A stretch of 64,000 nt of DNA. Source: an uncultured Pelagibacteraceae bacterium. GTDB lineage: Bacteria; Pseudomonadota; Alphaproteobacteria; Pelagibacterales; Pelagibacteraceae. The position numbers were made by a program, and so were the translations under genes. Below, in pieces: positions 1-64,000 of this stretch. The DNA is taken from the NCBI GenBank assembly GCA_902619495.1, contig CACNEM010000004.1, forward strand, positions 1 to 64,000, read 5' to 3'. Positions within the stretch are counted from its first letter, which is position 1. Each line of letters begins with the position of its first letter. Under the pieces are notes generated by a model, which was not told the DNA's origin, made no database searches, and saw only the letters and a list, made by a program, of their open reading frames with translations.

Positions 1-82
1 TTTTTTTATCTATATAAATATCTGGTCTCTTTAAATATCTTGCCCAATTAACGTTATTTGAAATTACGTTAATCTTGATCAT
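1..82 (-). CDS. ybeY: YbeY endoribonuclease, N-terminal fragment (runs off window start)
   Basis: Hand translation from ATG at 82 gives MIKINVISNNVNWARYLKRPDIYIDKK; downstream of phoH as usual for ybeY; overlaps phoH 3' end by 14 bp. Confidence 0.7.
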   Translation of the reverse strand, partial: MIKINVISNNVNWARYLKRPDIYIDKK

Positions 83-1073
83 CAGTGCTTTTCTTTTGAT
101 AAGCTCTAATAATTTTGGATACTAATGGGTGTCTCACCACATCATTGTGATCAAATTCTACAATTTTAATTTCTTTTATGTGTTTTAATAAATTTTTTGA
201 TTTTATTAATCCAGACTGAGATTTATTAATTAAATCAATTTGAGAAGGATCTCCATTAACGACTAATTTTGAATTCTCTCCAATTCTTGTTAAGAACATT
301 TTTATTTGTGTTTCAGTTGCATTCTGTGCTTCATCTAATATTGCAAAACAATTTTTTAAAGTTCTTCCTCTCATGAATGCTAATGGAGCTATTTCTATTT
401 CACCGGACTCAATTTTCTTATCGATTTTATCAGCTCCAAAAAGTTCGTATAAAGCGTCATAGAGGGGTCTTAAATATGGATCAACTTTTTCTTTCATATC
501 ACCTGGTAAAAATCCTAATTTTTCTCCAGCCTCTACTGCTGGTCTTGATAAGATTACTCTTTCAATTTTTTTTTCCATGAGTAATGTTACAGCCACAGAG
601 ACAGCTAAAAAACTTTTACCAGTTCCTGCTGGCCCTAGTGACAATACAATTTCATTTTCTTTCAAAGCTTTAATATAATCAGATTGCTTTTCTGATCTTG
701 CTATCACAGATTTTCTAGGAGTTTTAATTAATTGATTAAAAGACTTTATATTAGATGTTTCAAATTCAATATTTTTTTTCACTGATAGTAGTATATCCTC
801 TTTTTCGATTATTTTTGTTAATAAATACTTGTTAATTAAAAATCTGACAGCTTCACAAAACATGTCAGTACTTGCTTTTTTACCTTTGCAAGTAATTGAA
901 TTGCCTCTAAAAAAAATATTAGTTTTAGTTTCTTTCGCTAAACTTTTCAAGTTTTGGTCAAATTGACCAACAATTGACATTAACATTTCATTATCAGTAA
1001 TTTGAACATTAACTGTTTCATTATCAATTTTTTTTATAATTAAATTTTGATCTAGTTTGCTAATTTCTGACAT
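69..1073 (-). CDS. phoH: PhoH family ATPase
   Basis: Walker A GPAGTGKSFLA, ILDEAQNAT, NGDPSQIDL motifs. Confidence 0.93.
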   Translation of the reverse strand: MSEISKLDQNLIIKKIDNETVNVQITDNEMLMSIVGQFDQNLKSLAKETKTNIFFRGNSITCKGKKASTDMFCEAVRFLINKYLLTKIIEKEDILLSVKKNIEFETSNIKSFNQLIKTPRKSVIARSEKQSDYIKALKENEIVLSLGPAGTGKSFLAVSVAVTLLMEKKIERVILSRPAVEAGEKLGFLPGDMKEKVDPYLRPLYDALYELFGADKIDKKIESGEIEIAPLAFMRGRTLKNCFAILDEAQNATETQIKMFLTRIGENSKLVVNGDPSQIDLINKSQSGLIKSKNLLKHIKEIKIVEFDHNDVVRHPLVSKIIRAYQKKSTDDQD

Positions 1074-2406
1074 TATTATACTGTGGAGTTTCTTTTATTT
1101 TTTTTTTTATCATTCCAACTAAAGTACTTTGATTTCCATTTAATATTTTTACCTCAAAAATTTTACCTTTAAGATCTTCATTACTTTTAACTACTACTGA
1201 ATTTAAATATTCATCTCTTCCAAAATACTTATCGGAATTTTCTATTTTATTCTCAAATAACACCAGAGATTGTTTGTTAAAAAGGTTTTCTCTATAGCAC
1301 ATTTTTATCTTTGCTGCTTTTTCTTGGAATACTTTAAGTCTTTGTTTTGCAACTTCCCTATTTACCTGTTCCATATTTGCTGCTGGTGTACCAGGCCTTG
1401 GACTAAAAACATAAGAATAGATATTTATATATTCCATCTTTTCAATTAATTTTAATGTATCGATGAAATCGTTTTCTGTTTCACCCGGGTAACCAATGAT
1501 AAAATCACTAGAAAACTTAATCTTAGGATTAATTTTTTTTAGCTTTTTTACAGTATCGAGATATTCCTCTTTTGAATGCTTTCTATTCATACTTTTTAAA
1601 ATACTGTTTGAGCCACTTTGTACCGGAAGATGAATCAGAGGCATTAACTTACTACACACTTCGTGAATTTTTATTAAATCTTCTGAAAAGTCTAATGGAT
1701 GAGAGGTTGTGTATCTAATTCTAAGAAGGTTTTCTATTTTTGAAATTTCATGAATCAAATTTGATAACTTTTTTCCCTTGAAATTGTAAGAATTTACATT
1801 TTGACCTAAAAGAGTAATTTCTCTTGCACCGTTAGCAACTAACTCGTTTGCTTCATTTAATATTTCATCCATTGACCTAGAAAATTCTGCACCTCTTGTG
1901 TAAGGGACAACACAAAATTTACAAAATTTATCACAACCCTCCTGAATAGTTAAAAAAGTAGATATCTCGTTATTAGAATTTTTCAAAAGGTTGAGAGTGT
2001 CAAATTTTTCAACAGTATTAAACTCTGTTGAATTAATTCTTTTTGACTCTTTTTCAATTTTACGAATTGTTTCATTCAAATGCTGGTAAGATTGAGGGCC
2101 TAAAACAGCATCAATATATTTTTCTCTATCGATTAATATCTCACCCTCTGCTTGAGCGACACAACCTGTTATTATTACAATCGGTTTTTTTTTATTCTTG
2201 AACTCTTTTTTTACTCTGCCAATATCATGATAAACTTTTTCGGTAGCTTTTTCTCTTATATGACAAGTATTTAAAACATAACAGTCAGCTTCTTCTAATC
2301 TCTGAGTCTTTGTATAATGAATTTTTTTAGCAATATCGTAAATACGATTGCTGTCATATTCATTCATCTGACACCCAAATGTTTTTATGAAAATTTTTTT
2401 TTCCAA
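1060..2406 (-). CDS. miaB: tRNA-2-methylthio-N6-dimethylallyladenosine synthase
   Basis: TFGCQMNEYDS N-terminus, radical-SAM CDKFCKFCVVPYTRG, TRAM-like C-terminus. Confidence 0.95.
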   Translation of the reverse strand: MEKKIFIKTFGCQMNEYDSNRIYDIAKKIHYTKTQRLEEADCYVLNTCHIREKATEKVYHDIGRVKKEFKNKKKPIVIITGCVAQAEGEILIDREKYIDAVLGPQSYQHLNETIRKIEKESKRINSTEFNTVEKFDTLNLLKNSNNEISTFLTIQEGCDKFCKFCVVPYTRGAEFSRSMDEILNEANELVANGAREITLLGQNVNSYNFKGKKLSNLIHEISKIENLLRIRYTTSHPLDFSEDLIKIHEVCSKLMPLIHLPVQSGSNSILKSMNRKHSKEEYLDTVKKLKKINPKIKFSSDFIIGYPGETENDFIDTLKLIEKMEYINIYSYVFSPRPGTPAANMEQVNREVAKQRLKVFQEKAAKIKMCYRENLFNKQSLVLFENKIENSDKYFGRDEYLNSVVVKSNEDLKGKIFEVKILNGNQSTLVGMIKKKIKETPQYNNVRN

Positions 2407-2407
2407 A

Positions 2408-2827
2408 TTATTTTTTGATTTTTGATCCGTATAATTCGAGTTTATGATCTACAAGATTATATCCAAGTTTTTTTGCTATTTTTCTTTGAAGTTCCTCTAT
2501 ATCTTTATCTACAAATTCAACAATTTCTCCACTATTAATGTCGATCAAATGATTGTGATCATCGCTAATTTCATAACGTGCTTTACCTGCTTTAAAATCA
2601 TGTTTTACCAAAATTCCAGCTTCTTCAAAAAGTTTTACAGTTCTATAAACTGTTGCGATGCTAATTTTGTCATCTAGTGAAGTCACCCTTTTATGAAGTT
2701 CATCAACATCCGGGTGATCTTTAGATCCATAAACTTCTTTGGACTCTGAAAGAACTTTGGCAATAACTTTTCTTTGATCAGTTAGCCTTACGCCTTTTTG
2801 CTTACATTTTTCCTCAATAATACTCAT
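2408..2827 (-). CDS. Fur family transcriptional regulator
   Basis: Winged-helix RLTDQRKVI...ISIATVYRTVKLFEEAGI, DHNHLIDINSGEIVEF. Confidence 0.92.
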   Translation of the reverse strand: MSIIEEKCKQKGVRLTDQRKVIAKVLSESKEVYGSKDHPDVDELHKRVTSLDDKISIATVYRTVKLFEEAGILVKHDFKAGKARYEISDDHNHLIDINSGEIVEFVDKDIEELQRKIAKKLGYNLVDHKLELYGSKIKK

Positions 2828-2838
2828 AAATAATTAAT

Positions 2839-3222
2839 TTAACTTAAATAGATAGGCTTAATCAATTTTTTTTCAATTATTTTTTTATCTAATAATTTTT
2901 CAATATTTTCTTGATTAAATACCTTTAAATCTGTGTTTATATACCCATAAATGTTGATTTTTTTCGAAATTTTCAACCCTTTTGCCACTGCTAATGAAAC
3001 TCTTGTACTTGAAAAGCTACCCGGGCCTTGGTTAACGATAATGCTAAAAGTTTTATCTAATTTTACATTATGTTTATTCAAGAAATTTGATACTTCTAAA
3101 ACGAGTCTCTCGTTTTTATTATTTTCGCTTTGAAAATTATGTATAAAAAAATCTTTATTTATTCTTAATCCTAATCTATCATTGTTTCCGATGCAGTCTA
3201 TTATCAAAAAGTTTTTAATCAT
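2839..3222 (-). CDS. tsaB: TsaB-like t6A biosynthesis protein, short form
   Basis: IIVNQGPGSFSSTRVSLAVAKGL motif; C-terminal KPIYLS resembles the TsaB PxYLR tail; 127 aa only. Confidence 0.8.
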   Translation of the reverse strand: MIKNFLIIDCIGNNDRLGLRINKDFFIHNFQSENNKNERLVLEVSNFLNKHNVKLDKTFSIIVNQGPGSFSSTRVSLAVAKGLKISKKINIYGYINTDLKVFNQENIEKLLDKKIIEKKLIKPIYLS

Positions 3223-4246
3223 TTATTTTTTCATTATAACTTTTGAGACTAATCAATCAAAGGTATTAAGCTCTAATAATTTTGATTTTAACGATTTTGG
3301 CTTAATCTCAATAATGTATCATAGATTTGGAGAAAGCAAATATCCATCAACTAATATTCAATTAGATGTCTTTAAAAAACAACTTGAAATTATTGAAAAG
3401 GCCGGCATAAAATTTATTCATCCAAGGGATTTTGAAAATAGCTTATCACAACAAAAAAAAAATAGAAAAATTTTATTTACTGTAGATGATGGTTTGTTAT
3501 CCTTCTATAAAAATGCATGGCCAATTTTAAAAGATAAAAAAATTCCTTTTATTCTATTTATAAATACAAGAGAAGTTGGAGCTTTTAACTATATGAATTG
3601 GGATCAAATTATTGAAATCTATAATTCAGATAATGTAGAAATAGGCAATCACAGTCATTCGCATGAGTATCTTGTAGAAGAGACACCTGAAATTATAAAA
3701 AAAGATATATTAAAATCAATTGAAATTTTTGAAAATAAATTAGGAAAGAATTCAAAATTTTTTTCATATCCTTTTGGAGAATACAGTGATGAATTCAAAC
3801 AGATTATTAAAGATTTAGGATTTAAATATGCCTTTGGTCAACATTCTGGTGTTATAGACGAAACAAAAGATTTATGGGAATTACCAAGATTCCCAATTAA
3901 TGAAAAATATGGTGAACTTAATAGGTTTAAAACTCTTATGAAAACTCTTCCGCTAAAATATAAAAAAATTTTACCTGAGGACAAGTACCTTCTTCAATCA
4001 AAAAACCCACCTAAAGTTAATATTGAATTTGATAAAAATGTTAAAAATTTAAAAAATATTAATTGTTTTTCGAACGAGGGAAATAAATGGAGAAATTCAA
4101 AAATTGTTTTCATTGAAAAAAATATTTTAGAAATAGAAATAGCTGAAAAATTTGTTGGCGAACGAGGTAGAATAAACTGCTCTCTGAAAGAAAAAGAGGG
4201 TTTTTGGAGATGGCTTGGAATTCAGTATGTTATAAGTGAAAAATAG
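3182..4246 (+). CDS. Polysaccharide deacetylase family protein
   Basis: ISIMYHRFGES, LFTVDDGLLSFYKNAWPIL, IGNHSHSHEYL NodB-like motifs; N-terminal signal-like segment. Confidence 0.88.
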   Translation: MFPMQSIIKKFLIIYFFIITFETNQSKVLSSNNFDFNDFGLISIMYHRFGESKYPSTNIQLDVFKKQLEIIEKAGIKFIHPRDFENSLSQQKKNRKILFTVDDGLLSFYKNAWPILKDKKIPFILFINTREVGAFNYMNWDQIIEIYNSDNVEIGNHSHSHEYLVEETPEIIKKDILKSIEIFENKLGKNSKFFSYPFGEYSDEFKQIIKDLGFKYAFGQHSGVIDETKDLWELPRFPINEKYGELNRFKTLMKTLPLKYKKILPEDKYLLQSKNPPKVNIEFDKNVKNLKNINCFSNEGNKWRNSKIVFIEKNILEIEIAEKFVGERGRINCSLKEKEGFWRWLGIQYVISEK

Positions 4247-5755
4247 TTACGAGTTTAACTCTACTTGTTTAACTGAATTTACCAACTTAACTAGTTCAAA
4301 ATCAGACAGTCTATTTTGTGTTATAATTTGATTTAGTATTTTTGTATACTCTGAGCCAGTTTGAGCATAATTCTTTAGAGTCCCTGTTAATGCTAAGCCC
4401 GTAATTCTTTTGTTTTTTTCTCTAAGTTGATTTCTTTTTTCTCTAAATTTTGCGTAACTTTTATGTGTGTTTAGATTATTTTTGTAAGCTTTAACTGAAG
4501 CTCTTAAAATAGGGAATTTTAAAATTTTGTGATTCTTGTCGCTCTCTCTTTTGAGCGGTGCTATACCTTGTCCACTCCATGTCCATTGGCCAAATATAGC
4601 ATTCCCCTCTAAAGCAAATCTAGAAGTTCCCCAACCACTTTCCTTTGCTGCTTGAGCAAGAGCAATTGAAACAGGTATCATATCCATTCTATACATTAAC
4701 TCCTTAAAATCACCCTTTTTTACTTTATACTCCAAAAGTTTTTGCCTTAACCATTGTTTTTCTAAATCTGAAGTAAATTTTTTTTCCTTTAGTACTTTTA
4801 ATTTCTCTCTATCATCAAGTATCTTTTCGTTTTCTGCTACAATTAAAGGTAAAACAATTTTTATAAAAGTTTCTTTTTTTAGCTTAACACTCTGTAGATC
4901 ATCTAAATCTCTTGGAAATTGTGTAAAATAAATTGGTTTGACTAACTTATCTCTTCTCACAGTTCTTAAATCATAGTCCACATCTTTGAAAAGTTGAATT
5001 ACTGTTTCAGTCTTTAGATTTAAATCGGGTAAGATAACTTCAGCTACATTATTTCTTTTTACTTTAATTTCAGGTTTTTTTGCCTCTTTTTTTATTTTTA
5101 GTTCAGGCTTTTTAGTTTCTTTTTTTATTTTCACTTCGGGCTTTTTAGTTTCTTTTTTTACTTTTGTGTCAGTTTTTTTTAATTCAATCTTTTTTACTGA
5201 TGGTTGATAATTTTTGAAACTAGTTACCCCTACAACTATTGCAGATGTAATTCCAACTACCACAAAAAAACTTATTATTACTTTTTTTGCACTTTTTTGA
5301 TCAATTTGTTGGTTGTAAATTGAATTAAACGTATCCGTGAAAAGCGTTCCGAAGAAATTAGCGACTGTTGTTCCAAGCTTCGGTAAAACATTTAGAAAAT
5401 TTAATCCAGCTCTGCCGAGTATGTTCCATAAATTGCTTAATCCGTGATTGAATTTTCTAGAAGTGTCATACTTGTAATTTTCGATTCTTCTAAAGAGTCT
5501 ATTTTTGTCTTTAATTTTTTCTTCTTTATAATCAACTATACTTGATTTAAATTTTGAAATTGGTTTCGAAAAATTTTCTTTGAAAAAATTAGTCTGGAAA
5601 TCTTTTGGAATTATTATTTTATTCTTTTTAAGAATATGTTCTATCTGTCCAGTGGTTAAATTTTTTTTGTTTCTTGTATAGTCTTGGATTTCTTTGACAT
5701 TATAAATATATGCCAATTCCAAAAGTTTATCTCTATAGCTCAATTTTTTTTTCAT
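4247..5755 (-). CDS. Bax-like glucosaminidase-domain protein with TM segment and repeat linker
   Basis: C-terminal ALAQAAKESGWGTSRFALEGNAIFGQWTW (glucosaminidase/Bax); TM VIISFFVVVGITSAIVVGV. Confidence 0.82.
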   Translation of the reverse strand: MKKKLSYRDKLLELAYIYNVKEIQDYTRNKKNLTTGQIEHILKKNKIIIPKDFQTNFFKENFSKPISKFKSSIVDYKEEKIKDKNRLFRRIENYKYDTSRKFNHGLSNLWNILGRAGLNFLNVLPKLGTTVANFFGTLFTDTFNSIYNQQIDQKSAKKVIISFFVVVGITSAIVVGVTSFKNYQPSVKKIELKKTDTKVKKETKKPEVKIKKETKKPELKIKKEAKKPEIKVKRNNVAEVILPDLNLKTETVIQLFKDVDYDLRTVRRDKLVKPIYFTQFPRDLDDLQSVKLKKETFIKIVLPLIVAENEKILDDREKLKVLKEKKFTSDLEKQWLRQKLLEYKVKKGDFKELMYRMDMIPVSIALAQAAKESGWGTSRFALEGNAIFGQWTWSGQGIAPLKRESDKNHKILKFPILRASVKAYKNNLNTHKSYAKFREKRNQLREKNKRITGLALTGTLKNYAQTGSEYTKILNQIITQNRLSDFELVKLVNSVKQVELNS

Positions 5756-5758
5756 AAT

Positions 5759-6307
5759 CTAGATAGCTTCCACTGAGTTTACTTCTTTTACATAATGTTT
5801 TAATAAATTTTGAACACCTTGCTTTAAAGTCATCAATGAACTGGGACATCCAGAGCAGCTTCCCTGAAGTTCAACTTTCACAACACCATTTTCAAAAGAT
5901 TTGAATTTTATATCACCCCCATCTCTTGCAACTGCAGGTCTAATTTTTGTATCTAGCACGTCAACAATTTTTTTAGTAGTTTCATCATCAACATTAGAAG
6001 GACCAGTTGTTTTTTTACTCTCTTTTAAAATAGGTTCATCATTATTTTCAAAATAATGATTTAGATGAGAAATAACCATTGGTTTTAATTCATTCCAAGA
6101 AGTTTCCTCTGTTTTTTTTACCGATAAAAAATTTTTTGATAATAGCACTAATTCTACACCCTTAAAATTTAAGAGTTCTTTAATAAAAGAATTTGTCAAA
6201 CTTTGTGAACTGTCTTTTTGAAACTCTTCAGTACCTATATCTGAAATGGTTTTTTCAGAGATAAACTTTAAAGAATTTGGATTTGGTGTAGGTTCAGTTT
6301 GTATCAT
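5759..6307 (-). CDS. nfuA: NfuA/NifU-like Fe-S scaffold protein
   Basis: N-terminal MIQTEPTPNPNSLKFI and C-terminal GGDIKFKSFENGVVKVELQGSCSGCPSS. Confidence 0.93.
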   Translation of the reverse strand: MIQTEPTPNPNSLKFISEKTISDIGTEEFQKDSSQSLTNSFIKELLNFKGVELVLLSKNFLSVKKTEETSWNELKPMVISHLNHYFENNDEPILKESKKTTGPSNVDDETTKKIVDVLDTKIRPAVARDGGDIKFKSFENGVVKVELQGSCSGCPSSLMTLKQGVQNLLKHYVKEVNSVEAI

Positions 6308-6319
6308 GAGAAATTTATA

Positions 6320-7324
6320 TTATATCAATCCCACTTTTTCACGTATAATTTTTAGGTTTTCCTCAGCAATAATATTAGCTTTTTCCTTGCCTTTTTTCAA
6401 AATTAGCTCAAGATGAGACTTATCATTTAAAAGTTTATTAATTTCTTTTCCGACTGGAGTAATCTCGTCAATAAGAAGATCTGTTAACTTAGATTTTAAG
6501 TGAGAATATTCTTTTCCGGACATTTCATTTAGAACTTTTTCAAGAGAAATTTTTGAAATTTCTGAATAAATATGCATTAGATTTAATGCTTCAGGTTTTT
6601 TTTCTAAATCTTTTAAATTATCAGGAATCTGGTCTGAGGCTGACTTAGCTTTTTTAATTTTTTTAGTTATTTCATCAGCGCTATCCTTTAAATTTATTCT
6701 TGAATAATCGGATTCCTCAGATTTACTCATCTTTTTATTTCCATCTCTCAAACTCATAACTCTAGAAACATTTTTTGGAATTAGTGGTTCTGGTAATGGG
6801 AAAAAGTCTTTACAATCAAAATCACTATTAAATTTTTGTGCAATATCTCTTGATAGTTCCAAATGTTGTTTTTGATCAGCTCCGACAGGAACATGAGTTG
6901 CTTTATAAAGAAGAATATCTGCAGCCATTAAGTTTGGATATATATATAAACCTACACTGGCTTTTTCCTTATCGGATCCAGCCTTATCTTTGAATTGAGT
7001 CATTCTATTTAACCATCCAATTCTAGAAACACAATTCAAAATCCATGCTAGTTCAGCATGTCCTGAAACTGAAGATTGATTAAAAATTATACTTTTATCT
7101 GGATTAAGTCCTGTTGCTAAAAAACTGGCAAGTGTTTCTAAAACATTCTTTTTTAAGTCTTTTGGATTTTGAAATGTAGTGATGGCATGTAAATCAACTA
7201 CACAGTAAATACAATTCATCTCTTCTTGAAGCGAAACAAAATTTTTTAAGGCCCCTAGATAATTACCTAAATGTAGATTTCCGGTTGGTTGAACACCTGA
7301 AAATACTATCTTTTTTTTACTCAT
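6320..7324 (-). CDS. trpS: Tryptophanyl-tRNA synthetase
   Basis: FSGVQPTGNLHLGNYLGA and KMSKS motifs. Confidence 0.97.
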   Translation of the reverse strand: MSKKKIVFSGVQPTGNLHLGNYLGALKNFVSLQEEMNCIYCVVDLHAITTFQNPKDLKKNVLETLASFLATGLNPDKSIIFNQSSVSGHAELAWILNCVSRIGWLNRMTQFKDKAGSDKEKASVGLYIYPNLMAADILLYKATHVPVGADQKQHLELSRDIAQKFNSDFDCKDFFPLPEPLIPKNVSRVMSLRDGNKKMSKSEESDYSRINLKDSADEITKKIKKAKSASDQIPDNLKDLEKKPEALNLMHIYSEISKISLEKVLNEMSGKEYSHLKSKLTDLLIDEITPVGKEINKLLNDKSHLELILKKGKEKANIIAEENLKIIREKVGLI

Positions 7325-8851
7325 TTAATTTGTTTTATAATTTTTTATTTTAAATAATCCTAACAAATAACATAATAATAAATAGACAATTCCTACGAAA
7401 CCTACAATAATTAATAAATAAATTGACTTATATATGTATAAATAATCTAAATAAATTGAATACTTTTCCAAAGCAAATATAAGTACAAATGTCATTGCAG
7501 CAGAAGATATAAAAATTTTTAAAATATTTAAAAATAAAGCATTTTGCAAAAGTAAATAATTATTTTTATTCAAAAAATATAAAAAAATTAAAACTCCTAC
7601 CCATGTTGAAATAGAGGTGGCAATAGGAATGATTAAAAATCCTTTTTCTTCAAAAAAACTCAAACTTATTGCAACATTTAAAAAGACTATAAATGAAGAA
7701 ATATAAAATGGTGTTTTAGTATTATCTCTTGCAAAAAAAAAGTTGGATAAAATTTTTACTAGCGCAAAAGCTACAACTCCGTATCCAAAATACATTAACG
7801 CATTAGAAGTCTTATCTACATCTTTAAGTGTAAATGATCCGTATCCAAAAAGGGCATTAACAATTTCTTCTGATGCAATTATCAAGCCGAGACTCGCAGG
7901 AATTGAAAGTAACAAAGATAATTGTATTGATTTGTTTTGTATATTTGAGACTTTTAAATAATTTCTTAATTTTAAAGCTTTTGAAAGTACCGGTAATGAT
8001 ACTGTGCTTACTGCTATCCCGGCGATCGCTAAATTGATTTGATATACTCTATCCGCGTAATAAAGATATGAAACCGCTCCCTGTTGAAATGAGGCTATTA
8101 TTGTACCAACCAAGATATTAATTTGTGTAACACCAGATGAGAAAATACTTGGTAATAATTTTTTAAAAAAAAATTTCACTTTACTTGTAATTTTGAGAGA
8201 AAAACTTATTTTCGGACTATAAAAATCAAAAGTAAAATAAATCAAAAATATTAATTGTGTAATTCCAGCAAGTGTAACTCCATAAGAAAGATATTTTGCA
8301 AAATTTAAATTATATAAATAAGAAATTAAAATACTGATTATTAGAAAAATATTTAATATAATCGGAGCAGCCGCTGCAGCTGCAAACTTATTGAAAGAAT
8401 TTAAAATTCCTGAAAAAAAAGATGATATACTTACAAATAATAAAAAGGGAAATGTTATTCTCGTAAATTCTACAGCAAGATTAAACTTAATGTTATCAGA
8501 CAGGAAACCTGGTGCTATTAAATAAACTAAATAAGGTGTAAATATTTCAGCAAGAGTTACTATAAAAAGCAATACAAATAAAAGAATGCTTAATACATCA
8601 TCAGCAAATTTTTTTCCCATTTTTTTATTGTTTAACTTTGCAGAGGTGTAACTAGGTATAAATGCTGCATTAAAGGTTCCTTCTGCAAATAACCGTCTAA
8701 ACGTATTAGGCAACCTAAAGGCTACAAAAAAAGCATCTGCAAATACTGAGGTTCCAAGGAAAAAAGCTATTAGAATATCTCGTAAGTAGCCTAAAATTCT
8801 GCTGATTAGCGTGAAAAAACTAAATATTGAAGCTGACGAAAGCAAGTTCAT
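7325..8851 (-). CDS. murJ: Lipid II flippase MurJ
   Basis: SRILGYLRDILIAFFLG..FADAFFVAFRLPNTFRRLFAEGTFNAAFIP. Confidence 0.95.
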   Translation of the reverse strand: MNLLSSASIFSFFTLISRILGYLRDILIAFFLGTSVFADAFFVAFRLPNTFRRLFAEGTFNAAFIPSYTSAKLNNKKMGKKFADDVLSILLFVLLFIVTLAEIFTPYLVYLIAPGFLSDNIKFNLAVEFTRITFPFLLFVSISSFFSGILNSFNKFAAAAAAPIILNIFLIISILISYLYNLNFAKYLSYGVTLAGITQLIFLIYFTFDFYSPKISFSLKITSKVKFFFKKLLPSIFSSGVTQINILVGTIIASFQQGAVSYLYYADRVYQINLAIAGIAVSTVSLPVLSKALKLRNYLKVSNIQNKSIQLSLLLSIPASLGLIIASEEIVNALFGYGSFTLKDVDKTSNALMYFGYGVVAFALVKILSNFFFARDNTKTPFYISSFIVFLNVAISLSFFEEKGFLIIPIATSISTWVGVLIFLYFLNKNNYLLLQNALFLNILKIFISSAAMTFVLIFALEKYSIYLDYLYIYKSIYLLIIVGFVGIVYLLLCYLLGLFKIKNYKTN

Positions 8852-8920
8852 ATATAATCTAAATTAAGCCATAAATTTATAGTGAATTAAATTTCTTTAT
8901 ATTACATACTCATTTATAAA

Positions 8921-11203
8921 ATGCCAAAAAAAACAGAAATAGACCATTATTCAGATAAAGAGGCACTTGATTTTCATATAAAAGGAAAGTCGGGCAAAAT
9001 TGAGATTAGCTCTAGCAAACCTCTTACAACAAAAAGAGATCTTTCTCTCGCCTATTCTCCTGGTGTTGCCGCGCCAGTCAAAGAAATCGCAAAAAATCCT
9101 GATCTAGCTTACGATTACACAAGTAAAGGAAATTTAGTTGCAGTAATAAGCAATGGATCAGCAATATTGGGATTAGGTAATTTAGGATCTTTAGCATCAA
9201 AGCCTGTTATGGAAGGTAAATCTGTACTTTTCAAAAGATTTGCAGATATAGACTCTATAGATATAGAAATTAATAGTAGCGATACAAATTCTATAATTGA
9301 AACAATAAAAAATATTGGAGGAACATTTGGTGGAATTAATCTTGAAGATATTGCAGCACCCGACTGTTTTTTAATTGAGCAGAAATTAAAAGAACTTCTG
9401 GATATTCCTATTTTTCACGATGACCAACATGGAACTGCAATAATCACTACTGCAGCGTTAATAAATGCTTTAGATATTTCGAAAAAGAAAATTGACAGAG
9501 TAAAAATTGTAGTAAATGGTGCTGGCGCATCTGCACAAGCATGTGCAAATTTATTTAAAAGTTCTGGTGTTAAAAGTGAAAATATAATTATGTGCGATAG
9601 CAAAGGAGTTATATTTAAAGGTCGAAAAAATATTGACCAATTTAAATCTGCCCATGCAATTGAAACAAAGTTGAGAACTCTAGAAGAGGCAATGAAAGGT
9701 GCTGACGTATTCTTAGGATTGTCTGCTAAGGACGTTGTTTCAAAAGAAATGGTAAAATCGATGGCTGACAAGCCTATTATTTTTGCATGTGCAAATCCAG
9801 ACCCCGAAATAAAACCAGAGTTAATCAAACAATCAAGATCTGATGCGATTATAGCAACAGGAAGGTCTGACTATCCTAATCAAGTAAACAACCTTATTGG
9901 GTTTCCTTATATTTTTAGAGGAGCGCTAGATGTAAGAGCTAAAGAAATAAATGAGGCAATGAAAGTTGCTGCAGCTAATGCAATAGCTCTATTGGCAAGA
10001 GAAAATGTTCCTGACGAAGTAGTGTCTGCATATGGAGGTGATCGACCAAGATATGGTAAAGATTATATAATTCCATCAACTTTTGATCCAAGGCTAATTA
10101 GTGTAATTCCTGCAGCAGTTGCCGAAGCTGCTATGAAAAGTGGTGTAGCAAGAAAAAATATAATGGATTTAGAAAGTTATAAAGATCAACTTACAAACAG
10201 ATTAGATCCTACAATGTCTCTGATGCAAGGTATAAATGCAAAAGTAAGAAAAAATCCAAAAAGAGTTATTTTTGCCGAAGGTGAAGATGAAAATATGCTT
10301 AAAGCTGCTATTGAATTTGGAAGAAATAAGCTGGGGATTCCAATTTTAATTGGGAATGAAAAAAGAATTAAAGAACAACTTAAAAATATTGGGTTAGATG
10401 AAAATTATAATATTGAAGTGGTAAATTCAACAGATAAAGAGAAACGAGAAAAATATGTTAAACATTTATACAAAAGACTTCAAAGAGAAGGTCAACTAGA
10501 GAGAGATGTTGATCGTCTTGTTCGTAACGATCGAATAGCTTGGGGTGCATCAATGATTGCTTGTAAAGATGCAGACGCAATGGTTACAGGTAATATTAGA
10601 CATTACGCAGCTTCAATTGAAAAATTAAAAAAAGTTACTGATCCACGACCTGGTGAAGAAATTTTTGGGATGACTATGATTACTTTAAAAGGAAAAACTA
10701 TTCTAGTTGCAGATACTAACGTTCAAGATTTTCCCTCACCAGAAAGATTGGTAAAAGTATCAAAGTCATGCGTGCGTGTAGCTAGATTATTTGGTTTTGA
10801 TCCAAAGGTAGCGTTCTTATCTCACTCAACATTTGGTAAACCAATATCAAAAAATACAAAACATGTTAGAGATGCTATCGAATTACTAAAAAATGAAAAA
10901 GTTGATTTCGATTTCGATGGAGAGATGCAGCCAGATGTTGCTCTTAATCCTGTTTATCAAGAAATTTATCCATTTTCAAAAATAGTAGGGAATGCAAATA
11001 TTTTAATAATGCCTGCTTTGCACAGTGCAGCTATATCGACAAAATTAATGAAAGTATTTGGCGGAGGTAAATTAATTGGACCTTTATTAATTGGACTTGG
11101 TTCACCTATCGAAGTGGCGCCACTTAGAGCTTCTACTTCTGAGATTCTAAACCTTGCATCAATCGCTGCTTACTCATCTGATGTTATTGACTATTCAAAC
11201 TAA
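8921..11203 (+). CDS. maeB: NADP-dependent malic enzyme with C-terminal phosphotransacetylase-like domain
   Basis: LAYSPGVAAPVKEIA, FHDDQHGTAIITTAAL, C-terminal PTA-like region; 760 aa. Confidence 0.95.
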   Translation: MPKKTEIDHYSDKEALDFHIKGKSGKIEISSSKPLTTKRDLSLAYSPGVAAPVKEIAKNPDLAYDYTSKGNLVAVISNGSAILGLGNLGSLASKPVMEGKSVLFKRFADIDSIDIEINSSDTNSIIETIKNIGGTFGGINLEDIAAPDCFLIEQKLKELLDIPIFHDDQHGTAIITTAALINALDISKKKIDRVKIVVNGAGASAQACANLFKSSGVKSENIIMCDSKGVIFKGRKNIDQFKSAHAIETKLRTLEEAMKGADVFLGLSAKDVVSKEMVKSMADKPIIFACANPDPEIKPELIKQSRSDAIIATGRSDYPNQVNNLIGFPYIFRGALDVRAKEINEAMKVAAANAIALLARENVPDEVVSAYGGDRPRYGKDYIIPSTFDPRLISVIPAAVAEAAMKSGVARKNIMDLESYKDQLTNRLDPTMSLMQGINAKVRKNPKRVIFAEGEDENMLKAAIEFGRNKLGIPILIGNEKRIKEQLKNIGLDENYNIEVVNSTDKEKREKYVKHLYKRLQREGQLERDVDRLVRNDRIAWGASMIACKDADAMVTGNIRHYAASIEKLKKVTDPRPGEEIFGMTMITLKGKTILVADTNVQDFPSPERLVKVSKSCVRVARLFGFDPKVAFLSHSTFGKPISKNTKHVRDAIELLKNEKVDFDFDGEMQPDVALNPVYQEIYPFSKIVGNANILIMPALHSAAISTKLMKVFGGGKLIGPLLIGLGSPIEVAPLRASTSEILNLASIAAYSSDVIDYSN

Positions 11204-11778
11204 AGTTTGTTTCTACTCAACTCTGAGGCCAAATAAATTGAAGGATAAACTTCTTTAACGTCGTAAATATTGTTTGCCTCATCTATTACCTCCTTTTTTT
11301 CATCTTCGTCCATTGCAATTCCAAAAATATAAATATTTTTATTTATTGTTTCTAACGTATAGTTTCTTGCTTTGGTCTTATTATTAAAAATTAGTGCAGA
11401 ACGAAGCTGACTTGTAATTAAAATATCTTTAGCAGTGCTTTTAAAATTACTTTGACCTTTGATTGAAATCGCATTTTTTACAGATCTAACGCCTTTTGTT
11501 TCCCAGGCTAATTTTGTAATTTTAATTTTTTCTTCAGGTTCTTCTACTTTCCCAGATAAAAAAATTCTTCCATCAATAACCTCTGATTGTATTGATAAAA
11601 AATATTTTTTATTTGTGAGTGCCAATCTAGTTGATAAATTTTTTTGCATTATTGTATCGTCAATTTGCATTCCTATTGTCCTTGGATCGAACGTAATATC
11701 TACCCCGGCTCCAAACTTTCCTACGGTTGAGCATGCAGTCAAGATAAAAACTAATAAGATACTATAAATTTTGCTCAT
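11200..11778 (-). CDS. BON-domain lipoprotein
   Basis: Lipobox ILTACS after internal Met (ORF track start 11808 judged too long); two BON-like repeats. Confidence 0.8.
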   Translation of the reverse strand: MSKIYSILLVFILTACSTVGKFGAGVDITFDPRTIGMQIDDTIMQKNLSTRLALTNKKYFLSIQSEVIDGRIFLSGKVEEPEEKIKITKLAWETKGVRSVKNAISIKGQSNFKSTAKDILITSQLRSALIFNNKTKARNYTLETINKNIYIFGIAMDEDEKKEVIDEANNIYDVKEVYPSIYLASELSRNKL

Positions 11779-12601
11779 TTTTGACTTTGAGACATATTTT
11801 GTAAACATCTTTTTTTTTTACACTTTCTGTTTCTAGAATCAGGTCAACAGTATCTTTTAAGCTATATTTTTTTAAATATTTTTTTACTTTGTTAACAATT
11901 TTTTGTTCATCGAAAATTAAATCTTTTATTTGTTTTTCTGAAACAATCACCGTAAGTTCTCCTTTTATAGGTTTTTTAAACAATTTTAAGTTATCAATAT
12001 CGGCTCTTATAAAGGTTTCGTGAATTTTAGAAATTTCTTTAGCAATAAACAATTTTCTTCCACTAAAATATTTTTTGAACTTTTTGAGATAAAAGTTAAT
12101 TTTTATTGAAGGAATAAAAAAAACCAAAGAGTATTTATTATCTGATAAGAAAGATAATACTTTCTCCGCTTCATTTTCAGTTTTAGGTAGAAATCCATAA
12201 AATAAAAATTGATCTTTAAACCCAGTTATACTCATAGCGGAAATTATTGATGAAACTCCTGGTATTGGAATTATATCAATATAATTTAATATACATTCAT
12301 TTACCAAATACCTTCCAGGATCTGATAATAAAGGTGTGCCTGCGTCTGAGACTAAAGACAAAATTTTGCCCTGATTAATGTATTTGATAACAGCTAATGA
12401 TTGTTTTTTTTCATTAAACTTATGATAGGAAATTAATTTTTTTTTGATTTTATAGTGATTTAACAACTTAATCGTATGTCTAGTATCTTCACATAAAATA
12501 ATGTCTGAATTTTTTAATACTTCTAAAGCTCTTAAAGTGATATCATCTAAATTTCCAATAGGTGTAGAAACAATATATAAACTTTTTTTGGATAGTTTCA
12601 T
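11762..12601 (-). CDS. rsmI: 16S rRNA (cytidine1402-2'-O)-methyltransferase
   Basis: LYIVSTPIGNLDDITLRALEVLK, CEDTRHT, SDAGTPLLSDPG. Confidence 0.95.
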   Translation of the reverse strand: MKLSKKSLYIVSTPIGNLDDITLRALEVLKNSDIILCEDTRHTIKLLNHYKIKKKLISYHKFNEKKQSLAVIKYINQGKILSLVSDAGTPLLSDPGRYLVNECILNYIDIIPIPGVSSIISAMSITGFKDQFLFYGFLPKTENEAEKVLSFLSDNKYSLVFFIPSIKINFYLKKFKKYFSGRKLFIAKEISKIHETFIRADIDNLKLFKKPIKGELTVIVSEKQIKDLIFDEQKIVNKVKKYLKKYSLKDTVDLILETESVKKKDVYKICLKVKNEQNL

Positions 12602-12604
12602 TAT

Positions 12605-13759
12605 ATGAAAAATAAATTTATATTATTTTTTTGTTTATTAACAATAATTTTTAATTCTAATGTTTTTAGCGAAGAAAAAAAGGAAATTCTAAAAATTGGT
12701 TTACTAGCTCCATTAAGTGGTTCTTACAGTGAACTAGGCAATTCTCTTTTGAATTCATTGCAATTGGCCTTAGGAGAAATTGGCGACAAAAATGTTTTTA
12801 TTGTTCCTAGAGACTCTGGTTTTAATAATAAAGAAAAGATGAACTCTGCGATTCAAGAATTAAAATCGGAGGGAGTAAAAGTTATTATTGGCCCGATAAC
12901 CTTTAATGAATTTAATGAAGTAAAAAAATATACTGATTTAATTTTTATTTCTCCCTCGAATATCAATCCTGAATTTACTAACAATGTTATTAGCATAGGT
13001 ATAAGCTTAGAATCTCAACTTTCTACATTAGTGAATTTTATAAAAAAAAAGAAAAAAACAAAAACAGTGATAATGTATCCTTCAAATGAATATGAGAACT
13101 TTATTGAAAAGAAAATTAGAGAATTAAGCTTGGATAATATTAGATCTTTTACTTACAGTCCAAATCCTGAAGTACTTACTGGTGAGATTGAGATTTTAAC
13201 TAATTATACACAAAGAAAAAAAAATTTAGAGTTAAGAAAAAAAGTGCTTCAAGATAAAGACGATGATGTATCAATAAAAGAACTTGAGAAACTTGAGCAA
13301 CTTTACACAATAGGCAATGTAAATTTTGACTCTGTTATAATTATAGATTTCGGTAATAATCTTAAGAGCGTTTTAACATCCTTAGTTTACACTGATGTTA
13401 ATCAAGAAACTGTATTATTTACTACTATCAACCAATGGTTTGATGAAAGTATTTTCTATGAAAATACAATTAAAAATTTATATTACCCTTCAATAAATTA
13501 TAAAGAGTTTAAAAAATATAACCAAGAATATTTTAAAAAATTCAAAAAATATCCAAATGAAATCACTATCTTAACTTATGATGCTATTGGGCTAATTTAT
13601 TATGCATGGAAAAAAAATGGAAAAATAAATTCAATAAACGACTTTTTATTTAAAAATAAAATTAAAGGAAAAATTGGTACATTTAGTTTAAATAATAAAA
13701 AAGTAATTCAAGACTTAGATATTTACAAAACAGATAAAAATAAGTTTATAAAATTTTAA
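12605..13759 (+). CDS. Periplasmic binding-protein-fold protein (penicillin-binding protein activator/LivJ-like)
   Basis: KIGLLAPLSGSYSELGNSLLNSLQLAL typical of Peripla_BP_6; signal peptide. Confidence 0.75.
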   Translation: MKNKFILFFCLLTIIFNSNVFSEEKKEILKIGLLAPLSGSYSELGNSLLNSLQLALGEIGDKNVFIVPRDSGFNNKEKMNSAIQELKSEGVKVIIGPITFNEFNEVKKYTDLIFISPSNINPEFTNNVISIGISLESQLSTLVNFIKKKKKTKTVIMYPSNEYENFIEKKIRELSLDNIRSFTYSPNPEVLTGEIEILTNYTQRKKNLELRKKVLQDKDDDVSIKELEKLEQLYTIGNVNFDSVIIIDFGNNLKSVLTSLVYTDVNQETVLFTTINQWFDESIFYENTIKNLYYPSINYKEFKKYNQEYFKKFKKYPNEITILTYDAIGLIYYAWKKNGKINSINDFLFKNKIKGKIGTFSLNNKKVIQDLDIYKTDKNKFIKF

Positions 13760-14330
13760 TCTTTTTTCTTAATTTTTTAAAAGCAATAAATCTGTGATCC
13801 ATTTTTATCTTTTTTAACTTCGCCATCTGCCCAAAAGTTTTTTTTCTTTTTTTGGGTATAAAAATTGGATCGTAACCAAAACCATTTTTTCCAACTATTT
13901 TTTTTGAAATTGATCCCCTGATTTTTCCCTCTACTGTAACTAATTTTCCTTTAGGGAATTTAAAAGAGAGACTGCATATAAAAAAAGCAGATCTGTCTTT
14001 TACTTTTTCAAGCTTTTTGAGAATAAATTTCATAGCTTTTGTAAAGCTTCCCTTTTTCTTAGCCAACCGTGCAGAATATATGCCGGGACTGTTGTTTAAT
14101 GCTTTTATACAAAGCCCTGAGTCGTCAGATATAACTGGAATATCTACAAATTTTGAAAAAAATTTTGCTTTTAATTCTGAATTTTTAGCAAATGTTTTTC
14201 CTGTTTCCTTAGGACTATGAATTTTTAATGATATAGGTGAGATTTTCTTATATTTATTTGATATTAAATAAGCAATTTCTCGATATTTTCCTTGATTATG
14301 TGTTCCTATCAAAATTTTTTTCATAACCAC
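13746..14330 (-). CDS. rdgB: XTP/dITP pyrophosphatase (RdgB/HAM1)
   Basis: ILIGTHNQGKYREI, SDDSGLCI, NGFGYDPIFIP. Confidence 0.93.
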   Translation of the reverse strand: MVMKKILIGTHNQGKYREIAYLISNKYKKISPISLKIHSPKETGKTFAKNSELKAKFFSKFVDIPVISDDSGLCIKALNNSPGIYSARLAKKKGSFTKAMKFILKKLEKVKDRSAFFICSLSFKFPKGKLVTVEGKIRGSISKKIVGKNGFGYDPIFIPKKRKKTFGQMAKLKKIKMDHRFIAFKKLRKKIKIL

Positions 14331-14367
14331 CTAGTAATTTTATAAATATTTACTATATAGCAATTAG

Positions 14368-14949
14368 ATGTCAGAAAATAATGAAAAAAACACTGAAAAA
14401 GTTGAACAGCCTAAAAAAGATATTTCAGGAGAGAAAGTTGAAAATTTAACAATTGAACAAAAATTAAAAGAAACCGAAGATAAATTATTAAGATCACTAG
14501 CTGAATTGGAAAACCAAAGGAGAAGATTTGAAAAAGAAATCAAAGATGCTTTTGAATTTGGATCGTTTAATTTTGCTAAAGAAAATTTAGCAATATTAGA
14601 TAATTTGCAAAGAGCTAAAGAAGCAATAAAAAATGACGAAGTTTTAAAATCTAATAAAGATTTAGATAAATTTTTAGATAACATTTCAATAATTGAAAGA
14701 GACTTAATATCCATTTTTGAAAAAAATAGAATTAGAAAAATTGATACGAAAGGAAAAAAATTTGACCCTAATCTTCATCAAGCAATGACAGAAATAGAAG
14801 ATGAAAAAGCAGAAGTCGGTACAATAATTCAAGAGATACAGTCAGGCTATATGTTGGGTGAAAGATTGTTACGACCAGCATTAGTAGGGGTTGCTAAGAA
14901 AAAAAATTCAAAAAATGCGGCAAATGATGAAAAAAAAGAGAAAAAATAA
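14368..14949 (+). CDS. grpE: Nucleotide exchange factor GrpE
   Basis: GrpE family architecture (LRSLAELENQRRR, KFDPNLHQAMTEIE, GYMLGERLLRPALVGV); upstream of dnaK. Confidence 0.95.
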   Translation: MSENNEKNTEKVEQPKKDISGEKVENLTIEQKLKETEDKLLRSLAELENQRRRFEKEIKDAFEFGSFNFAKENLAILDNLQRAKEAIKNDEVLKSNKDLDKFLDNISIIERDLISIFEKNRIRKIDTKGKKFDPNLHQAMTEIEDEKAEVGTIIQEIQSGYMLGERLLRPALVGVAKKKNSKNAANDEKKEKK

Positions 14950-14950
14950 C

Positions 14951-14978
14951 CTTGTAGACGGGAAAAAAACACCCATAT
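14951..14978 (+). promoter_or_regulatory. Sigma32-type heat-shock promoter of dnaK
   Basis: CTTGTAG (14951-14957), N13, ACCCATAT (14971-14978), 22 nt before dnaK ATG; consensus CTTGAAA-N-CCCCATNT. Confidence 0.65.
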
Positions 14979-15000
14979 AGATAACACGTAAGGATAAATA

Positions 15001-16929
15001 ATGAGCAAAGTAATTGGAATCGATTTAGGAACGACTAACTCTTGTGTAGCCATTATGGATGGTTCACAGGCTAAAGTTTTAGAAAATACAGAAGGTGCTA
15101 GAACCACTCCATCTGTTGTCGCTTTTTTAGAAAACGAGGAAAAATTGGTAGGTCAACCAGCAAAAAGGCAAGCGGTTACTAATGCAGGCGATACAATCTT
15201 TGCTGTGAAAAGACTTATTGGTAGAAAATTTGATGGTCCTTCAGTCCAAAAAGATATTTCGAAAGTACCTTACAAAATAGTTAAGTCAGATAACGGTGAT
15301 GCATGGGTAGAAGGAAAAGGAAAAAAATATTCACCTGCTCAAATTTCAGCATTTGTCTTACAAAAAATGAAAGAGACTGCTGAAAAATATTTAGGTCAAG
15401 CAGTAACCAAAGCAGTGATAACTGTTCCAGCTTATTTTAATGACTCTCAGAGACAGGCTACTAAAGACGCTGGTAAAATTGCAGGATTAGAAGTTTTAAG
15501 AATTATTAATGAGCCAACAGCGGCGTCATTAGCCTATGGACTTGATAAAAAAGGTGGAAAGAAAATAGCTGTATACGATTTAGGTGGTGGAACCTTTGAC
15601 ATATCGATCTTAGAAATAGGTGATGGTGTATTTGAAGTCAAATCTACTAATGGAGATACTTTTCTTGGTGGTGAAGATTTTGACGATACAATAGTTGAGT
15701 ATCTTGCATCAGAATTCAAGAAAGACAATGGCATTGATTTAAAAACCGACAAATTAGCTCTACAGAGATTAAAAGAAGCTGCTGAAAAAGCAAAAATTGA
15801 ATTATCTTCAGCCGCACAAACTGAGATAAATTTACCATTTATAACTGCTGATAAATCTGGACCTAAGCATTTGAATCTAAAATTTACTAGAGCAAAACTT
15901 GAAGCTTTAGTTCAGGGTTTAGTTGATAGAACTTTAGAACCGTGTAAAACTGCTTTGAAAGATTCAGGATTTTCCGCCGCTGAAATAAACGAAATAGTTC
16001 TTGTTGGTGGAATGACAAGAATGCCTAAGATAATTGAAACTGTTAAAAATTTCTTTGGTAAGGAACCAAACAAAAGCGTGAATCCAGATGAAGTAGTTGC
16101 TATGGGTGCTGCTATTCAGGGTGGAGTATTACAGGGTGATGTTAAAGATGTTCTGCTTTTAGATGTAACGCCGCTTTCGTTAGGCATTGAGACATTAGGT
16201 GGAGTTTCTACTAAATTAATAGAAAAAAATACAACAATACCTACGAAAAAAAGTCAGGTGTTTTCAACTGCTGAAGACAATCAACCTGCTGTATCAATAA
16301 GAGTGCTGCAAGGTGAAAGAGAGATGGCAGCAGACAATAAAATTTTAGGAAACTTTGAATTAGTTGGTATACCGCCAGCTCCAAGAGGTACTCCTCAAAT
16401 TGAGGTAACATTCGATATTGACGCTAATGGAATTGTGAGTGTTTCTGCTAAAGATAAAGGCACTGGAAAAGAACAAAAAATTCAGATTCAGGCATCAGGA
16501 GGCTTATCTGATGAAGAAATTCAAAAAATGGTGAAAGATGCTGAAGCTAACAAAGAAGCTGATAAAAAGAAAAGGGAGTCTGTCGATGCAAGAAATCAAG
16601 CTGACAGTTTGGTTTTCTCAACTGAAAAAAGTTTGAAAGAACACGGTGATAAAGTTTCAGCTGAAGAAAAAAAAGCTATCGAAAATGGAATAGCTGATCT
16701 TAAAAAGTCTCTAGAGGGAACTGACGCAGAGGACATAAAGAAAAAAACGCAAAGTTTAATACAAGTATCTATGAAATTAGGCGAAGCGGTCTATAAGAGC
16801 CAACAAAAACCAAATGACAATGATAAAAGTTCTGGTGGACCAAAAGGAGCTAATAAGCCTAATGAAAAAGATAACGTTGTTGATGCAGATTTTGAAGACG
16901 TAAAAGAAGATAAAGAAAAAAGCGCCTAA
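15001..16929 (+). CDS. dnaK: Chaperone DnaK
   Basis: [18 protein letters not shown]; Hsp70 signatures throughout. Confidence 0.99.
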
Positions 16930-16952
16930 GATAAAAAATAAGGAGACGTCCT

Positions 16953-18077
16953 GTGGCTAAAAGAGATTGTTATGATGTCTTAGGTATCCCAAAGGGTGCT
17001 TCTAAAGATGATATCAAAAAAGCTTACAGGAAATTAGCTCTAAAATACCATCCAGATAAAAATAAAGGCGATAAAGCCTCTGAAGAGAAATTTAAAGAAG
17101 CCAGCGAAGCCTATCACATACTTTCTGATGACAAGAGAAAAGCAAATTATGATCAGTTTGGCCATGCGGCTTTTGAAGGTGGAAGTGGCGCAGGAGGTTT
17201 TCAAGGCTTTGGAGGTTTTGATAGCTCTTCCTTTTCTGATATTTTCGAAGATTTCTTCAGTGACTTTGGTGGTAGTTCATCCAGGAGAACAAGTAATAGA
17301 GGAAATGATTTAAGATACGATGTTAGTATTAGTTTAGAAGACGCTTATAGAGGCACTGAAAAAAACGTAAGATACACTACTTACAAATCATGTAAATCGT
17401 GCTCAGGCAGTGGGGCAGCTAAAGGTTCTAAACCTTTAAGATGTGATTATTGTTCTGGAAGAGGAAAAGTAAGAACTAATCAAGGTTTTTTCACGGTTCA
17501 ACAAACCTGTCCGCAGTGTAGCGGTTACGGAGAAATGATTGGAACTCCTTGTAATAATTGTAGTGGAAATGGGAAAGTACAAGCAAACGAGAATGTAACT
17601 GTAAAAATCCCAAAAGGAGTAGACGATGGTACAAGAATAAGATTATCAGGTAAAGGTGAAGCTGGATCAAAAGGTGGTTCTAGTGGAGATTTATATTTAT
17701 TTATATCAATAGATAATCACAACATTTTTAAAAGATCAGATGAAAATTTATATTATGAACTTCCTATTTCTTTTTCTGATGCTGCTTTAGGTACATCAGT
17801 TGAAGTACCGTCAATAGATGGTGGCAAATCAAAAATAAAGATACCTGCCGGAACTCAGCACGGAAAACAATTAAGACTGAGAGGAAAAGGCATGCCAGTT
17901 TTAAGAAGAAATATGTTTGGAGATCTTTACATTAGAGTTGTTACTCAAGTTCCAACATCTCTATCTAAAAGACAAAAAGAGATATTAGAAGAATTTAATA
18001 AAATCGAGATAAATAAACCTGATCCAGTAATTAAAAATTTTTTTGAAAAAGCTAAAAAATTCTGGAAGAAAACTTAG
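16953..18077 (+). CDS. dnaJ: Chaperone DnaJ (GTG start)
   Basis: J-domain HPDKN, G/F-rich region, four CxxCxGxG-type zinc repeats. Confidence 0.98.
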
Positions 18078-18082
18078 TTTTA

Positions 18083-18250
18083 ATGGAAACTGATCAAATA
18101 ATGTCTGCAATATTTCTTCTTGCAGTGCTAATTTTGATTCTTCCAGGTTTTTTATCTACAAATAATAGATTAAAACAGATTTTTAACAATTTATCTATTT
18201 GGACTATAATTGTACTAATTATTATTGTAATTATTTATATTATAAAATAA
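18083..18250 (+). CDS. Small two-TM membrane protein, 55 aa (not in supplied ORF track)
   Basis: Hand translation METDQIMSAIFLLAVLILILPGFLSTNNRLKQIFNNLSIWTIIVLIIIVIIYIIK; fills the dnaJ-dapB gap, TAATG overlap with dapB. Confidence 0.6.
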   Translation: METDQIMSAIFLLAVLILILPGFLSTNNRLKQIFNNLSIWTIIVLIIIVIIYIIK

Positions 18251-19026
18251 TGAAAAAAATTAATTTAGCTATCACAGGATGTATGGGGAGAATGGGTCAA
18301 AAGCTTATAAAATCTTCAAAATTAGATAAAAGTTTCAAGATAGTCACTTTAACAGAAAATAAAATTATCAATAAGAAAATTAATGGAATAAAGCCAACGA
18401 TCAATTCTTATGAGGCCTTTAAAAAAGTTAATGTAATAATTGACTTTACAGTACCAAAGAGCACTCTAAGTATGATCAAAATAGCTGCTAAACTCAAAAA
18501 GAGAGTTGTTATTGGGACGACTGGTTTTACAAATAACCAGGAGAGAATAATCAAAAAGTTTTCTAATAAAATTCCTATTTTAAAAGCAGGAAATATGAGT
18601 TTAGGTGTTAATCTTTTAATGTATTTAACAGAAATAGCTTCGAGATCACTAGGAAAAAGTTTTTTAAGTAAAATATATGAAGTTCATCACAAAAATAAGA
18701 TTGATCATCCTTCAGGTACAGCTTTGATGCTTGGGGAAGGTATTGCAACAGGTAAAAATAAAAAACTTAATAACATCATAGGCAAAAAATACTTAAATAA
18801 AAAAAAATTTCCTTACAGCAAAAAAATCAATTTTAACTCTATTAGAAAGGGTAACATAATTGGTGAACACGAGGTAAATTTTTCAAGTGGTAATGAAGTT
18901 ATAACCTTAAATCATGAGTCTTTTGATAGAGCACTTTATTCTGAAGGCGCTCTCATAGCTGCAAAATGGATAATGAATAAAAAACCTGGTCTCTACACGA
19001 TGAGAAATCTTTTGAATTTTAAATAA
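18250..19026 (+). CDS. dapB: 4-hydroxy-tetrahydrodipicolinate reductase (start corrected from 18199)
   Basis: MKKINLAITGCMGRMGQKL, EVHHKNKIDHPSGTAL. Confidence 0.96.
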   Translation: MKKINLAITGCMGRMGQKLIKSSKLDKSFKIVTLTENKIINKKINGIKPTINSYEAFKKVNVIIDFTVPKSTLSMIKIAAKLKKRVVIGTTGFTNNQERIIKKFSNKIPILKAGNMSLGVNLLMYLTEIASRSLGKSFLSKIYEVHHKNKIDHPSGTALMLGEGIATGKNKKLNNIIGKKYLNKKKFPYSKKINFNSIRKGNIIGEHEVNFSSGNEVITLNHESFDRALYSEGALIAAKWIMNKKPGLYTMRNLLNFK

Positions 19027-19046
19027 AATTTAAATAAATTATACAC

Positions 19047-19502
19047 GTGAAGTTTTTACCTTTTGTATTACTATTTATATTATTTTCATGTGCAACTCCT
19101 GAAGTTGTTGAGGTTATAAACCCTCTAGATAAAGAAAAAGATTGTGACGAATTAGAAATTTCTGTAGCTGAAGCACAAAAATTTAAGCGAGACGCTTTAT
19201 ATGAAAAAGAAAACACTGGCGGTAACATGGCTAGATTTATTTTATTTTGGCCTGCTATGGCAACTTCATTTCATAATGCTGATAAAGCAATAAGAGCAGC
19301 GAACGATAGAACCTATCACCTCTTAAAGATAATGAAAAAAAAAAACTGTAAGAACATAGATATAGTTAATTCTGAAATATTAAGAGGATCTTCAAACACA
19401 GTTGCTGGACAACTAAACTTATTGAAAGAAATGTACAAAGCTGGAGATCTAACTCAAGAAGAATTCTCAAAAGCTAAAAGAAAAGTACTTGAAAGTGAAT
19501 AA
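19047..19502 (+). CDS. Small lipoprotein with SHOCT-like C-terminal motif
   Basis: Lipobox LFSCAT; C-terminus LLKEMYKAGDLTQEEFSKAKRKVL. GTG start probable. Confidence 0.65.
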   Translation: MKFLPFVLLFILFSCATPEVVEVINPLDKEKDCDELEISVAEAQKFKRDALYEKENTGGNMARFILFWPAMATSFHNADKAIRAANDRTYHLLKIMKKKNCKNIDIVNSEILRGSSNTVAGQLNLLKEMYKAGDLTQEEFSKAKRKVLESE

Positions 19503-20148
19503 CAAAACAAAATCCAAAATAATCATTAAAATTTTGAATAAGATTTATCCAAAAGTGCCTATTCCACTGAACTACAAAAATACTTTTACTTTACTTGTTT
19601 CGGTTCTACTATCGGCTCAATGTACCGATGTAAATGTCAATAACGTTACTAAAAAAATTTATCCAAAATATAATCGTCCAGAACATTTTGTAAAATTAGG
19701 TAGAAAAAAAATTGAAAGACTAATCAAAAAAATTGGAATATTTAGAATTAAAGCAAAAAGTATTTTTTATATGTCAAAATCGATAGTTGAAAATTATAAT
19801 GGTAGAGTCCCGAGAACATATGAGGAATTAGAACAACTTCCTGGAGTTGGTCATAAAACTGCTAGCGTAGTGATGTCCCAAGGATTTGGTTATCCTGCCT
19901 TTCCAGTAGATACTCATATTCATAGATTGGCACAAAGATGGGGTTTAACAAATGGGAAAAACGTAATTCAAACTGAGAAAGATTTAAAAAAAATTTTTCC
20001 AAAAAAAAATTGGAATAAACTTCATCTTCAAATAATTTGGTATGGTAGAGAGTTTTGTAAAGCAAGGGACTGTTATGGAATATCTTGTAAAATTTGTAAA
20101 AGCTGTTATCCAAGTAGAAAAAAGCCTATTAAAACTAAAAAAGCATAA
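19489..20148 (+). CDS. nth: Endonuclease III
   Basis: HhH LPGVGHKTA, VDTHIHRLAQRWGL, C-terminal Fe-S cysteines CKARDCYGISCKICKSC. Confidence 0.96.
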   Translation: MKVNNKTKSKIIIKILNKIYPKVPIPLNYKNTFTLLVSVLLSAQCTDVNVNNVTKKIYPKYNRPEHFVKLGRKKIERLIKKIGIFRIKAKSIFYMSKSIVENYNGRVPRTYEELEQLPGVGHKTASVVMSQGFGYPAFPVDTHIHRLAQRWGLTNGKNVIQTEKDLKKIFPKKNWNKLHLQIIWYGREFCKARDCYGISCKICKSCYPSRKKPIKTKKA

Positions 20149-20153
20149 AATTT

Positions 20154-21083
20154 ATGAAAATTTTAGGTATTGGGAACGCAATAGTAGATGTTATCTGTAA
20201 AATAGATGAGAGTTTTCTTAAACAAAATTCTTTAACTAAAAGTACAATGAAATTAGTTAATGAAAATGAATTTAAGAACTTAATTTCAAATTTAAATATA
20301 GAAGAGACAATATCGGGTGGTTCAGTAGCAAATTCTATAGTAGGTCTTGCTCAACTTGGAAATAATGTTGGTTTCATTGGTAAGATAAATGACGATGAGC
20401 TGGGTGCTAAATACGAAGAGGGATTAAAAAAAGAGAATGTTAATTTTTTTTACTCAAAGAAAAAAGAAACAACACCTACTGGTACTTGTTTGATTTTAAT
20501 TACACCAGACTCGGAAAGGACTATGGTGACCTTTCTAGGCACTGCAGGTAAAATAAGCGAGGAAGATATTAACATTAAAGCAGTAAAGGAAAGTCAACTT
20601 CTATTTCTAGAAGGTTATCTATGGGATAAAGGAGAACCAAAAAAGGCTTTTGAAAAAGCTATTAATAATTCAAATAAAGTAGCAATGTCTCTTTCAGATT
20701 TATTTTGTGTAGAAAGACATAAACCTCATTTTTTAGAAATAGTAAAAAATAATCTAGATATTACTTTTTCAAATGAACAAGAAATAATGTCTCTAATTGA
20801 TGCAAAAAACTTTGAGGAAGTTGTGGAATTCTCAAAAAGTATAAAAAAACTTATTGTAGTAACTCGAGGCGAAAAAGGAGCTATTGCAATACAAGGTGAT
20901 GAAGTGATTGAGATTAATGCAAAAAAAAATCTTAAAATTATTGATCTAACTGGCGCGGGTGACTTATTTGCAGGAGGCTTTTTACATGGTTATATTAATG
21001 GAAAATCAATCAAAGAAAATCTAGAGACTGGAAGAGAAATGTCTTCAAAAATTATTCAAATTATTGGTGCTCGTCTTAGTTAA
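20154..21083 (+). CDS. PfkB family carbohydrate/adenosine kinase
   Basis: ISGGSVANSIVGLAQLG, DLTGAGDLFAGGFLHGY. Confidence 0.9.
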   Translation: MKILGIGNAIVDVICKIDESFLKQNSLTKSTMKLVNENEFKNLISNLNIEETISGGSVANSIVGLAQLGNNVGFIGKINDDELGAKYEEGLKKENVNFFYSKKKETTPTGTCLILITPDSERTMVTFLGTAGKISEEDINIKAVKESQLLFLEGYLWDKGEPKKAFEKAINNSNKVAMSLSDLFCVERHKPHFLEIVKNNLDITFSNEQEIMSLIDAKNFEEVVEFSKSIKKLIVVTRGEKGAIAIQGDEVIEINAKKNLKIIDLTGAGDLFAGGFLHGYINGKSIKENLETGREMSSKIIQIIGARLS

Positions 21084-21084
21084 A

Positions 21085-21192
21085 TTACTTTTTTCTTCTT
21101 TTAAAACTACCTTTACCTTTTTTTGGTTTAATTACTCTTTTACGATACTTTTTTGTGAATAAATCAAAAGCTATCTTATTTCTTTTTTTCAA
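21085..21192 (-). CDS. ArfA-like alternative ribosome-rescue factor, about 35 aa, TTG start (not in supplied ORF track)
   Basis: Hand translation (M)KKRNKIAFDLFTKKYRKRVIKPKKGKGSFKRRKK; matches the ArfA segment LFRQRVEKNKKGKGSYxRK; TTGA overlap with upstream gene stop. Confidence 0.55.
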   Translation of the reverse strand: MKKRNKIAFDLFTKKYRKRVIKPKKGKGSFKRRKK

Positions 21193-21812
21193 ATATAGTA
21201 TCCCTCTTTATTATTTAGAATGAAATTTTCATCTGAAAATTTATCACTAATTTTTTTTCGAAGTCTATATATATGAGTTTCAACCGTATGAGTATCTGAC
21301 TCTAATGAATAATTCCAAACTAAAGATAAGATTGATTCCTTTGAAATTGCTTTATCCTTTTTTAAAAGTATTTCTAAAAGTCGAATTTCCTTTTCTGTAA
21401 GCATAATAAATTTATTATCTTTTTTTAATTTTTTTTCATTTTTATCCAAGAAATATGATTTTATTATGATAGAAGAGTTTTTATTAAATTGTTTCTTTGC
21501 ATCACATTTATCTACTAAATCATTAATTTCTTTGATTGAGGTAGGAAGATTTAAGATATTATCAAAATTTTTAAGTTCAATTTTCTTTTTATTTGTCGCT
21601 AAAATCTTGAAACAATCAGATGAATTATAGATATTTTCTAGTTTATTATTTTGTAAGAATTGTTCATGAAAGATGAATCCATGAAGATTTTTTTTTATTT
21701 CAGATAAGTCGTTTTTATTATAAATTAAATTAAATTTTAAAAAGTTTTTTAGTTCGTTTAAAGTTGAAAAAAAACTTTCTGGCCCGTAAATTAAAATATT
21801 AAGTTTATGCAT
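21189..21812 (-). CDS. OmpR-type winged-helix response-regulator-like protein with degenerate receiver
   Basis: C-terminal LTEKEIRLLEILL...HTVETHIYRLRKKI..EGYYI; N-terminal receiver-like domain lacks the canonical Asp/Lys residues. Confidence 0.8.
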   Translation of the reverse strand: MHKLNILIYGPESFFSTLNELKNFLKFNLIYNKNDLSEIKKNLHGFIFHEQFLQNNKLENIYNSSDCFKILATNKKKIELKNFDNILNLPTSIKEINDLVDKCDAKKQFNKNSSIIIKSYFLDKNEKKLKKDNKFIMLTEKEIRLLEILLKKDKAISKESILSLVWNYSLESDTHTVETHIYRLRKKISDKFSDENFILNNKEGYYI

Positions 21813-22298
21813 ATAATTATTAAAAATAATTACCTTACTTATAAAGAGTATAAAATAAAATGTGCGGTTGGTAAAAGGGGAATTAAAATTAAAAAAAGGG
21901 AGGGTGATCTAATAACCCCTAAGGGTTCATTCAGAATAAGAGGAGTTTTTTATAGAAAAGATAAAATTAAGACACTTAAATCAAGAATAAAGATAAAACC
22001 TATAAAAAAAAATATGGGTTGGTGTGACGATCCTAAATCAGAAAAATATAACAAATTAATAAATTATCCATTTAATCATAATTCAGAAAAACTTTATAGA
22101 ACTGATAATATTTATGACATTATAGTTGTGTTAAATTTTAATATGAATCCAATAAAAAAAAATAAAGGTAGCGCCATCTTCATTCATGTAGCAAAAAAAA
22201 AGTTTAGCCCTACAAAAGGTTGCGTTGCTATAAAAAAAAATGAATTAAAAAAACTATTAGAGAATATTAATCATAAATCGATAGTAAAAATAATTTAA
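21807..22298 (+). CDS. L,D-transpeptidase (YkuD-like) family protein
   Basis: LITPKGSFRIRGVFYR, AIFIHVAKKKFSPTKGCVAI active-site motif. Confidence 0.85.
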   Translation: MHIIIKNNYLTYKEYKIKCAVGKRGIKIKKREGDLITPKGSFRIRGVFYRKDKIKTLKSRIKIKPIKKNMGWCDDPKSEKYNKLINYPFNHNSEKLYRTDNIYDIIVVLNFNMNPIKKNKGSAIFIHVAKKKFSPTKGCVAIKKNELKKLLENINHKSIVKII

Positions 22299-22945
22299 CT
22301 TCTTGAACCAAAAATCAAACTACCGATCCTTATATATGTTGAATTAGATTGTATGGCTGTCTCATAGTCAGAAGACATCCCCATGCTTAGATCACTACAC
22401 CCTAAAGATTTGTTGAGTAAATTTAATTGATCAAAATATTTTTTAGGATCATTATCATTAGGCGGTATAATCATTAATCCTAATATATTTAACTCGCAAT
22501 CTTTTGTACAATAATCGTAAAATTGTTCAACTTCTCCAACTGGAATCCCAGATTTTTGAAATTCTCCACCTATATTCACTTGAATAAAATATTTAATTTT
22601 TTTTCCAGTATTTTTTTCACTTTTACAAAAAATATCTGCAAGTTTTTGGGTATCTAAAGAATGAATATAATCAAACAGATCTAATGCGCTTTTTGCTTTA
22701 TTACTTTGCAATTTTCCAACCATATGAAGTTTGAGATTTTTATTTTGTTTTTTTATTTCGCTCCATTTATGATTTGCCTCCTGAACTTTATTTTCTCCAA
22801 AATGAGTATGCCCATAATCTATCAATGGTTTAATGTAATCAAATGAAAAAGTTTTGCTTACTGCAACTATATTAACCGGATTTTTTGGCTGCAACTTCTT
22901 AATATTAGAATTTATTTTATTAAAACTTTCAATTATGTTGTTCAT
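22295..22945 (-). CDS. YggS family pyridoxal phosphate homeostasis protein
   Basis: NIVAVSKTF, HFGENKVQEA, HMVGKLQSNKAK, LSMGMSSDYETAI. Confidence 0.95.
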   Translation of the reverse strand: MNNIIESFNKINSNIKKLQPKNPVNIVAVSKTFSFDYIKPLIDYGHTHFGENKVQEANHKWSEIKKQNKNLKLHMVGKLQSNKAKSALDLFDYIHSLDTQKLADIFCKSEKNTGKKIKYFIQVNIGGEFQKSGIPVGEVEQFYDYCTKDCELNILGLMIIPPNDNDPKKYFDQLNLLNKSLGCSDLSMGMSSDYETAIQSNSTYIRIGSLIFGSRS

Positions 22946-23515
22946 ATGTTTGTTTTTAAAAAAAAATATTATTTAATAATAAATAACACAAAAGATATTA
23001 ACCTAAATAATTTTATTAGAAACAAAAAGTTTATAATAATTTATAGAAATATAAATAAACCTGAGAATTTTAAAACAATAATCAATTTTAGAAAAAGATG
23101 TAGGACACATGGAATTCTTTTTTTCGTTGCAAATAATATAGAACTTTGCAGATCAACAAGAGCGGATGGTGCATATATTTCTGCATACAATAAAAGTTTT
23201 AAATTTTTAAACCTAACAAAATCAAATTTAAAATTAATTGGATCTGCTCATAATATTAGAGAATTAAATATGAAAATAAAACAAGGCTGTTCTGAAATAA
23301 TTTTTTCAAAGTTATTTGAGGTAGATTATGATCCAAAAGCAGCTGTACTTGGCGTTGTAAAATTTAATAACTTAATTAATATGCATTCAAATATCATTCC
23401 ATTAGGAGGTGTCAAAATTAGTAATCTTAATAAGTTGAGAATGATTAGATCTTCGGGATTTGCTATTATGTCTGAGATAAAAAAAAAGCCGGCTATTTCT
23501 AACCGGCTTTTTTAA
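22946..23515 (+). CDS. ThiE/TenI-like thiamine phosphate synthase family protein, divergent
   Basis: RCRTHGILFFVANNIELCRSTRADGAYIS...GSAHNIREL...IIPLGGV. Confidence 0.65.
   Translation: MFVFKKKYYLIINNTKDINLNNFIRNKKFIIIYRNINKPENFKTIINFRKRCRTHGILFFVANNIELCRSTRADGAYISAYNKSFKFLNLTKSNLKLIGSAHNIRELNMKIKQGCSEIIFSKLFEVDYDPKAAVLGVVKFNNLINMHSNIIPLGGVKISNLNKLRMIRSSGFAIMSEIKKKPAISNRLF
23479..23513. terminator. Rho-independent, probably bidirectional terminator between convergent genes
   Basis: A9 GCCGG CTATTTCTAA CCGGC T6; lies in last codons of the ThiE-like ORF and downstream of the porin. Confidence 0.8.
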
Positions 23516-23533
23516 ATTACTTAATTATACTAC

Positions 23534-24562
23534 TTAGAATGCAACAGAGATACCAATTGTTCTAGTATCGTCTTTTGTAGCAGCAGTATAGTTAGCGTTA
23601 TCAGTTTGTGCGTCTTGGAAACCAATAGTCATTCCACCCACAGTGTAACCAATATTTATAGCATCAGTTTCTTGTACTTCGTTATTTACTGAGTCATCAT
23701 CTGTTTTCTTAGACTCATATCTGTTGTAAGAAACAGATAAAGAATCATTGATTGCATAAGCTAAACCAATGATAGTATCTAAGTGTTCGATATCATCATT
23801 ACCTGTAGCTTGTTCACCAACAACAATAACTTTCTTTTGGAATCCAACGCTAATTGGACCAGAAGAATAATTTACTGCAGCAGTGTAACCTTGCTTCTCA
23901 GATGTATCTCTAGCTGTAATTGTTGAAGTATCTTCTTCTTCAAAACCACCTACTACGCTAAAACCATCTAGCATTCCACCTATTCCAGGTAGAGAAGCTA
24001 AGTCTGGTTTAATTGATAATGATCTTCCAGAACCAACTGAATGACTTGTGTCATTAGAGTTCGCGTTGTCTGATGGCTCTGATCCGTCAGCTTTTGGTAC
24101 GTATCTAGCATCAACTGCACCGATAAATGGTAAAGAAAATTTAATACCAATACCAGTTTCACCTGCTAAAGCACCAACGTCAAGGTATCCTGTACCAGAT
24201 CCTGAACCGTTAGCTTCTTCGTAAGCTGTTGGTGTTACGTCATCGATCGCATCCATTGGATCTTTGTCTGAACCAACATAAATTGATGCTACACCAGCAA
24301 TGTTTCCGAACTCAATATGAGTATTTCCGAAAGCTAAGCTGTCTGATGTATCTTGAAACATAGAAACTGTAATTCCATTATCTAACTCTGTAGATCCTGA
24401 GAATTTAAGTTCTCTGTCCATACCTAGCGGGTTACCTGTAGTAGTCTCCGAGCTAGTGTGATAAGTTGTTTCCATACTTCCTGAAACCGTAATTTCACCA
24501 GCGTTAGCTGTTGAAACTCCGAACAAGAATGATAGAGCAACTAATATTTTAGTTATTTTCAT
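23534..24562 (-). CDS. Outer-membrane porin
   Basis: Signal peptide MKITKILVALSFLFGVSTANA, Gly/Thr/Ser-rich beta-barrel, C-terminal TIGISVAF. Confidence 0.85.
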   Translation of the reverse strand: MKITKILVALSFLFGVSTANAGEITVSGSMETTYHTSSETTTGNPLGMDRELKFSGSTELDNGITVSMFQDTSDSLAFGNTHIEFGNIAGVASIYVGSDKDPMDAIDDVTPTAYEEANGSGSGTGYLDVGALAGETGIGIKFSLPFIGAVDARYVPKADGSEPSDNANSNDTSHSVGSGRSLSIKPDLASLPGIGGMLDGFSVVGGFEEEDTSTITARDTSEKQGYTAAVNYSSGPISVGFQKKVIVVGEQATGNDDIEHLDTIIGLAYAINDSLSVSYNRYESKKTDDDSVNNEVQETDAINIGYTVGGMTIGFQDAQTDNANYTAATKDDTRTIGISVAF

Positions 24563-24754
24563 TATTTATCCTTTGTTATTAAAAGTTTTAATAATATCCA
24601 ATTATTACTATATTCCTTTTCACAGAGTCTTATTAATGGTTGATTTAAGCCGTTTTTTTCTTTATATGTGATAATTTTACCACACCCAAAAACATGTGTA
24701 GAATAAGCATAAATTAAGCTATAAAGCATTTCTATGTTAATTAAATCAAAAATT

Positions 24755-25309
24755 ATGAATAAATTAAGTTTTTTTAAAAGATTTTTCAATTTTCTCGCTG
24801 TTTTTTCTCTTTTTGTGACCTTATCAAATTGTGGTGGCGTTCCTGAATTTGCTAAACCCTCTAAAACTCAAAAAGATGTTCCAATAAATGCTAAAGAAAG
24901 GGCTAGGCAAAATGTTGAAGAAGGTAGAGGTTTAAGTATTAGAGGTGCCTTAGGTAGAGACAGAGCAACTACCTATGAGTTTAGTACTTCTAATCCTTTA
25001 TGGAGAGCGTCTTTAGAATTAATCGATTTTATTCCATTATCTACAGTAGATTACTCTGGAGGAATAATTATAACTGATTGGTACAGTGATGAGACTAATT
25101 CTGATGAGTCAATTAAAATTACAATTAGATTTTTGTCAAATGAAGTTCAGTCAAACAGTATTAAAATTATAGTACACAACAAGAAATGTAGAAGTACTGA
25201 AAATTGTAAAATCAACGAAATAGATTCTAAAATTAAGCAAGAATTAAGAAGATCCATTTTGACTAAAGCTGCTCAATTAGAAATTGATTCAAAGAAGAAA
25301 AAAAAATAA
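24755..25309 (+). CDS. DUF3576-like lipoprotein
   Basis: Lipobox TLSNCGG; NPLWRASLELIDFIPLSTVDYSGGIIITDWY; start moved to second Met. Confidence 0.8.
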   Translation: MNKLSFFKRFFNFLAVFSLFVTLSNCGGVPEFAKPSKTQKDVPINAKERARQNVEEGRGLSIRGALGRDRATTYEFSTSNPLWRASLELIDFIPLSTVDYSGGIIITDWYSDETNSDESIKITIRFLSNEVQSNSIKIIVHNKKCRSTENCKINEIDSKIKQELRRSILTKAAQLEIDSKKKKK

Positions 25310-25317
25310 TTTAGTAA

Positions 25318-27831
25318 ATGGAAAGATACAACTTTTTAAATGTAGAAAAAAAGTGGCGTAAAAATAAACTTGCTCAATCTGTTGCTAATAAAAAATCAAA
25401 AAAAAAATATTATTGTTTAGAAATGTTTCCTTATCCTTCTGGCAGAATACACATGGGCCATGTTAGAAATTATACTATAGGTGATGTCATAGCACGTTAT
25501 AAATTTTTAAATGATTTTAATGTTTTACATCCTATGGGCTGGGATGCTTTTGGGCTTCCAGCTGAGAACGCTTCAAAATTAAATAATCTTCACCCAAAAG
25601 ACTGGACTAACAAAAATATTACAATAATGAAAGATCAGCTTAAAATGTTAGGTCTATCAATTGACTGGGATTTTGAAATTTCCACTTGCGATAAAAATTA
25701 CTATAAGCACCAACAAGAACTTTTCATAGATTTTTATAATAGCGGTCTTGTTTCAAGAAAGGAGACTTATGTTAATTGGGATCCTGTTGAAAAAACAGTT
25801 CTTGCAAATGAGCAAGTTATTAACGGAAAAGGATGGAGATCAAACGCTACTGTTCAGAGAAAAAAATTATCCCAATGGTTTTTCAATATAACGAAATTTT
25901 CAAATGAACTTTTAGACGCATTAGATAAGTTACATGGTTGGCCTGAAAAAGTGAAACTAATGCAAAAAAATTGGATTGGAAAATCTTTTGGATGTGAAAT
26001 TAATTTTGATATCACGCAAAATAAAAATAAAATTACTGTCTTTACAACAAGACCTGATACAATTTTTGGAGCAAGTTTTTTGGCATTATCAGTTGATCAT
26101 CCGTTAAGTAAATCTTTTGTAGACAAAGATGATTTTAAAAAATTTAAAGAAAAATGCGATAAGACAGGAACAACTGAAGAAGCTTTAGCGAACGCAGAAA
26201 AATTGGGTTATAAAACAGGTTTAGAAGCAAATCATCCTTTTTTAGAAAATAAGACAATACCAATCTTTTTCGCAAATTTTGTACTGATGGATTATGGAAC
26301 TGGAGCGATTTTTGGATGTCCGGCTCATGATCAAAGAGATTTTGATTTTGCCAAAAAGTATGATTTGAAAATAACAAGAGTTGTATCAGACGAAAAAGGT
26401 GACAAAGAATTGCAAGAAGCATTTACAGGTGAAGGTAAAATTATTAATTCTGAATTTTTAAATGGTTTAGAAATTAATAAGGCCAAAGAAAGAGTTATTG
26501 ATACGATAGAGAAAAATAGATTAGGAACCAGAAAAACTCTATTTAGATTAAAAGATTGGGGGGTCTCCAGACAAAGATATTGGGGTTGTCCTATACCCAT
26601 GATTTATTTAGAAGACGGATCAGTTGTACCTGTAGACAAAAGTGAACTTCCAGTAGAGCTACCAGAAGATATTGACTTAAATTCTGCCGGCAATCCTTTA
26701 GACGCTCATCCTACTTGGAAAAATACAATCCAAAAAACTACCGGCAAAAGAGCTACTCGCGAAACTGATACTCTTGATACTTTTGTAGACTCTTCATGGT
26801 ATTTTTTACGATTTTGTTCTCCTAAATTTAGTAAATCAGCTTTTGATGAAAAAGAAGTGAATTATTGGATGCCAGTAGATCAATATATTGGCGGAATAGA
26901 ACATGCTATTTTACATCTTCTTTATTCGCGATTTTTCACAAAAGGAATTAATTCGTTTAATAAAAAAATAAATATATCAGAGCCATTTAAAAATTTATTT
27001 ACCCAAGGAATGGTTTGTCATGAGTCCTACAAGGATGATCAAGGTAATTGGTTATACCCTGATGAAATTGAAAAAATCAACTCACAAAACGCTATTAAAA
27101 AATCTGATAAAAGCAAAGTTACAATAGGTCCTCCAGAATCTATGTCAAAATCAAAAAAAAATACTGTTGATCCGGAAGTAATGATAAATCAGTATGGCGC
27201 TGATGCAGTAAGATGGTTTATTTTATCCGATAGTCCACCAGAAAAAGATATTCTGTGGTCAGATACCGGCGTATCTTCTGCAAATAAGTTTTTGCAAAAG
27301 ATTTGGAATTTAAATTTTTCAATAATTAATAGAAAAGAACCGAAAAATATAAACGGAGAAGATGAGAAAAAATTTTCTTCAAAAATAAACTATTACTTAA
27401 ATAAAATTGACTTAGCTATTAAAGAATTTAAATTTAATGTTGCAATTGCTAACTTTTACGAAGTTTACAAATTTTTTAAGGATCAAATTGAAAATAAAAT
27501 AAAAAATAAGATTTTAATAGATAATCTTACAAAAATAATGAAACTTTTAATCCCCTTTACACCTCATCTTGCCTATGAATGTCTTGAAAATTTAAAGTGT
27601 AAAACAGTCAACAAATGGCCAGAAATTAAAAGAGATATTATTAGCGAAATAAAATTGGCTGTTCAGGTTAACGGAAGAACAAGAGATATAATTAGCATTG
27701 ATGAAAATTTATTGGAAAAAGATATTAACAATATAGTTTTTAATAATACAAAAACAAAAAAATATTTTGAAAACAAGCAAATTAAAAGAACTATCTTTAT
27801 AAAAAATAAAATAATAAACTACTTACTTTAA
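25318..27831 (+). CDS. leuS: Leucyl-tRNA synthetase
   Basis: [34 protein letters not shown]-type motif. Confidence 0.99.
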
Positions 27832-28302
27832 ATGAAAAAATTTTTCTTCATACAAGTCATTTTTTTATTTTTGTTAACTAATTGTGGCTTTAAAGTTGTA
27901 AACCAAAATTTAACCCGAAATTTTGATATTGCAGAAATAGAAACGAGTGGAAATAGTAGGGTTAATTATTTCATAAAAAATAGAATACTCCTGGGATCTA
28001 AAAATAGTGAAAAAAAGTTAATCAAATTAAAATTAAATACAAAAAAAGAAAAAATTATTAAAGAAAAGAATATTAAAAATGAAGTTACAAAATATAAATT
28101 AAACATCATTTCTTATGTAAATCTATACTTGATCGCTGAAGATAAATCCTTTGACTTCAGTGTATCAGAAAGTGGAGAGTTTTCTGTAAAATCAATACAC
28201 TCAAAAACTATTTTTAATGAGAAAAAAACTCTTAAGACTATCTCTGAAAGCATAGGTGATAAAATTATTGAAGAGTTAATTGTAGTATTAAATGATTTTT
28301 AA
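27832..28302 (+). CDS. lptE: LptE-like LPS assembly lipoprotein
   Basis: Lipobox LLTNCGFKVV; position between leuS and holA. Confidence 0.75.
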   Translation: MKKFFFIQVIFLFLLTNCGFKVVNQNLTRNFDIAEIETSGNSRVNYFIKNRILLGSKNSEKKLIKLKLNTKKEKIIKEKNIKNEVTKYKLNIISYVNLYLIAEDKSFDFSVSESGEFSVKSIHSKTIFNEKKTLKTISESIGDKIIEELIVVLNDF

Positions 28303-29275
28303 AAGTTACTTAATAGAAAAAAATATTAACATAGACAAAAAATTATTTCTATTTTTTGGAGAAAACTTAGGATTAATAAGTGATTTTAAGAAAAAGATTA
28401 AGTATCAAAACAAAGAGAGCAAAATAATTAATTTTATTCAGGATGAATTAATCATTGATACAAATAAACTGTTTAATGAAATAGCTAACATTTCTTTGTT
28501 CGAAAAGGAAAAAATTATATTTATCGAACAAGTTAATGATAAAGTTTTTGAAGTTATAGAAGAGATTGTGCCACGTATTGAAAACCAAAAAATTTATCTT
28601 TTTTCAAATGTTTTAGAAAAAAAATCTAAAATTAGAAATTTTTTTGAAAAATCAAATTTATGCGCAGCAGTTGCGTGCTATCAAGATAATGAAATAACTT
28701 TGAAAAAAATAATAACTGAAAAGTTAAAAGGTTATGAAGGACTAACAACTCAGAATATTAATTTGATATTGAGCAACGTTTCATTAGATAGGATTAAACT
28801 TAATAATGAGTTGGAAAAAGTTGCAACCTTTTTTGAAGACAAAATTATTAATTACGAAAAATTGCAAATTCTATTAAATATAAGCACTAACGAAGATTTT
28901 AATTTGCTTAGGGATCAAGCGTTGCTAGGAAATAAAGTAAAAACAAATAAGCTACTTGGTGACACTACAATTGAGAATGACAAAATTGTTTTTTATCTAA
29001 ACATAATAAATCAAAGATTAAGAAGATTAAGTGAAGTTAATGCAAAAAAGGCATCAGATTTAGAAAATAGCATTAATGAGCTTAAACCACCAATATTCTG
29101 GAAAGATAAGCCTAATTTTATACTTCAAGCAAAAAAATGGAGTTTATCGAAAATTAGAAAAGTTCAAGAAAAAACATTTAATTTAGAAGTGATGATTAAA
29201 GCTAATTCATTAATCAATAAGGAATTCCTAATCAAAAAATTGATTCTTGATATATGTCTATTGGCTAATTCTTAG
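28292..29275 (+). CDS. holA: DNA polymerase III delta subunit
   Basis: Position after leuS-lptE; LFFGENLGLI..., RDQALLGNKVKTNKLL. Confidence 0.88.
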   Translation: MIFKSYLIEKNINIDKKLFLFFGENLGLISDFKKKIKYQNKESKIINFIQDELIIDTNKLFNEIANISLFEKEKIIFIEQVNDKVFEVIEEIVPRIENQKIYLFSNVLEKKSKIRNFFEKSNLCAAVACYQDNEITLKKIITEKLKGYEGLTTQNINLILSNVSLDRIKLNNELEKVATFFEDKIINYEKLQILLNISTNEDFNLLRDQALLGNKVKTNKLLGDTTIENDKIVFYLNIINQRLRRLSEVNAKKASDLENSINELKPPIFWKDKPNFILQAKKWSLSKIRKVQEKTFNLEVMIKANSLINKEFLIKKLILDICLLANS

Positions 29276-30119
29276 TAAGTAAATCAGATATTAATTCAAA
29301 TTGATCTAGGTTTTTGTATTCAATACTTACTTTTCCAGAGTTATTTTTTTTATTTTGTATATTCACTTTTAAACCAAGAGTTTTTTGAATTTTTTCTTGA
29401 ACTTTTAAAATATTTGCATCAACTTTCTTTTCTTTCAAATTTCCTTTTTTGTTTCTAATCAAATATTCAACTTTTCTAGCACTGTAATTATTAGAAACAA
29501 TTTCTTCTGCAATGCTGGATGCATTGGAAATTCCAATTAATGGTCTAGCTTGACCTGATGTTAGTGTACCTTCTTCCAGCATCGAAATTACGTCACTAGG
29601 TAAAGTTAAAAGTCTTAATGTATTACTTACATGACTTCTACTTTTTGACATTAGTTTAGATATACTTTCATGATCATATTTAAATTCCTCATTTAATCTT
29701 TTGTAACCACGTGCTTCTTCAACAGGATTAAGATCATCTCTTTGAATATTTTCTACAATAGCGACCTCTAAAGACTCAACATCACTTAATTCTAAAATGG
29801 TTACAGGTATTTTATGTAAACCAGCTCTTTGAGCAGCTAACCATCTTCTTTCTCCGGCTACAATCTCATATTTCCCAGCTTCTTTTTTATTTGGTCTAAC
29901 TGCTATCGGCTGGATAATGCCGTTTTTTCTTATAGAATTAGACAACTCTTCAAGTTTTTCCTCTCTGAAATTTTGCCTTGGTTGATATGGATTTCTGCTC
30001 AAATCGCTAATGGAAACCATATTTGATTTGTTTGATTCAACTAGTTTTTCATTAGGTTTGTCGTCTCCAAACAATGCGGATAAACCACGTCCGAGCCCTT
30101 TTTTTCTTCCTGAATTCAC
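29265..30119 (-). CDS. parB: Chromosome partitioning protein ParB
   Basis: GLGRGLSALFGD, NPYQPRQNF, GERRWLAAQRAGL, VENIQRDDLNPVEEA. Confidence 0.98.
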   Translation of the reverse strand: MNSGRKKGLGRGLSALFGDDKPNEKLVESNKSNMVSISDLSRNPYQPRQNFREEKLEELSNSIRKNGIIQPIAVRPNKKEAGKYEIVAGERRWLAAQRAGLHKIPVTILELSDVESLEVAIVENIQRDDLNPVEEARGYKRLNEEFKYDHESISKLMSKSRSHVSNTLRLLTLPSDVISMLEEGTLTSGQARPLIGISNASSIAEEIVSNNYSARKVEYLIRNKKGNLKEKKVDANILKVQEKIQKTLGLKVNIQNKKNNSGKVSIEYKNLDQFELISDLLTKN

Positions 30120-30913
30120 GCAGCACTTTCTATTTGATTATTTTTTATAAATTCTTCAGCTAATTTAAAATATGACTTACTACCTACACAATTTTTATCA
30201 TAAATTACACAAGGTAAACCATGTGATGGTGCTTCTGATAGTCGAACATTTCTTTGGATGACAGTTTCATAAACTTTTTCTTTAAAATAATTTCTAGCTT
30301 CACGGTCAACTTCTGAAGAAAGTTTATTTCTTTTGTCAAACATTGTTAATAAAATTCCTCTTAACTTTAATTCAGGATTTAAGTTTTCCTTTATTCTATC
30401 AATAGTTTTTACAAGTTGTGTAATACCCTCTAATGCAAAAAACTCTGTTTGAAGAGGAACCAATAATTCATCAGATGCTACTAGAGCCATTATGGTTAGA
30501 AGACTTAATGATGGTGGACAATCTATGAATATATTATCATATTTTTCTAATACACCTTTTTTTTCAGCTTTTAAAATATCTTTTAATACGAATGCCCTAT
30601 TTGAGTCGTTTGCTGTTTCAACTTCTAAACCAGATAAATTTACATGTGATCCAATCAAATCTAAATTTTCGATATCAGTTTTCTGAATTACTTGTTTAAT
30701 ATCTATTTTTTTAATCAAAATATTATAAATATTCTTTTCTTCTTCGCTATTACTCTTTCCTAGACCTGTTGTTGCATTACCTTGAGGATCAAGATCTATA
30801 ACTAAATTATTTTGACCCAATATGGACAGTGATGCCGCTAAATTTATGACTGTAGTTGTTTTTCCTACCCCGCCTTTCTGATTTATAACTGCTAAAATTG
30901 TTGGACGTCCCAT
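30116..30913 (-). CDS. parA: Chromosome partitioning ATPase ParA
   Basis: AVINQKGGVGKTTTVINLAA, VIDLDPQGNATTGLG. Confidence 0.98.
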   Translation of the reverse strand: MGRPTILAVINQKGGVGKTTTVINLAASLSILGQNNLVIDLDPQGNATTGLGKSNSEEEKNIYNILIKKIDIKQVIQKTDIENLDLIGSHVNLSGLEVETANDSNRAFVLKDILKAEKKGVLEKYDNIFIDCPPSLSLLTIMALVASDELLVPLQTEFFALEGITQLVKTIDRIKENLNPELKLRGILLTMFDKRNKLSSEVDREARNYFKEKVYETVIQRNVRLSEAPSHGLPCVIYDKNCVGSKSYFKLAEEFIKNNQIESAA

Positions 30914-30915
30914 TT

Positions 30916-31530
30916 TTAATCAATATCCATTAAAATAATTTTTGATTCATTATTAGTTATACTACTCTCTAATTTATAAGGGTATTTTTTTGTTTTTAAA
31001 GAACTATTTATCTCTTTCTGTGCATTTTGACCCTTCAGAATCATCAGTTTATATGGCCTTTTAGCGATTTCACGTGAAACTTGTATTACTTGATCGAGTT
31101 TTTTAAAAGCTCTGCATACGATTATATTCGATACTAGTGAATGCTCTCTTACATCTCCAAAAACCTGTGCTGATAGATCTAATTCAGATATCACTTTTTT
31201 TAGAAATCTTCTTTTGAGTTTAGATTTTTCGTACAATTTCACGTGAAAAGACTTATTTTTATTAAATATATCTAACACTACGCCTGGAAAACCTGCGCCA
31301 GTGCCCAAATCGGCGAGTGAATCTGAGCTAAAATCAATAAATTTGACTAATTGTGCTGAATCGAGAATATGCCTCGACCAAATTTGACTTTCAGTACTCT
31401 TGGAAATCAGATTATGTTTTTGATTTTCATTTAAAACTAAATTAACGAAATTTTTTAACTTTTTAATAGAATCATCAGTGAAATTAAGTTCTTTTTTAAG
31501 AATACTTATAACTTCAGACTGCTGCATCAA
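30916..31530 (-). CDS. rsmG: 16S rRNA (guanine527-N7)-methyltransferase
   Basis: [18 protein letters not shown]; between parA and mnmG. Confidence 0.96.
31066..31081. promoter_or_regulatory. parS-like site 1
   Basis: GATTTCACGTGAAACT, 13/16 to TGTTTCACGTGAAACA with perfect TTTCACGTGAAA core, adjacent to parAB. Confidence 0.75.
31235..31250. promoter_or_regulatory. parS-like site 2
   Basis: AATTTCACGTGAAAAG, 12/16 to consensus with perfect TTTCACGTGAAA core. Confidence 0.65.
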
Positions 31531-33395
31531 GCAGAGGCTTTATATTTAAGTTTCTTAATATAGGAGAGCAGTATAATTATAGCTGCTGGGGTTACACCAT
31601 CAATACGAATAGCTTGACCTAGTGTTTTTGGTTTGACTTGAAGAAGTTTACTCTTAATCTCATTAGATAAACCGCTGAGTTTTTCATAATCTATGCCCTC
31701 AGGTATAATAACAGACTCGTCTTTTTTAAAAGACTCTATATCTCTATCTTGTCTTTCTAGGTAACCCATATAATGAGCATCTATTACAACCTGGTTTTCT
31801 ATGGACCTTGTAAAACTAGGAATATTGGGAAATATTTGCCTTATTTTTGCCATATTAACTTTTCGCTGACCCATAATCTCTAAACAAGATCTTTTGACAC
31901 CATCCATAGCAATTTTAATTTCAAACTTCTTAGCTTGATTAGGAGTTAAATAATTATTTTTTAAAATTGTGTTAAGAGATAAAATATTTTTTTTCTTTTC
32001 ATTAAAAATTTTTTTTCTCTCAGACTTCACTAAATTTAAATTGATTCCAAAATCAGTTAACCTTTGATCGGCATTATCAGCTCTTAAGGTTAGTCTATAT
32101 TCAGCTCTAGAAGTAAACATTCTATATGGCTCTGTAACTCCTTTAGTAATAAGATCATCAATCATGACACCAATATAAGAAGTTGATCTATCTAAAATAA
32201 ACTCCTCTTTATTTTGAATTTTTAAAGCCGCATTGATCCCAGCTATCAAACCTTGAGCTGCAGCCTCTTCATAACCTGTAGTTCCATTAATTTGCCCAGC
32301 AAGAAATAAAGAATTAATTTTTTTTGTTTCCAGAGTTCCTTTTAACTCTCTAGGGTCAACATAATCGTACTCTATAGCATAGCCAGCTCTCTTCATCTTA
32401 ACATGCTCTAAACCCTTGATTTTAGCTAATATTTTAAGCTGTATCTCTTCTGGAAGAGAGGTTGATATACCATTTGGGTAAATAGTGTTGTCCTTTAATC
32501 CTTCCGGCTCTAAGAAAATCTGATGTTTTTCTTTATCTTTAAATTTAACTATTTTATCCTCTATTGAAGGACAGTATCTAGGACCCACTCCTTTAATATT
32601 GCCTGAATACATAGCGCTTCTGGAAATGTTATCACTTATAATTTTATGAACATCATTATTTGTGTAAGTCATACCGCATTCAATCTGTTTATTGGTAATC
32701 TTAGTAGTTAAAAATGAAAAGTAGTAATGATCATCATCTGCAGGCTGCATTTCCAATTCGTCGTAATTAATTGTATCTCCATCTAGTCTAGGAGGTGTTC
32801 CTGTTTTTAATCTTCCAATCTGCATTTTGTATTTTGACAATTGCTCGCTCAGACCAGTAGATGGTTTTTCATCATACCGACCCGCTGGTATCTGTTTTTC
32901 ACCAATATGTATCAAACCATTTAAAAAAGTTCCCGTAGTCAGTATTAATTCTTTGGTCCTTACTTCGTTACCACTCTGACAAATAAATCCTATGATCTTA
33001 TTATTCTCAAACAAAAATTTTATAACTGGATCAGCAATTACTTCTAAATTTGCATAATTTAGTAAAATTTTTTGCATGTGGTCTTTATAAAGAGCTCTGT
33101 CTGACTGAGTCCTCGGTCCTTGCACTGCTGGACCACGACTTCTATTTAATAATCTAAATTGAATACCTGATTTATCAGCTACAACACCCATCACACCATC
33201 CAAAGCATCTATTTCTCTAACAAGATGACCTTTTCCAAGCCCTCCGATAGCAGGATTGCAAGACATCTCACCAATAGTCTCTATTTTATGTGTAAAAAGA
33301 GCAGTATTTACACCCATTCTAGCGGATGCTGCTGCTGCTTCACATCCAGCATGCCCACCCCCTATTACTACAACGTCATAGCTTTGTTTTGTCAT
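31527..33395 (-). CDS. mnmG: tRNA uridine-5-carboxymethylaminomethyl modification enzyme MnmG
   Basis: [36 protein letters not shown]. Confidence 0.98.
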
Positions 33396-33437
33396 GTTGT
33401 GAATGTAAACGTCTAGATTAAGAATACAAGTAGTATT

Positions 33438-34766
33438 TTATTTACCGATACAGAAGTCTTTGAATATAGATCCAAGTATTTCTTCCACATCAACCTTACC
33501 GACAATGCTACCAAGATGTCGTGTAGCCATTCTTAGGTCTTCTGCTGCTAATTCGAGGTCTTTATTTTGATCCTTTTTAAGAAACTTATCAATTTCTTTC
33601 AAGCAATCATAGAGCTTAACTCTATGCCTTTCTCTAGTAATTAAAGCACTATTATTTGATGAAAATTTTTTACTTAGCTTAGATTTAACTAAATTAATTA
33701 ATTTATCTATATTTTTATTACTTTTTACTGAAGCTAAAACAGTATCAACATCAAATTTATGATTTTGATTATCTGAAACATCTGATTTATTCAAAAGAAT
33801 TATAGTATCTTTATTAATCATATTCTGTATTTTCTTGTTAATTTTTTTAGATGAATTATCGATGACTACTATATTTAAATCTGCTTCTTTTGATTTACCT
33901 AAAGCTAAAGAAATACCTTTTTTTTCAACTTCGTTTTTAGCTTCTCTTATACCAGCGGTGTCTGCTAAGATTACAGGGTAACCATCTAAATTTAGGTAAG
34001 TTTCTATAACATCTCTTGTTGTTCCAGCTTCATCCGAAACAATAGCTACTTCTCTTTTTGAAAGTAAATTTAATAATGATGATTTACCTGCATTAACTTC
34101 TCCTGTAATTGAAACTCTAAAACCGTCTCTAATTTTTTCTCCAACTTTATTATCCTCAATAATTTTTGTAATTTCTGAATGAATTTCTTTGATTGATTTG
34201 TGAGCATCCTTTAGTACTTTTTCTGGAAGATCTTCCTCTGCAAAATCAATTTTTGCTTCTATAAAAGCAAGAGATTTTATTATCTTTTCCCTCAAGTCAT
34301 TATAATAATTTGATGCGTTACCCTGAACTAATTTGACTGCTTGTTGTCTTTGTAATTCTGTCTCGGAATGGATTAGATCTCCTATACTCTCTGCTTTTAA
34401 CAAATCAATTTTATCATTTTGAAAAGCAATTTTAGTGAACTCACCAGGTTCAGCTAGTCTGCAGTTTTTTTGCTCGGAGAGAACTCTTAATAAAGCGTTT
34501 ATAACTGCGTTGCTTCCATGGATTTGTAGTTCTGCTAAATCCTCCCCAGTATAGCTATTTGGCCCGGGAAACCACAATAATAGAGCCTCTGGATCTATAA
34601 CATTACCGTTGTTAGGGTCATAAAACTTACAAAAATTAACTTCGTTCGACCTTATATCTTCCGACCTAGTCAAATTTTGACAAATTTTAAGTGTTTCACT
34701 GCCTGATATTCTAACGATAGCTATTCCAGAGGGTCCTCTACCCGAAGATAAAGCATAAATGTTCAT
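33438..34766 (-). CDS. mnmE: tRNA modification GTPase MnmE
   Basis: GEVNAGKSSLLNLL, AGTTRDVIE, C-terminal FCIGK. Confidence 0.98.
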   Translation of the reverse strand: MNIYALSSGRGPSGIAIVRISGSETLKICQNLTRSEDIRSNEVNFCKFYDPNNGNVIDPEALLLWFPGPNSYTGEDLAELQIHGSNAVINALLRVLSEQKNCRLAEPGEFTKIAFQNDKIDLLKAESIGDLIHSETELQRQQAVKLVQGNASNYYNDLREKIIKSLAFIEAKIDFAEEDLPEKVLKDAHKSIKEIHSEITKIIEDNKVGEKIRDGFRVSITGEVNAGKSSLLNLLSKREVAIVSDEAGTTRDVIETYLNLDGYPVILADTAGIREAKNEVEKKGISLALGKSKEADLNIVVIDNSSKKINKKIQNMINKDTIILLNKSDVSDNQNHKFDVDTVLASVKSNKNIDKLINLVKSKLSKKFSSNNSALITRERHRVKLYDCLKEIDKFLKKDQNKDLELAAEDLRMATRHLGSIVGKVDVEEILGSIFKDFCIGK

Positions 34767-34770
34767 TGAA

Positions 34771-35880
34771 TTATAATGATAAACCTCGATTAGAGATTAC
34801 TTTACTAAATTTTTTTAATGTCTCGTTGTTCTTAATATTTTTTACAATTATTTCTTTGAATGGATCTAAATATTTATTTTGTTTAAAAAAGCTATGAGTA
34901 GCGTCAACTCCTAAACTCATGATAGTGTTTTCGGGTTTTCTGCTATTATAAAATTCATTTAACGCATAACTGTTTTTTATAGATATACCTAACCCCACAT
35001 AATATTTAATAATTTCTTTTAATCTTTTAATATCCCTAAGAACAAGATTAAAACCTTGTCCAGCTACAGGATGAATGGTGTGCAAACCCTCTCCAAGAAT
35101 TAATATATTTTTTTGGTGATACTGTCTTCTTAAAGTTAGTGAGATTGGATAAGATTGAATATTACTAATAGTTATACCTTTTTTGCACTTTAGTATCTCT
35201 ATTATTTTTTCTTTAACTAAATTTGTAATTTTTTTAGAATTATTTTCGAAGAAATATTTTTTTACGCTCCAAACAAATGAGAAATAATTTTTCGAAAAAG
35301 GGAGTATAGCTAATGGTCCCTCTTTTAAAAAAAATTGGCTTGTGTTTAAAGTTTTAAAATTGTGCCTTACATAGCCTGTTATAGCTACTTCTTTATAATT
35401 CTTCTTAATAGATCTTGTCTTAATTATTTTATCATAAATTTTAGATTGTCCGCCTATACAGAGGATAATTAAATCATAATTTTTTAACTCTTCTAAGTTT
35501 TTAACATCCTTTTTTATTAATCTAATTTTATTTTTTGAAATTTCTTTCAATAATAAACTTTTAATTTTGTCATTTTCAAAGACATACATAAGATTTGAAT
35601 TAGCTTCGTTAAGATTTAAAAAATTTATTTTTTCTTTGGAAGTTTCGTAAAAAAGCTCAATTTTTTTTGAGGGCCAGAAGAACTTTTGTCCTAAAGTAGT
35701 GATATTTTGATTAATGAACTTAAAATTTGTATCAGAAATAGCAGTAGTTCTTTTATCTGCGTTTTTTGTGCCTTTTTTTGCTATTAGATTTACATCTATA
35801 CCTGGAACTTTAGCTAAAACTGTAGCTGTCATTAAGCCTGAAAGACCGTCTCCGACAATGCAAATTCTTTGTTTTATCAT
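34771..35880 (-). CDS. UbiH-family FAD-dependent monooxygenase (start corrected from 36075)
   Basis: RICIVGDGLSGLMTATVL, GEGLHTIHPVAGQGFNLVLRD. Confidence 0.85.
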   Translation of the reverse strand: MIKQRICIVGDGLSGLMTATVLAKVPGIDVNLIAKKGTKNADKRTTAISDTNFKFINQNITTLGQKFFWPSKKIELFYETSKEKINFLNLNEANSNLMYVFENDKIKSLLLKEISKNKIRLIKKDVKNLEELKNYDLIILCIGGQSKIYDKIIKTRSIKKNYKEVAITGYVRHNFKTLNTSQFFLKEGPLAILPFSKNYFSFVWSVKKYFFENNSKKITNLVKEKIIEILKCKKGITISNIQSYPISLTLRRQYHQKNILILGEGLHTIHPVAGQGFNLVLRDIKRLKEIIKYYVGLGISIKNSYALNEFYNSRKPENTIMSLGVDATHSFFKQNKYLDPFKEIIVKNIKNNETLKKFSKVISNRGLSL

Positions 35881-35935
35881 ATTAAAATTTTTAACACTTT
35901 CATAAAAATGGTAAAAAGTACGTAATCGATTCGTA

Positions 35936-38017
35936 ATGAATACAAACTTTTTAGATAGTGTAACAAATTTTTTGAAAAAGCGAACCTTTGAATTGCTAGG
36001 TTTAATCTTAGTTTTATCAAGTGTCGCACTTGCGATCGCTTTTACAACATATTCTCCTGAAGATCCTTCATTCATTTATGGGGATAGGAGCTTCGAGATC
36101 CAGAATTTTTTTGGGATTTATGGAAGTAGCATTGCAGATTTTTTATTGCAAAGTTTTGGTTTAGCCTCTTTTTTATTATTGCTTAACTTTTTATTCTGGG
36201 GGTTAGATTTGATTATAAAAAAAGAGTTAAGAAGAATAATCTTAAAATTATTTTTAGTCGTAGCATATTTGACTGTGGGCACAGTTTTTATCTATTTAAC
36301 TTATGATACTTCTTTTTGGTTAATTGATAATGGTAATTCAGGTTTTGTGGGAAAAATAGCATATAACTTTATTAATACTTGGGCTCCGTGGATTGATAAT
36401 ACATACTCAATTTATGGACTTCTTTTATTGACTGTAATATTTTTTTCATTTTCAGCTGATATAAGTTATAAAAAAGTATTCTCAGTAATTATTTCACTTT
36501 TTAGAAGAAAGCCTGTGGAAAATATTGAACCAGATTTTAGTAAAATCAATATTGAATCCCAGCCACGGACTTTGGAAAAACCACAGCAATCTTTTTCATT
36601 TGATACTGGCACAAGTTCTCAAACAGAGCAAGTTACTGCAAAAACTAAATATAAATTACCGGATATAAATTATTTAGAAAAAAATTTATCTAAACTTAGT
36701 TCTGATGAAAATAAAAATCGTCCTGACGCTGAGTTTATGGAAAAAATATTATTAGACTTTGGTATAGACGGAAAAATTAAAACAATTAATAACGGTCCTG
36801 TTGTAAGCCTTTATGAGTTTGAACCAGCGCCTGGTGTAAAAGTATCAAAAATAATCAATTTATCCGAGGATTTAGCAAGAAATACTAGTTCAACTTCAAC
36901 AAGAGTTTCGGTCATTCCAGGAAAAAACACTGTTGGAATTGAAATTCCAAACGAAGAGAGAGAAAGCGTATCAATAAGAGAAATTATTTCTTATGATAAA
37001 TTTCAAAAAAAAGGTGTGAGACTCCCGATAGCACTAGGTAAAAGTATTTCAGGAATGCCAATTGTTGGTGATTTAACATCAATGCCTCACCTTTTAATTG
37101 CAGGTACGACTGGTTCAGGAAAGTCTGTTTGTATTAACACTATAATCGTTTCACTGCTTTACAAACTAAGTCCAGATCTTTGTAAATTTATTTTAATTGA
37201 TCCAAAAATGTTAGAGCTATCTACTTACGAGGGAATACCTCATTTATTAACTCCAGTTATTACTGATGCTAAAAAAGCTACATCAGCTTTATCTTGGACG
37301 GTCAAAGAAATGAATAGCAGATATAAATTAATGAGCAAGGTGGGAGTAAGAAATATTGACGGCTATAACGCTAAGCACAAACTTAAAATGCCTTACATCG
37401 TTGTAGTGGTTGACGAGATGTCAGACTTAATGCTTGTAGCTGGAAAAGAGATTGAAAACTACATTCAAAAATTATCACAAATGGCAAGAGCTGCAGGTAT
37501 TCATATCATCATGGCTACACAGAGACCAAGTGTTGATGTAATAACAGGTACTATAAAAGCAAATTTTCCAACAAGAATATCTTTTCAGGTTAGTTCTAAA
37601 ATCGACAGTAGAACTATTTTAGGTGAGCAGGGTGCTGAACAATTACTTGGTAAAGGAGATATGTTATTTATGTCATCGGCAAATAGGATTGTTAGAATTC
37701 ATGGCCCATATGTTTCTGAGCAAGAAATAGAGAAAATTACTAATTCACTAAGAGCTCAAGGAAAACCAGATTATATGGAAGAGATTACTTCCCAAGAAAC
37801 AACTGAAAGCTCATTTACTCCTGAAAGTGAGGGAGATGAAGATAAATTATTTAATCAAGCTGTAGAAATTATAAAAGCTGAGGGAAGAGCCTCTACAAGC
37901 TTTTTACAGAGAAAATTACAGATCGGCTATAATAGAGCTGCTAGAATTATTGATATGATGGAAGAAAAAGGTATTGTTAGTAAGGCAAATCATGTTGGTA
38001 AACGCGAAGTTCTTTAA
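35936..38017 (+). CDS. ftsK: DNA translocase FtsK
   Basis: LIAGTTGSGKSVCINTIIVSLLY, ATQRPSVDVITGTIKANFPTRISF, C-terminal gamma domain. Confidence 0.97.
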   Translation: MNTNFLDSVTNFLKKRTFELLGLILVLSSVALAIAFTTYSPEDPSFIYGDRSFEIQNFFGIYGSSIADFLLQSFGLASFLLLLNFLFWGLDLIIKKELRRIILKLFLVVAYLTVGTVFIYLTYDTSFWLIDNGNSGFVGKIAYNFINTWAPWIDNTYSIYGLLLLTVIFFSFSADISYKKVFSVIISLFRRKPVENIEPDFSKINIESQPRTLEKPQQSFSFDTGTSSQTEQVTAKTKYKLPDINYLEKNLSKLSSDENKNRPDAEFMEKILLDFGIDGKIKTINNGPVVSLYEFEPAPGVKVSKIINLSEDLARNTSSTSTRVSVIPGKNTVGIEIPNEERESVSIREIISYDKFQKKGVRLPIALGKSISGMPIVGDLTSMPHLLIAGTTGSGKSVCINTIIVSLLYKLSPDLCKFILIDPKMLELSTYEGIPHLLTPVITDAKKATSALSWTVKEMNSRYKLMSKVGVRNIDGYNAKHKLKMPYIVVVVDEMSDLMLVAGKEIENYIQKLSQMARAAGIHIIMATQRPSVDVITGTIKANFPTRISFQVSSKIDSRTILGEQGAEQLLGKGDMLFMSSANRIVRIHGPYVSEQEIEKITNSLRAQGKPDYMEEITSQETTESSFTPESEGDEDKLFNQAVEIIKAEGRASTSFLQRKLQIGYNRAARIIDMMEEKGIVSKANHVGKREVL

Positions 38018-38561
38018 AAAAATATTTTTATTCTCGTTTTTTTTATTTATAACAACGAGTTTATTAGCCAATGAAAAAGATCAAATAGTTGCTCAATTAA
38101 ATAGCTTAAATTCTTTGGAATTTACATTTGATCAATTAATTAACGAAAAAACGGAAACAGGTAATTGTCTTTTAGAGTTTCCTGGAAAATTAAAGTGTAA
38201 TTACTTTGATGAAAAGAAAAAAGAACTAGTTATCAATAATAAGAGATTAGCAATAACGCAGAAAAGGTACAATAAAACTTATCATTATCCTGTTTCAAAA
38301 TCTCCATTCTTAAATATTTTATATAAAGATAAACTTTTAGAAATTGTGCAATCAGGAGAACTAGAGTTAACTGATGAAATAATTAAACTTGTTTATTTTG
38401 GCGAAAATGAAATTACAGTTTTTTTTGATAAAAAAAAACTGGATTTGAAAGGATGGGAGATTAAAGATCAATACAACAATAATATAAATTTCTCACTTAA
38501 TATTGTTTCTAAAAATGACACTTTTAAAAAAGGTACCTTTAAAGTACCTGAAATAAACTAA
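37992..38561 (+). CDS. lolA: LolA-like outer-membrane lipoprotein carrier
   Basis: Signal peptide then QLNSLNSLEFTFDQLI...; downstream of ftsK; start chosen at second Met. Confidence 0.75.
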   Translation: MLVNAKFFKKIFLFSFFLFITTSLLANEKDQIVAQLNSLNSLEFTFDQLINEKTETGNCLLEFPGKLKCNYFDEKKKELVINNKRLAITQKRYNKTYHYPVSKSPFLNILYKDKLLEIVQSGELELTDEIIKLVYFGENEITVFFDKKKLDLKGWEIKDQYNNNINFSLNIVSKNDTFKKGTFKVPEIN

Positions 38562-39064
38562 GCTACAAAATCAATTTCCTCTTCTTTAAAAATTTCAAAA
38601 CCTTTAGATTTATAATTTTGTAATGCGCGTTTGTGATCTAAACTACAAGTATGAACCCACATTCTCTCAGGATTTTTTCTTGATGCACTTGCAATAGCAT
38701 GATTTACAAGTGTTGAGCCAAGCTTCAAACCTCTGAATTCTTTTAGTACCCCTAGATTAATAAGCTCTACTTCATTCGATTCGGGATGATATTCTTGTTC
38801 ATAATATCCTACAAGATCTTCACCTTTTTTTAGAATATGTGTTTCTAAATTTTTATTTGTAACATACTTTACCCATTCGCTATCAGACCAAAGTAATCTA
38901 TCTCTCCAGTAATGATCTACGCCTATTTGTTTATAAAAAAATCTATTTAAATGAAAATTATCTTTATCATCCAAAATAATTTGAAAATTTTCTGGAAGAT
39001 TTAAATCAACAGTTTTTGAAAAATCTCTAATTTCTAAAAAATATCTTTTTATTCTTGAAATCAT
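38558..39064 (-). CDS. GNAT family N-acetyltransferase
   Basis: LGVLKEFRGLKLGSTLVNHAI, acetyl-CoA-binding-like motif. Confidence 0.8.
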   Translation of the reverse strand: MISRIKRYFLEIRDFSKTVDLNLPENFQIILDDKDNFHLNRFFYKQIGVDHYWRDRLLWSDSEWVKYVTNKNLETHILKKGEDLVGYYEQEYHPESNEVELINLGVLKEFRGLKLGSTLVNHAIASASRKNPERMWVHTCSLDHKRALQNYKSKGFEIFKEEEIDFVA

Positions 39065-39420
39065 TAGCTGACCATCTTTCCAATTTTTTCACCTGCAAAT
39101 ATATGAAAGTGCAAGTGAGGAACTTCCTGACCGCCATCACTTCCAATATTAGTTAATGCTCGATATCCTTTATCTTTGGCGCCCATTAAGTTTGCGACAT
39201 GCGTCACTGCTTTGTTTAACTCTACAATCTCTTTATCTGAAGCTTTGCTGTTGAAATCATTAAGATCTACGTATTCACCTTTAGGAATAACTAAAACATG
39301 AACTTTTTTTTGAGGATTAATATCATGAAAAGCTAATACATGATCATTTTCGTAAACTTTTTTACACGGAATTTCTCCCCTTAGAATTTTAGCAAATATA
39401 TTATTTTTATCGTAACTCAT
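39064..39420 (-). CDS. HIT family protein
   Basis: IFAKILRGEIPCKKVYE, GGQEVPHLHFHIFAG. Confidence 0.95.
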   Translation of the reverse strand: MSYDKNNIFAKILRGEIPCKKVYENDHVLAFHDINPQKKVHVLVIPKGEYVDLNDFNSKASDKEIVELNKAVTHVANLMGAKDKGYRALTNIGSDGGQEVPHLHFHIFAGEKIGKMVS

Positions 39421-39689
39421 TTCTGTCTTTTCTTAAGTTCACTCATCACATCTTCAATCTTTATATTATTAGCCTCGAAGTAAACCATCAAATGATAAAT
39501 CACATCAGCAGCTTCGTGTATTTTATTTGAATTTTTTTCCACAGATTCTATTAATTCGCCTATTTCCTCTTTTACTTTTGAAACACTTAAGTTTTTATCA
39601 TTCAAAAGTTTATTTGTATAAGACTTATCTGGAGAAGAATTTTTTCTCTCTCTGATTGTTTTAATTAATTGTTCTAAATTTTCAAACAT
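39417..39689 (-). CDS. hisE: Phosphoribosyl-ATP pyrophosphatase
   Basis: KVKEEIGELIESV...HEAADVIYHLMVYFE. Confidence 0.93.
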   Translation of the reverse strand: MFENLEQLIKTIRERKNSSPDKSYTNKLLNDKNLSVSKVKEEIGELIESVEKNSNKIHEAADVIYHLMVYFEANNIKIEDVMSELKKRQK

Positions 39690-39690
39690 C

Positions 39691-40452
39691 TTATAACCTT
39701 ACTGATACATTTTTAGAATTCAAATATTCTTTGGCATCTTTGATTTTATATTCACCATAATGAAAAATAGAAGCAGCTAAAACTGCGCTTGCACCACCTT
39801 TAACTATTCCATCATATAAATGATCTAGAGTTCCAACACCACCAGAGGCTATTACAGGAATATTGGTACTATTCGTAATTGTTTTTAATAAATCAATATC
39901 ATAACCAGATTTAGTTCCATCTTTATCCATTGAAGTTAATAAAATTTCTCCAGCTCCATTCTCTTCTACTTTTCTAGCAAACTCCACTGCGTCTATACCA
40001 GTTTTATTTCTTCCACCGTGAGTAAAAACTTCCCATTTGTTATCTAAAACTTTTTTAGCATCAATCGCAACTACAATGCATTGAGATCCAAATTTTTTTG
40101 ATGCTTCCTTTACAAAATCAATATTCTTGACTGCAGCAGTATTAATAGAAACTTTATCAGCACCTGCTAGCAATAAATCAGTTATATTTTGAATGGTTCT
40201 AACACCACCGCCGACGGTTAAAGGAACAAAACATTCTTTAGCTGTTTTTCTAACAATTTCAATAATCGTTTCTCTATTTTCATTTGATGCAGTAATATCT
40301 AAAAAACAAATCTCATCAGCGCCACTGTCACTATATATTTTAGCTTGCTCTACTGGATCTCCAGCATCTTTTAGTTCAACAAAGTTTATGCCTTTAACAA
40401 CTCTTCCATCTTTAACATCGAGGCAGGGTATAATTCTATTTTTAAGCATCAA
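39691..40452 (-). CDS. hisF: Imidazole glycerol phosphate synthase cyclase subunit
   Basis: [32 protein letters not shown]. Confidence 0.98.
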
Positions 40453-41167
40453 TTTCCTTTGCTAACTCATCAAGTTTAATATCACCATCGTAAATAGCTT
40501 TACCAACAATAATGCCCTCAATTTTTTTATTATTTAAATCTCTAGCTTTCTTAATATCATTTATTGAAGAAACACCTCCTGAAATAACAACAGGACATTT
40601 AGATAACTCGGCAATTTTAATAGTTTCATCAAAATTAGGGCTGGTTTTCATTCCATCTTTGTTTATGTCTGTGTAAATAATTCGGCTCACACCATAGCTG
40701 TTAACTTCTTTAAGAAAATCTAAGGTTTTTACATTTAAATTTTCTTTCCAACCTGACACAGAAAGATTTCCATCCTTTGCGTCTAATCCTAAAGCAATTT
40801 GACCTTTAAACTTTTCACAAGACTCTTTTAAAAATTCTTTATTTTTTATGGCACCACTTCCTAAAATTACTTTTTCAACACCTGCATCGATATATTGTTT
40901 AATACTATCAAGAGACCTAACGCCACCACCAATTTCTATTTTTAAATCATACTTGCTTATTATTTCTTTTATAATATCTAAATTGACTGTTTTACCTGTT
41001 AAAGCTCCATCTAAGTCAACAATGTGTAAATTTTTAAAACCGTGATCTCTATATTTTGCTGCTTGATCAACTGGTGAAATTTCATATTCAGTTTTGTTTT
41101 CAAAGTCACCTTTAATTAATCTTACGCATTTTTTATCTTTTATATCTATAGCAGGAAATATTTTCAT
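40442..41167 (-). CDS. hisA: ProFAR isomerase
   Basis: [45 protein letters not shown]. Confidence 0.97.
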
Positions 41168-41799
41168 TATAATTTTAAAAAGTTATCAATTATTTTTAAT
41201 CCGATTTTATCGCTCTTCTCGGGGTGAAACTGTGTTCCAAACAAATTATCTTTCTCAACTGCGCATACAATTTTTTTTGACGAATAATCTGCTGTTGCTG
41301 AAATGACTGATTTATCTTTAGGAATAAACTCGTAACTGTGAACAAAGTACATATGAGATTTATTTTTTATATCTTTAAATATTTTACTTTTTTTTTGAAT
41401 TTCGATTTCGTTCCATCCAATGTGTGGAAGCTTAAATTTTCCTTGTTGATTATCAATTTTAGAAACTTTGCCAGAAATCCAACCTAATCCCTTTGTTTCT
41501 GCTTCTTCATACCCAATATCCGCAAACATTTGCAATCCTACACAGATTCCTAATAACGGTTTCTTATTTATTATTGCAAATTCTTTAAGTGTATCAACTA
41601 ATCCCTTAATTTGATTAAGAGAGTCAACACAGCTTTTAAATGAGCCTTGCCCTGGTAAAATAATCTTATCACAAGACCTAATTTTATTAATGTCTGAAGT
41701 TACCTCTATATTAACTTTACCTTTAGCTACCTCTGTAAAAGAATTTATGACAGAGCTAATATTGCCCGATTGGTAGTCAACAATTGTGACGTTCATCAA
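41167..41799 (-). CDS. hisH: Imidazole glycerol phosphate synthase glutaminase subunit
   Basis: IVDYQSGNISSV, ILPGQGSF, LLGICVGLQMF, GTQFHPEKS. Confidence 0.97.
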   Translation of the reverse strand: MMNVTIVDYQSGNISSVINSFTEVAKGKVNIEVTSDINKIRSCDKIILPGQGSFKSCVDSLNQIKGLVDTLKEFAIINKKPLLGICVGLQMFADIGYEEAETKGLGWISGKVSKIDNQQGKFKLPHIGWNEIEIQKKSKIFKDIKNKSHMYFVHSYEFIPKDKSVISATADYSSKKIVCAVEKDNLFGTQFHPEKSDKIGLKIIDNFLKL

Positions 41800-41801
41800 T
41801 T

Positions 41802-42392
41802 TTAAATAGAGCCTTTTGTCGAAGGTATTGAGTTTTTAATTCTTTTATCAATCGCTAAAGCATCTTTTAATGATCTAGCTAAACCTTTATAACACGACTC
41901 AATCTTGTGGTGACTATTTTCACCATAAATATTTTCAATGTGTAGAGTAACTCCAGCTGATTGTGAAAAAGCTTGAAACCACTCTTTAAATAATTCTGTA
42001 TCCATCTCACCTAATTTTTCTACTGGTAAATTAACTTTCCAAATTAAATAAGGTCTATTTGATACATCTATAGAAACTCTGCTTAAAGTTTCATCCATAG
42101 GAATCATCGTTGAGGCGTATCTGGTAATTCCTTTTCTATTACCTGCTGCTTTTTTAATAGCTTCACCTATTGCTATACCCGTATCTTCGGTAGTGTGGTG
42201 TAAATCTATATGCGTATCACCTTTTGCTTTAACATCTAGATCTATAAGAGAATGCTTTGATAATTGCTCCAACATGTGATCTAGAAAACCTATTCCAGTT
42301 TTAATTTTATACTTTCCTCTTCCGTCTAGGTTAACCGCGACAGAAATACTGGTCTCTTTTGTTTTTCTTGTAATTTTTGCTTTTCTACTCAT
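41802..42392 (-). CDS. hisB: Imidazoleglycerol-phosphate dehydratase
   Basis: [55 protein letters not shown]. Confidence 0.97.
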
Positions 42393-42451
42393 AAAATATG
42401 TCGATTTACCTTTGATATATATTTAAATGGTCATTTTATCAATAAATCACT

Positions 42452-42481
42452 ATTGAAGATCTCAAAATAATCTCCACATAT
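42452..42481 (+). promoter_or_regulatory. Candidate sigma32-type promoter of hslVU
   Basis: ATTGAAG (42452-42458), N15, CCACATAT (42474-42481); ATG at 42488. Confidence 0.45.
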
Positions 42482-42487
42482 AACTCT

Positions 42488-43027
42488 ATGAATACAGCTG
42501 AAAAATGGCACGGCACAACAATTGTCCTTCTTAGAAAGGGTGGAGAAACTATTGTTGCAGGTGACGGTCAAGTCAGTCTTGGTAATACAGTTTTAAAAAG
42601 TAAGGCCAAGAAAGTTAGAAAAATTGAGAACAGAGGAGTTATTGCAGGATTTGCTGGTTCAACTGCAGACGCCTTAACTCTATTTGAGAGACTAGAAGCG
42701 AAATTAGAAAAACATGCTGGCAACTTACAAAGAGCAGCTGTTGAGTTAGCTAAAGATTGGAGAAGTGACAAATTTTTAAGAAGATTAGAGGCATTAATGG
42801 CAGTAGCAGATAAAAATTACAGCTTTATAATTTCTGGAACTGGTGATGTTTTAGAACCAGAAGATGGAATAATCGGAATTGGTTCTGGCGGAAACTACGC
42901 ATTAGCAGCAGCAAAAGTTTTAATTGAAACAGATATGAAAGCAGAGGAAATTGCAAGAAAAGCCTTGAAGGTAGCGTCAGATATTTGTGTATTTACAAAT
43001 AATAATATTACGATGGAAAAAATCTAA
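42488..43027 (+). CDS. hslV: ATP-dependent protease subunit HslV
   Basis: [26 protein letters not shown]. Confidence 0.97.
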
Positions 43028-44404
43028 ATGTCAAAATCAAAAAAAGAAACAAATCTTAAATTAGTTAAGGGCACTAAAAATGATAACTCTAAAGTTAGTG
43101 CACTTTCACCAAGAGAGATTGTTTCTGAATTAGATAGATATGTAATTGGTCAAAAAGAGGCAAAAAAAGCTGTTGCTGTAGCATTAAGAAATAGATGGAG
43201 AAGACAGGCTCTAACAGATGAAATGAGAGATGAAGTATTACCAAAAAATATTCTCATGATTGGTCCAACAGGTGTTGGTAAAACTGAAATATCCAGAAGA
43301 CTTTCGAAACTCGCTGAAGCTCCATTTATAAAGGTTGAGGCAACAAGATTTACTGAGGTGGGATATGTCGGAAGAGACGTGGAACAAATAGTTAGAGATT
43401 TGATAGAAATAGCTATTTCTATGGAAAGAGAAAGAAAAAGAAAAGAAGTAAAAGCCAAGGCAGAGTTAAAAGCAGAGGAAAAAGTATTAGACGCATTAGT
43501 TGGAAATAAAGCAAGTGTTGCTACAAGAGAAAGTTTTAGAAAAAGACTTAGAAACGGTGATCTGGATGATAATGAAATTGAAATAGAAGTTCAGGACTCG
43601 TCATCCGGAATTCAAAGCTTTGAAATACCAGGAATGCCAGGGGGAAATGTAGGAATGGTTAATCTGGGAGATATTTTAGGTAAATCTATGGGTGGAAAAA
43701 AAGGAAAGAAGAAAAAAATGTCAGTTAAGGAATCCCACGGAATTTTAGTAGCACAGGAATCTGATAAAATGATCGAAGAAGATAAGATTATAAAAGAGGC
43801 TAAAAAAACTACTGAAGAAAATGGAATAGTCTTTTTAGATGAAATTGATAAAGTCTCAGCAAGAAGTGACAGGGTAGGTGGAGATGTTTCTAGAGAAGGA
43901 GTTCAAAGAGACTTGTTGCCTCTAATTGAAGGAACAACAGTAAGCACTAAGCATGGACCTATTAAAACTGATCATATTTTATTTATTGCATCCGGAGCTT
44001 TCCAATTAGCAAAGCCTTCAGATCTGTTACCAGAATTACAAGGAAGATTACCAATCAGAGTGGAATTGAATGCACTAAACGAAGATGATTTCAAAAGAAT
44101 TCTCAAAGAACCAGATAATAGTTTAATTAAACAATATAAAGCACTTTTAAAAACTGAAGACGTTGATCTTGAGTTTTCAGAAGAGGGTATTGATATGCTT
44201 GCAAAAATATCTGCAGAAGTTAATTCCTCAGTTGAAAATATTGGAGCGAGAAGACTTCACACTATTATTGAGAAAGTATTAGACGATATAAGCTTCAATG
44301 CTACAGATAAAGCTGGAGAAACAATCACAGTGGATAAAAAATTTGTTCAAGATAATTTGGGTAATTTAGTTAAGGATACAGACTTATCAAAGTTTATACT
44401 ATAA
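43028..44404 (+). CDS. hslU: ATP-dependent protease ATPase subunit HslU
   Basis: [36 protein letters not shown]-terminal DLSKFIL. Confidence 0.98.
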
Positions 44405-44815
44405 ATTCTTTAGCTTAATTAATATCGCACCGTCTCCGCCGTCTTTTACATTGGCTTCATTAATTGAAATTATTAGTTTATTTATCTCAAGATCGGACCT
44501 AATAAACTCTGGCACGGAAAATTTTAATTTTCCGAAATCCTTTGAAATATAAGCATCTTTGTCACTTGTAGAATGTAATCCCTTACCTGTAATTAATAAC
44601 AATTCTTTATACTTATTTTTAATACAAAAAAATAAAATTTCTTTTACTTTTTTGTTTGCATCATCGAGGGTGAAACCGTGAAGATCAAATCTAAATCTTT
44701 CTCTTCTTACAGTCTTTTGGTTATTTTTGTCTTTGTCGTAAATACCTGAGGGATCTTTTATAAAGTTTTCCCAAATTTTCCTATCCTCTTTAGAGAGATC
44801 TTTTTTTTTTATCAC
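44399..44815 (-). CDS. Smr-domain protein
   Basis: [27 protein letters not shown]. Confidence 0.9.
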
Positions 44816-45432
44816 TGGCTAATGATTTCAGATAAATACCAGTTTGGACTTTTGTTGTTAATATTTTTCGTAAATTTCCAGCTATCAGTTACAAATTTAA
44901 TCTTATCAGGATTTCCTTCAATTATTTTATTATCCTTGTCTCTCTTGACAGAAATTACTTCAGCAACAAATTTGACTGTGGCAAATAAATTATCTTTAAT
45001 CTTTTCATATTTTTCAACGGAAGATTCTTTTACACCAATAAATGTAAACTCTGATTTTATATTTTCTTTATTTCTTACTTTTATAGCTTCAGAAAAATTA
45101 GAAAACATATTAGATGAGAGTAAGGCTTTTAATTTTATTAAATCCCCGTTAGAGAATGCTGTTAAAATACTTTCGTAAGCTATCTCTGCGCCTTTTAAAA
45201 ATTCTTTTTTATTTTTTCCCTCTAACACATTTAAATTTTGGGTAACAGGCTCAGACTCTTGTTTAGGCATGCTAAAGTTTTTTTCAGCAAAGTTTGGGTA
45301 AACTTTGGACTCGTGGCCTGTTTTTCTTCCTAAAATACTTCTAAGCCTAAGAATGATAAAACCTGCTATCATTCCTAATAAAATTATATCTAAATATCCA
45401 AAACTGTTACTCATTGTTTGATAAATATACAT
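44812..45432 (-). CDS. Tim44-like domain protein
   Basis: N-terminal TM, FLKGAEIAYESILTAFSNGDLIKLKALLS, C-terminal WKFTKNINNKSPNWYLSEI. Confidence 0.88.
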   Translation of the reverse strand: MYIYQTMSNSFGYLDIILLGMIAGFIILRLRSILGRKTGHESKVYPNFAEKNFSMPKQESEPVTQNLNVLEGKNKKEFLKGAEIAYESILTAFSNGDLIKLKALLSSNMFSNFSEAIKVRNKENIKSEFTFIGVKESSVEKYEKIKDNLFATVKFVAEVISVKRDKDNKIIEGNPDKIKFVTDSWKFTKNINNKSPNWYLSEIISQ

Positions 45433-45458
45433 GAATAATATAATTTTGTATCAGACAA

Positions 45459-45878
45459 ATGAACACATTTTTCTTGATTATTGTAGTTTTACCTGCGTTA
45501 GAGATATTTTTAATGATCAAAATTGGAGGGAAAATAGGAGCTTTAAACACCCTGGGTTTAATTTTTTTTACTGCGATAATTGGCGTTTATTATGCCAGAA
45601 TACAAGGAATACAAACTATTAGGTCTGGAATTAAAAGCATGTATGAGAATAAAGCTCCGATTTATGAAATTTTATCAGGGGCTTCCATTGCATTAGCTGC
45701 TTTATTACTTATTGTGCCTGGTTTTTTTTCAGATTTAATTGGTTTTCTTTTGCTTATACCAATTTCTAGAAAAATTTTATTGAAAATCTTTTTAAGGGGA
45801 AGAGAAATAGATAAATCAAATATCAACAGGAAAACTATTGATGGTGAAATTGTAGATAAGGATAAAGATGAATTATAA
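45459..45878 (+). CDS. fxsA: FxsA family membrane protein
   Basis: LPALEIFLMIKIGGKIGALNTLGLIFFTAIIGVYYAR. Confidence 0.9.
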   Translation: MNTFFLIIVVLPALEIFLMIKIGGKIGALNTLGLIFFTAIIGVYYARIQGIQTIRSGIKSMYENKAPIYEILSGASIALAALLLIVPGFFSDLIGFLLLIPISRKILLKIFLRGREIDKSNINRKTIDGEIVDKDKDEL

Positions 45879-46287
45879 AATTATAGGTAAATACATTAAA
45901 GATTTAGATTTTAGTATCCCTAACACAAAAACATTCTTTTTACTTACAAAAAATATTTCAAATTATAAAATTAATATTGATATCAAGAGTGAACGAATTA
46001 AACAAAATATAATCGAAATTTTTACTACATTAAGTTTAACCCCAACACGAAATGATTTTGAAAAGATAAATACGAAAATTATATTTGCAACGATAATAGA
46101 ACTCACTAATGAAAAAATTGAAAAGACTGAAATAGAAAAAATTGTACTTATAGAAGTACCTTCAGAAATCTACATTGAACTGAGACAAATTTTTGTAGGG
46201 TTATTCAAAAACTCTGGATTCAAAGATATCAAAATAAGTGAAAAAGTAGATTTTAAAAAACTTTATGAAATGAGAAATATTCAATAG
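45868..46287 (+). CDS. secB: Protein export chaperone SecB
   Basis: KYIKDLDFSIPN N-terminus, position between fxsA and dnaQ. Confidence 0.82.
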   Translation: MNYKIIGKYIKDLDFSIPNTKTFFLLTKNISNYKINIDIKSERIKQNIIEIFTTLSLTPTRNDFEKINTKIIFATIIELTNEKIEKTEIEKIVLIEVPSEIYIELRQIFVGLFKNSGFKDIKISEKVDFKKLYEMRNIQ

Positions 46288-46943
46288 AAGTTTTTTTTTA
46301 TTTCCTTTTTTAAAAAATCTTTATGAAGTTTAATTTCTTCATTTGATATTTTTAATATTCTTTTGTTATAATTGTTATTTTTAACGGCACCTTTTTCTAG
46401 ATTGATAGATGATAAATTAAACTTTGGTTCTTTTACATCTAATAAATTTATATAAACTTCTCTTAAAAGCTCACAATCTAACAAAGCGTTATGTTTTGTT
46501 CTTTTTGAAAGATCAATATTAAATTTTTTACATAAAGCGTCTAATGAATTAGACGTACCTGGATACTTATTCCTTGCTATCTCGAGTGAGTCAATAACAA
46601 ATCTTTTTTCGATTAGCTCTTTTTTATTTATTGAATTTAATTCGCCGTTTAAAAAACCTAAGTCAAATGAAGCGTTGTGAATAATTATTTTTTTTCCTCT
46701 TACAAATTCTAAAAATTCATCTGCAATCTGGTCAAATGTCTTTTTATCACTTAAAAATTCTGTTGAAAAACCATGAATTTTAAAAGCTTCATCGGGAACG
46801 TTTCTTTTAGGATTTATAAATTTATGAAAAGTTTTACCAGTAGCTATAAGATCGCTAGTTTCAATGCAAGCGATTTCAACAATTTTATGACCATCTTTAT
46901 AAGATAAACCTGTCGTTTCAGTATCTAGAAATATTTCATTCAT
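46281..46943 (-). CDS. dnaQ: DNA polymerase III epsilon subunit (proofreading exonuclease)
   Basis: EIFLDTETTGLSYKDGHKIVEIACIE, HNASFDLGFLN, HNALLDCELL. Confidence 0.95.
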   Translation of the reverse strand: MNEIFLDTETTGLSYKDGHKIVEIACIETSDLIATGKTFHKFINPKRNVPDEAFKIHGFSTEFLSDKKTFDQIADEFLEFVRGKKIIIHNASFDLGFLNGELNSINKKELIEKRFVIDSLEIARNKYPGTSNSLDALCKKFNIDLSKRTKHNALLDCELLREVYINLLDVKEPKFNLSSINLEKGAVKNNNYNKRILKISNEEIKLHKDFLKKEIKKNFY

Positions 46944-47502
46944 ATAATTTTAATATATCTAAAAGATTTTTTTTTAAAGTCTTTTTATTCTTTTCATTAA
47001 CAATTATATGATCACAGTATTTAATTTTTCTAGCATCACTTAATTGTTTTTTATTTAACATTGTAAAAAGCTCTTTGCTACCGCCCTTTTTTTTAAATCT
47101 TTTCAGCCTTATACTTTTACTAGCTTTAACAAAAATGATTTTGTCGAAATTCTTCATTAATTTACTCTCTATTAAAAGAGGTATTTCAAGAAAAATAAAA
47201 TTTTTTTTCTTATTTCTTTTAATAAATTTTTTCATTTCATCTCTAACAATAGGATGAATTATCTTTTCCATTATTTTTAAATTATTTTTATTCTCTAGGA
47301 TTTTTTGTTTAAGTGACTTTTTTATATTTTTTGTATTTCTGAATTTGAATATTTTTAAGATTTTTTTCTTAAAACTTTTTTTTTGGTATAACTTTTTTAC
47401 AACTAAATCAGCACTGAAAAATGGCCCTTTTCCAGCTGAAAGAATTTTACTTACTGTTGTTTTACCAGATGATATTGAACCAGTTATTCCAATTTTTTTC
47501 AT
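46936..47502 (-). CDS. coaE: Dephospho-CoA kinase
   Basis: KIGITGSISSGKTTVSKIL, LEIPLLIES. Confidence 0.94.
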   Translation of the reverse strand: MKKIGITGSISSGKTTVSKILSAGKGPFFSADLVVKKLYQKKSFKKKILKIFKFRNTKNIKKSLKQKILENKNNLKIMEKIIHPIVRDEMKKFIKRNKKKNFIFLEIPLLIESKLMKNFDKIIFVKASKSIRLKRFKKKGGSKELFTMLNKKQLSDARKIKYCDHIIVNEKNKKTLKKNLLDILKLYE

Positions 47503-48320
47503 TTAAGTTTAGATATTAATAATTCTATTAATTTTTCATCTATTTCTGGGTTTACTTTATTCCAAAGATAAAAGGCTTTTTGTCCTTGATATATGAACAT
47601 TTCGAGACCATTAAACACTTTAACTTCTTTATCTTTCAAATATTTAAGAGTTTTGGTTTCGAGAGGGTTATAAATTGTATCGATAAAAATTAAGTTGTTT
47701 TTTACCCCCTCAAAATTGAAATCAAAGTCTTTTTCATTTTTTAAACCCAAACTAGTAGCATTTACAATAATTTCAAAATTTTTAATCTCATTCTTTAAAT
47801 TTTTCCATTCTAATATATTAATCTCCTTAAATTTTTTCTTTAAAAAAATACACTTTTCTCTAGTTCTATTAATTATTGAAATATCTTTGACACCAGATTT
47901 TTGTAATGACAATATCACAGACGGAGAAACACCTCCTGCACCTATAATTAAAACTTTTTTTTGAGAAGCAATGTCAATTTTTTTTAAGTAAGCAGCTTGC
48001 AGACCATATACATCGGTATTTTCTCCTATCAAAGTCCCTTCATTATTAATATATAAAGTATTTACAGAACTTGTTATCTCAGCATCATTAATTAAAGTAT
48101 CTAGGTAAGAAATAATTTTTTGTTTATAAGGCAAAGTAACATTTAACCCGCTTAGCTCTTTTTCTCTAACTCTATTAATTATTGTTTTTAAATTATTTTC
48201 ATTAGCTTCGATTATGGAATAGCTTGCATCAATTTTATATTTTTGAAACCAATAATTGTGAAGTACAGGTGATAAAGAGTGCTTAATAGGATTACCAATT
48301 ATACCGTATTTTTTTTTCAT
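47499..48320 (-). CDS. aroE: Shikimate dehydrogenase
   Basis: GIIGNPIKHSLSPVLHN, GLNVTLPYK, IGAGGVSPSVI. Confidence 0.96.
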   Translation of the reverse strand: MKKKYGIIGNPIKHSLSPVLHNYWFQKYKIDASYSIIEANENNLKTIINRVREKELSGLNVTLPYKQKIISYLDTLINDAEITSSVNTLYINNEGTLIGENTDVYGLQAAYLKKIDIASQKKVLIIGAGGVSPSVILSLQKSGVKDISIINRTREKCIFLKKKFKEINILEWKNLKNEIKNFEIIVNATSLGLKNEKDFDFNFEGVKNNLIFIDTIYNPLETKTLKYLKDKEVKVFNGLEMFIYQGQKAFYLWNKVNPEIDEKLIELLISKLK

Positions 48321-48901
48321 TTTTTATATTGATTAATATAGTTCAATATGTCTTTTATAGGCAAACCCATTATCGAGTTGCGATCACCTTTTATATATTC
48401 AAAAAGCTTAAAACCGTCTGCTTCAACTTGGTAAACACCGTAAGCTAATAGAGTTTCTGTCTGTATCTTATCTAAATAACTTTGTAATTCACTCTCAGAA
48501 AATTTTTTCATTTTAAGCTCTGAGGTCTCAGAATGATTCCATATCATGGCTCCATTTTTTGAAATACAAACTGAACTTATTAAATAATGTTTTGCATTAT
48601 TAAGTTTTTTTAATATTTTTAAAGCCTCTTCTCTGGACTTTGGCTTATTTATTAACTCATTGTTTAAGGAAATAACACTATCAGCACCTAAAACCAAAAT
48701 ATCAGGATTTTTGTTACTCACTTTGATTGATTTTATTTCTGCCAAATTCTTCGAAATTAATAATGGATCTGCTCCTTCATTTAATAGAGAATTCTTTACT
48801 TCATCTTCATCTACATTCGAAACAATTACATCGCATTCTATATTATGATTATCCAATATCTTTTTTCTAACACCGCTTTTTGAAGCTAAGATAATTTTCA
48901 T
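48317..48901 (-). CDS. Maf-like nucleotide pyrophosphatase
   Basis: IILASKSGVRKKIL, LGADSVI, GDRNSIMGLP. Confidence 0.93.
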   Translation of the reverse strand: MKIILASKSGVRKKILDNHNIECDVIVSNVDEDEVKNSLLNEGADPLLISKNLAEIKSIKVSNKNPDILVLGADSVISLNNELINKPKSREEALKILKKLNNAKHYLISSVCISKNGAMIWNHSETSELKMKKFSESELQSYLDKIQTETLLAYGVYQVEADGFKLFEYIKGDRNSIMGLPIKDILNYINQYKK

Positions 48902-49716
48902 TTATTTTTTTTTATTTCAATTATTTTTAAAATTGATGCTGCAGTTTCTTCTACAGATTTTCTAGTAACATCAATAATTGGCCAGTTATTTTTTTTAAAA
49001 AGAGTTTTTGAATCATTTACTTCTTTTTTAATATGATCTAAATCAGTATATTCTTTTAATTTATGATCTCTCATTATCGCTACTCTGTTTCTTCTTATAT
49101 CGGCTAATCTATCTGGATCGGCAGTAAGACCTACAATACATGCTGTTTTGTTTGTAACTAAGTCTGCTGGGACTTTCTGATCTAGAACCAAAGGAATGTT
49201 TACAGTTTTGTAACCTCTGTTAGCAAGATAGATCGAAGTTGGGGTCTTGCTTGTCCTACTTACACCTAGTAAAATAACATCTGCGCTACTTATATCATCA
49301 ACTTTTTTACCGTCATCATGCGACATCGTATATTGAATAGCTTCCATTCTTTTATAATAATCATCATCAAGGACATGCTGCGCGCTAGGTTTATGTATGG
49401 CTTTTTGGTTTAAAAGTTTAGAAAAGCTTAAAATTAAATTACCAAGTATACCAAAGCAAGGCACTTTATTTTTTTCGCTCTGACTAGAAATATACTTTGC
49501 GAGTTTTGTTTCTACAATTGTATATAAAATTAGAGAATTCTCTAACTTGATACATTCTTTAATTATTTTGTCTATCTGCTGTTCCGTACGAACGAAAGCA
49601 AACTCTTTTTTTTCATATTCAAAATTGGCAAACTGAGATTTTAAGGATAAAAATATTCTATCAAGAGTTTCACCTGTTGAGTCAGACACAAGATATACAT
49701 TGTATTTTTCGTTCAT
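48898..49716 (-). CDS. ppsR: Pyruvate, phosphate dikinase/PEP synthase regulatory protein (DUF299)
   Basis: YLVSDSTGETLDRIF, LLGVSRTSKTPTSIYLANRGYKTVNIPLV. Confidence 0.95.
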   Translation of the reverse strand: MNEKYNVYLVSDSTGETLDRIFLSLKSQFANFEYEKKEFAFVRTEQQIDKIIKECIKLENSLILYTIVETKLAKYISSQSEKNKVPCFGILGNLILSFSKLLNQKAIHKPSAQHVLDDDYYKRMEAIQYTMSHDDGKKVDDISSADVILLGVSRTSKTPTSIYLANRGYKTVNIPLVLDQKVPADLVTNKTACIVGLTADPDRLADIRRNRVAIMRDHKLKEYTDLDHIKKEVNDSKTLFKKNNWPIIDVTRKSVEETAASILKIIEIKKNK

Positions 49717-49989
49717 ATGATTGTTAATAAATATTTAATAAGTCGACTTTCTGCACCTTTGGTTAAAAATGATTCTAAAAAATTAACATGAGTTAACATT
49801 ATATAAACATTTAATTAGATGTTTATAATCTTGTTTTACTAATGTTTATAAGATTAATAAAGCCAACAAATTGGTGCTTTTTAAGAAAAGTTATTAAATT
49901 ATATCTGTATAAATCATGTATAAAAAGTTATATCTGCATTTAACAACCCCTAATAAAGAAACAATACTTTTAAAATACTTTTATTTTAT
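49717..49989. other. Candidate chromosomal replication origin (oriC)
   Basis: 273-bp AT-rich gap between ppsR(DUF299) and hemE; repeated ATGTTTATAA motifs, inverted TATAAACAT/ATGTTTATA, TTAAC-N5-TTAAC; flanking genes diverge. Confidence 0.65.
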
Positions 49990-50994
49990 ATGAGCAACTT
50001 AGGAAAAATTCTAACAAGTAAAAAGTCTTGCAAATCAGTTTGGTTCATGCGACAAGCCGGAAGATACCTACCTGAATTCAGAAAAATTCGATTGTTAAAT
50101 AAAGATTTCATAAAGCTTTGTTTGAATAGTCATTTAAGTTCAGAAATTACTCTTCAACCCATTAAAAGATTCAATTTAGACTCTGCTATTATATTTTCTG
50201 ATATTCTTATGGTTCCTTATGCATTGGGTCAAAAGATAACCTTCATAAAAGATCAAGGGCCAAAATTAAGCAGATTTGACCAAGAACTTTTTTTAGATAA
50301 TGATGAGAAAAGTTTTACAGAAAAGCTTAACCCAGTTTATAAAGCCATAGAATTAACCAGGAAAAAATTAGATAGAAATAAATCACTTATATCTTTTGTG
50401 GGCGCTCCATGGACATTGATTATTTACATGCTAAATTTTAAAAAAAATGAAAAAAATTTATATGAAGGTAAATTTCTTGAAAATAAGTACGATTTAAATA
50501 AAATTTTAAATATTCTGGTAAAATTCTTAAATATTCACATTGATAATCAAATAAAATCTGGAGCTGATGTTGTGCAAATATTTGACTCTTGGGCAGGTTT
50601 ACTACCTAATAAAAATATTAAAAATTTTTGTTACATACCAAACGCGAAAATAGTAGATTTTTGTAAAAAAAAGAAGATACCTAACATTTGTTTCCCAAAA
50701 GGAATAAAAAAGAAATTCAAAGAATTTAACGAGATAGTAAGGCCAGACGGTATAAATATTGATACTGAAATAAGTCCCTCATGGGCAAAAAAAAATCTAA
50801 AAGATGTAGTAATACAAGGAGGAATGGATCCAAAAGCACTCCTTAAACCCGAAGGACAAATGCTTGAGATAGCGGCTAAATATACCGAGACCTTTCAAGA
50901 CATCCCATATGTATTTAACTTGGGACATGGTTTACTTCCTGAGACAGATCCTGATAAAGTACAAAAATTAATTAATTTTTATAGGAATTTTTAA
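49990..50994 (+). CDS. hemE: Uroporphyrinogen decarboxylase
   Basis: VWFMRQAGRYLPEFR, FSDILMVPYALG, FNLGHGLLPETDPDKV. Confidence 0.97.
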   Translation: MSNLGKILTSKKSCKSVWFMRQAGRYLPEFRKIRLLNKDFIKLCLNSHLSSEITLQPIKRFNLDSAIIFSDILMVPYALGQKITFIKDQGPKLSRFDQELFLDNDEKSFTEKLNPVYKAIELTRKKLDRNKSLISFVGAPWTLIIYMLNFKKNEKNLYEGKFLENKYDLNKILNILVKFLNIHIDNQIKSGADVVQIFDSWAGLLPNKNIKNFCYIPNAKIVDFCKKKKIPNICFPKGIKKKFKEFNEIVRPDGINIDTEISPSWAKKNLKDVVIQGGMDPKALLKPEGQMLEIAAKYTETFQDIPYVFNLGHGLLPETDPDKVQKLINFYRNF

Positions 50995-51986
50995 TGGATA
51001 AAAATCATCCAGATGTAAAATTTGGTAAGTCTGGGGTCTTACTAGTTAATCTTGGAACTCCAGACTCAACAAGTTGGTGGGACATTAGAAAATATTTACG
51101 AGAATTTCTTTCAGATAGAAGAGTAATAGAGGTAAACCCAATTATTTGGCAGTTAATTTTGAACTTATTTATTTTAACTTTTAGACCTTCAAAAACAGCC
51201 CATGCATACAAAAAAATATGGAGAAAAGAGAGCAACGAATCTCCCTTGCTATTCTTTACAAGAAGTCAAGCTTACAAACTTAATAAAAAAATTGGCAATG
51301 AGAAAGTAATTGTTGATTTTGCAATGCGATACGGAAATCCAAGTATTGTCTCTAGATTAAACATCCTAAAAGATAAAGGTTGTGATAATATTATCATTTT
51401 ACCTTTGTATCCACAGTATGCAGCCGCGACTACAGCAACAGTATGTGACGAGGTTTACAGATCTCTGATGAAAATGAGATGGCAACCAAGTCTACAAATA
51501 ATACCTCATTATGAAAGCAACGCTATGTACATAGATGCGTTAATTAATAGTATAAAGAAAAAAATTGATGAAATTGACTGGAAACCAGATTTAATTTTAT
51601 CTTCTTATCACGGTATCCCAAAATCATATTTTGATAAAGGGGATCCATACCATTGCTATTGCCACAAGACTACAAGACTACTGAGTGAAAAGTTCAATGA
51701 TATTGAAATACAAACTTCCTTTCAATCTAGGTTTGGACCTCAAGAGTGGCTCACTCCTTATACAGATAAAACTTTAGAAACATTACCATCTAAAGGTGTA
51801 AAGAATTTATTGGTTATTTGTCCTGGGTTCTCATCGGATTGTGTTGAAACATTAGAAGAAATCAACATTCAAGGAAGAGAAAGCTTTATAAGTAATGGAG
51901 GAAAAAACTTCGACTTAATACCTTGTTTAAATGATAATTTAGATCATATCGAATTATTTAATGGATTAGTGAAAAAGTATCTATAA
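50994..51986 (+). CDS. hemH: Ferrochelatase
   Basis: VLLVNLGTPDSTSWWDIRKYLREFLSDRRVIE, SYHGIPKSYFDKGDPYHCYC. Confidence 0.97.
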   Translation: MDKNHPDVKFGKSGVLLVNLGTPDSTSWWDIRKYLREFLSDRRVIEVNPIIWQLILNLFILTFRPSKTAHAYKKIWRKESNESPLLFFTRSQAYKLNKKIGNEKVIVDFAMRYGNPSIVSRLNILKDKGCDNIIILPLYPQYAAATTATVCDEVYRSLMKMRWQPSLQIIPHYESNAMYIDALINSIKKKIDEIDWKPDLILSSYHGIPKSYFDKGDPYHCYCHKTTRLLSEKFNDIEIQTSFQSRFGPQEWLTPYTDKTLETLPSKGVKNLLVICPGFSSDCVETLEEINIQGRESFISNGGKNFDLIPCLNDNLDHIELFNGLVKKYL

Positions 51987-52418
51987 ATGAATTTGTATTT
52001 GTTATTTAAATCATTGCATCTAATTTCAGTTATCTCTTGGATGGCTGGTTTATTATACTTACCAAGAATTTTTGTTTATCACTCAGAAGCACAACATGAG
52101 TCACAAAAAGCAGTTTTTAAAACAATGGAGAGAAAGCTATATAATTATATAATGATGCCAGCAATGTTACTTTCTTGGCTCTTTGGAATTTTATTAATTC
52201 ACAGTCTTGGCTTTTCAGTTTTTTCAGAGCTTTGGATGCAAATAAAAACTCTTGGAGTTATCATTTTGACGTTTTATCATTTTTCACTAGGTAAATACTT
52301 GAGTGATTTCGCTATAGATAATAACCTGAAATCTTCAAAATTTTTCAGGATTTACAACGAAATCCCGACAATTATACTTATAGTAGTTATATTTGTGGTA
52401 GTATTTAAACCTTTATAA
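51987..52418 (+). CDS. hemJ: Protoporphyrinogen oxidase HemJ
   Basis: LFKSLHLISVISWMAGLLYLPRIFVYH. Confidence 0.93.
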   Translation: MNLYLLFKSLHLISVISWMAGLLYLPRIFVYHSEAQHESQKAVFKTMERKLYNYIMMPAMLLSWLFGILLIHSLGFSVFSELWMQIKTLGVIILTFYHFSLGKYLSDFAIDNNLKSSKFFRIYNEIPTIILIVVIFVVVFKPL

Positions 52419-52485
52419 ATAGGGGTTGAATTTTTCGAAAAAAGTCATATATTTTAATTACATTCCTCTAATTAATTTCAATAAC

Positions 52486-53760
52486 ATGAATTTACAAGAA
52501 CTAAAGCAAAAAAACCCTGCAGAACTTATTAGTGAAGCTGAAAAATTAGGCATAGAAAATCCTAGCACTTTAAGGAAGCAAGAAATACTTTTTGCTATTT
52601 TAAAAAAATTAGCTGAGAAGAATGAACAGATTACTGCAACCGGTGTTCTAGAAGTTTTGCAAGATGGATTTGGTTTCTTAAGAGCAATAGAGTCTAATTA
52701 TCTTCCTGGACCAGACGATATATATGTTAGCCCAAGTCAGATCAGAAGATTTGGTTTAAGAACTGGGGACTCAGTTGAAGGTGAAATTAGAGGCCCTAAA
52801 GATGCAGAGAGATATTTTGCTCTTCTTAAGGTGAATAAAATTAATTTTGATGATCCCGATAAAGGAAAAAATAAAATTGCTTTTGATAATTTGACGCCGT
52901 TGTATCCTAATGAAAGAATAAAGTTAGAAGTCGAAACTACTAAAATAGAAAAAAAACCTGACAACACTGCAAGACTGATCGATCTCGTTAGTCCTATTGG
53001 GAAAGGACAAAGATCCTTAATAGTTTCACCTCCGAGAGCTGGTAAGACAATTATTCTTCAAAATATCGCACAATCTATTACAGCTAATCATCCTGAATGT
53101 TATCTGATGGTATTACTTATTGATGAGAGACCAGAAGAAGTAACTGATATGCAAAGATCTGTCAAAGGTGAAGTAGTTGCATCTACATTTGATGAACCAG
53201 CGTCTAGGCACGTTGCTGTTGCAGAGATGGTTATCGAAAAAGCCAAAAGATTAGTTGAACATAAAAAAGATGTAGTAATATTGCTCGACTCGATCACAAG
53301 ACTTGGAAGAGCATATAATGCTGTAATACCAAGTTCTGGAAAAGTTTTAACTGGAGGTGTAGACGCAAATGCACTGCAAAGACCCAAAAGATTTTTTGGA
53401 GCTGCAAGGAATGTTGAAGAAGGTGGTTCTCTCACAATAATTTCAACTGCATTAATAGATACTGGTAGCAGAATGGATGAAGTAATATTTGAAGAATTTA
53501 AAGGAACTGGTAATTCTGAATTAATATTAGACAGAAAAGTAGCGGATAAAAGAATTTATCCTGCACTAGATATTACAAGATCAGGCACTAGAAGAGAAGA
53601 ATTGCTGTTTGCAAAAGATGAACTTTCTAAAATGAATGTTTTAAGAAGAATCATAAGTCCTATGGGTACAATGGATGGTATAGAATTTTTAATCTCAAAA
53701 CTAAAGAATACAAAAAATAATTCAGATTTTTTTGACTCTATGAACAAATCTGCTAATTAA
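52486..53760 (+). CDS. rho: Transcription termination factor Rho (start corrected from 52426)
   Basis: [41 protein letters not shown]. Confidence 0.98.
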
Positions 53761-53765
53761 GAAAC

Positions 53766-54443
53766 TTATTGGATTGTCTGGTTATTTAAATTAGCATCAT
53801 ATAAATAAAAACTAATTATACTCTCTAAAGTCTTGACTTTTTCCTTTATTGTTATTGCTTCTAAAAGTTTTTGTTTCTCCTCATTAGTAATAGGCGAAAT
53901 CATCGAAAGCGTATTTATTTTTTGAACGTCATCTAATTTTTCAAATTCTCTCCAATTTAGCAACAACCCATTCTTTTTAAAAAAAATTTTTGTTTTATCC
54001 ATTAAATTTGAAATATCTTGATCATTGTTTGGACTTTTTAAATCTGTTTCAAAGTTTTTGTAATCAACCTTAAATTCTCTGTATAACTTTTTATTTTCAA
54101 TTTCTTCTATTATTTTAAATCTGGTTATACCAGTAAGATTTATTAAAATTCTTCCGTCCTTGCTTTTTTGATAATCACTAATTTTTCCAAGACAACCAAT
54201 CTTGTAAACTTCATTATCACTTTTTTGAGATTGAACCATACCCATAAGCTTGTCTTTATTATAAGTATCATTAACTAAATCCAAATATCTTTGTTCAAAT
54301 ATATTTAATGGTAGATTTGTTTTAGGAAAATAAATAACTCCACTCAAAGGAAAGACCGGGATTACGTTCGGAAGGTTTTTCATCAAATCATTATAGTAAA
54401 AATTTTTAACTATCGATAGCGACATTTTATTATGATTGACCAC
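53766..54443 (-). CDS. Lon N-terminal-like (LON substrate-binding) domain protein; start possibly 54383
   Basis: LPNVIPVFPLSGVIYFPKTNLPLNIFEQRYL. Confidence 0.88.
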   Translation of the reverse strand: MVNHNKMSLSIVKNFYYNDLMKNLPNVIPVFPLSGVIYFPKTNLPLNIFEQRYLDLVNDTYNKDKLMGMVQSQKSDNEVYKIGCLGKISDYQKSKDGRILINLTGITRFKIIEEIENKKLYREFKVDYKNFETDLKSPNNDQDISNLMDKTKIFFKKNGLLLNWREFEKLDDVQKINTLSMISPITNEEKQKLLEAITIKEKVKTLESIISFYLYDANLNNQTIQ

Positions 54444-54465
54444 TAAGAAGGCTTTGTAATATACT
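54436..54465 (+). promoter_or_regulatory. Sigma70-like promoter of tRNA-Gly
   Basis: TTGACC-N18-TATACT ending 11 nt before the mature tRNA 5' end. Confidence 0.55.
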
Positions 54466-54476
54466 TAGTTAAATTT

Positions 54477-54551
54477 GCGGGCATAGCTCAGTGGTAGAGC
54501 GTCTCGTTGCCAACGAGAAGGTCGAGGGTTCGAACCCCTTTGCCCGCTCCA
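54477..54551 (+). tRNA. tRNA-Gly(GCC), CCA encoded
   Basis: Acceptor GCGGGCA/TGCCCGC, anticodon arm CTCGT-TGCCAAC-GAG, T-loop GGTTCGAACCCC, 3' TCCA. Confidence 0.96.
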
Positions 54552-54569
54552 TTATAATGATTTTTAATT

Positions 54570-54908
54570 ATGTCTGATTTATCAAAAAAGAAATGTGTTG
54601 CTTGTGATGGAAATATTCCGCCTTTTGATAAAAGCGAAATACACAAATATTTAAAAAAAGTTGATGGTTGGGATGTAAAAACAAATAATGATGAAAGCTT
54701 TTACTTAATCAAAGATTTTAAATTTAAAAACTTTGAAGAAAGTCAAAATTTTATAAATAAAGTTGGCAACATAGCTGAAGAAGAAAATCATCACCCTGAT
54801 ATATCCTTTGGTTGGGGATACTGTAAAATTAAAATTTTTACCCACGCTATCAAAGGACTTGCAGAGAGTGATTTTATTTTAGCTGCAAAAATAGATAAAA
54901 TTAATTAG
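54570..54908 (+). CDS. Pterin-4a-carbinolamine dehydratase
   Basis: EEENHHPDISFGWGYCKIKIFTHAIKGLAESDF. Confidence 0.95.
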   Translation: MSDLSKKKCVACDGNIPPFDKSEIHKYLKKVDGWDVKTNNDESFYLIKDFKFKNFEESQNFINKVGNIAEEENHHPDISFGWGYCKIKIFTHAIKGLAESDFILAAKIDKIN

Positions 54909-56455
54909 TGATTAAAATGTCTTATACCAGTAAAAAACATTTTAATTTTTGCTTTATTAGCTAAATTTATAATCTCTTGATCTTTAATTGAACCACCTGG
55001 TTGGACTATTGTTTTTACACCAGCTTTAATAAGAGTGTTTACTCCATCCACAAAAGGAAAAAAAGCATCTGATGCAGCTATTGAATTTTTAATTTTAGAG
55101 GATTGGAATTGTTTAGCTTTTTGGACTGCAATTTTACAACTATCTAATCTACTTGGTTGACCAGCGCCAATTCCAATTGTTGAAAAATTTTTACACAAAA
55201 CAATTGCATTTGATTTGACATACTTGCAAACATTGAATGCAAAGTGAATTTCAGCTAACTCTTTTTTGTTAGGTTTTAGCTTGGTCACACATTTCAACTT
55301 TTTTTTGTCTATAATAACTTTATCCTTGCTCTGAAGTAAAAAAGAGCCGTCAAATGATTTTACAGAAGTGAGACTATTCATTTTAAAATTAGTAATATCA
55401 ATTATTCTTAAATTTTTCTTTTTTTTAAGTATTTCTAAAGATTGTTTCTCAAAGCCTTTCGCAAGTATAACTTCTAAAAAATTCTTATTTATTTCAGATG
55501 CAATTTTTTTGTTAATTTTATAATTACAAGCAATAACTCCCCCAAAAGCACTTATTGGATCAGATGCATAAGCATTTTTAAATGAACTTAATTGGTCCTT
55601 ATTTTCAGAAACACCACATGGGTTTGCATGTTTAATGATTACTGTTCCAGAATCTTTCTTCAATGAAGTTAAAATCTCTAAAGAAGCGAACATATCATTA
55701 TAATTGTTGTAACTTAGTTCTTTTCCATGAAGTTGAGCAAAACCTAATTGTTTATCGTTATAGTCACTTACGTAAATTGAGCTTTGTTGATGAGGATTTT
55801 CTCCGTATCTTAAATTTTGCAGTTTTCTTCCAAAAATTGTTTTTCTTTCGGGAAACTCAATATTTAATTTTTTATTAAACCAATTAGAAATCATTGCATC
55901 ATAATAAGCAGTAAGCCCAAATGCTTTTGAAGACATCAATTCCCGAAACTTTAAACTAGTTTTACCTTTATTTTGTTCTAACTCTCTAATCAAATTCAAG
56001 TAATCATTTTTATTTGTGATAATTGTTACATTTTTAAAGTTTTTTGCTGCTGCCCGAACCATTGTAGGCCCACCTATATCAATATTTTCTATAATATTTT
56101 TTGAGCTTTTTGAAAATCTCACGATCTTCTGGAACGGATAAAAGTTGACAACTATTAAATCAAGTGATGGAAACTTTTGTTTTTTCATTTCATTTTTATG
56201 AGTTTTGTTTTGTCTATCATGTAGAATTCCAGCGTGAATTTTTGGGTGTAATGTTTTTACTCTTCCATCCAGCATTTCCTTAAAGCCAGTATATTTACTC
56301 AATTCAGTACATTTATAACCAAGTCTTTTAATTGATTTGTAAGTACCGCCTGAGCTTATAATATTAATATTAAATTTTTTTAAATTTTTTAATAAAGGAA
56401 TAATATTTTCTTTATCAGAAACAGATATCAATGCATTTTTTATTTTCAATTTCAT
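54905..56455 (-). CDS. purH: AICAR transformylase/IMP cyclohydrolase (start corrected from 56482)
   Basis: ALISVSDKENIIPLLKNL, LDGRVKTLHPKIHAGIL, KHANPCGV. Confidence 0.97.
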   Translation of the reverse strand: MKLKIKNALISVSDKENIIPLLKNLKKFNINIISSGGTYKSIKRLGYKCTELSKYTGFKEMLDGRVKTLHPKIHAGILHDRQNKTHKNEMKKQKFPSLDLIVVNFYPFQKIVRFSKSSKNIIENIDIGGPTMVRAAAKNFKNVTIITNKNDYLNLIRELEQNKGKTSLKFRELMSSKAFGLTAYYDAMISNWFNKKLNIEFPERKTIFGRKLQNLRYGENPHQQSSIYVSDYNDKQLGFAQLHGKELSYNNYNDMFASLEILTSLKKDSGTVIIKHANPCGVSENKDQLSSFKNAYASDPISAFGGVIACNYKINKKIASEINKNFLEVILAKGFEKQSLEILKKKKNLRIIDITNFKMNSLTSVKSFDGSFLLQSKDKVIIDKKKLKCVTKLKPNKKELAEIHFAFNVCKYVKSNAIVLCKNFSTIGIGAGQPSRLDSCKIAVQKAKQFQSSKIKNSIAASDAFFPFVDGVNTLIKAGVKTIVQPGGSIKDQEIINLANKAKIKMFFTGIRHFNH

Positions 56456-56457
56456 CT

Positions 56458-58092
56458 TTAGATTTTTTTGGCTATTTCCCAATAAAAAGATTTATTTTTA
56501 TTTACTAAATTACCAGTAAAGGTTATACAAGTGCTATCTAATATTTTCTTTCCTCCTAAAAAAATACTTTTTTCTATCTCTAAGATCTCCTCCTTAACAG
56601 TAAAAATCAGCGATTTATTCTTTGATATTTGTAATAGTACACTATTTCCGCTCATAGTTTTAACAGCTGTGAGGGAGGGATTTAGATGAAATCTAAAATT
56701 GTATCTAATAGGCAATCCATCGCTTTTTTTGACAATGTGATCTATTCCCTGAAGATGATTTTTTTGTTTATCAATATAAATTTCTCTTTTATGGATACAT
56801 CTAAATTTTTTCTCATACCCATCGTGAAAAGTTGAACACCCTATATGATTAATATCATTTTTAATTTTTACTTCAGAAGTTTTAAAAGTATTTTTTATCG
56901 AACTACCATAAATGTTATTTAAAAGTTTGTTACTTTCAAATTTATTTATAGTTGTATCATTAATTGTAAGTGTAGAGTGACTTGCTGTAAATTTACTAAT
57001 AAGTTCCGCTTTTGCAGATATTTTATTTCCAAAACCGCAGTTCGTAATAATTTTAATTCCATCTAAGTAATATTCAAATGATAAAGGACCGGACTGGTAA
57101 TCTCTAGAAAAATTTTTACTTGGAGGACAACCAACATCAAAGTAAAAAGTTTGGTTTTTAACTTTAGCAAAAAATATTCCTCCAATAATATTTTTTTTGC
57201 TCTTTCTAGTTTTATTTAAATATTCCTCAAAATTATCTAAGTGAATTTCAGAGGCACCATTAAAAAAAGGTATACTATTATCTGGTGTTTTAATTAAGTT
57301 TAGACAAGTAAGATTTTTTTCAACAATATCTTCTAAAAATTCTGGAATATATTGTTGTGCGTCTTTTATACTTTCAAAACATAAAATTAAATATTTAGAC
57401 AAAAGAACTAGATGATTTGGATTTCTTGACAATGGAAATCCATCAGCATCAAAGTTATACTTAACAAATTTTTCTAATTCTTTAATACCTATTTCAAAAT
57501 TTTCTTTGTATTCTTTAAAAACTAAACCCGATAAAATTAAAGCTGCTAAAATTTCTATTTTTTTTATATGATCGTTCTCAAATCTTATATTTTTTTTTAA
57601 ATGATTACATTGTGAAATTATATTTAGGAAAAATTTTTTCTTAAAATCAAAAGTTCCGTTATTAATTATTATATCAACATTTAAAATCCAACTTATGACT
57701 CTAGAACTTAATGTTGAAGTCTCCCAGACGCCTCTTTTAAAGTTTGAATATTTTAACGACCATAGATATATTATTTTCTGAATATTTTTTCCGTCTGCCT
57801 TTCTGTCAATTAAATTGAGCCACAAAAAATTATGATAATCTTTAAGATTTTTATTTTTTCTTTCAATCCAAAATTCATTTGGATTTATTTCACTTATTTT
57901 AAAACTTTTCTTTTTGTAAGGTGATATTATTGAGAGTAAAAAAGGATTAGGACTAAAGTATATTTGCGTTGGTATTTTAGTCTTCAAAGAATTATTATAA
58001 AAACTTGTTGAAAAATAGATTTTTTTAACAAATTTTATTAAGCTGATTTGAATAGCTGCTAAATAATAATAGGCGCCTTTTAAGCCAAACAT
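56458..58092 (-). CDS. Heparinase II/III family protein
   Basis: Alpha-toroid-like N-terminus; C-terminal ASHSTLTINDTTINKFE and FRFHLNPSL motifs. Confidence 0.83.
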   Translation of the reverse strand: MFGLKGAYYYLAAIQISLIKFVKKIYFSTSFYNNSLKTKIPTQIYFSPNPFLLSIISPYKKKSFKISEINPNEFWIERKNKNLKDYHNFLWLNLIDRKADGKNIQKIIYLWSLKYSNFKRGVWETSTLSSRVISWILNVDIIINNGTFDFKKKFFLNIISQCNHLKKNIRFENDHIKKIEILAALILSGLVFKEYKENFEIGIKELEKFVKYNFDADGFPLSRNPNHLVLLSKYLILCFESIKDAQQYIPEFLEDIVEKNLTCLNLIKTPDNSIPFFNGASEIHLDNFEEYLNKTRKSKKNIIGGIFFAKVKNQTFYFDVGCPPSKNFSRDYQSGPLSFEYYLDGIKIITNCGFGNKISAKAELISKFTASHSTLTINDTTINKFESNKLLNNIYGSSIKNTFKTSEVKIKNDINHIGCSTFHDGYEKKFRCIHKREIYIDKQKNHLQGIDHIVKKSDGLPIRYNFRFHLNPSLTAVKTMSGNSVLLQISKNKSLIFTVKEEILEIEKSIFLGGKKILDSTCITFTGNLVNKNKSFYWEIAKKI

Positions 58093-58095
58093 TAA

Positions 58096-58758
58096 TTAAT
58101 TTTTTCTAAGTATCTCTATATTTTTTTTTAGGTCACCTTTATTTTCTTTAAAGATTGTTGATCCTGAAACTAGTATATTTGCCCCTGCTTGTTTTGCTAA
58201 AGTACAATTTTTAAAATTAATTCCTCCATCAATCTCTATATCTACTGATAAATTTTTTTTATTGATAATCTCTTTAACTTTTCTTGTTTTTTCAAGAACT
58301 TCTGGCATAAACTCCTGTCCACCAAATCCCGGTTCAACACTCATTATTAATACTAAATCTATTTTATCTAAATATTTTTCAATAAGATCTATTTTTGATT
58401 TTGGTTTTAATGAAATTCCTACTTTTTTATTTTCTTTTCTAATAAGTTCAATCGTATTTAGTGTGTCTTTTGTAGCTTCAGGATGGAAAGTTATTATATC
58501 TGCACCTGCATTTGCAAAGTCCTTAATAAAGTTATCTACTGGCGATATCATTAAGTGCACATCAAAAGTTTTTTGAGTCAGTGGTCTTAATTTCTTAATA
58601 ACTTCTGGACCAATAGTAAGATTAGGAACGAAATGACCATCCATAACATCGATATGTATGTAATCGGCACCCGCTTTTTCTAAAGAGATTACTTCACTAC
58701 CAAGTTTGCTAAAGTCAGCTGATAAAATAGACGGTGAAATTTTGATCACGTTACCCAT
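58096..58758 (-). CDS. rpe: Ribulose-phosphate 3-epimerase
   Basis: ISPSILSADFSKLGSEV, HIDVMDGHFVPNLTIGP, MSVEPGFGGQEF. Confidence 0.98.
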   Translation of the reverse strand: MGNVIKISPSILSADFSKLGSEVISLEKAGADYIHIDVMDGHFVPNLTIGPEVIKKLRPLTQKTFDVHLMISPVDNFIKDFANAGADIITFHPEATKDTLNTIELIRKENKKVGISLKPKSKIDLIEKYLDKIDLVLIMSVEPGFGGQEFMPEVLEKTRKVKEIINKKNLSVDIEIDGGINFKNCTLAKQAGANILVSGSTIFKENKGDLKKNIEILRKN

Positions 58759-58801
58759 CCTTTACTTATATTTTAATACAAAACTTTGTCAAAAATTAAG
58801 A

Positions 58802-59137
58802 TCAATTGAACAGTTGATATAATTGTCTCGAAAAATCACTTTCTAATGGAAATGCAAGCATTCCCCACACATCGTACCCAAGTATCCATGGCATAGCGTA
58901 AAACCTGAAAAGATAAAAGAACCATGCCACGTATAAAGCTATAAAAGGGCCAAATAAGAAACTTGGAGTAATAAATTTAAATAAATTAATTATTGGGTTC
59001 GTATATTTCACAAAAACTCTCATGAAAAAGAATGTGGAGTCCTCCCTTTGAAAAATATTCATGAAGGCTCGGCCAATAAGAGTCCACATTATTGTTCCTA
59101 ACACGTAGTCTAAAACTATTGCCCATGTTGGTATCAT
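58802..59137 (-). CDS. Conserved small membrane protein, function unknown
   Basis: Intact 111-aa ORF with several hydrophobic segments; YggT-like character only. Confidence 0.65.
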   Translation of the reverse strand: MIPTWAIVLDYVLGTIMWTLIGRAFMNIFQREDSTFFFMRVFVKYTNPIINLFKFITPSFLFGPFIALYVAWFFYLFRFYAMPWILGYDVWGMLAFPLESDFSRQLYQLFN

Positions 59138-59160
59138 ATTCTTAAAGTATCATGATTTAG

Positions 59161-59194
59161 GTAAAAAAAAAGGGGCGAAAAATTCGCCCCTTTT
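59161..59194 (-). terminator. Rho-independent terminator downstream of symporter operon
   Basis: AAAAGGGGCGAA-AAA-TTCGCCCCTTTT, 12-bp stem with T-tract on minus strand. Confidence 0.88.
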
Positions 59195-59213
59195 AATTTT
59201 AAATAATTATTTA

Positions 59214-61070
59214 TTAGTGTTGCTTACCAAGAATAGCCTTACCTGTCGGTATTCTTGTATCGTCTACTAATTTTTGTGTAGCTGGACTTGGCTCTTTAGT
59301 CATTAAACTGACTACCACCATTACAACTAAACAAATTGGTGCTCCAATTAAACCAAATCTTAAGTGGTCAATACCTAAGAAAGGAGTATTTACACCGCCC
59401 CATATTGGAACTGAGAATTTAGGGAACACCCACGTTAAGTAAACTGTTCCTGAAATAATTCCCGCCAAGATACCTGCGATTGCACCTTCTCTAGTAGCTC
59501 TCTTCCACCATACACCAAGTACAAGTGGGAAGAATAAACCTGACATTGCAAAGTCGAATGCCCAAGCAACCGAACCTAAGATACTTGTTAGCCTGAATGA
59601 GGCTATGTAAGCACCAGCAGCTCCGATTATTACTAGAAGTGTACGAGCAACTAATAGTCTTTTAGCAGTTTCCGCTTTTGGATTTATGATCTTGTAGTAA
59701 ATGTCGTGTGATAACGCATTTGAGATCGCTAAAACTAATCCATCGGCAGTTGACATGGCAGCAGCCATACCACCAGCAAACACTAGTCCTGAGATTACGA
59801 ACGGTAGACCTGCTACTTCTGGAGTAGCTAATACTACAACGTCACCTCTCATGAACCATTCGTTCAACTGAAGTATTCCGTCACCATTAAAGTCTGCTAT
59901 AAATACTTGCTTAACTTCAGACCATCTTTGTACCCACTCTATCGACTGAACTTCAGAAATAGATTTTCCGATAATTCCAGTTGGTAGATTTGGATCCATT
60001 AATGCCAATTTAGACAAAGTCGCTAACATAGGCGCTGAAGAGTAAAGTAAGAAAATAAAGAATAGCGACCAAGCTACTGATTTTCTTGCTGCTCTTACTG
60101 TAGGAGTTGTAAAGTATCTCATTAAGATATGAGGTAACGATGCAGTTCCCACCATCATACAAATCGCTAACGATAAGTATTTCCAGACAGCCATTCCACC
60201 TTCAGGTACTCCAGAGTGAGTTCCAGAGATGTATTTCAATCCTCCTGGTACCCCAGCTGCTTTCATATCTGCGGCGCTATTTTTAACTAGTCCAAATTGT
60301 TGTTCAAGTTCGCCAAGTCTTGCAACTTCATCACCTAACATTAAGTGAGGGAAAATTCCTCCACCTACGTTAGAACTAATCCAGAATACTGGTATTAAGT
60401 ATGCGATGATTAATACAATGTACTGAGCAACCTGTGTCCAAGTTACGGCTCTCATTCCACCAAGCATTGAACAGATAAGGATACTTATTAATCCTACCCA
60501 TACACCCGCTTCGAATGGAATTCCAAGAGCTCTAGAAGCAATTGTTCCCGTAGCATTAATTTGTGCTGTTACGTAAGTAAATGATGCTATAAAGAGCACG
60601 AATACTGATGCAGCTCTCACCGCATTTCCACCGTATCGTGTTCCGATAAAATCAGGAACTGTGTAACATCCAAACTTTCTTAGGTACGGAGCCATTAGAG
60701 TTGCAACAAGTACATATCCACCTGTCCAACCTACTAAGAAGGCCATATAAGTATAGCCACCAAAGTAAACTCCACCCGCTAAAGCTACGAATGATGCACC
60801 TGACATCCAGTCAGCTGCTGTTGCCATCCCGTTAAACACGGTTGGCACTTGTCTTCCTGCAACATAGTAGGCATCTACTTGAATGGTTCTTGATAAATAA
60901 CCGATTAAGGCATAAATCAATACCGTGAAAGCCACGAACATCACTCCGATGTTTTTAGCTGACACACCTGCTTGCTCTGCTAATGCCATCAAAATGATGA
61001 ACACTATAAAGCCACCAGTGTAGGTACCATATATTTTAGGAAGGTTTTGTATAAAATCTCCTTTAAACAT
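59214..61070 (-). CDS. Sodium:solute symporter (ActP-like, VC_2705-type subfamily)
   Basis: 618 aa SSS-family protein: YYVAGRQVPTVFNGMATAADWMSGASFVALAG; paired with DUF4212 small subunit. Confidence 0.92.
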   Translation of the reverse strand: MFKGDFIQNLPKIYGTYTGGFIVFIILMALAEQAGVSAKNIGVMFVAFTVLIYALIGYLSRTIQVDAYYVAGRQVPTVFNGMATAADWMSGASFVALAGGVYFGGYTYMAFLVGWTGGYVLVATLMAPYLRKFGCYTVPDFIGTRYGGNAVRAASVFVLFIASFTYVTAQINATGTIASRALGIPFEAGVWVGLISILICSMLGGMRAVTWTQVAQYIVLIIAYLIPVFWISSNVGGGIFPHLMLGDEVARLGELEQQFGLVKNSAADMKAAGVPGGLKYISGTHSGVPEGGMAVWKYLSLAICMMVGTASLPHILMRYFTTPTVRAARKSVAWSLFFIFLLYSSAPMLATLSKLALMDPNLPTGIIGKSISEVQSIEWVQRWSEVKQVFIADFNGDGILQLNEWFMRGDVVVLATPEVAGLPFVISGLVFAGGMAAAMSTADGLVLAISNALSHDIYYKIINPKAETAKRLLVARTLLVIIGAAGAYIASFRLTSILGSVAWAFDFAMSGLFFPLVLGVWWKRATREGAIAGILAGIISGTVYLTWVFPKFSVPIWGGVNTPFLGIDHLRFGLIGAPICLVVMVVVSLMTKEPSPATQKLVDDTRIPTGKAILGKQH

Positions 61071-61327
61071 TAGTCATCCTCTCTTTCTGAGAAACCATGT
61101 TCTTCGTCGATTTTTTCTTGTTTATTTGCAGTCCAAAACAAAATTATCACAAAGGCAAGAAGTGAACCTTGCGCAGTCATGTAATATGCTAGTGGATAGC
61201 CAAGAAAAGACATCGTGTTCAGTTCTGAACCAAACATGAAGATCACTAATGAGAAGAAAGCCCAAAGAACCAATGTTACTATCATATGGTTTTTGGTCTT
61301 ATTCCAATATGCGTCTTTATTTGACAT
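61070..61327 (-). CDS. DUF4212 symporter small subunit
   Basis: YWNKTKNHMIVTLVLWAFFSLVIFMFG...GYPLAYYMTAQGSLLAFVIILFW. Confidence 0.9.
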   Translation of the reverse strand: MSNKDAYWNKTKNHMIVTLVLWAFFSLVIFMFGSELNTMSFLGYPLAYYMTAQGSLLAFVIILFWTANKQEKIDEEHGFSEREDD

Positions 61328-61349
61328 ATTTCCCCCTATTTATTTTTTA

Positions 61350-61367
61350 ACTTTTTACGTAAAAAGT
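61350..61367. repeat. Perfect 18-bp palindrome upstream of symporter operon
   Basis: ACTTTTTACGTAAAAAGT. Confidence 0.85.
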
Positions 61368-61482
61368 ACTCTTGTTGCTGGGAAGCATACTCATTATGAG
61401 TTGAATTAAAAGAGAAAAAAGGACCCCAAAACCAAATTGAAATGCTATAAGACAAGTAAATAAAGGGTTTTTTAAATACAAC

Positions 61483-62124
61483 GTGAAATTGAATCTAAAT
61501 AAATTGCGAAACACTCTTAGAACCACTCTAATTAGCGTTTGGGAATATGTAATTCCGATTTGGAAAATTTCCGGTTTATTTAAAAGCATAAAATCAAAAA
61601 AGGATCTAGAAAATTTTATTCAAGAGAGATCTGCTCATGTTACTCAAACAACTCTCTACGGTTATTTAAAAACTAGAATTGGAGTTAAATATATAGCAAT
61701 GATGGAAGATGAAAGGTTTCTAAAGTCAATCAATATTGCAAAGTGGAATATTTATGTGGTTGCTTTAGCTGACTGTGCTTTTTATGTTTTTTCTTATTTG
61801 ATATCAGAAAAAAATTTAAAAGCAAATGACTGTAAGGAAATTTTTTTAAATATTATAGAAAAAGAAAAAAGCAACGGTCTAAGTGATGAAATTTATGAAA
61901 GTGCGAAAAAAAATTTTCTTCTGAGAATAGAAAAAGTGAATTTTCATAAGTATTATTTAGAAGATCCATTTAAAGAAAGCGGAGAAGCTTTATATTACTG
62001 GTCTCCAATAGCTGATGAATTAAAAACTCTAGATAAAAAAATTGTACTTAATTCAATCTCATTAAAATGGGGATTAATGAAAGATGAATTCAAAAAATTA
62101 ACCAAAGATTTAAATTTTAATTAA
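61483..62124 (+). CDS. Conserved protein of unknown function
   Basis: Intact 213-aa ORF between acsA and the symporter; no motif recognised. Confidence 0.7.
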
Positions 62125-64000
62125 CCTTTATTTTGCCTATTCTCCACTAGCGAGGCAACAACAGTTGGATCTGCTAAAGTAGTTGTATCGCCTAAATTAT
62201 CAGGATCGTTCTCCGCAATTTTTCTCAAAATTCTTCTCATAATTTTACCCGATCTTGTTTTTGGTAATCCAGGTGCAAATTGAATTATGTCTGGGTAGCA
62301 ATGAGCTCCAACAAGTCTTTTTACAAATTGTTTTAATTCTCTCTCTAAGTCTCCTGATGGATTCTCTCCAGCAATTAAAGTTACATAACAATAAAGCCCA
62401 TTACCTTTAATACTATGTGGAAATCCAACTACCGCTGCTTCTGCGACTTTTGGATGTGCTACAAATGCGCTTTCTATTTCAGCAGTTCCAATGTTGTGTC
62501 CTGAAACAATAATTACATCGTCAACTCTACCAGTTATCCAATAATATCCATCTTTATCTCTTTTGCAGCCGTCACCAGTGAAATATTTTCCATCATGCTG
62601 AGAAAAATAAGTATCAATAAATCTTTGATGATCACCATAAACCGTACGCATTTGACCTGGCCAAGAACTTGCCATACATAACCTGCCTTTTCCTTCACCT
62701 TTTATAACTTTTCCATCATTATCAACTAAAACTGGCTTAATACCGTAGAAAGGTTTAGTAGCTGAACCTGGTTTCAGGTCAATAGCTCCTGGTTGAGGAG
62801 CAATAAGTATTCCCCCTGTTTCTGTTTGCCACCAAGTATCAACTATAGGGCATCGAGAGTCTCCAACTGTTTTATAATACCACATCCAAGCTTCAGGATT
62901 AATTGGTTCACCTACGGTTCCTAAGAGTTTTAAAGTTTTTCTACTTGTTTTTTTTACCGGACCATCACCTTCTCTCATCAATGCTCTTATTGCAGTTGGA
63001 GCTGTGTAAAAAATATTAACTTTATATTTATCCACTATTTGCCACCATCTAGAACTATCAGGGTAATTCGGTACGCCTTCAAACATAATTGTTGTTGCCC
63101 CGTTAGCAAGTGGTCCGTAAATAATATAACTGTGTCCAGTAACCCAACCAATATCAGCAGTACACCAATAAATATCATTTGCTTTATAATCAAAAATATA
63201 TTGATGTGTCATTGAAGCATAAACCATATAACCACCTGTAGTATGAAGTACACCTTTAGGTTTTCCAGTAGAACCAGAGGTATAAAGAATAAACAAAGGA
63301 TCTTCTGCATTCATCTCCTCAGGATCACATTTAGATGGAACTGAAGATATTAATTCTTTATAAGATACATCTCTTTCATCATCCCAATCAACTTGATTGC
63401 CTGTTCTTTCAACAACAATGCATTTCTTTACATTTGGACATTGTTGTAAAGCAGCATCTGCTATTTTTTTAAGAGGAATAATTTTGCCTCCTCTAACTCC
63501 TTCATCAGCTGTTACAAGATAATCAGATTCACAATCGTTAATTCTGGTTGCTATAGAATCAGGCGAAAATCCGCCGAAAATAATTGAGTGAACCGCTCCA
63601 ATCCTAGCACATGCTAACATTATGTATGCTAATTCAGGAATCATAGTAAGATATATTGTTACCCTATCTCCTTTTTGTATTCCCAGACTCTTTAAACCGT
63701 TAGCAGCTTTACAAACATTTTGATGTAATTCTTTATATGATATTTTTTTACTATCCGCGGGATCATCTCCGACCCAAATAATTGCAGTTTTAGTCGGGTT
63801 CTTTTTTAGGTGCCTATCAATGCAATTTGCTGAGGCATTTAAGGTACCATCATAATACCATTTAATTTTAACTTCTTCTTTACTGTATTTAACATCTTTA
63901 ATTTTTGTATATTTCTTTATCCAGGAAATTCTTTTTCCCTCTTTAGCCCAAAATTTATCATTTTCTTTAATTGAAAGTTTGTATTTCTTTTTATATTTAG
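62121..64000 (-). CDS. acsA: Acetyl-CoA synthetase, partial (N-terminus beyond window end)
   Basis: [36 protein letters not shown]; same frame stays open upstream of 63644 (..[16 protein letters not shown]..) to window end. Confidence 0.97.

Follow-up and report, generated by a model that had tools for sequence, protein, structure and literature searches.

The noncoding gap of 273 bp at positions 49717-49989 of the 64,000-nucleotide stretch of DNA analyzed here (hereinafter, the window) is, with a probability that we put at about 0.92, the chromosomal replication origin (oriC) of a SAR11 (Pelagibacteraceae) bacterium. This reading was advanced in the initial annotation and is supported by sequence comparison, which brings out the synteny that defines the location of the gap, the conservation of the gap and its motifs, the box motif included, in the genus and the family, and the GC skew minimum in a complete genome of the same family (G510). 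SAR11 ranks among the most abundant groups of bacteria in the ocean; the source of the window is a draft Pelagibacteraceae genome (870 kb in 23 contigs, 77% complete) to which, among named genomes, SAR11 single-cell genomes and HIMB058 are closest. Well supported as an oriC, the gap appears to be ordinary in kind and location, and the new element, relative to the open literature searched, is a putative lineage-specific DnaA box: no description of SAR11 origin mapping or of a SAR11 DnaA box was found in that literature (subscription papers and DoriC entries lay outside the search).

At 20% GC (19.8% as counted in the sequence, against 29.7% for the window), the gap is AT-rich, as is characteristic of hemE/COG1806-type origins, and a check of the ORFs bears out that no true intergenic gap of the window is longer; a nominally longer one, at 34767-35713, was rejected as an artefact of the choice of overlapping ORFs within a coding ORF. 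Pfam likewise confirms the reported flanking genes, the divergent ppsR (DUF299, COG1806; 48898-49716, minus strand; PF03618, E = 4e-91) and hemE (49990-50994, plus strand; PF01208, E = 7e-81), which form the left and right boundaries of the gap within a cluster with the gene order dnaQ-coaE-aroE-maf-ppsR, gap, hemE-hemH-hemJ-rho. The left part of this cluster (dnaQ, coaE, aroE and maf; 46281-48901, minus strand) was identified by Pfam matches; in the right part (50994-53760, plus strand), delineated as ORFs, rho was assigned by Pfam and the hemH-like and hemJ-like genes were named by eye. Pfam also confirms secB in the window, and parA and parB about 19 kb from the gap. In Caulobacter and Rickettsia, the origin has hemE on one side and the COG1806 gene on the other (PMC1914354), and the present gap occupies the same position inside a conserved cluster (ppsR, hemE, maf, aroE, coaE, dnaQ and rho by Pfam) whose gene order matches that around those two origins.

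The same two divergent genes enclose the gap in 50 of 50 congeners, with a length of 263-288 bp; in a second set of 78 resolvable loci, from genomes that partly overlap the 50, the gene pair is the same and the median gap is 273 bp, and other genera of the family keep the layout as well (261-289 bp). A constant length would also be expected if the gap were simply the divergent promoter region shared by ppsR and hemE, with the conserved motifs being transcription factor sites: divergent genes require promoters, and gap length by itself was dropped as evidence of an origin because a control divergent gap, hisB/hslV, is equally constant (sd 3.6 bp). This explanation nevertheless appears improbable, taking into account that DnaA-box-like sites occur at 6.68 per kb in the hemE gap and at 0 in hisB/hslV, where TTATNAACA is absent; that in another family of the same order (f2) ppsR is gone from the edge of the gap, yet maf, a gap of 271-281 bp and hemE are retained, together with boxes close to the canonical form (CCACCTGTGGATAA and TTGTGGGCAA, for example); and that the skew minimum of the complete family member G510 falls at the orthologous gap.

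The alignment of the gap across relatives, a check that had been proposed beforehand, revealed conservation of the repeats in both the genus and the family. The mean identity between the window gap and 41 other gaps is 67%, and despite this mean, short blocks stand out in which each column is at least 80% conserved, namely TGTTAATAAA, TAACA-N-TAATTAACA, AACA, TGTT, TGTTTATAA, TGTATAAAA-N2-TGTATAAA, GTTATAT and AACA-N3-CCTA, the predicted binding sites being better conserved in relatives than the rest of the gap. Conserved noncoding blocks near a start codon might belong to a structured RNA or a hemE leader, but the chance of this is close to negligible considering that a search of Rfam at E up to 1 matched nothing in the gap and that the blocks are short box-like repeats along its whole length. 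As for the neighbourhood in other lineages, in genus g6 (G498, G221) hemE is far from dnaA and there is no ppsR match within 3 kb around hemE, which suggests that the origin neighbourhood is rearranged in that genus; in genus g284, a complete genome (G520:C1:358100-361000) has hemE split in two, with stop codons.

Upon re-reading of 49717-49989, the repeats named in the initial annotation were all found in place: ATGTTTATAA at 49819 and 49842, ATATAAACAT at 49801, TTATATCTG(T/C)AT at 49899 and 49928, TGTATAAA at 49906 and 49917, and TTAAC at 49783 and 49793, with another TTAAC at 49940. A third box, TGTTAATAA at 49722-49730, had been overlooked and is among the best conserved. On the minus strand, three DnaA-box-like sites can be delineated: TTATTAACA at 49722-49730, an exact TTATNAACA within a run (49722-49731) in which every column reaches at least 80% conservation over 42 gaps; TTATAAACA at 49820-49828, also an exact match, with the central box pair of f2 being closer to canonical; and TTATAAACA at 49843-49851, the best conserved, where the conserved run coincides with the consensus exactly. 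On the plus strand, three direct repeats ending in AACA (49783-49810, with AACA at 49785, 49795 and 49806, a spacing of about 10-12 bp, and conserved runs within 49784-49809) would constitute a low-affinity DnaA array, and a conserved direct repeat, TGTATAAA-N3-TGTATAAA followed by GTTATAT (49906-49933; conserved runs 49906-49914, 49917-49924 and 49927-49933), might represent weak DnaA sites or the unwinding region.

The canonical DnaA box, TTATNCACA, has no exact copy in the window gap, and the variant TTATNAACA has three, against 0.11 expected; TATAAACAT also occurs three times, against 0.04 expected (in both cases, 0 of 2000 dinucleotide shuffles reached 3). The variant is strongly enriched and also conserved, making up a candidate cluster of boxes in a lineage form, and no other 273-bp stretch of the 64 kb is as rich in TTATN(A/C)ACA. 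Across the gaps of the genus, TTATNAACA is present at 2.19 per gap versus 0.11 in shuffled sequences, and canonical TTATNCACA at 0.02; put differently, sites of the form TTATN?ACA have A as the sixth base 2.19 times per gap and C 0.02 times. The respective values are 2.45 and 0.60 in g7, the commonest genus drawn and presumably Pelagibacter proper, and 0.50 and 0.50 in f2. The hemE gap is the densest box cluster in the sampled 400 kb of G510 and 380 kb of the congener G122, and in three other congeners it is not the densest cluster of exact boxes. Comparison across the genus, the family and f2 supports the suggestion of a lineage-specific DnaA box in ATGTTTATAA. The consensus IHF site WATCAANNNNTTR is absent from the window gap; HU/IHF-family proteins are present at 2-3 per genome. 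Against the origin reading stand the lack of an exact canonical box and of an IHF consensus, the three congeners just mentioned, and stability: the twelve least stable 40-bp stretches of the window all lie elsewhere.

The TTAAC pair had been likened to a CtrA site one base short, and while the spacing holds (TTAA-N6-TTAAC), the resemblance to CtrA sites lacks a protein to go with it: in a 98%-complete congener, no regulator scored the 350 bits required for the CtrA class, the best value among the proteins scanned being about 149, and the OmpR-family regulators found in that genome are PhoB, two other full-length proteins and one degenerate. A published survey also reports the absence of a ctrA ortholog from Pelagibacter (PMC2877005). 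The motif TTAA-N7-TTAA occurs once in the gap (49724-49738) and 13 times in the window, against 19.5 expected, and CtrA sites are optional in hemE/COG1806-type origins, being absent in some predicted members (PMC1914354). With no CtrA protein over the cut-off and CtrA-like sites no more frequent in the window than chance would give, CtrA binding at the gap was rejected, and since no CtrA was found, it is more plausible to place the TTAAC pair in the low-affinity DnaA array. The window itself encodes, at 21189-21812 on the minus strand, an OmpR-family protein with a normal DNA-binding domain and a degenerate receiver domain that has relatives in the genus and the family.

The cumulative GC skew, another of the proposed checks, was assessed in G510, a complete 1.16-Mb genome sampled as 20 stretches of 20 kb, and its minimum, at 1,090,854, is 549 bp from the orthologous gap (1,090,030-1,090,305). 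The maximum is near 500-540 kb, with the antipode at about 510 kb; both skew and gene direction turn upward at the gap-bearing stretch and downward at 480-540 kb, close to the antipode, and 69% of gene bases are on the leading strand. The fine position of the minimum owes something to local gene divergence, of which the global pattern is independent. Weighing against the origin reading, raw GC skew in the genus is weak, with no clear switch in draft contigs from the genus (G121, G122) or in an f2 contig (G073). The third-position difference between leading and lagging genes in four genus contigs is +0.034, +0.016, -0.064 and -0.036; in G121 (-0.064) and G122 (-0.036) it is the lagging genes that have the greater third-position GC skew, the opposite of G510 (+0.119). 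A clean third-position switch of opposite sign at the G121 gap was not upheld in G014, G060 and G122 and was excluded from the evidence.

In many bacteria, the origin is at dnaA, and in several of the genomes analyzed here this gene is fairly near, about 60-73 kb from the hemE gap (70 kb in G510), with some assemblies, such as G510, rotated to dnaA. An origin at dnaA, with the hemE gap as a relic, is nonetheless very hard to reconcile with the pattern in G510, where between the gap and dnaA (1,130-1,150 kb) the skew is already strongly leading (+0.121) and 92% of the genes are on the plus strand, and therefore the switch occurs before dnaA, not at dnaA. Furthermore, inspection of eleven sequences of the rpsT-dnaA spacer revealed no box cluster of either type, and we consider this alternative highly improbable. 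In the genus, this spacer contains conserved elements upstream of dnaA, for example AAGTTGTA and CTATCT...CGAT...ACAACC, that are not DnaA boxes and possibly have to do with dnaA regulation. The placement of the origin in the hemE gap has practical implications in that methods that estimate growth rates in the ocean from origin-to-terminus read depth need the position of the SAR11 origin. GRiD, for one, puts dnaA-bearing fragments at the origin (PMC7852909), contrary to the location of dnaA in the genomes analyzed here, some 60-73 kb from the hemE gap.

How could such an origin work? We infer that DnaA would bind the strong TTAT(T/A)AACA boxes at 49722, 49820 and 49843, and would then spread to the weaker AACA repeats at 49783-49810 and probably also to the TGTATAAA repeats at 49906-49924, with the AT-rich, hemE-proximal side opening near 49940-49985. 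A possible unwinding module is located at 49940-49955 on the plus strand, where box-like TTAACA is followed by a short GC patch, CCCC, and then by two CTA/ATA trios, in alignment with TTATTCACA-spacer-NTA repeats in relatives. The trio signal of the window alone is not significant (two trios, shuffle P 0.56). Relatives carry NTA triplets near hemE as well, preceded by a box (TTATTCACA or ATTAACA) and a short GC patch, and TA is in excess at lags 3 and 6, with counts that pool related sequences (65 and 67 versus 25 and 22 in shuffled sequences in g1; 51 and 44 versus 14 and 13 in g7).

A possible explanation for the altered boxes is suggested by the initiator itself. Next to the DNA-reading helix of DnaA, F-AN-RDHTT replaces F-GG-RDHTT in 33 of 33 sequences from the genus; the segment ahead of the helix is FGGRDHTT in f2, FSN in g7, and FTG or FSG in other genera. 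In a broad, not exhaustive draw of 385 genomes of the class, 260 have the exact FGGRDHTT-coding pattern and just one, the source of the window, has the FAN pattern, those with neither having other variants or no assembled match. The helix of E. coli DnaA, residues 434-451, reads the TnCACA part of the box (PMC5742627), and therefore the altered residues of DnaA adjoin the protein region responsible for reading the altered portion of the box. Thus, the Pelagibacteraceae box might have shifted from TTATNCACA to TTATNAACA together with the replacement of the GG before RDHTT, a shift complete in this genus, through co-evolution of the initiator and origin recognition, a proposition that we regard as evenly balanced. 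The change in the DnaA signature may have caused that in the boxes; shared ancestry alone could produce the parallel, and AT-ward mutation could have driven the C-to-A change. A strict one-to-one link, with N at the second signature position accompanying A-type boxes, was rejected, as the FTG and FSG genera also have mostly TTATNAACA. The altered box and the DnaA signature offer a directly testable example of the way in which an initiator and its binding sites may evolve in concert; given the altered box, a search for canonical boxes would miss the present origin.

Among known systems, the gap resembles Caulobacter crescentus Cori and Rickettsia prowazekii oriC in its boundary genes, AT-richness, cluster of initiator-box-like sites and small noncoding extent (PMC1914354), and differs in that it is shorter (273 bp versus about 384-404 bp), contains no canonical box and belongs to a lineage in which no CtrA gene was found. 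The box, short GC patch, NTA repeats and 3-bp periodicity in relatives recall the DnaA-trio basal unwinding system (PMC8287927), which calls for a DnaA box, a spacer and at least 3 trios, whereas the window gap shows two trios only. A likeness for the altered box is offered by the epsilonproteobacterial origins, with class-specific DnaA boxes of core TTCAC, where a lineage-specific box also goes with residues changed around the N-terminus of the DNA-reading helix (PMC5043019). In that group, the box keeps its CAC core and DnaA differs at the equivalents of residues 435 and 438-439 (PMC5043019), whereas in DnaA of the present genus, RDHTT is intact, GG becomes AN just upstream (equivalent to 430-431, in our own numbering), and the core C of the box becomes A.
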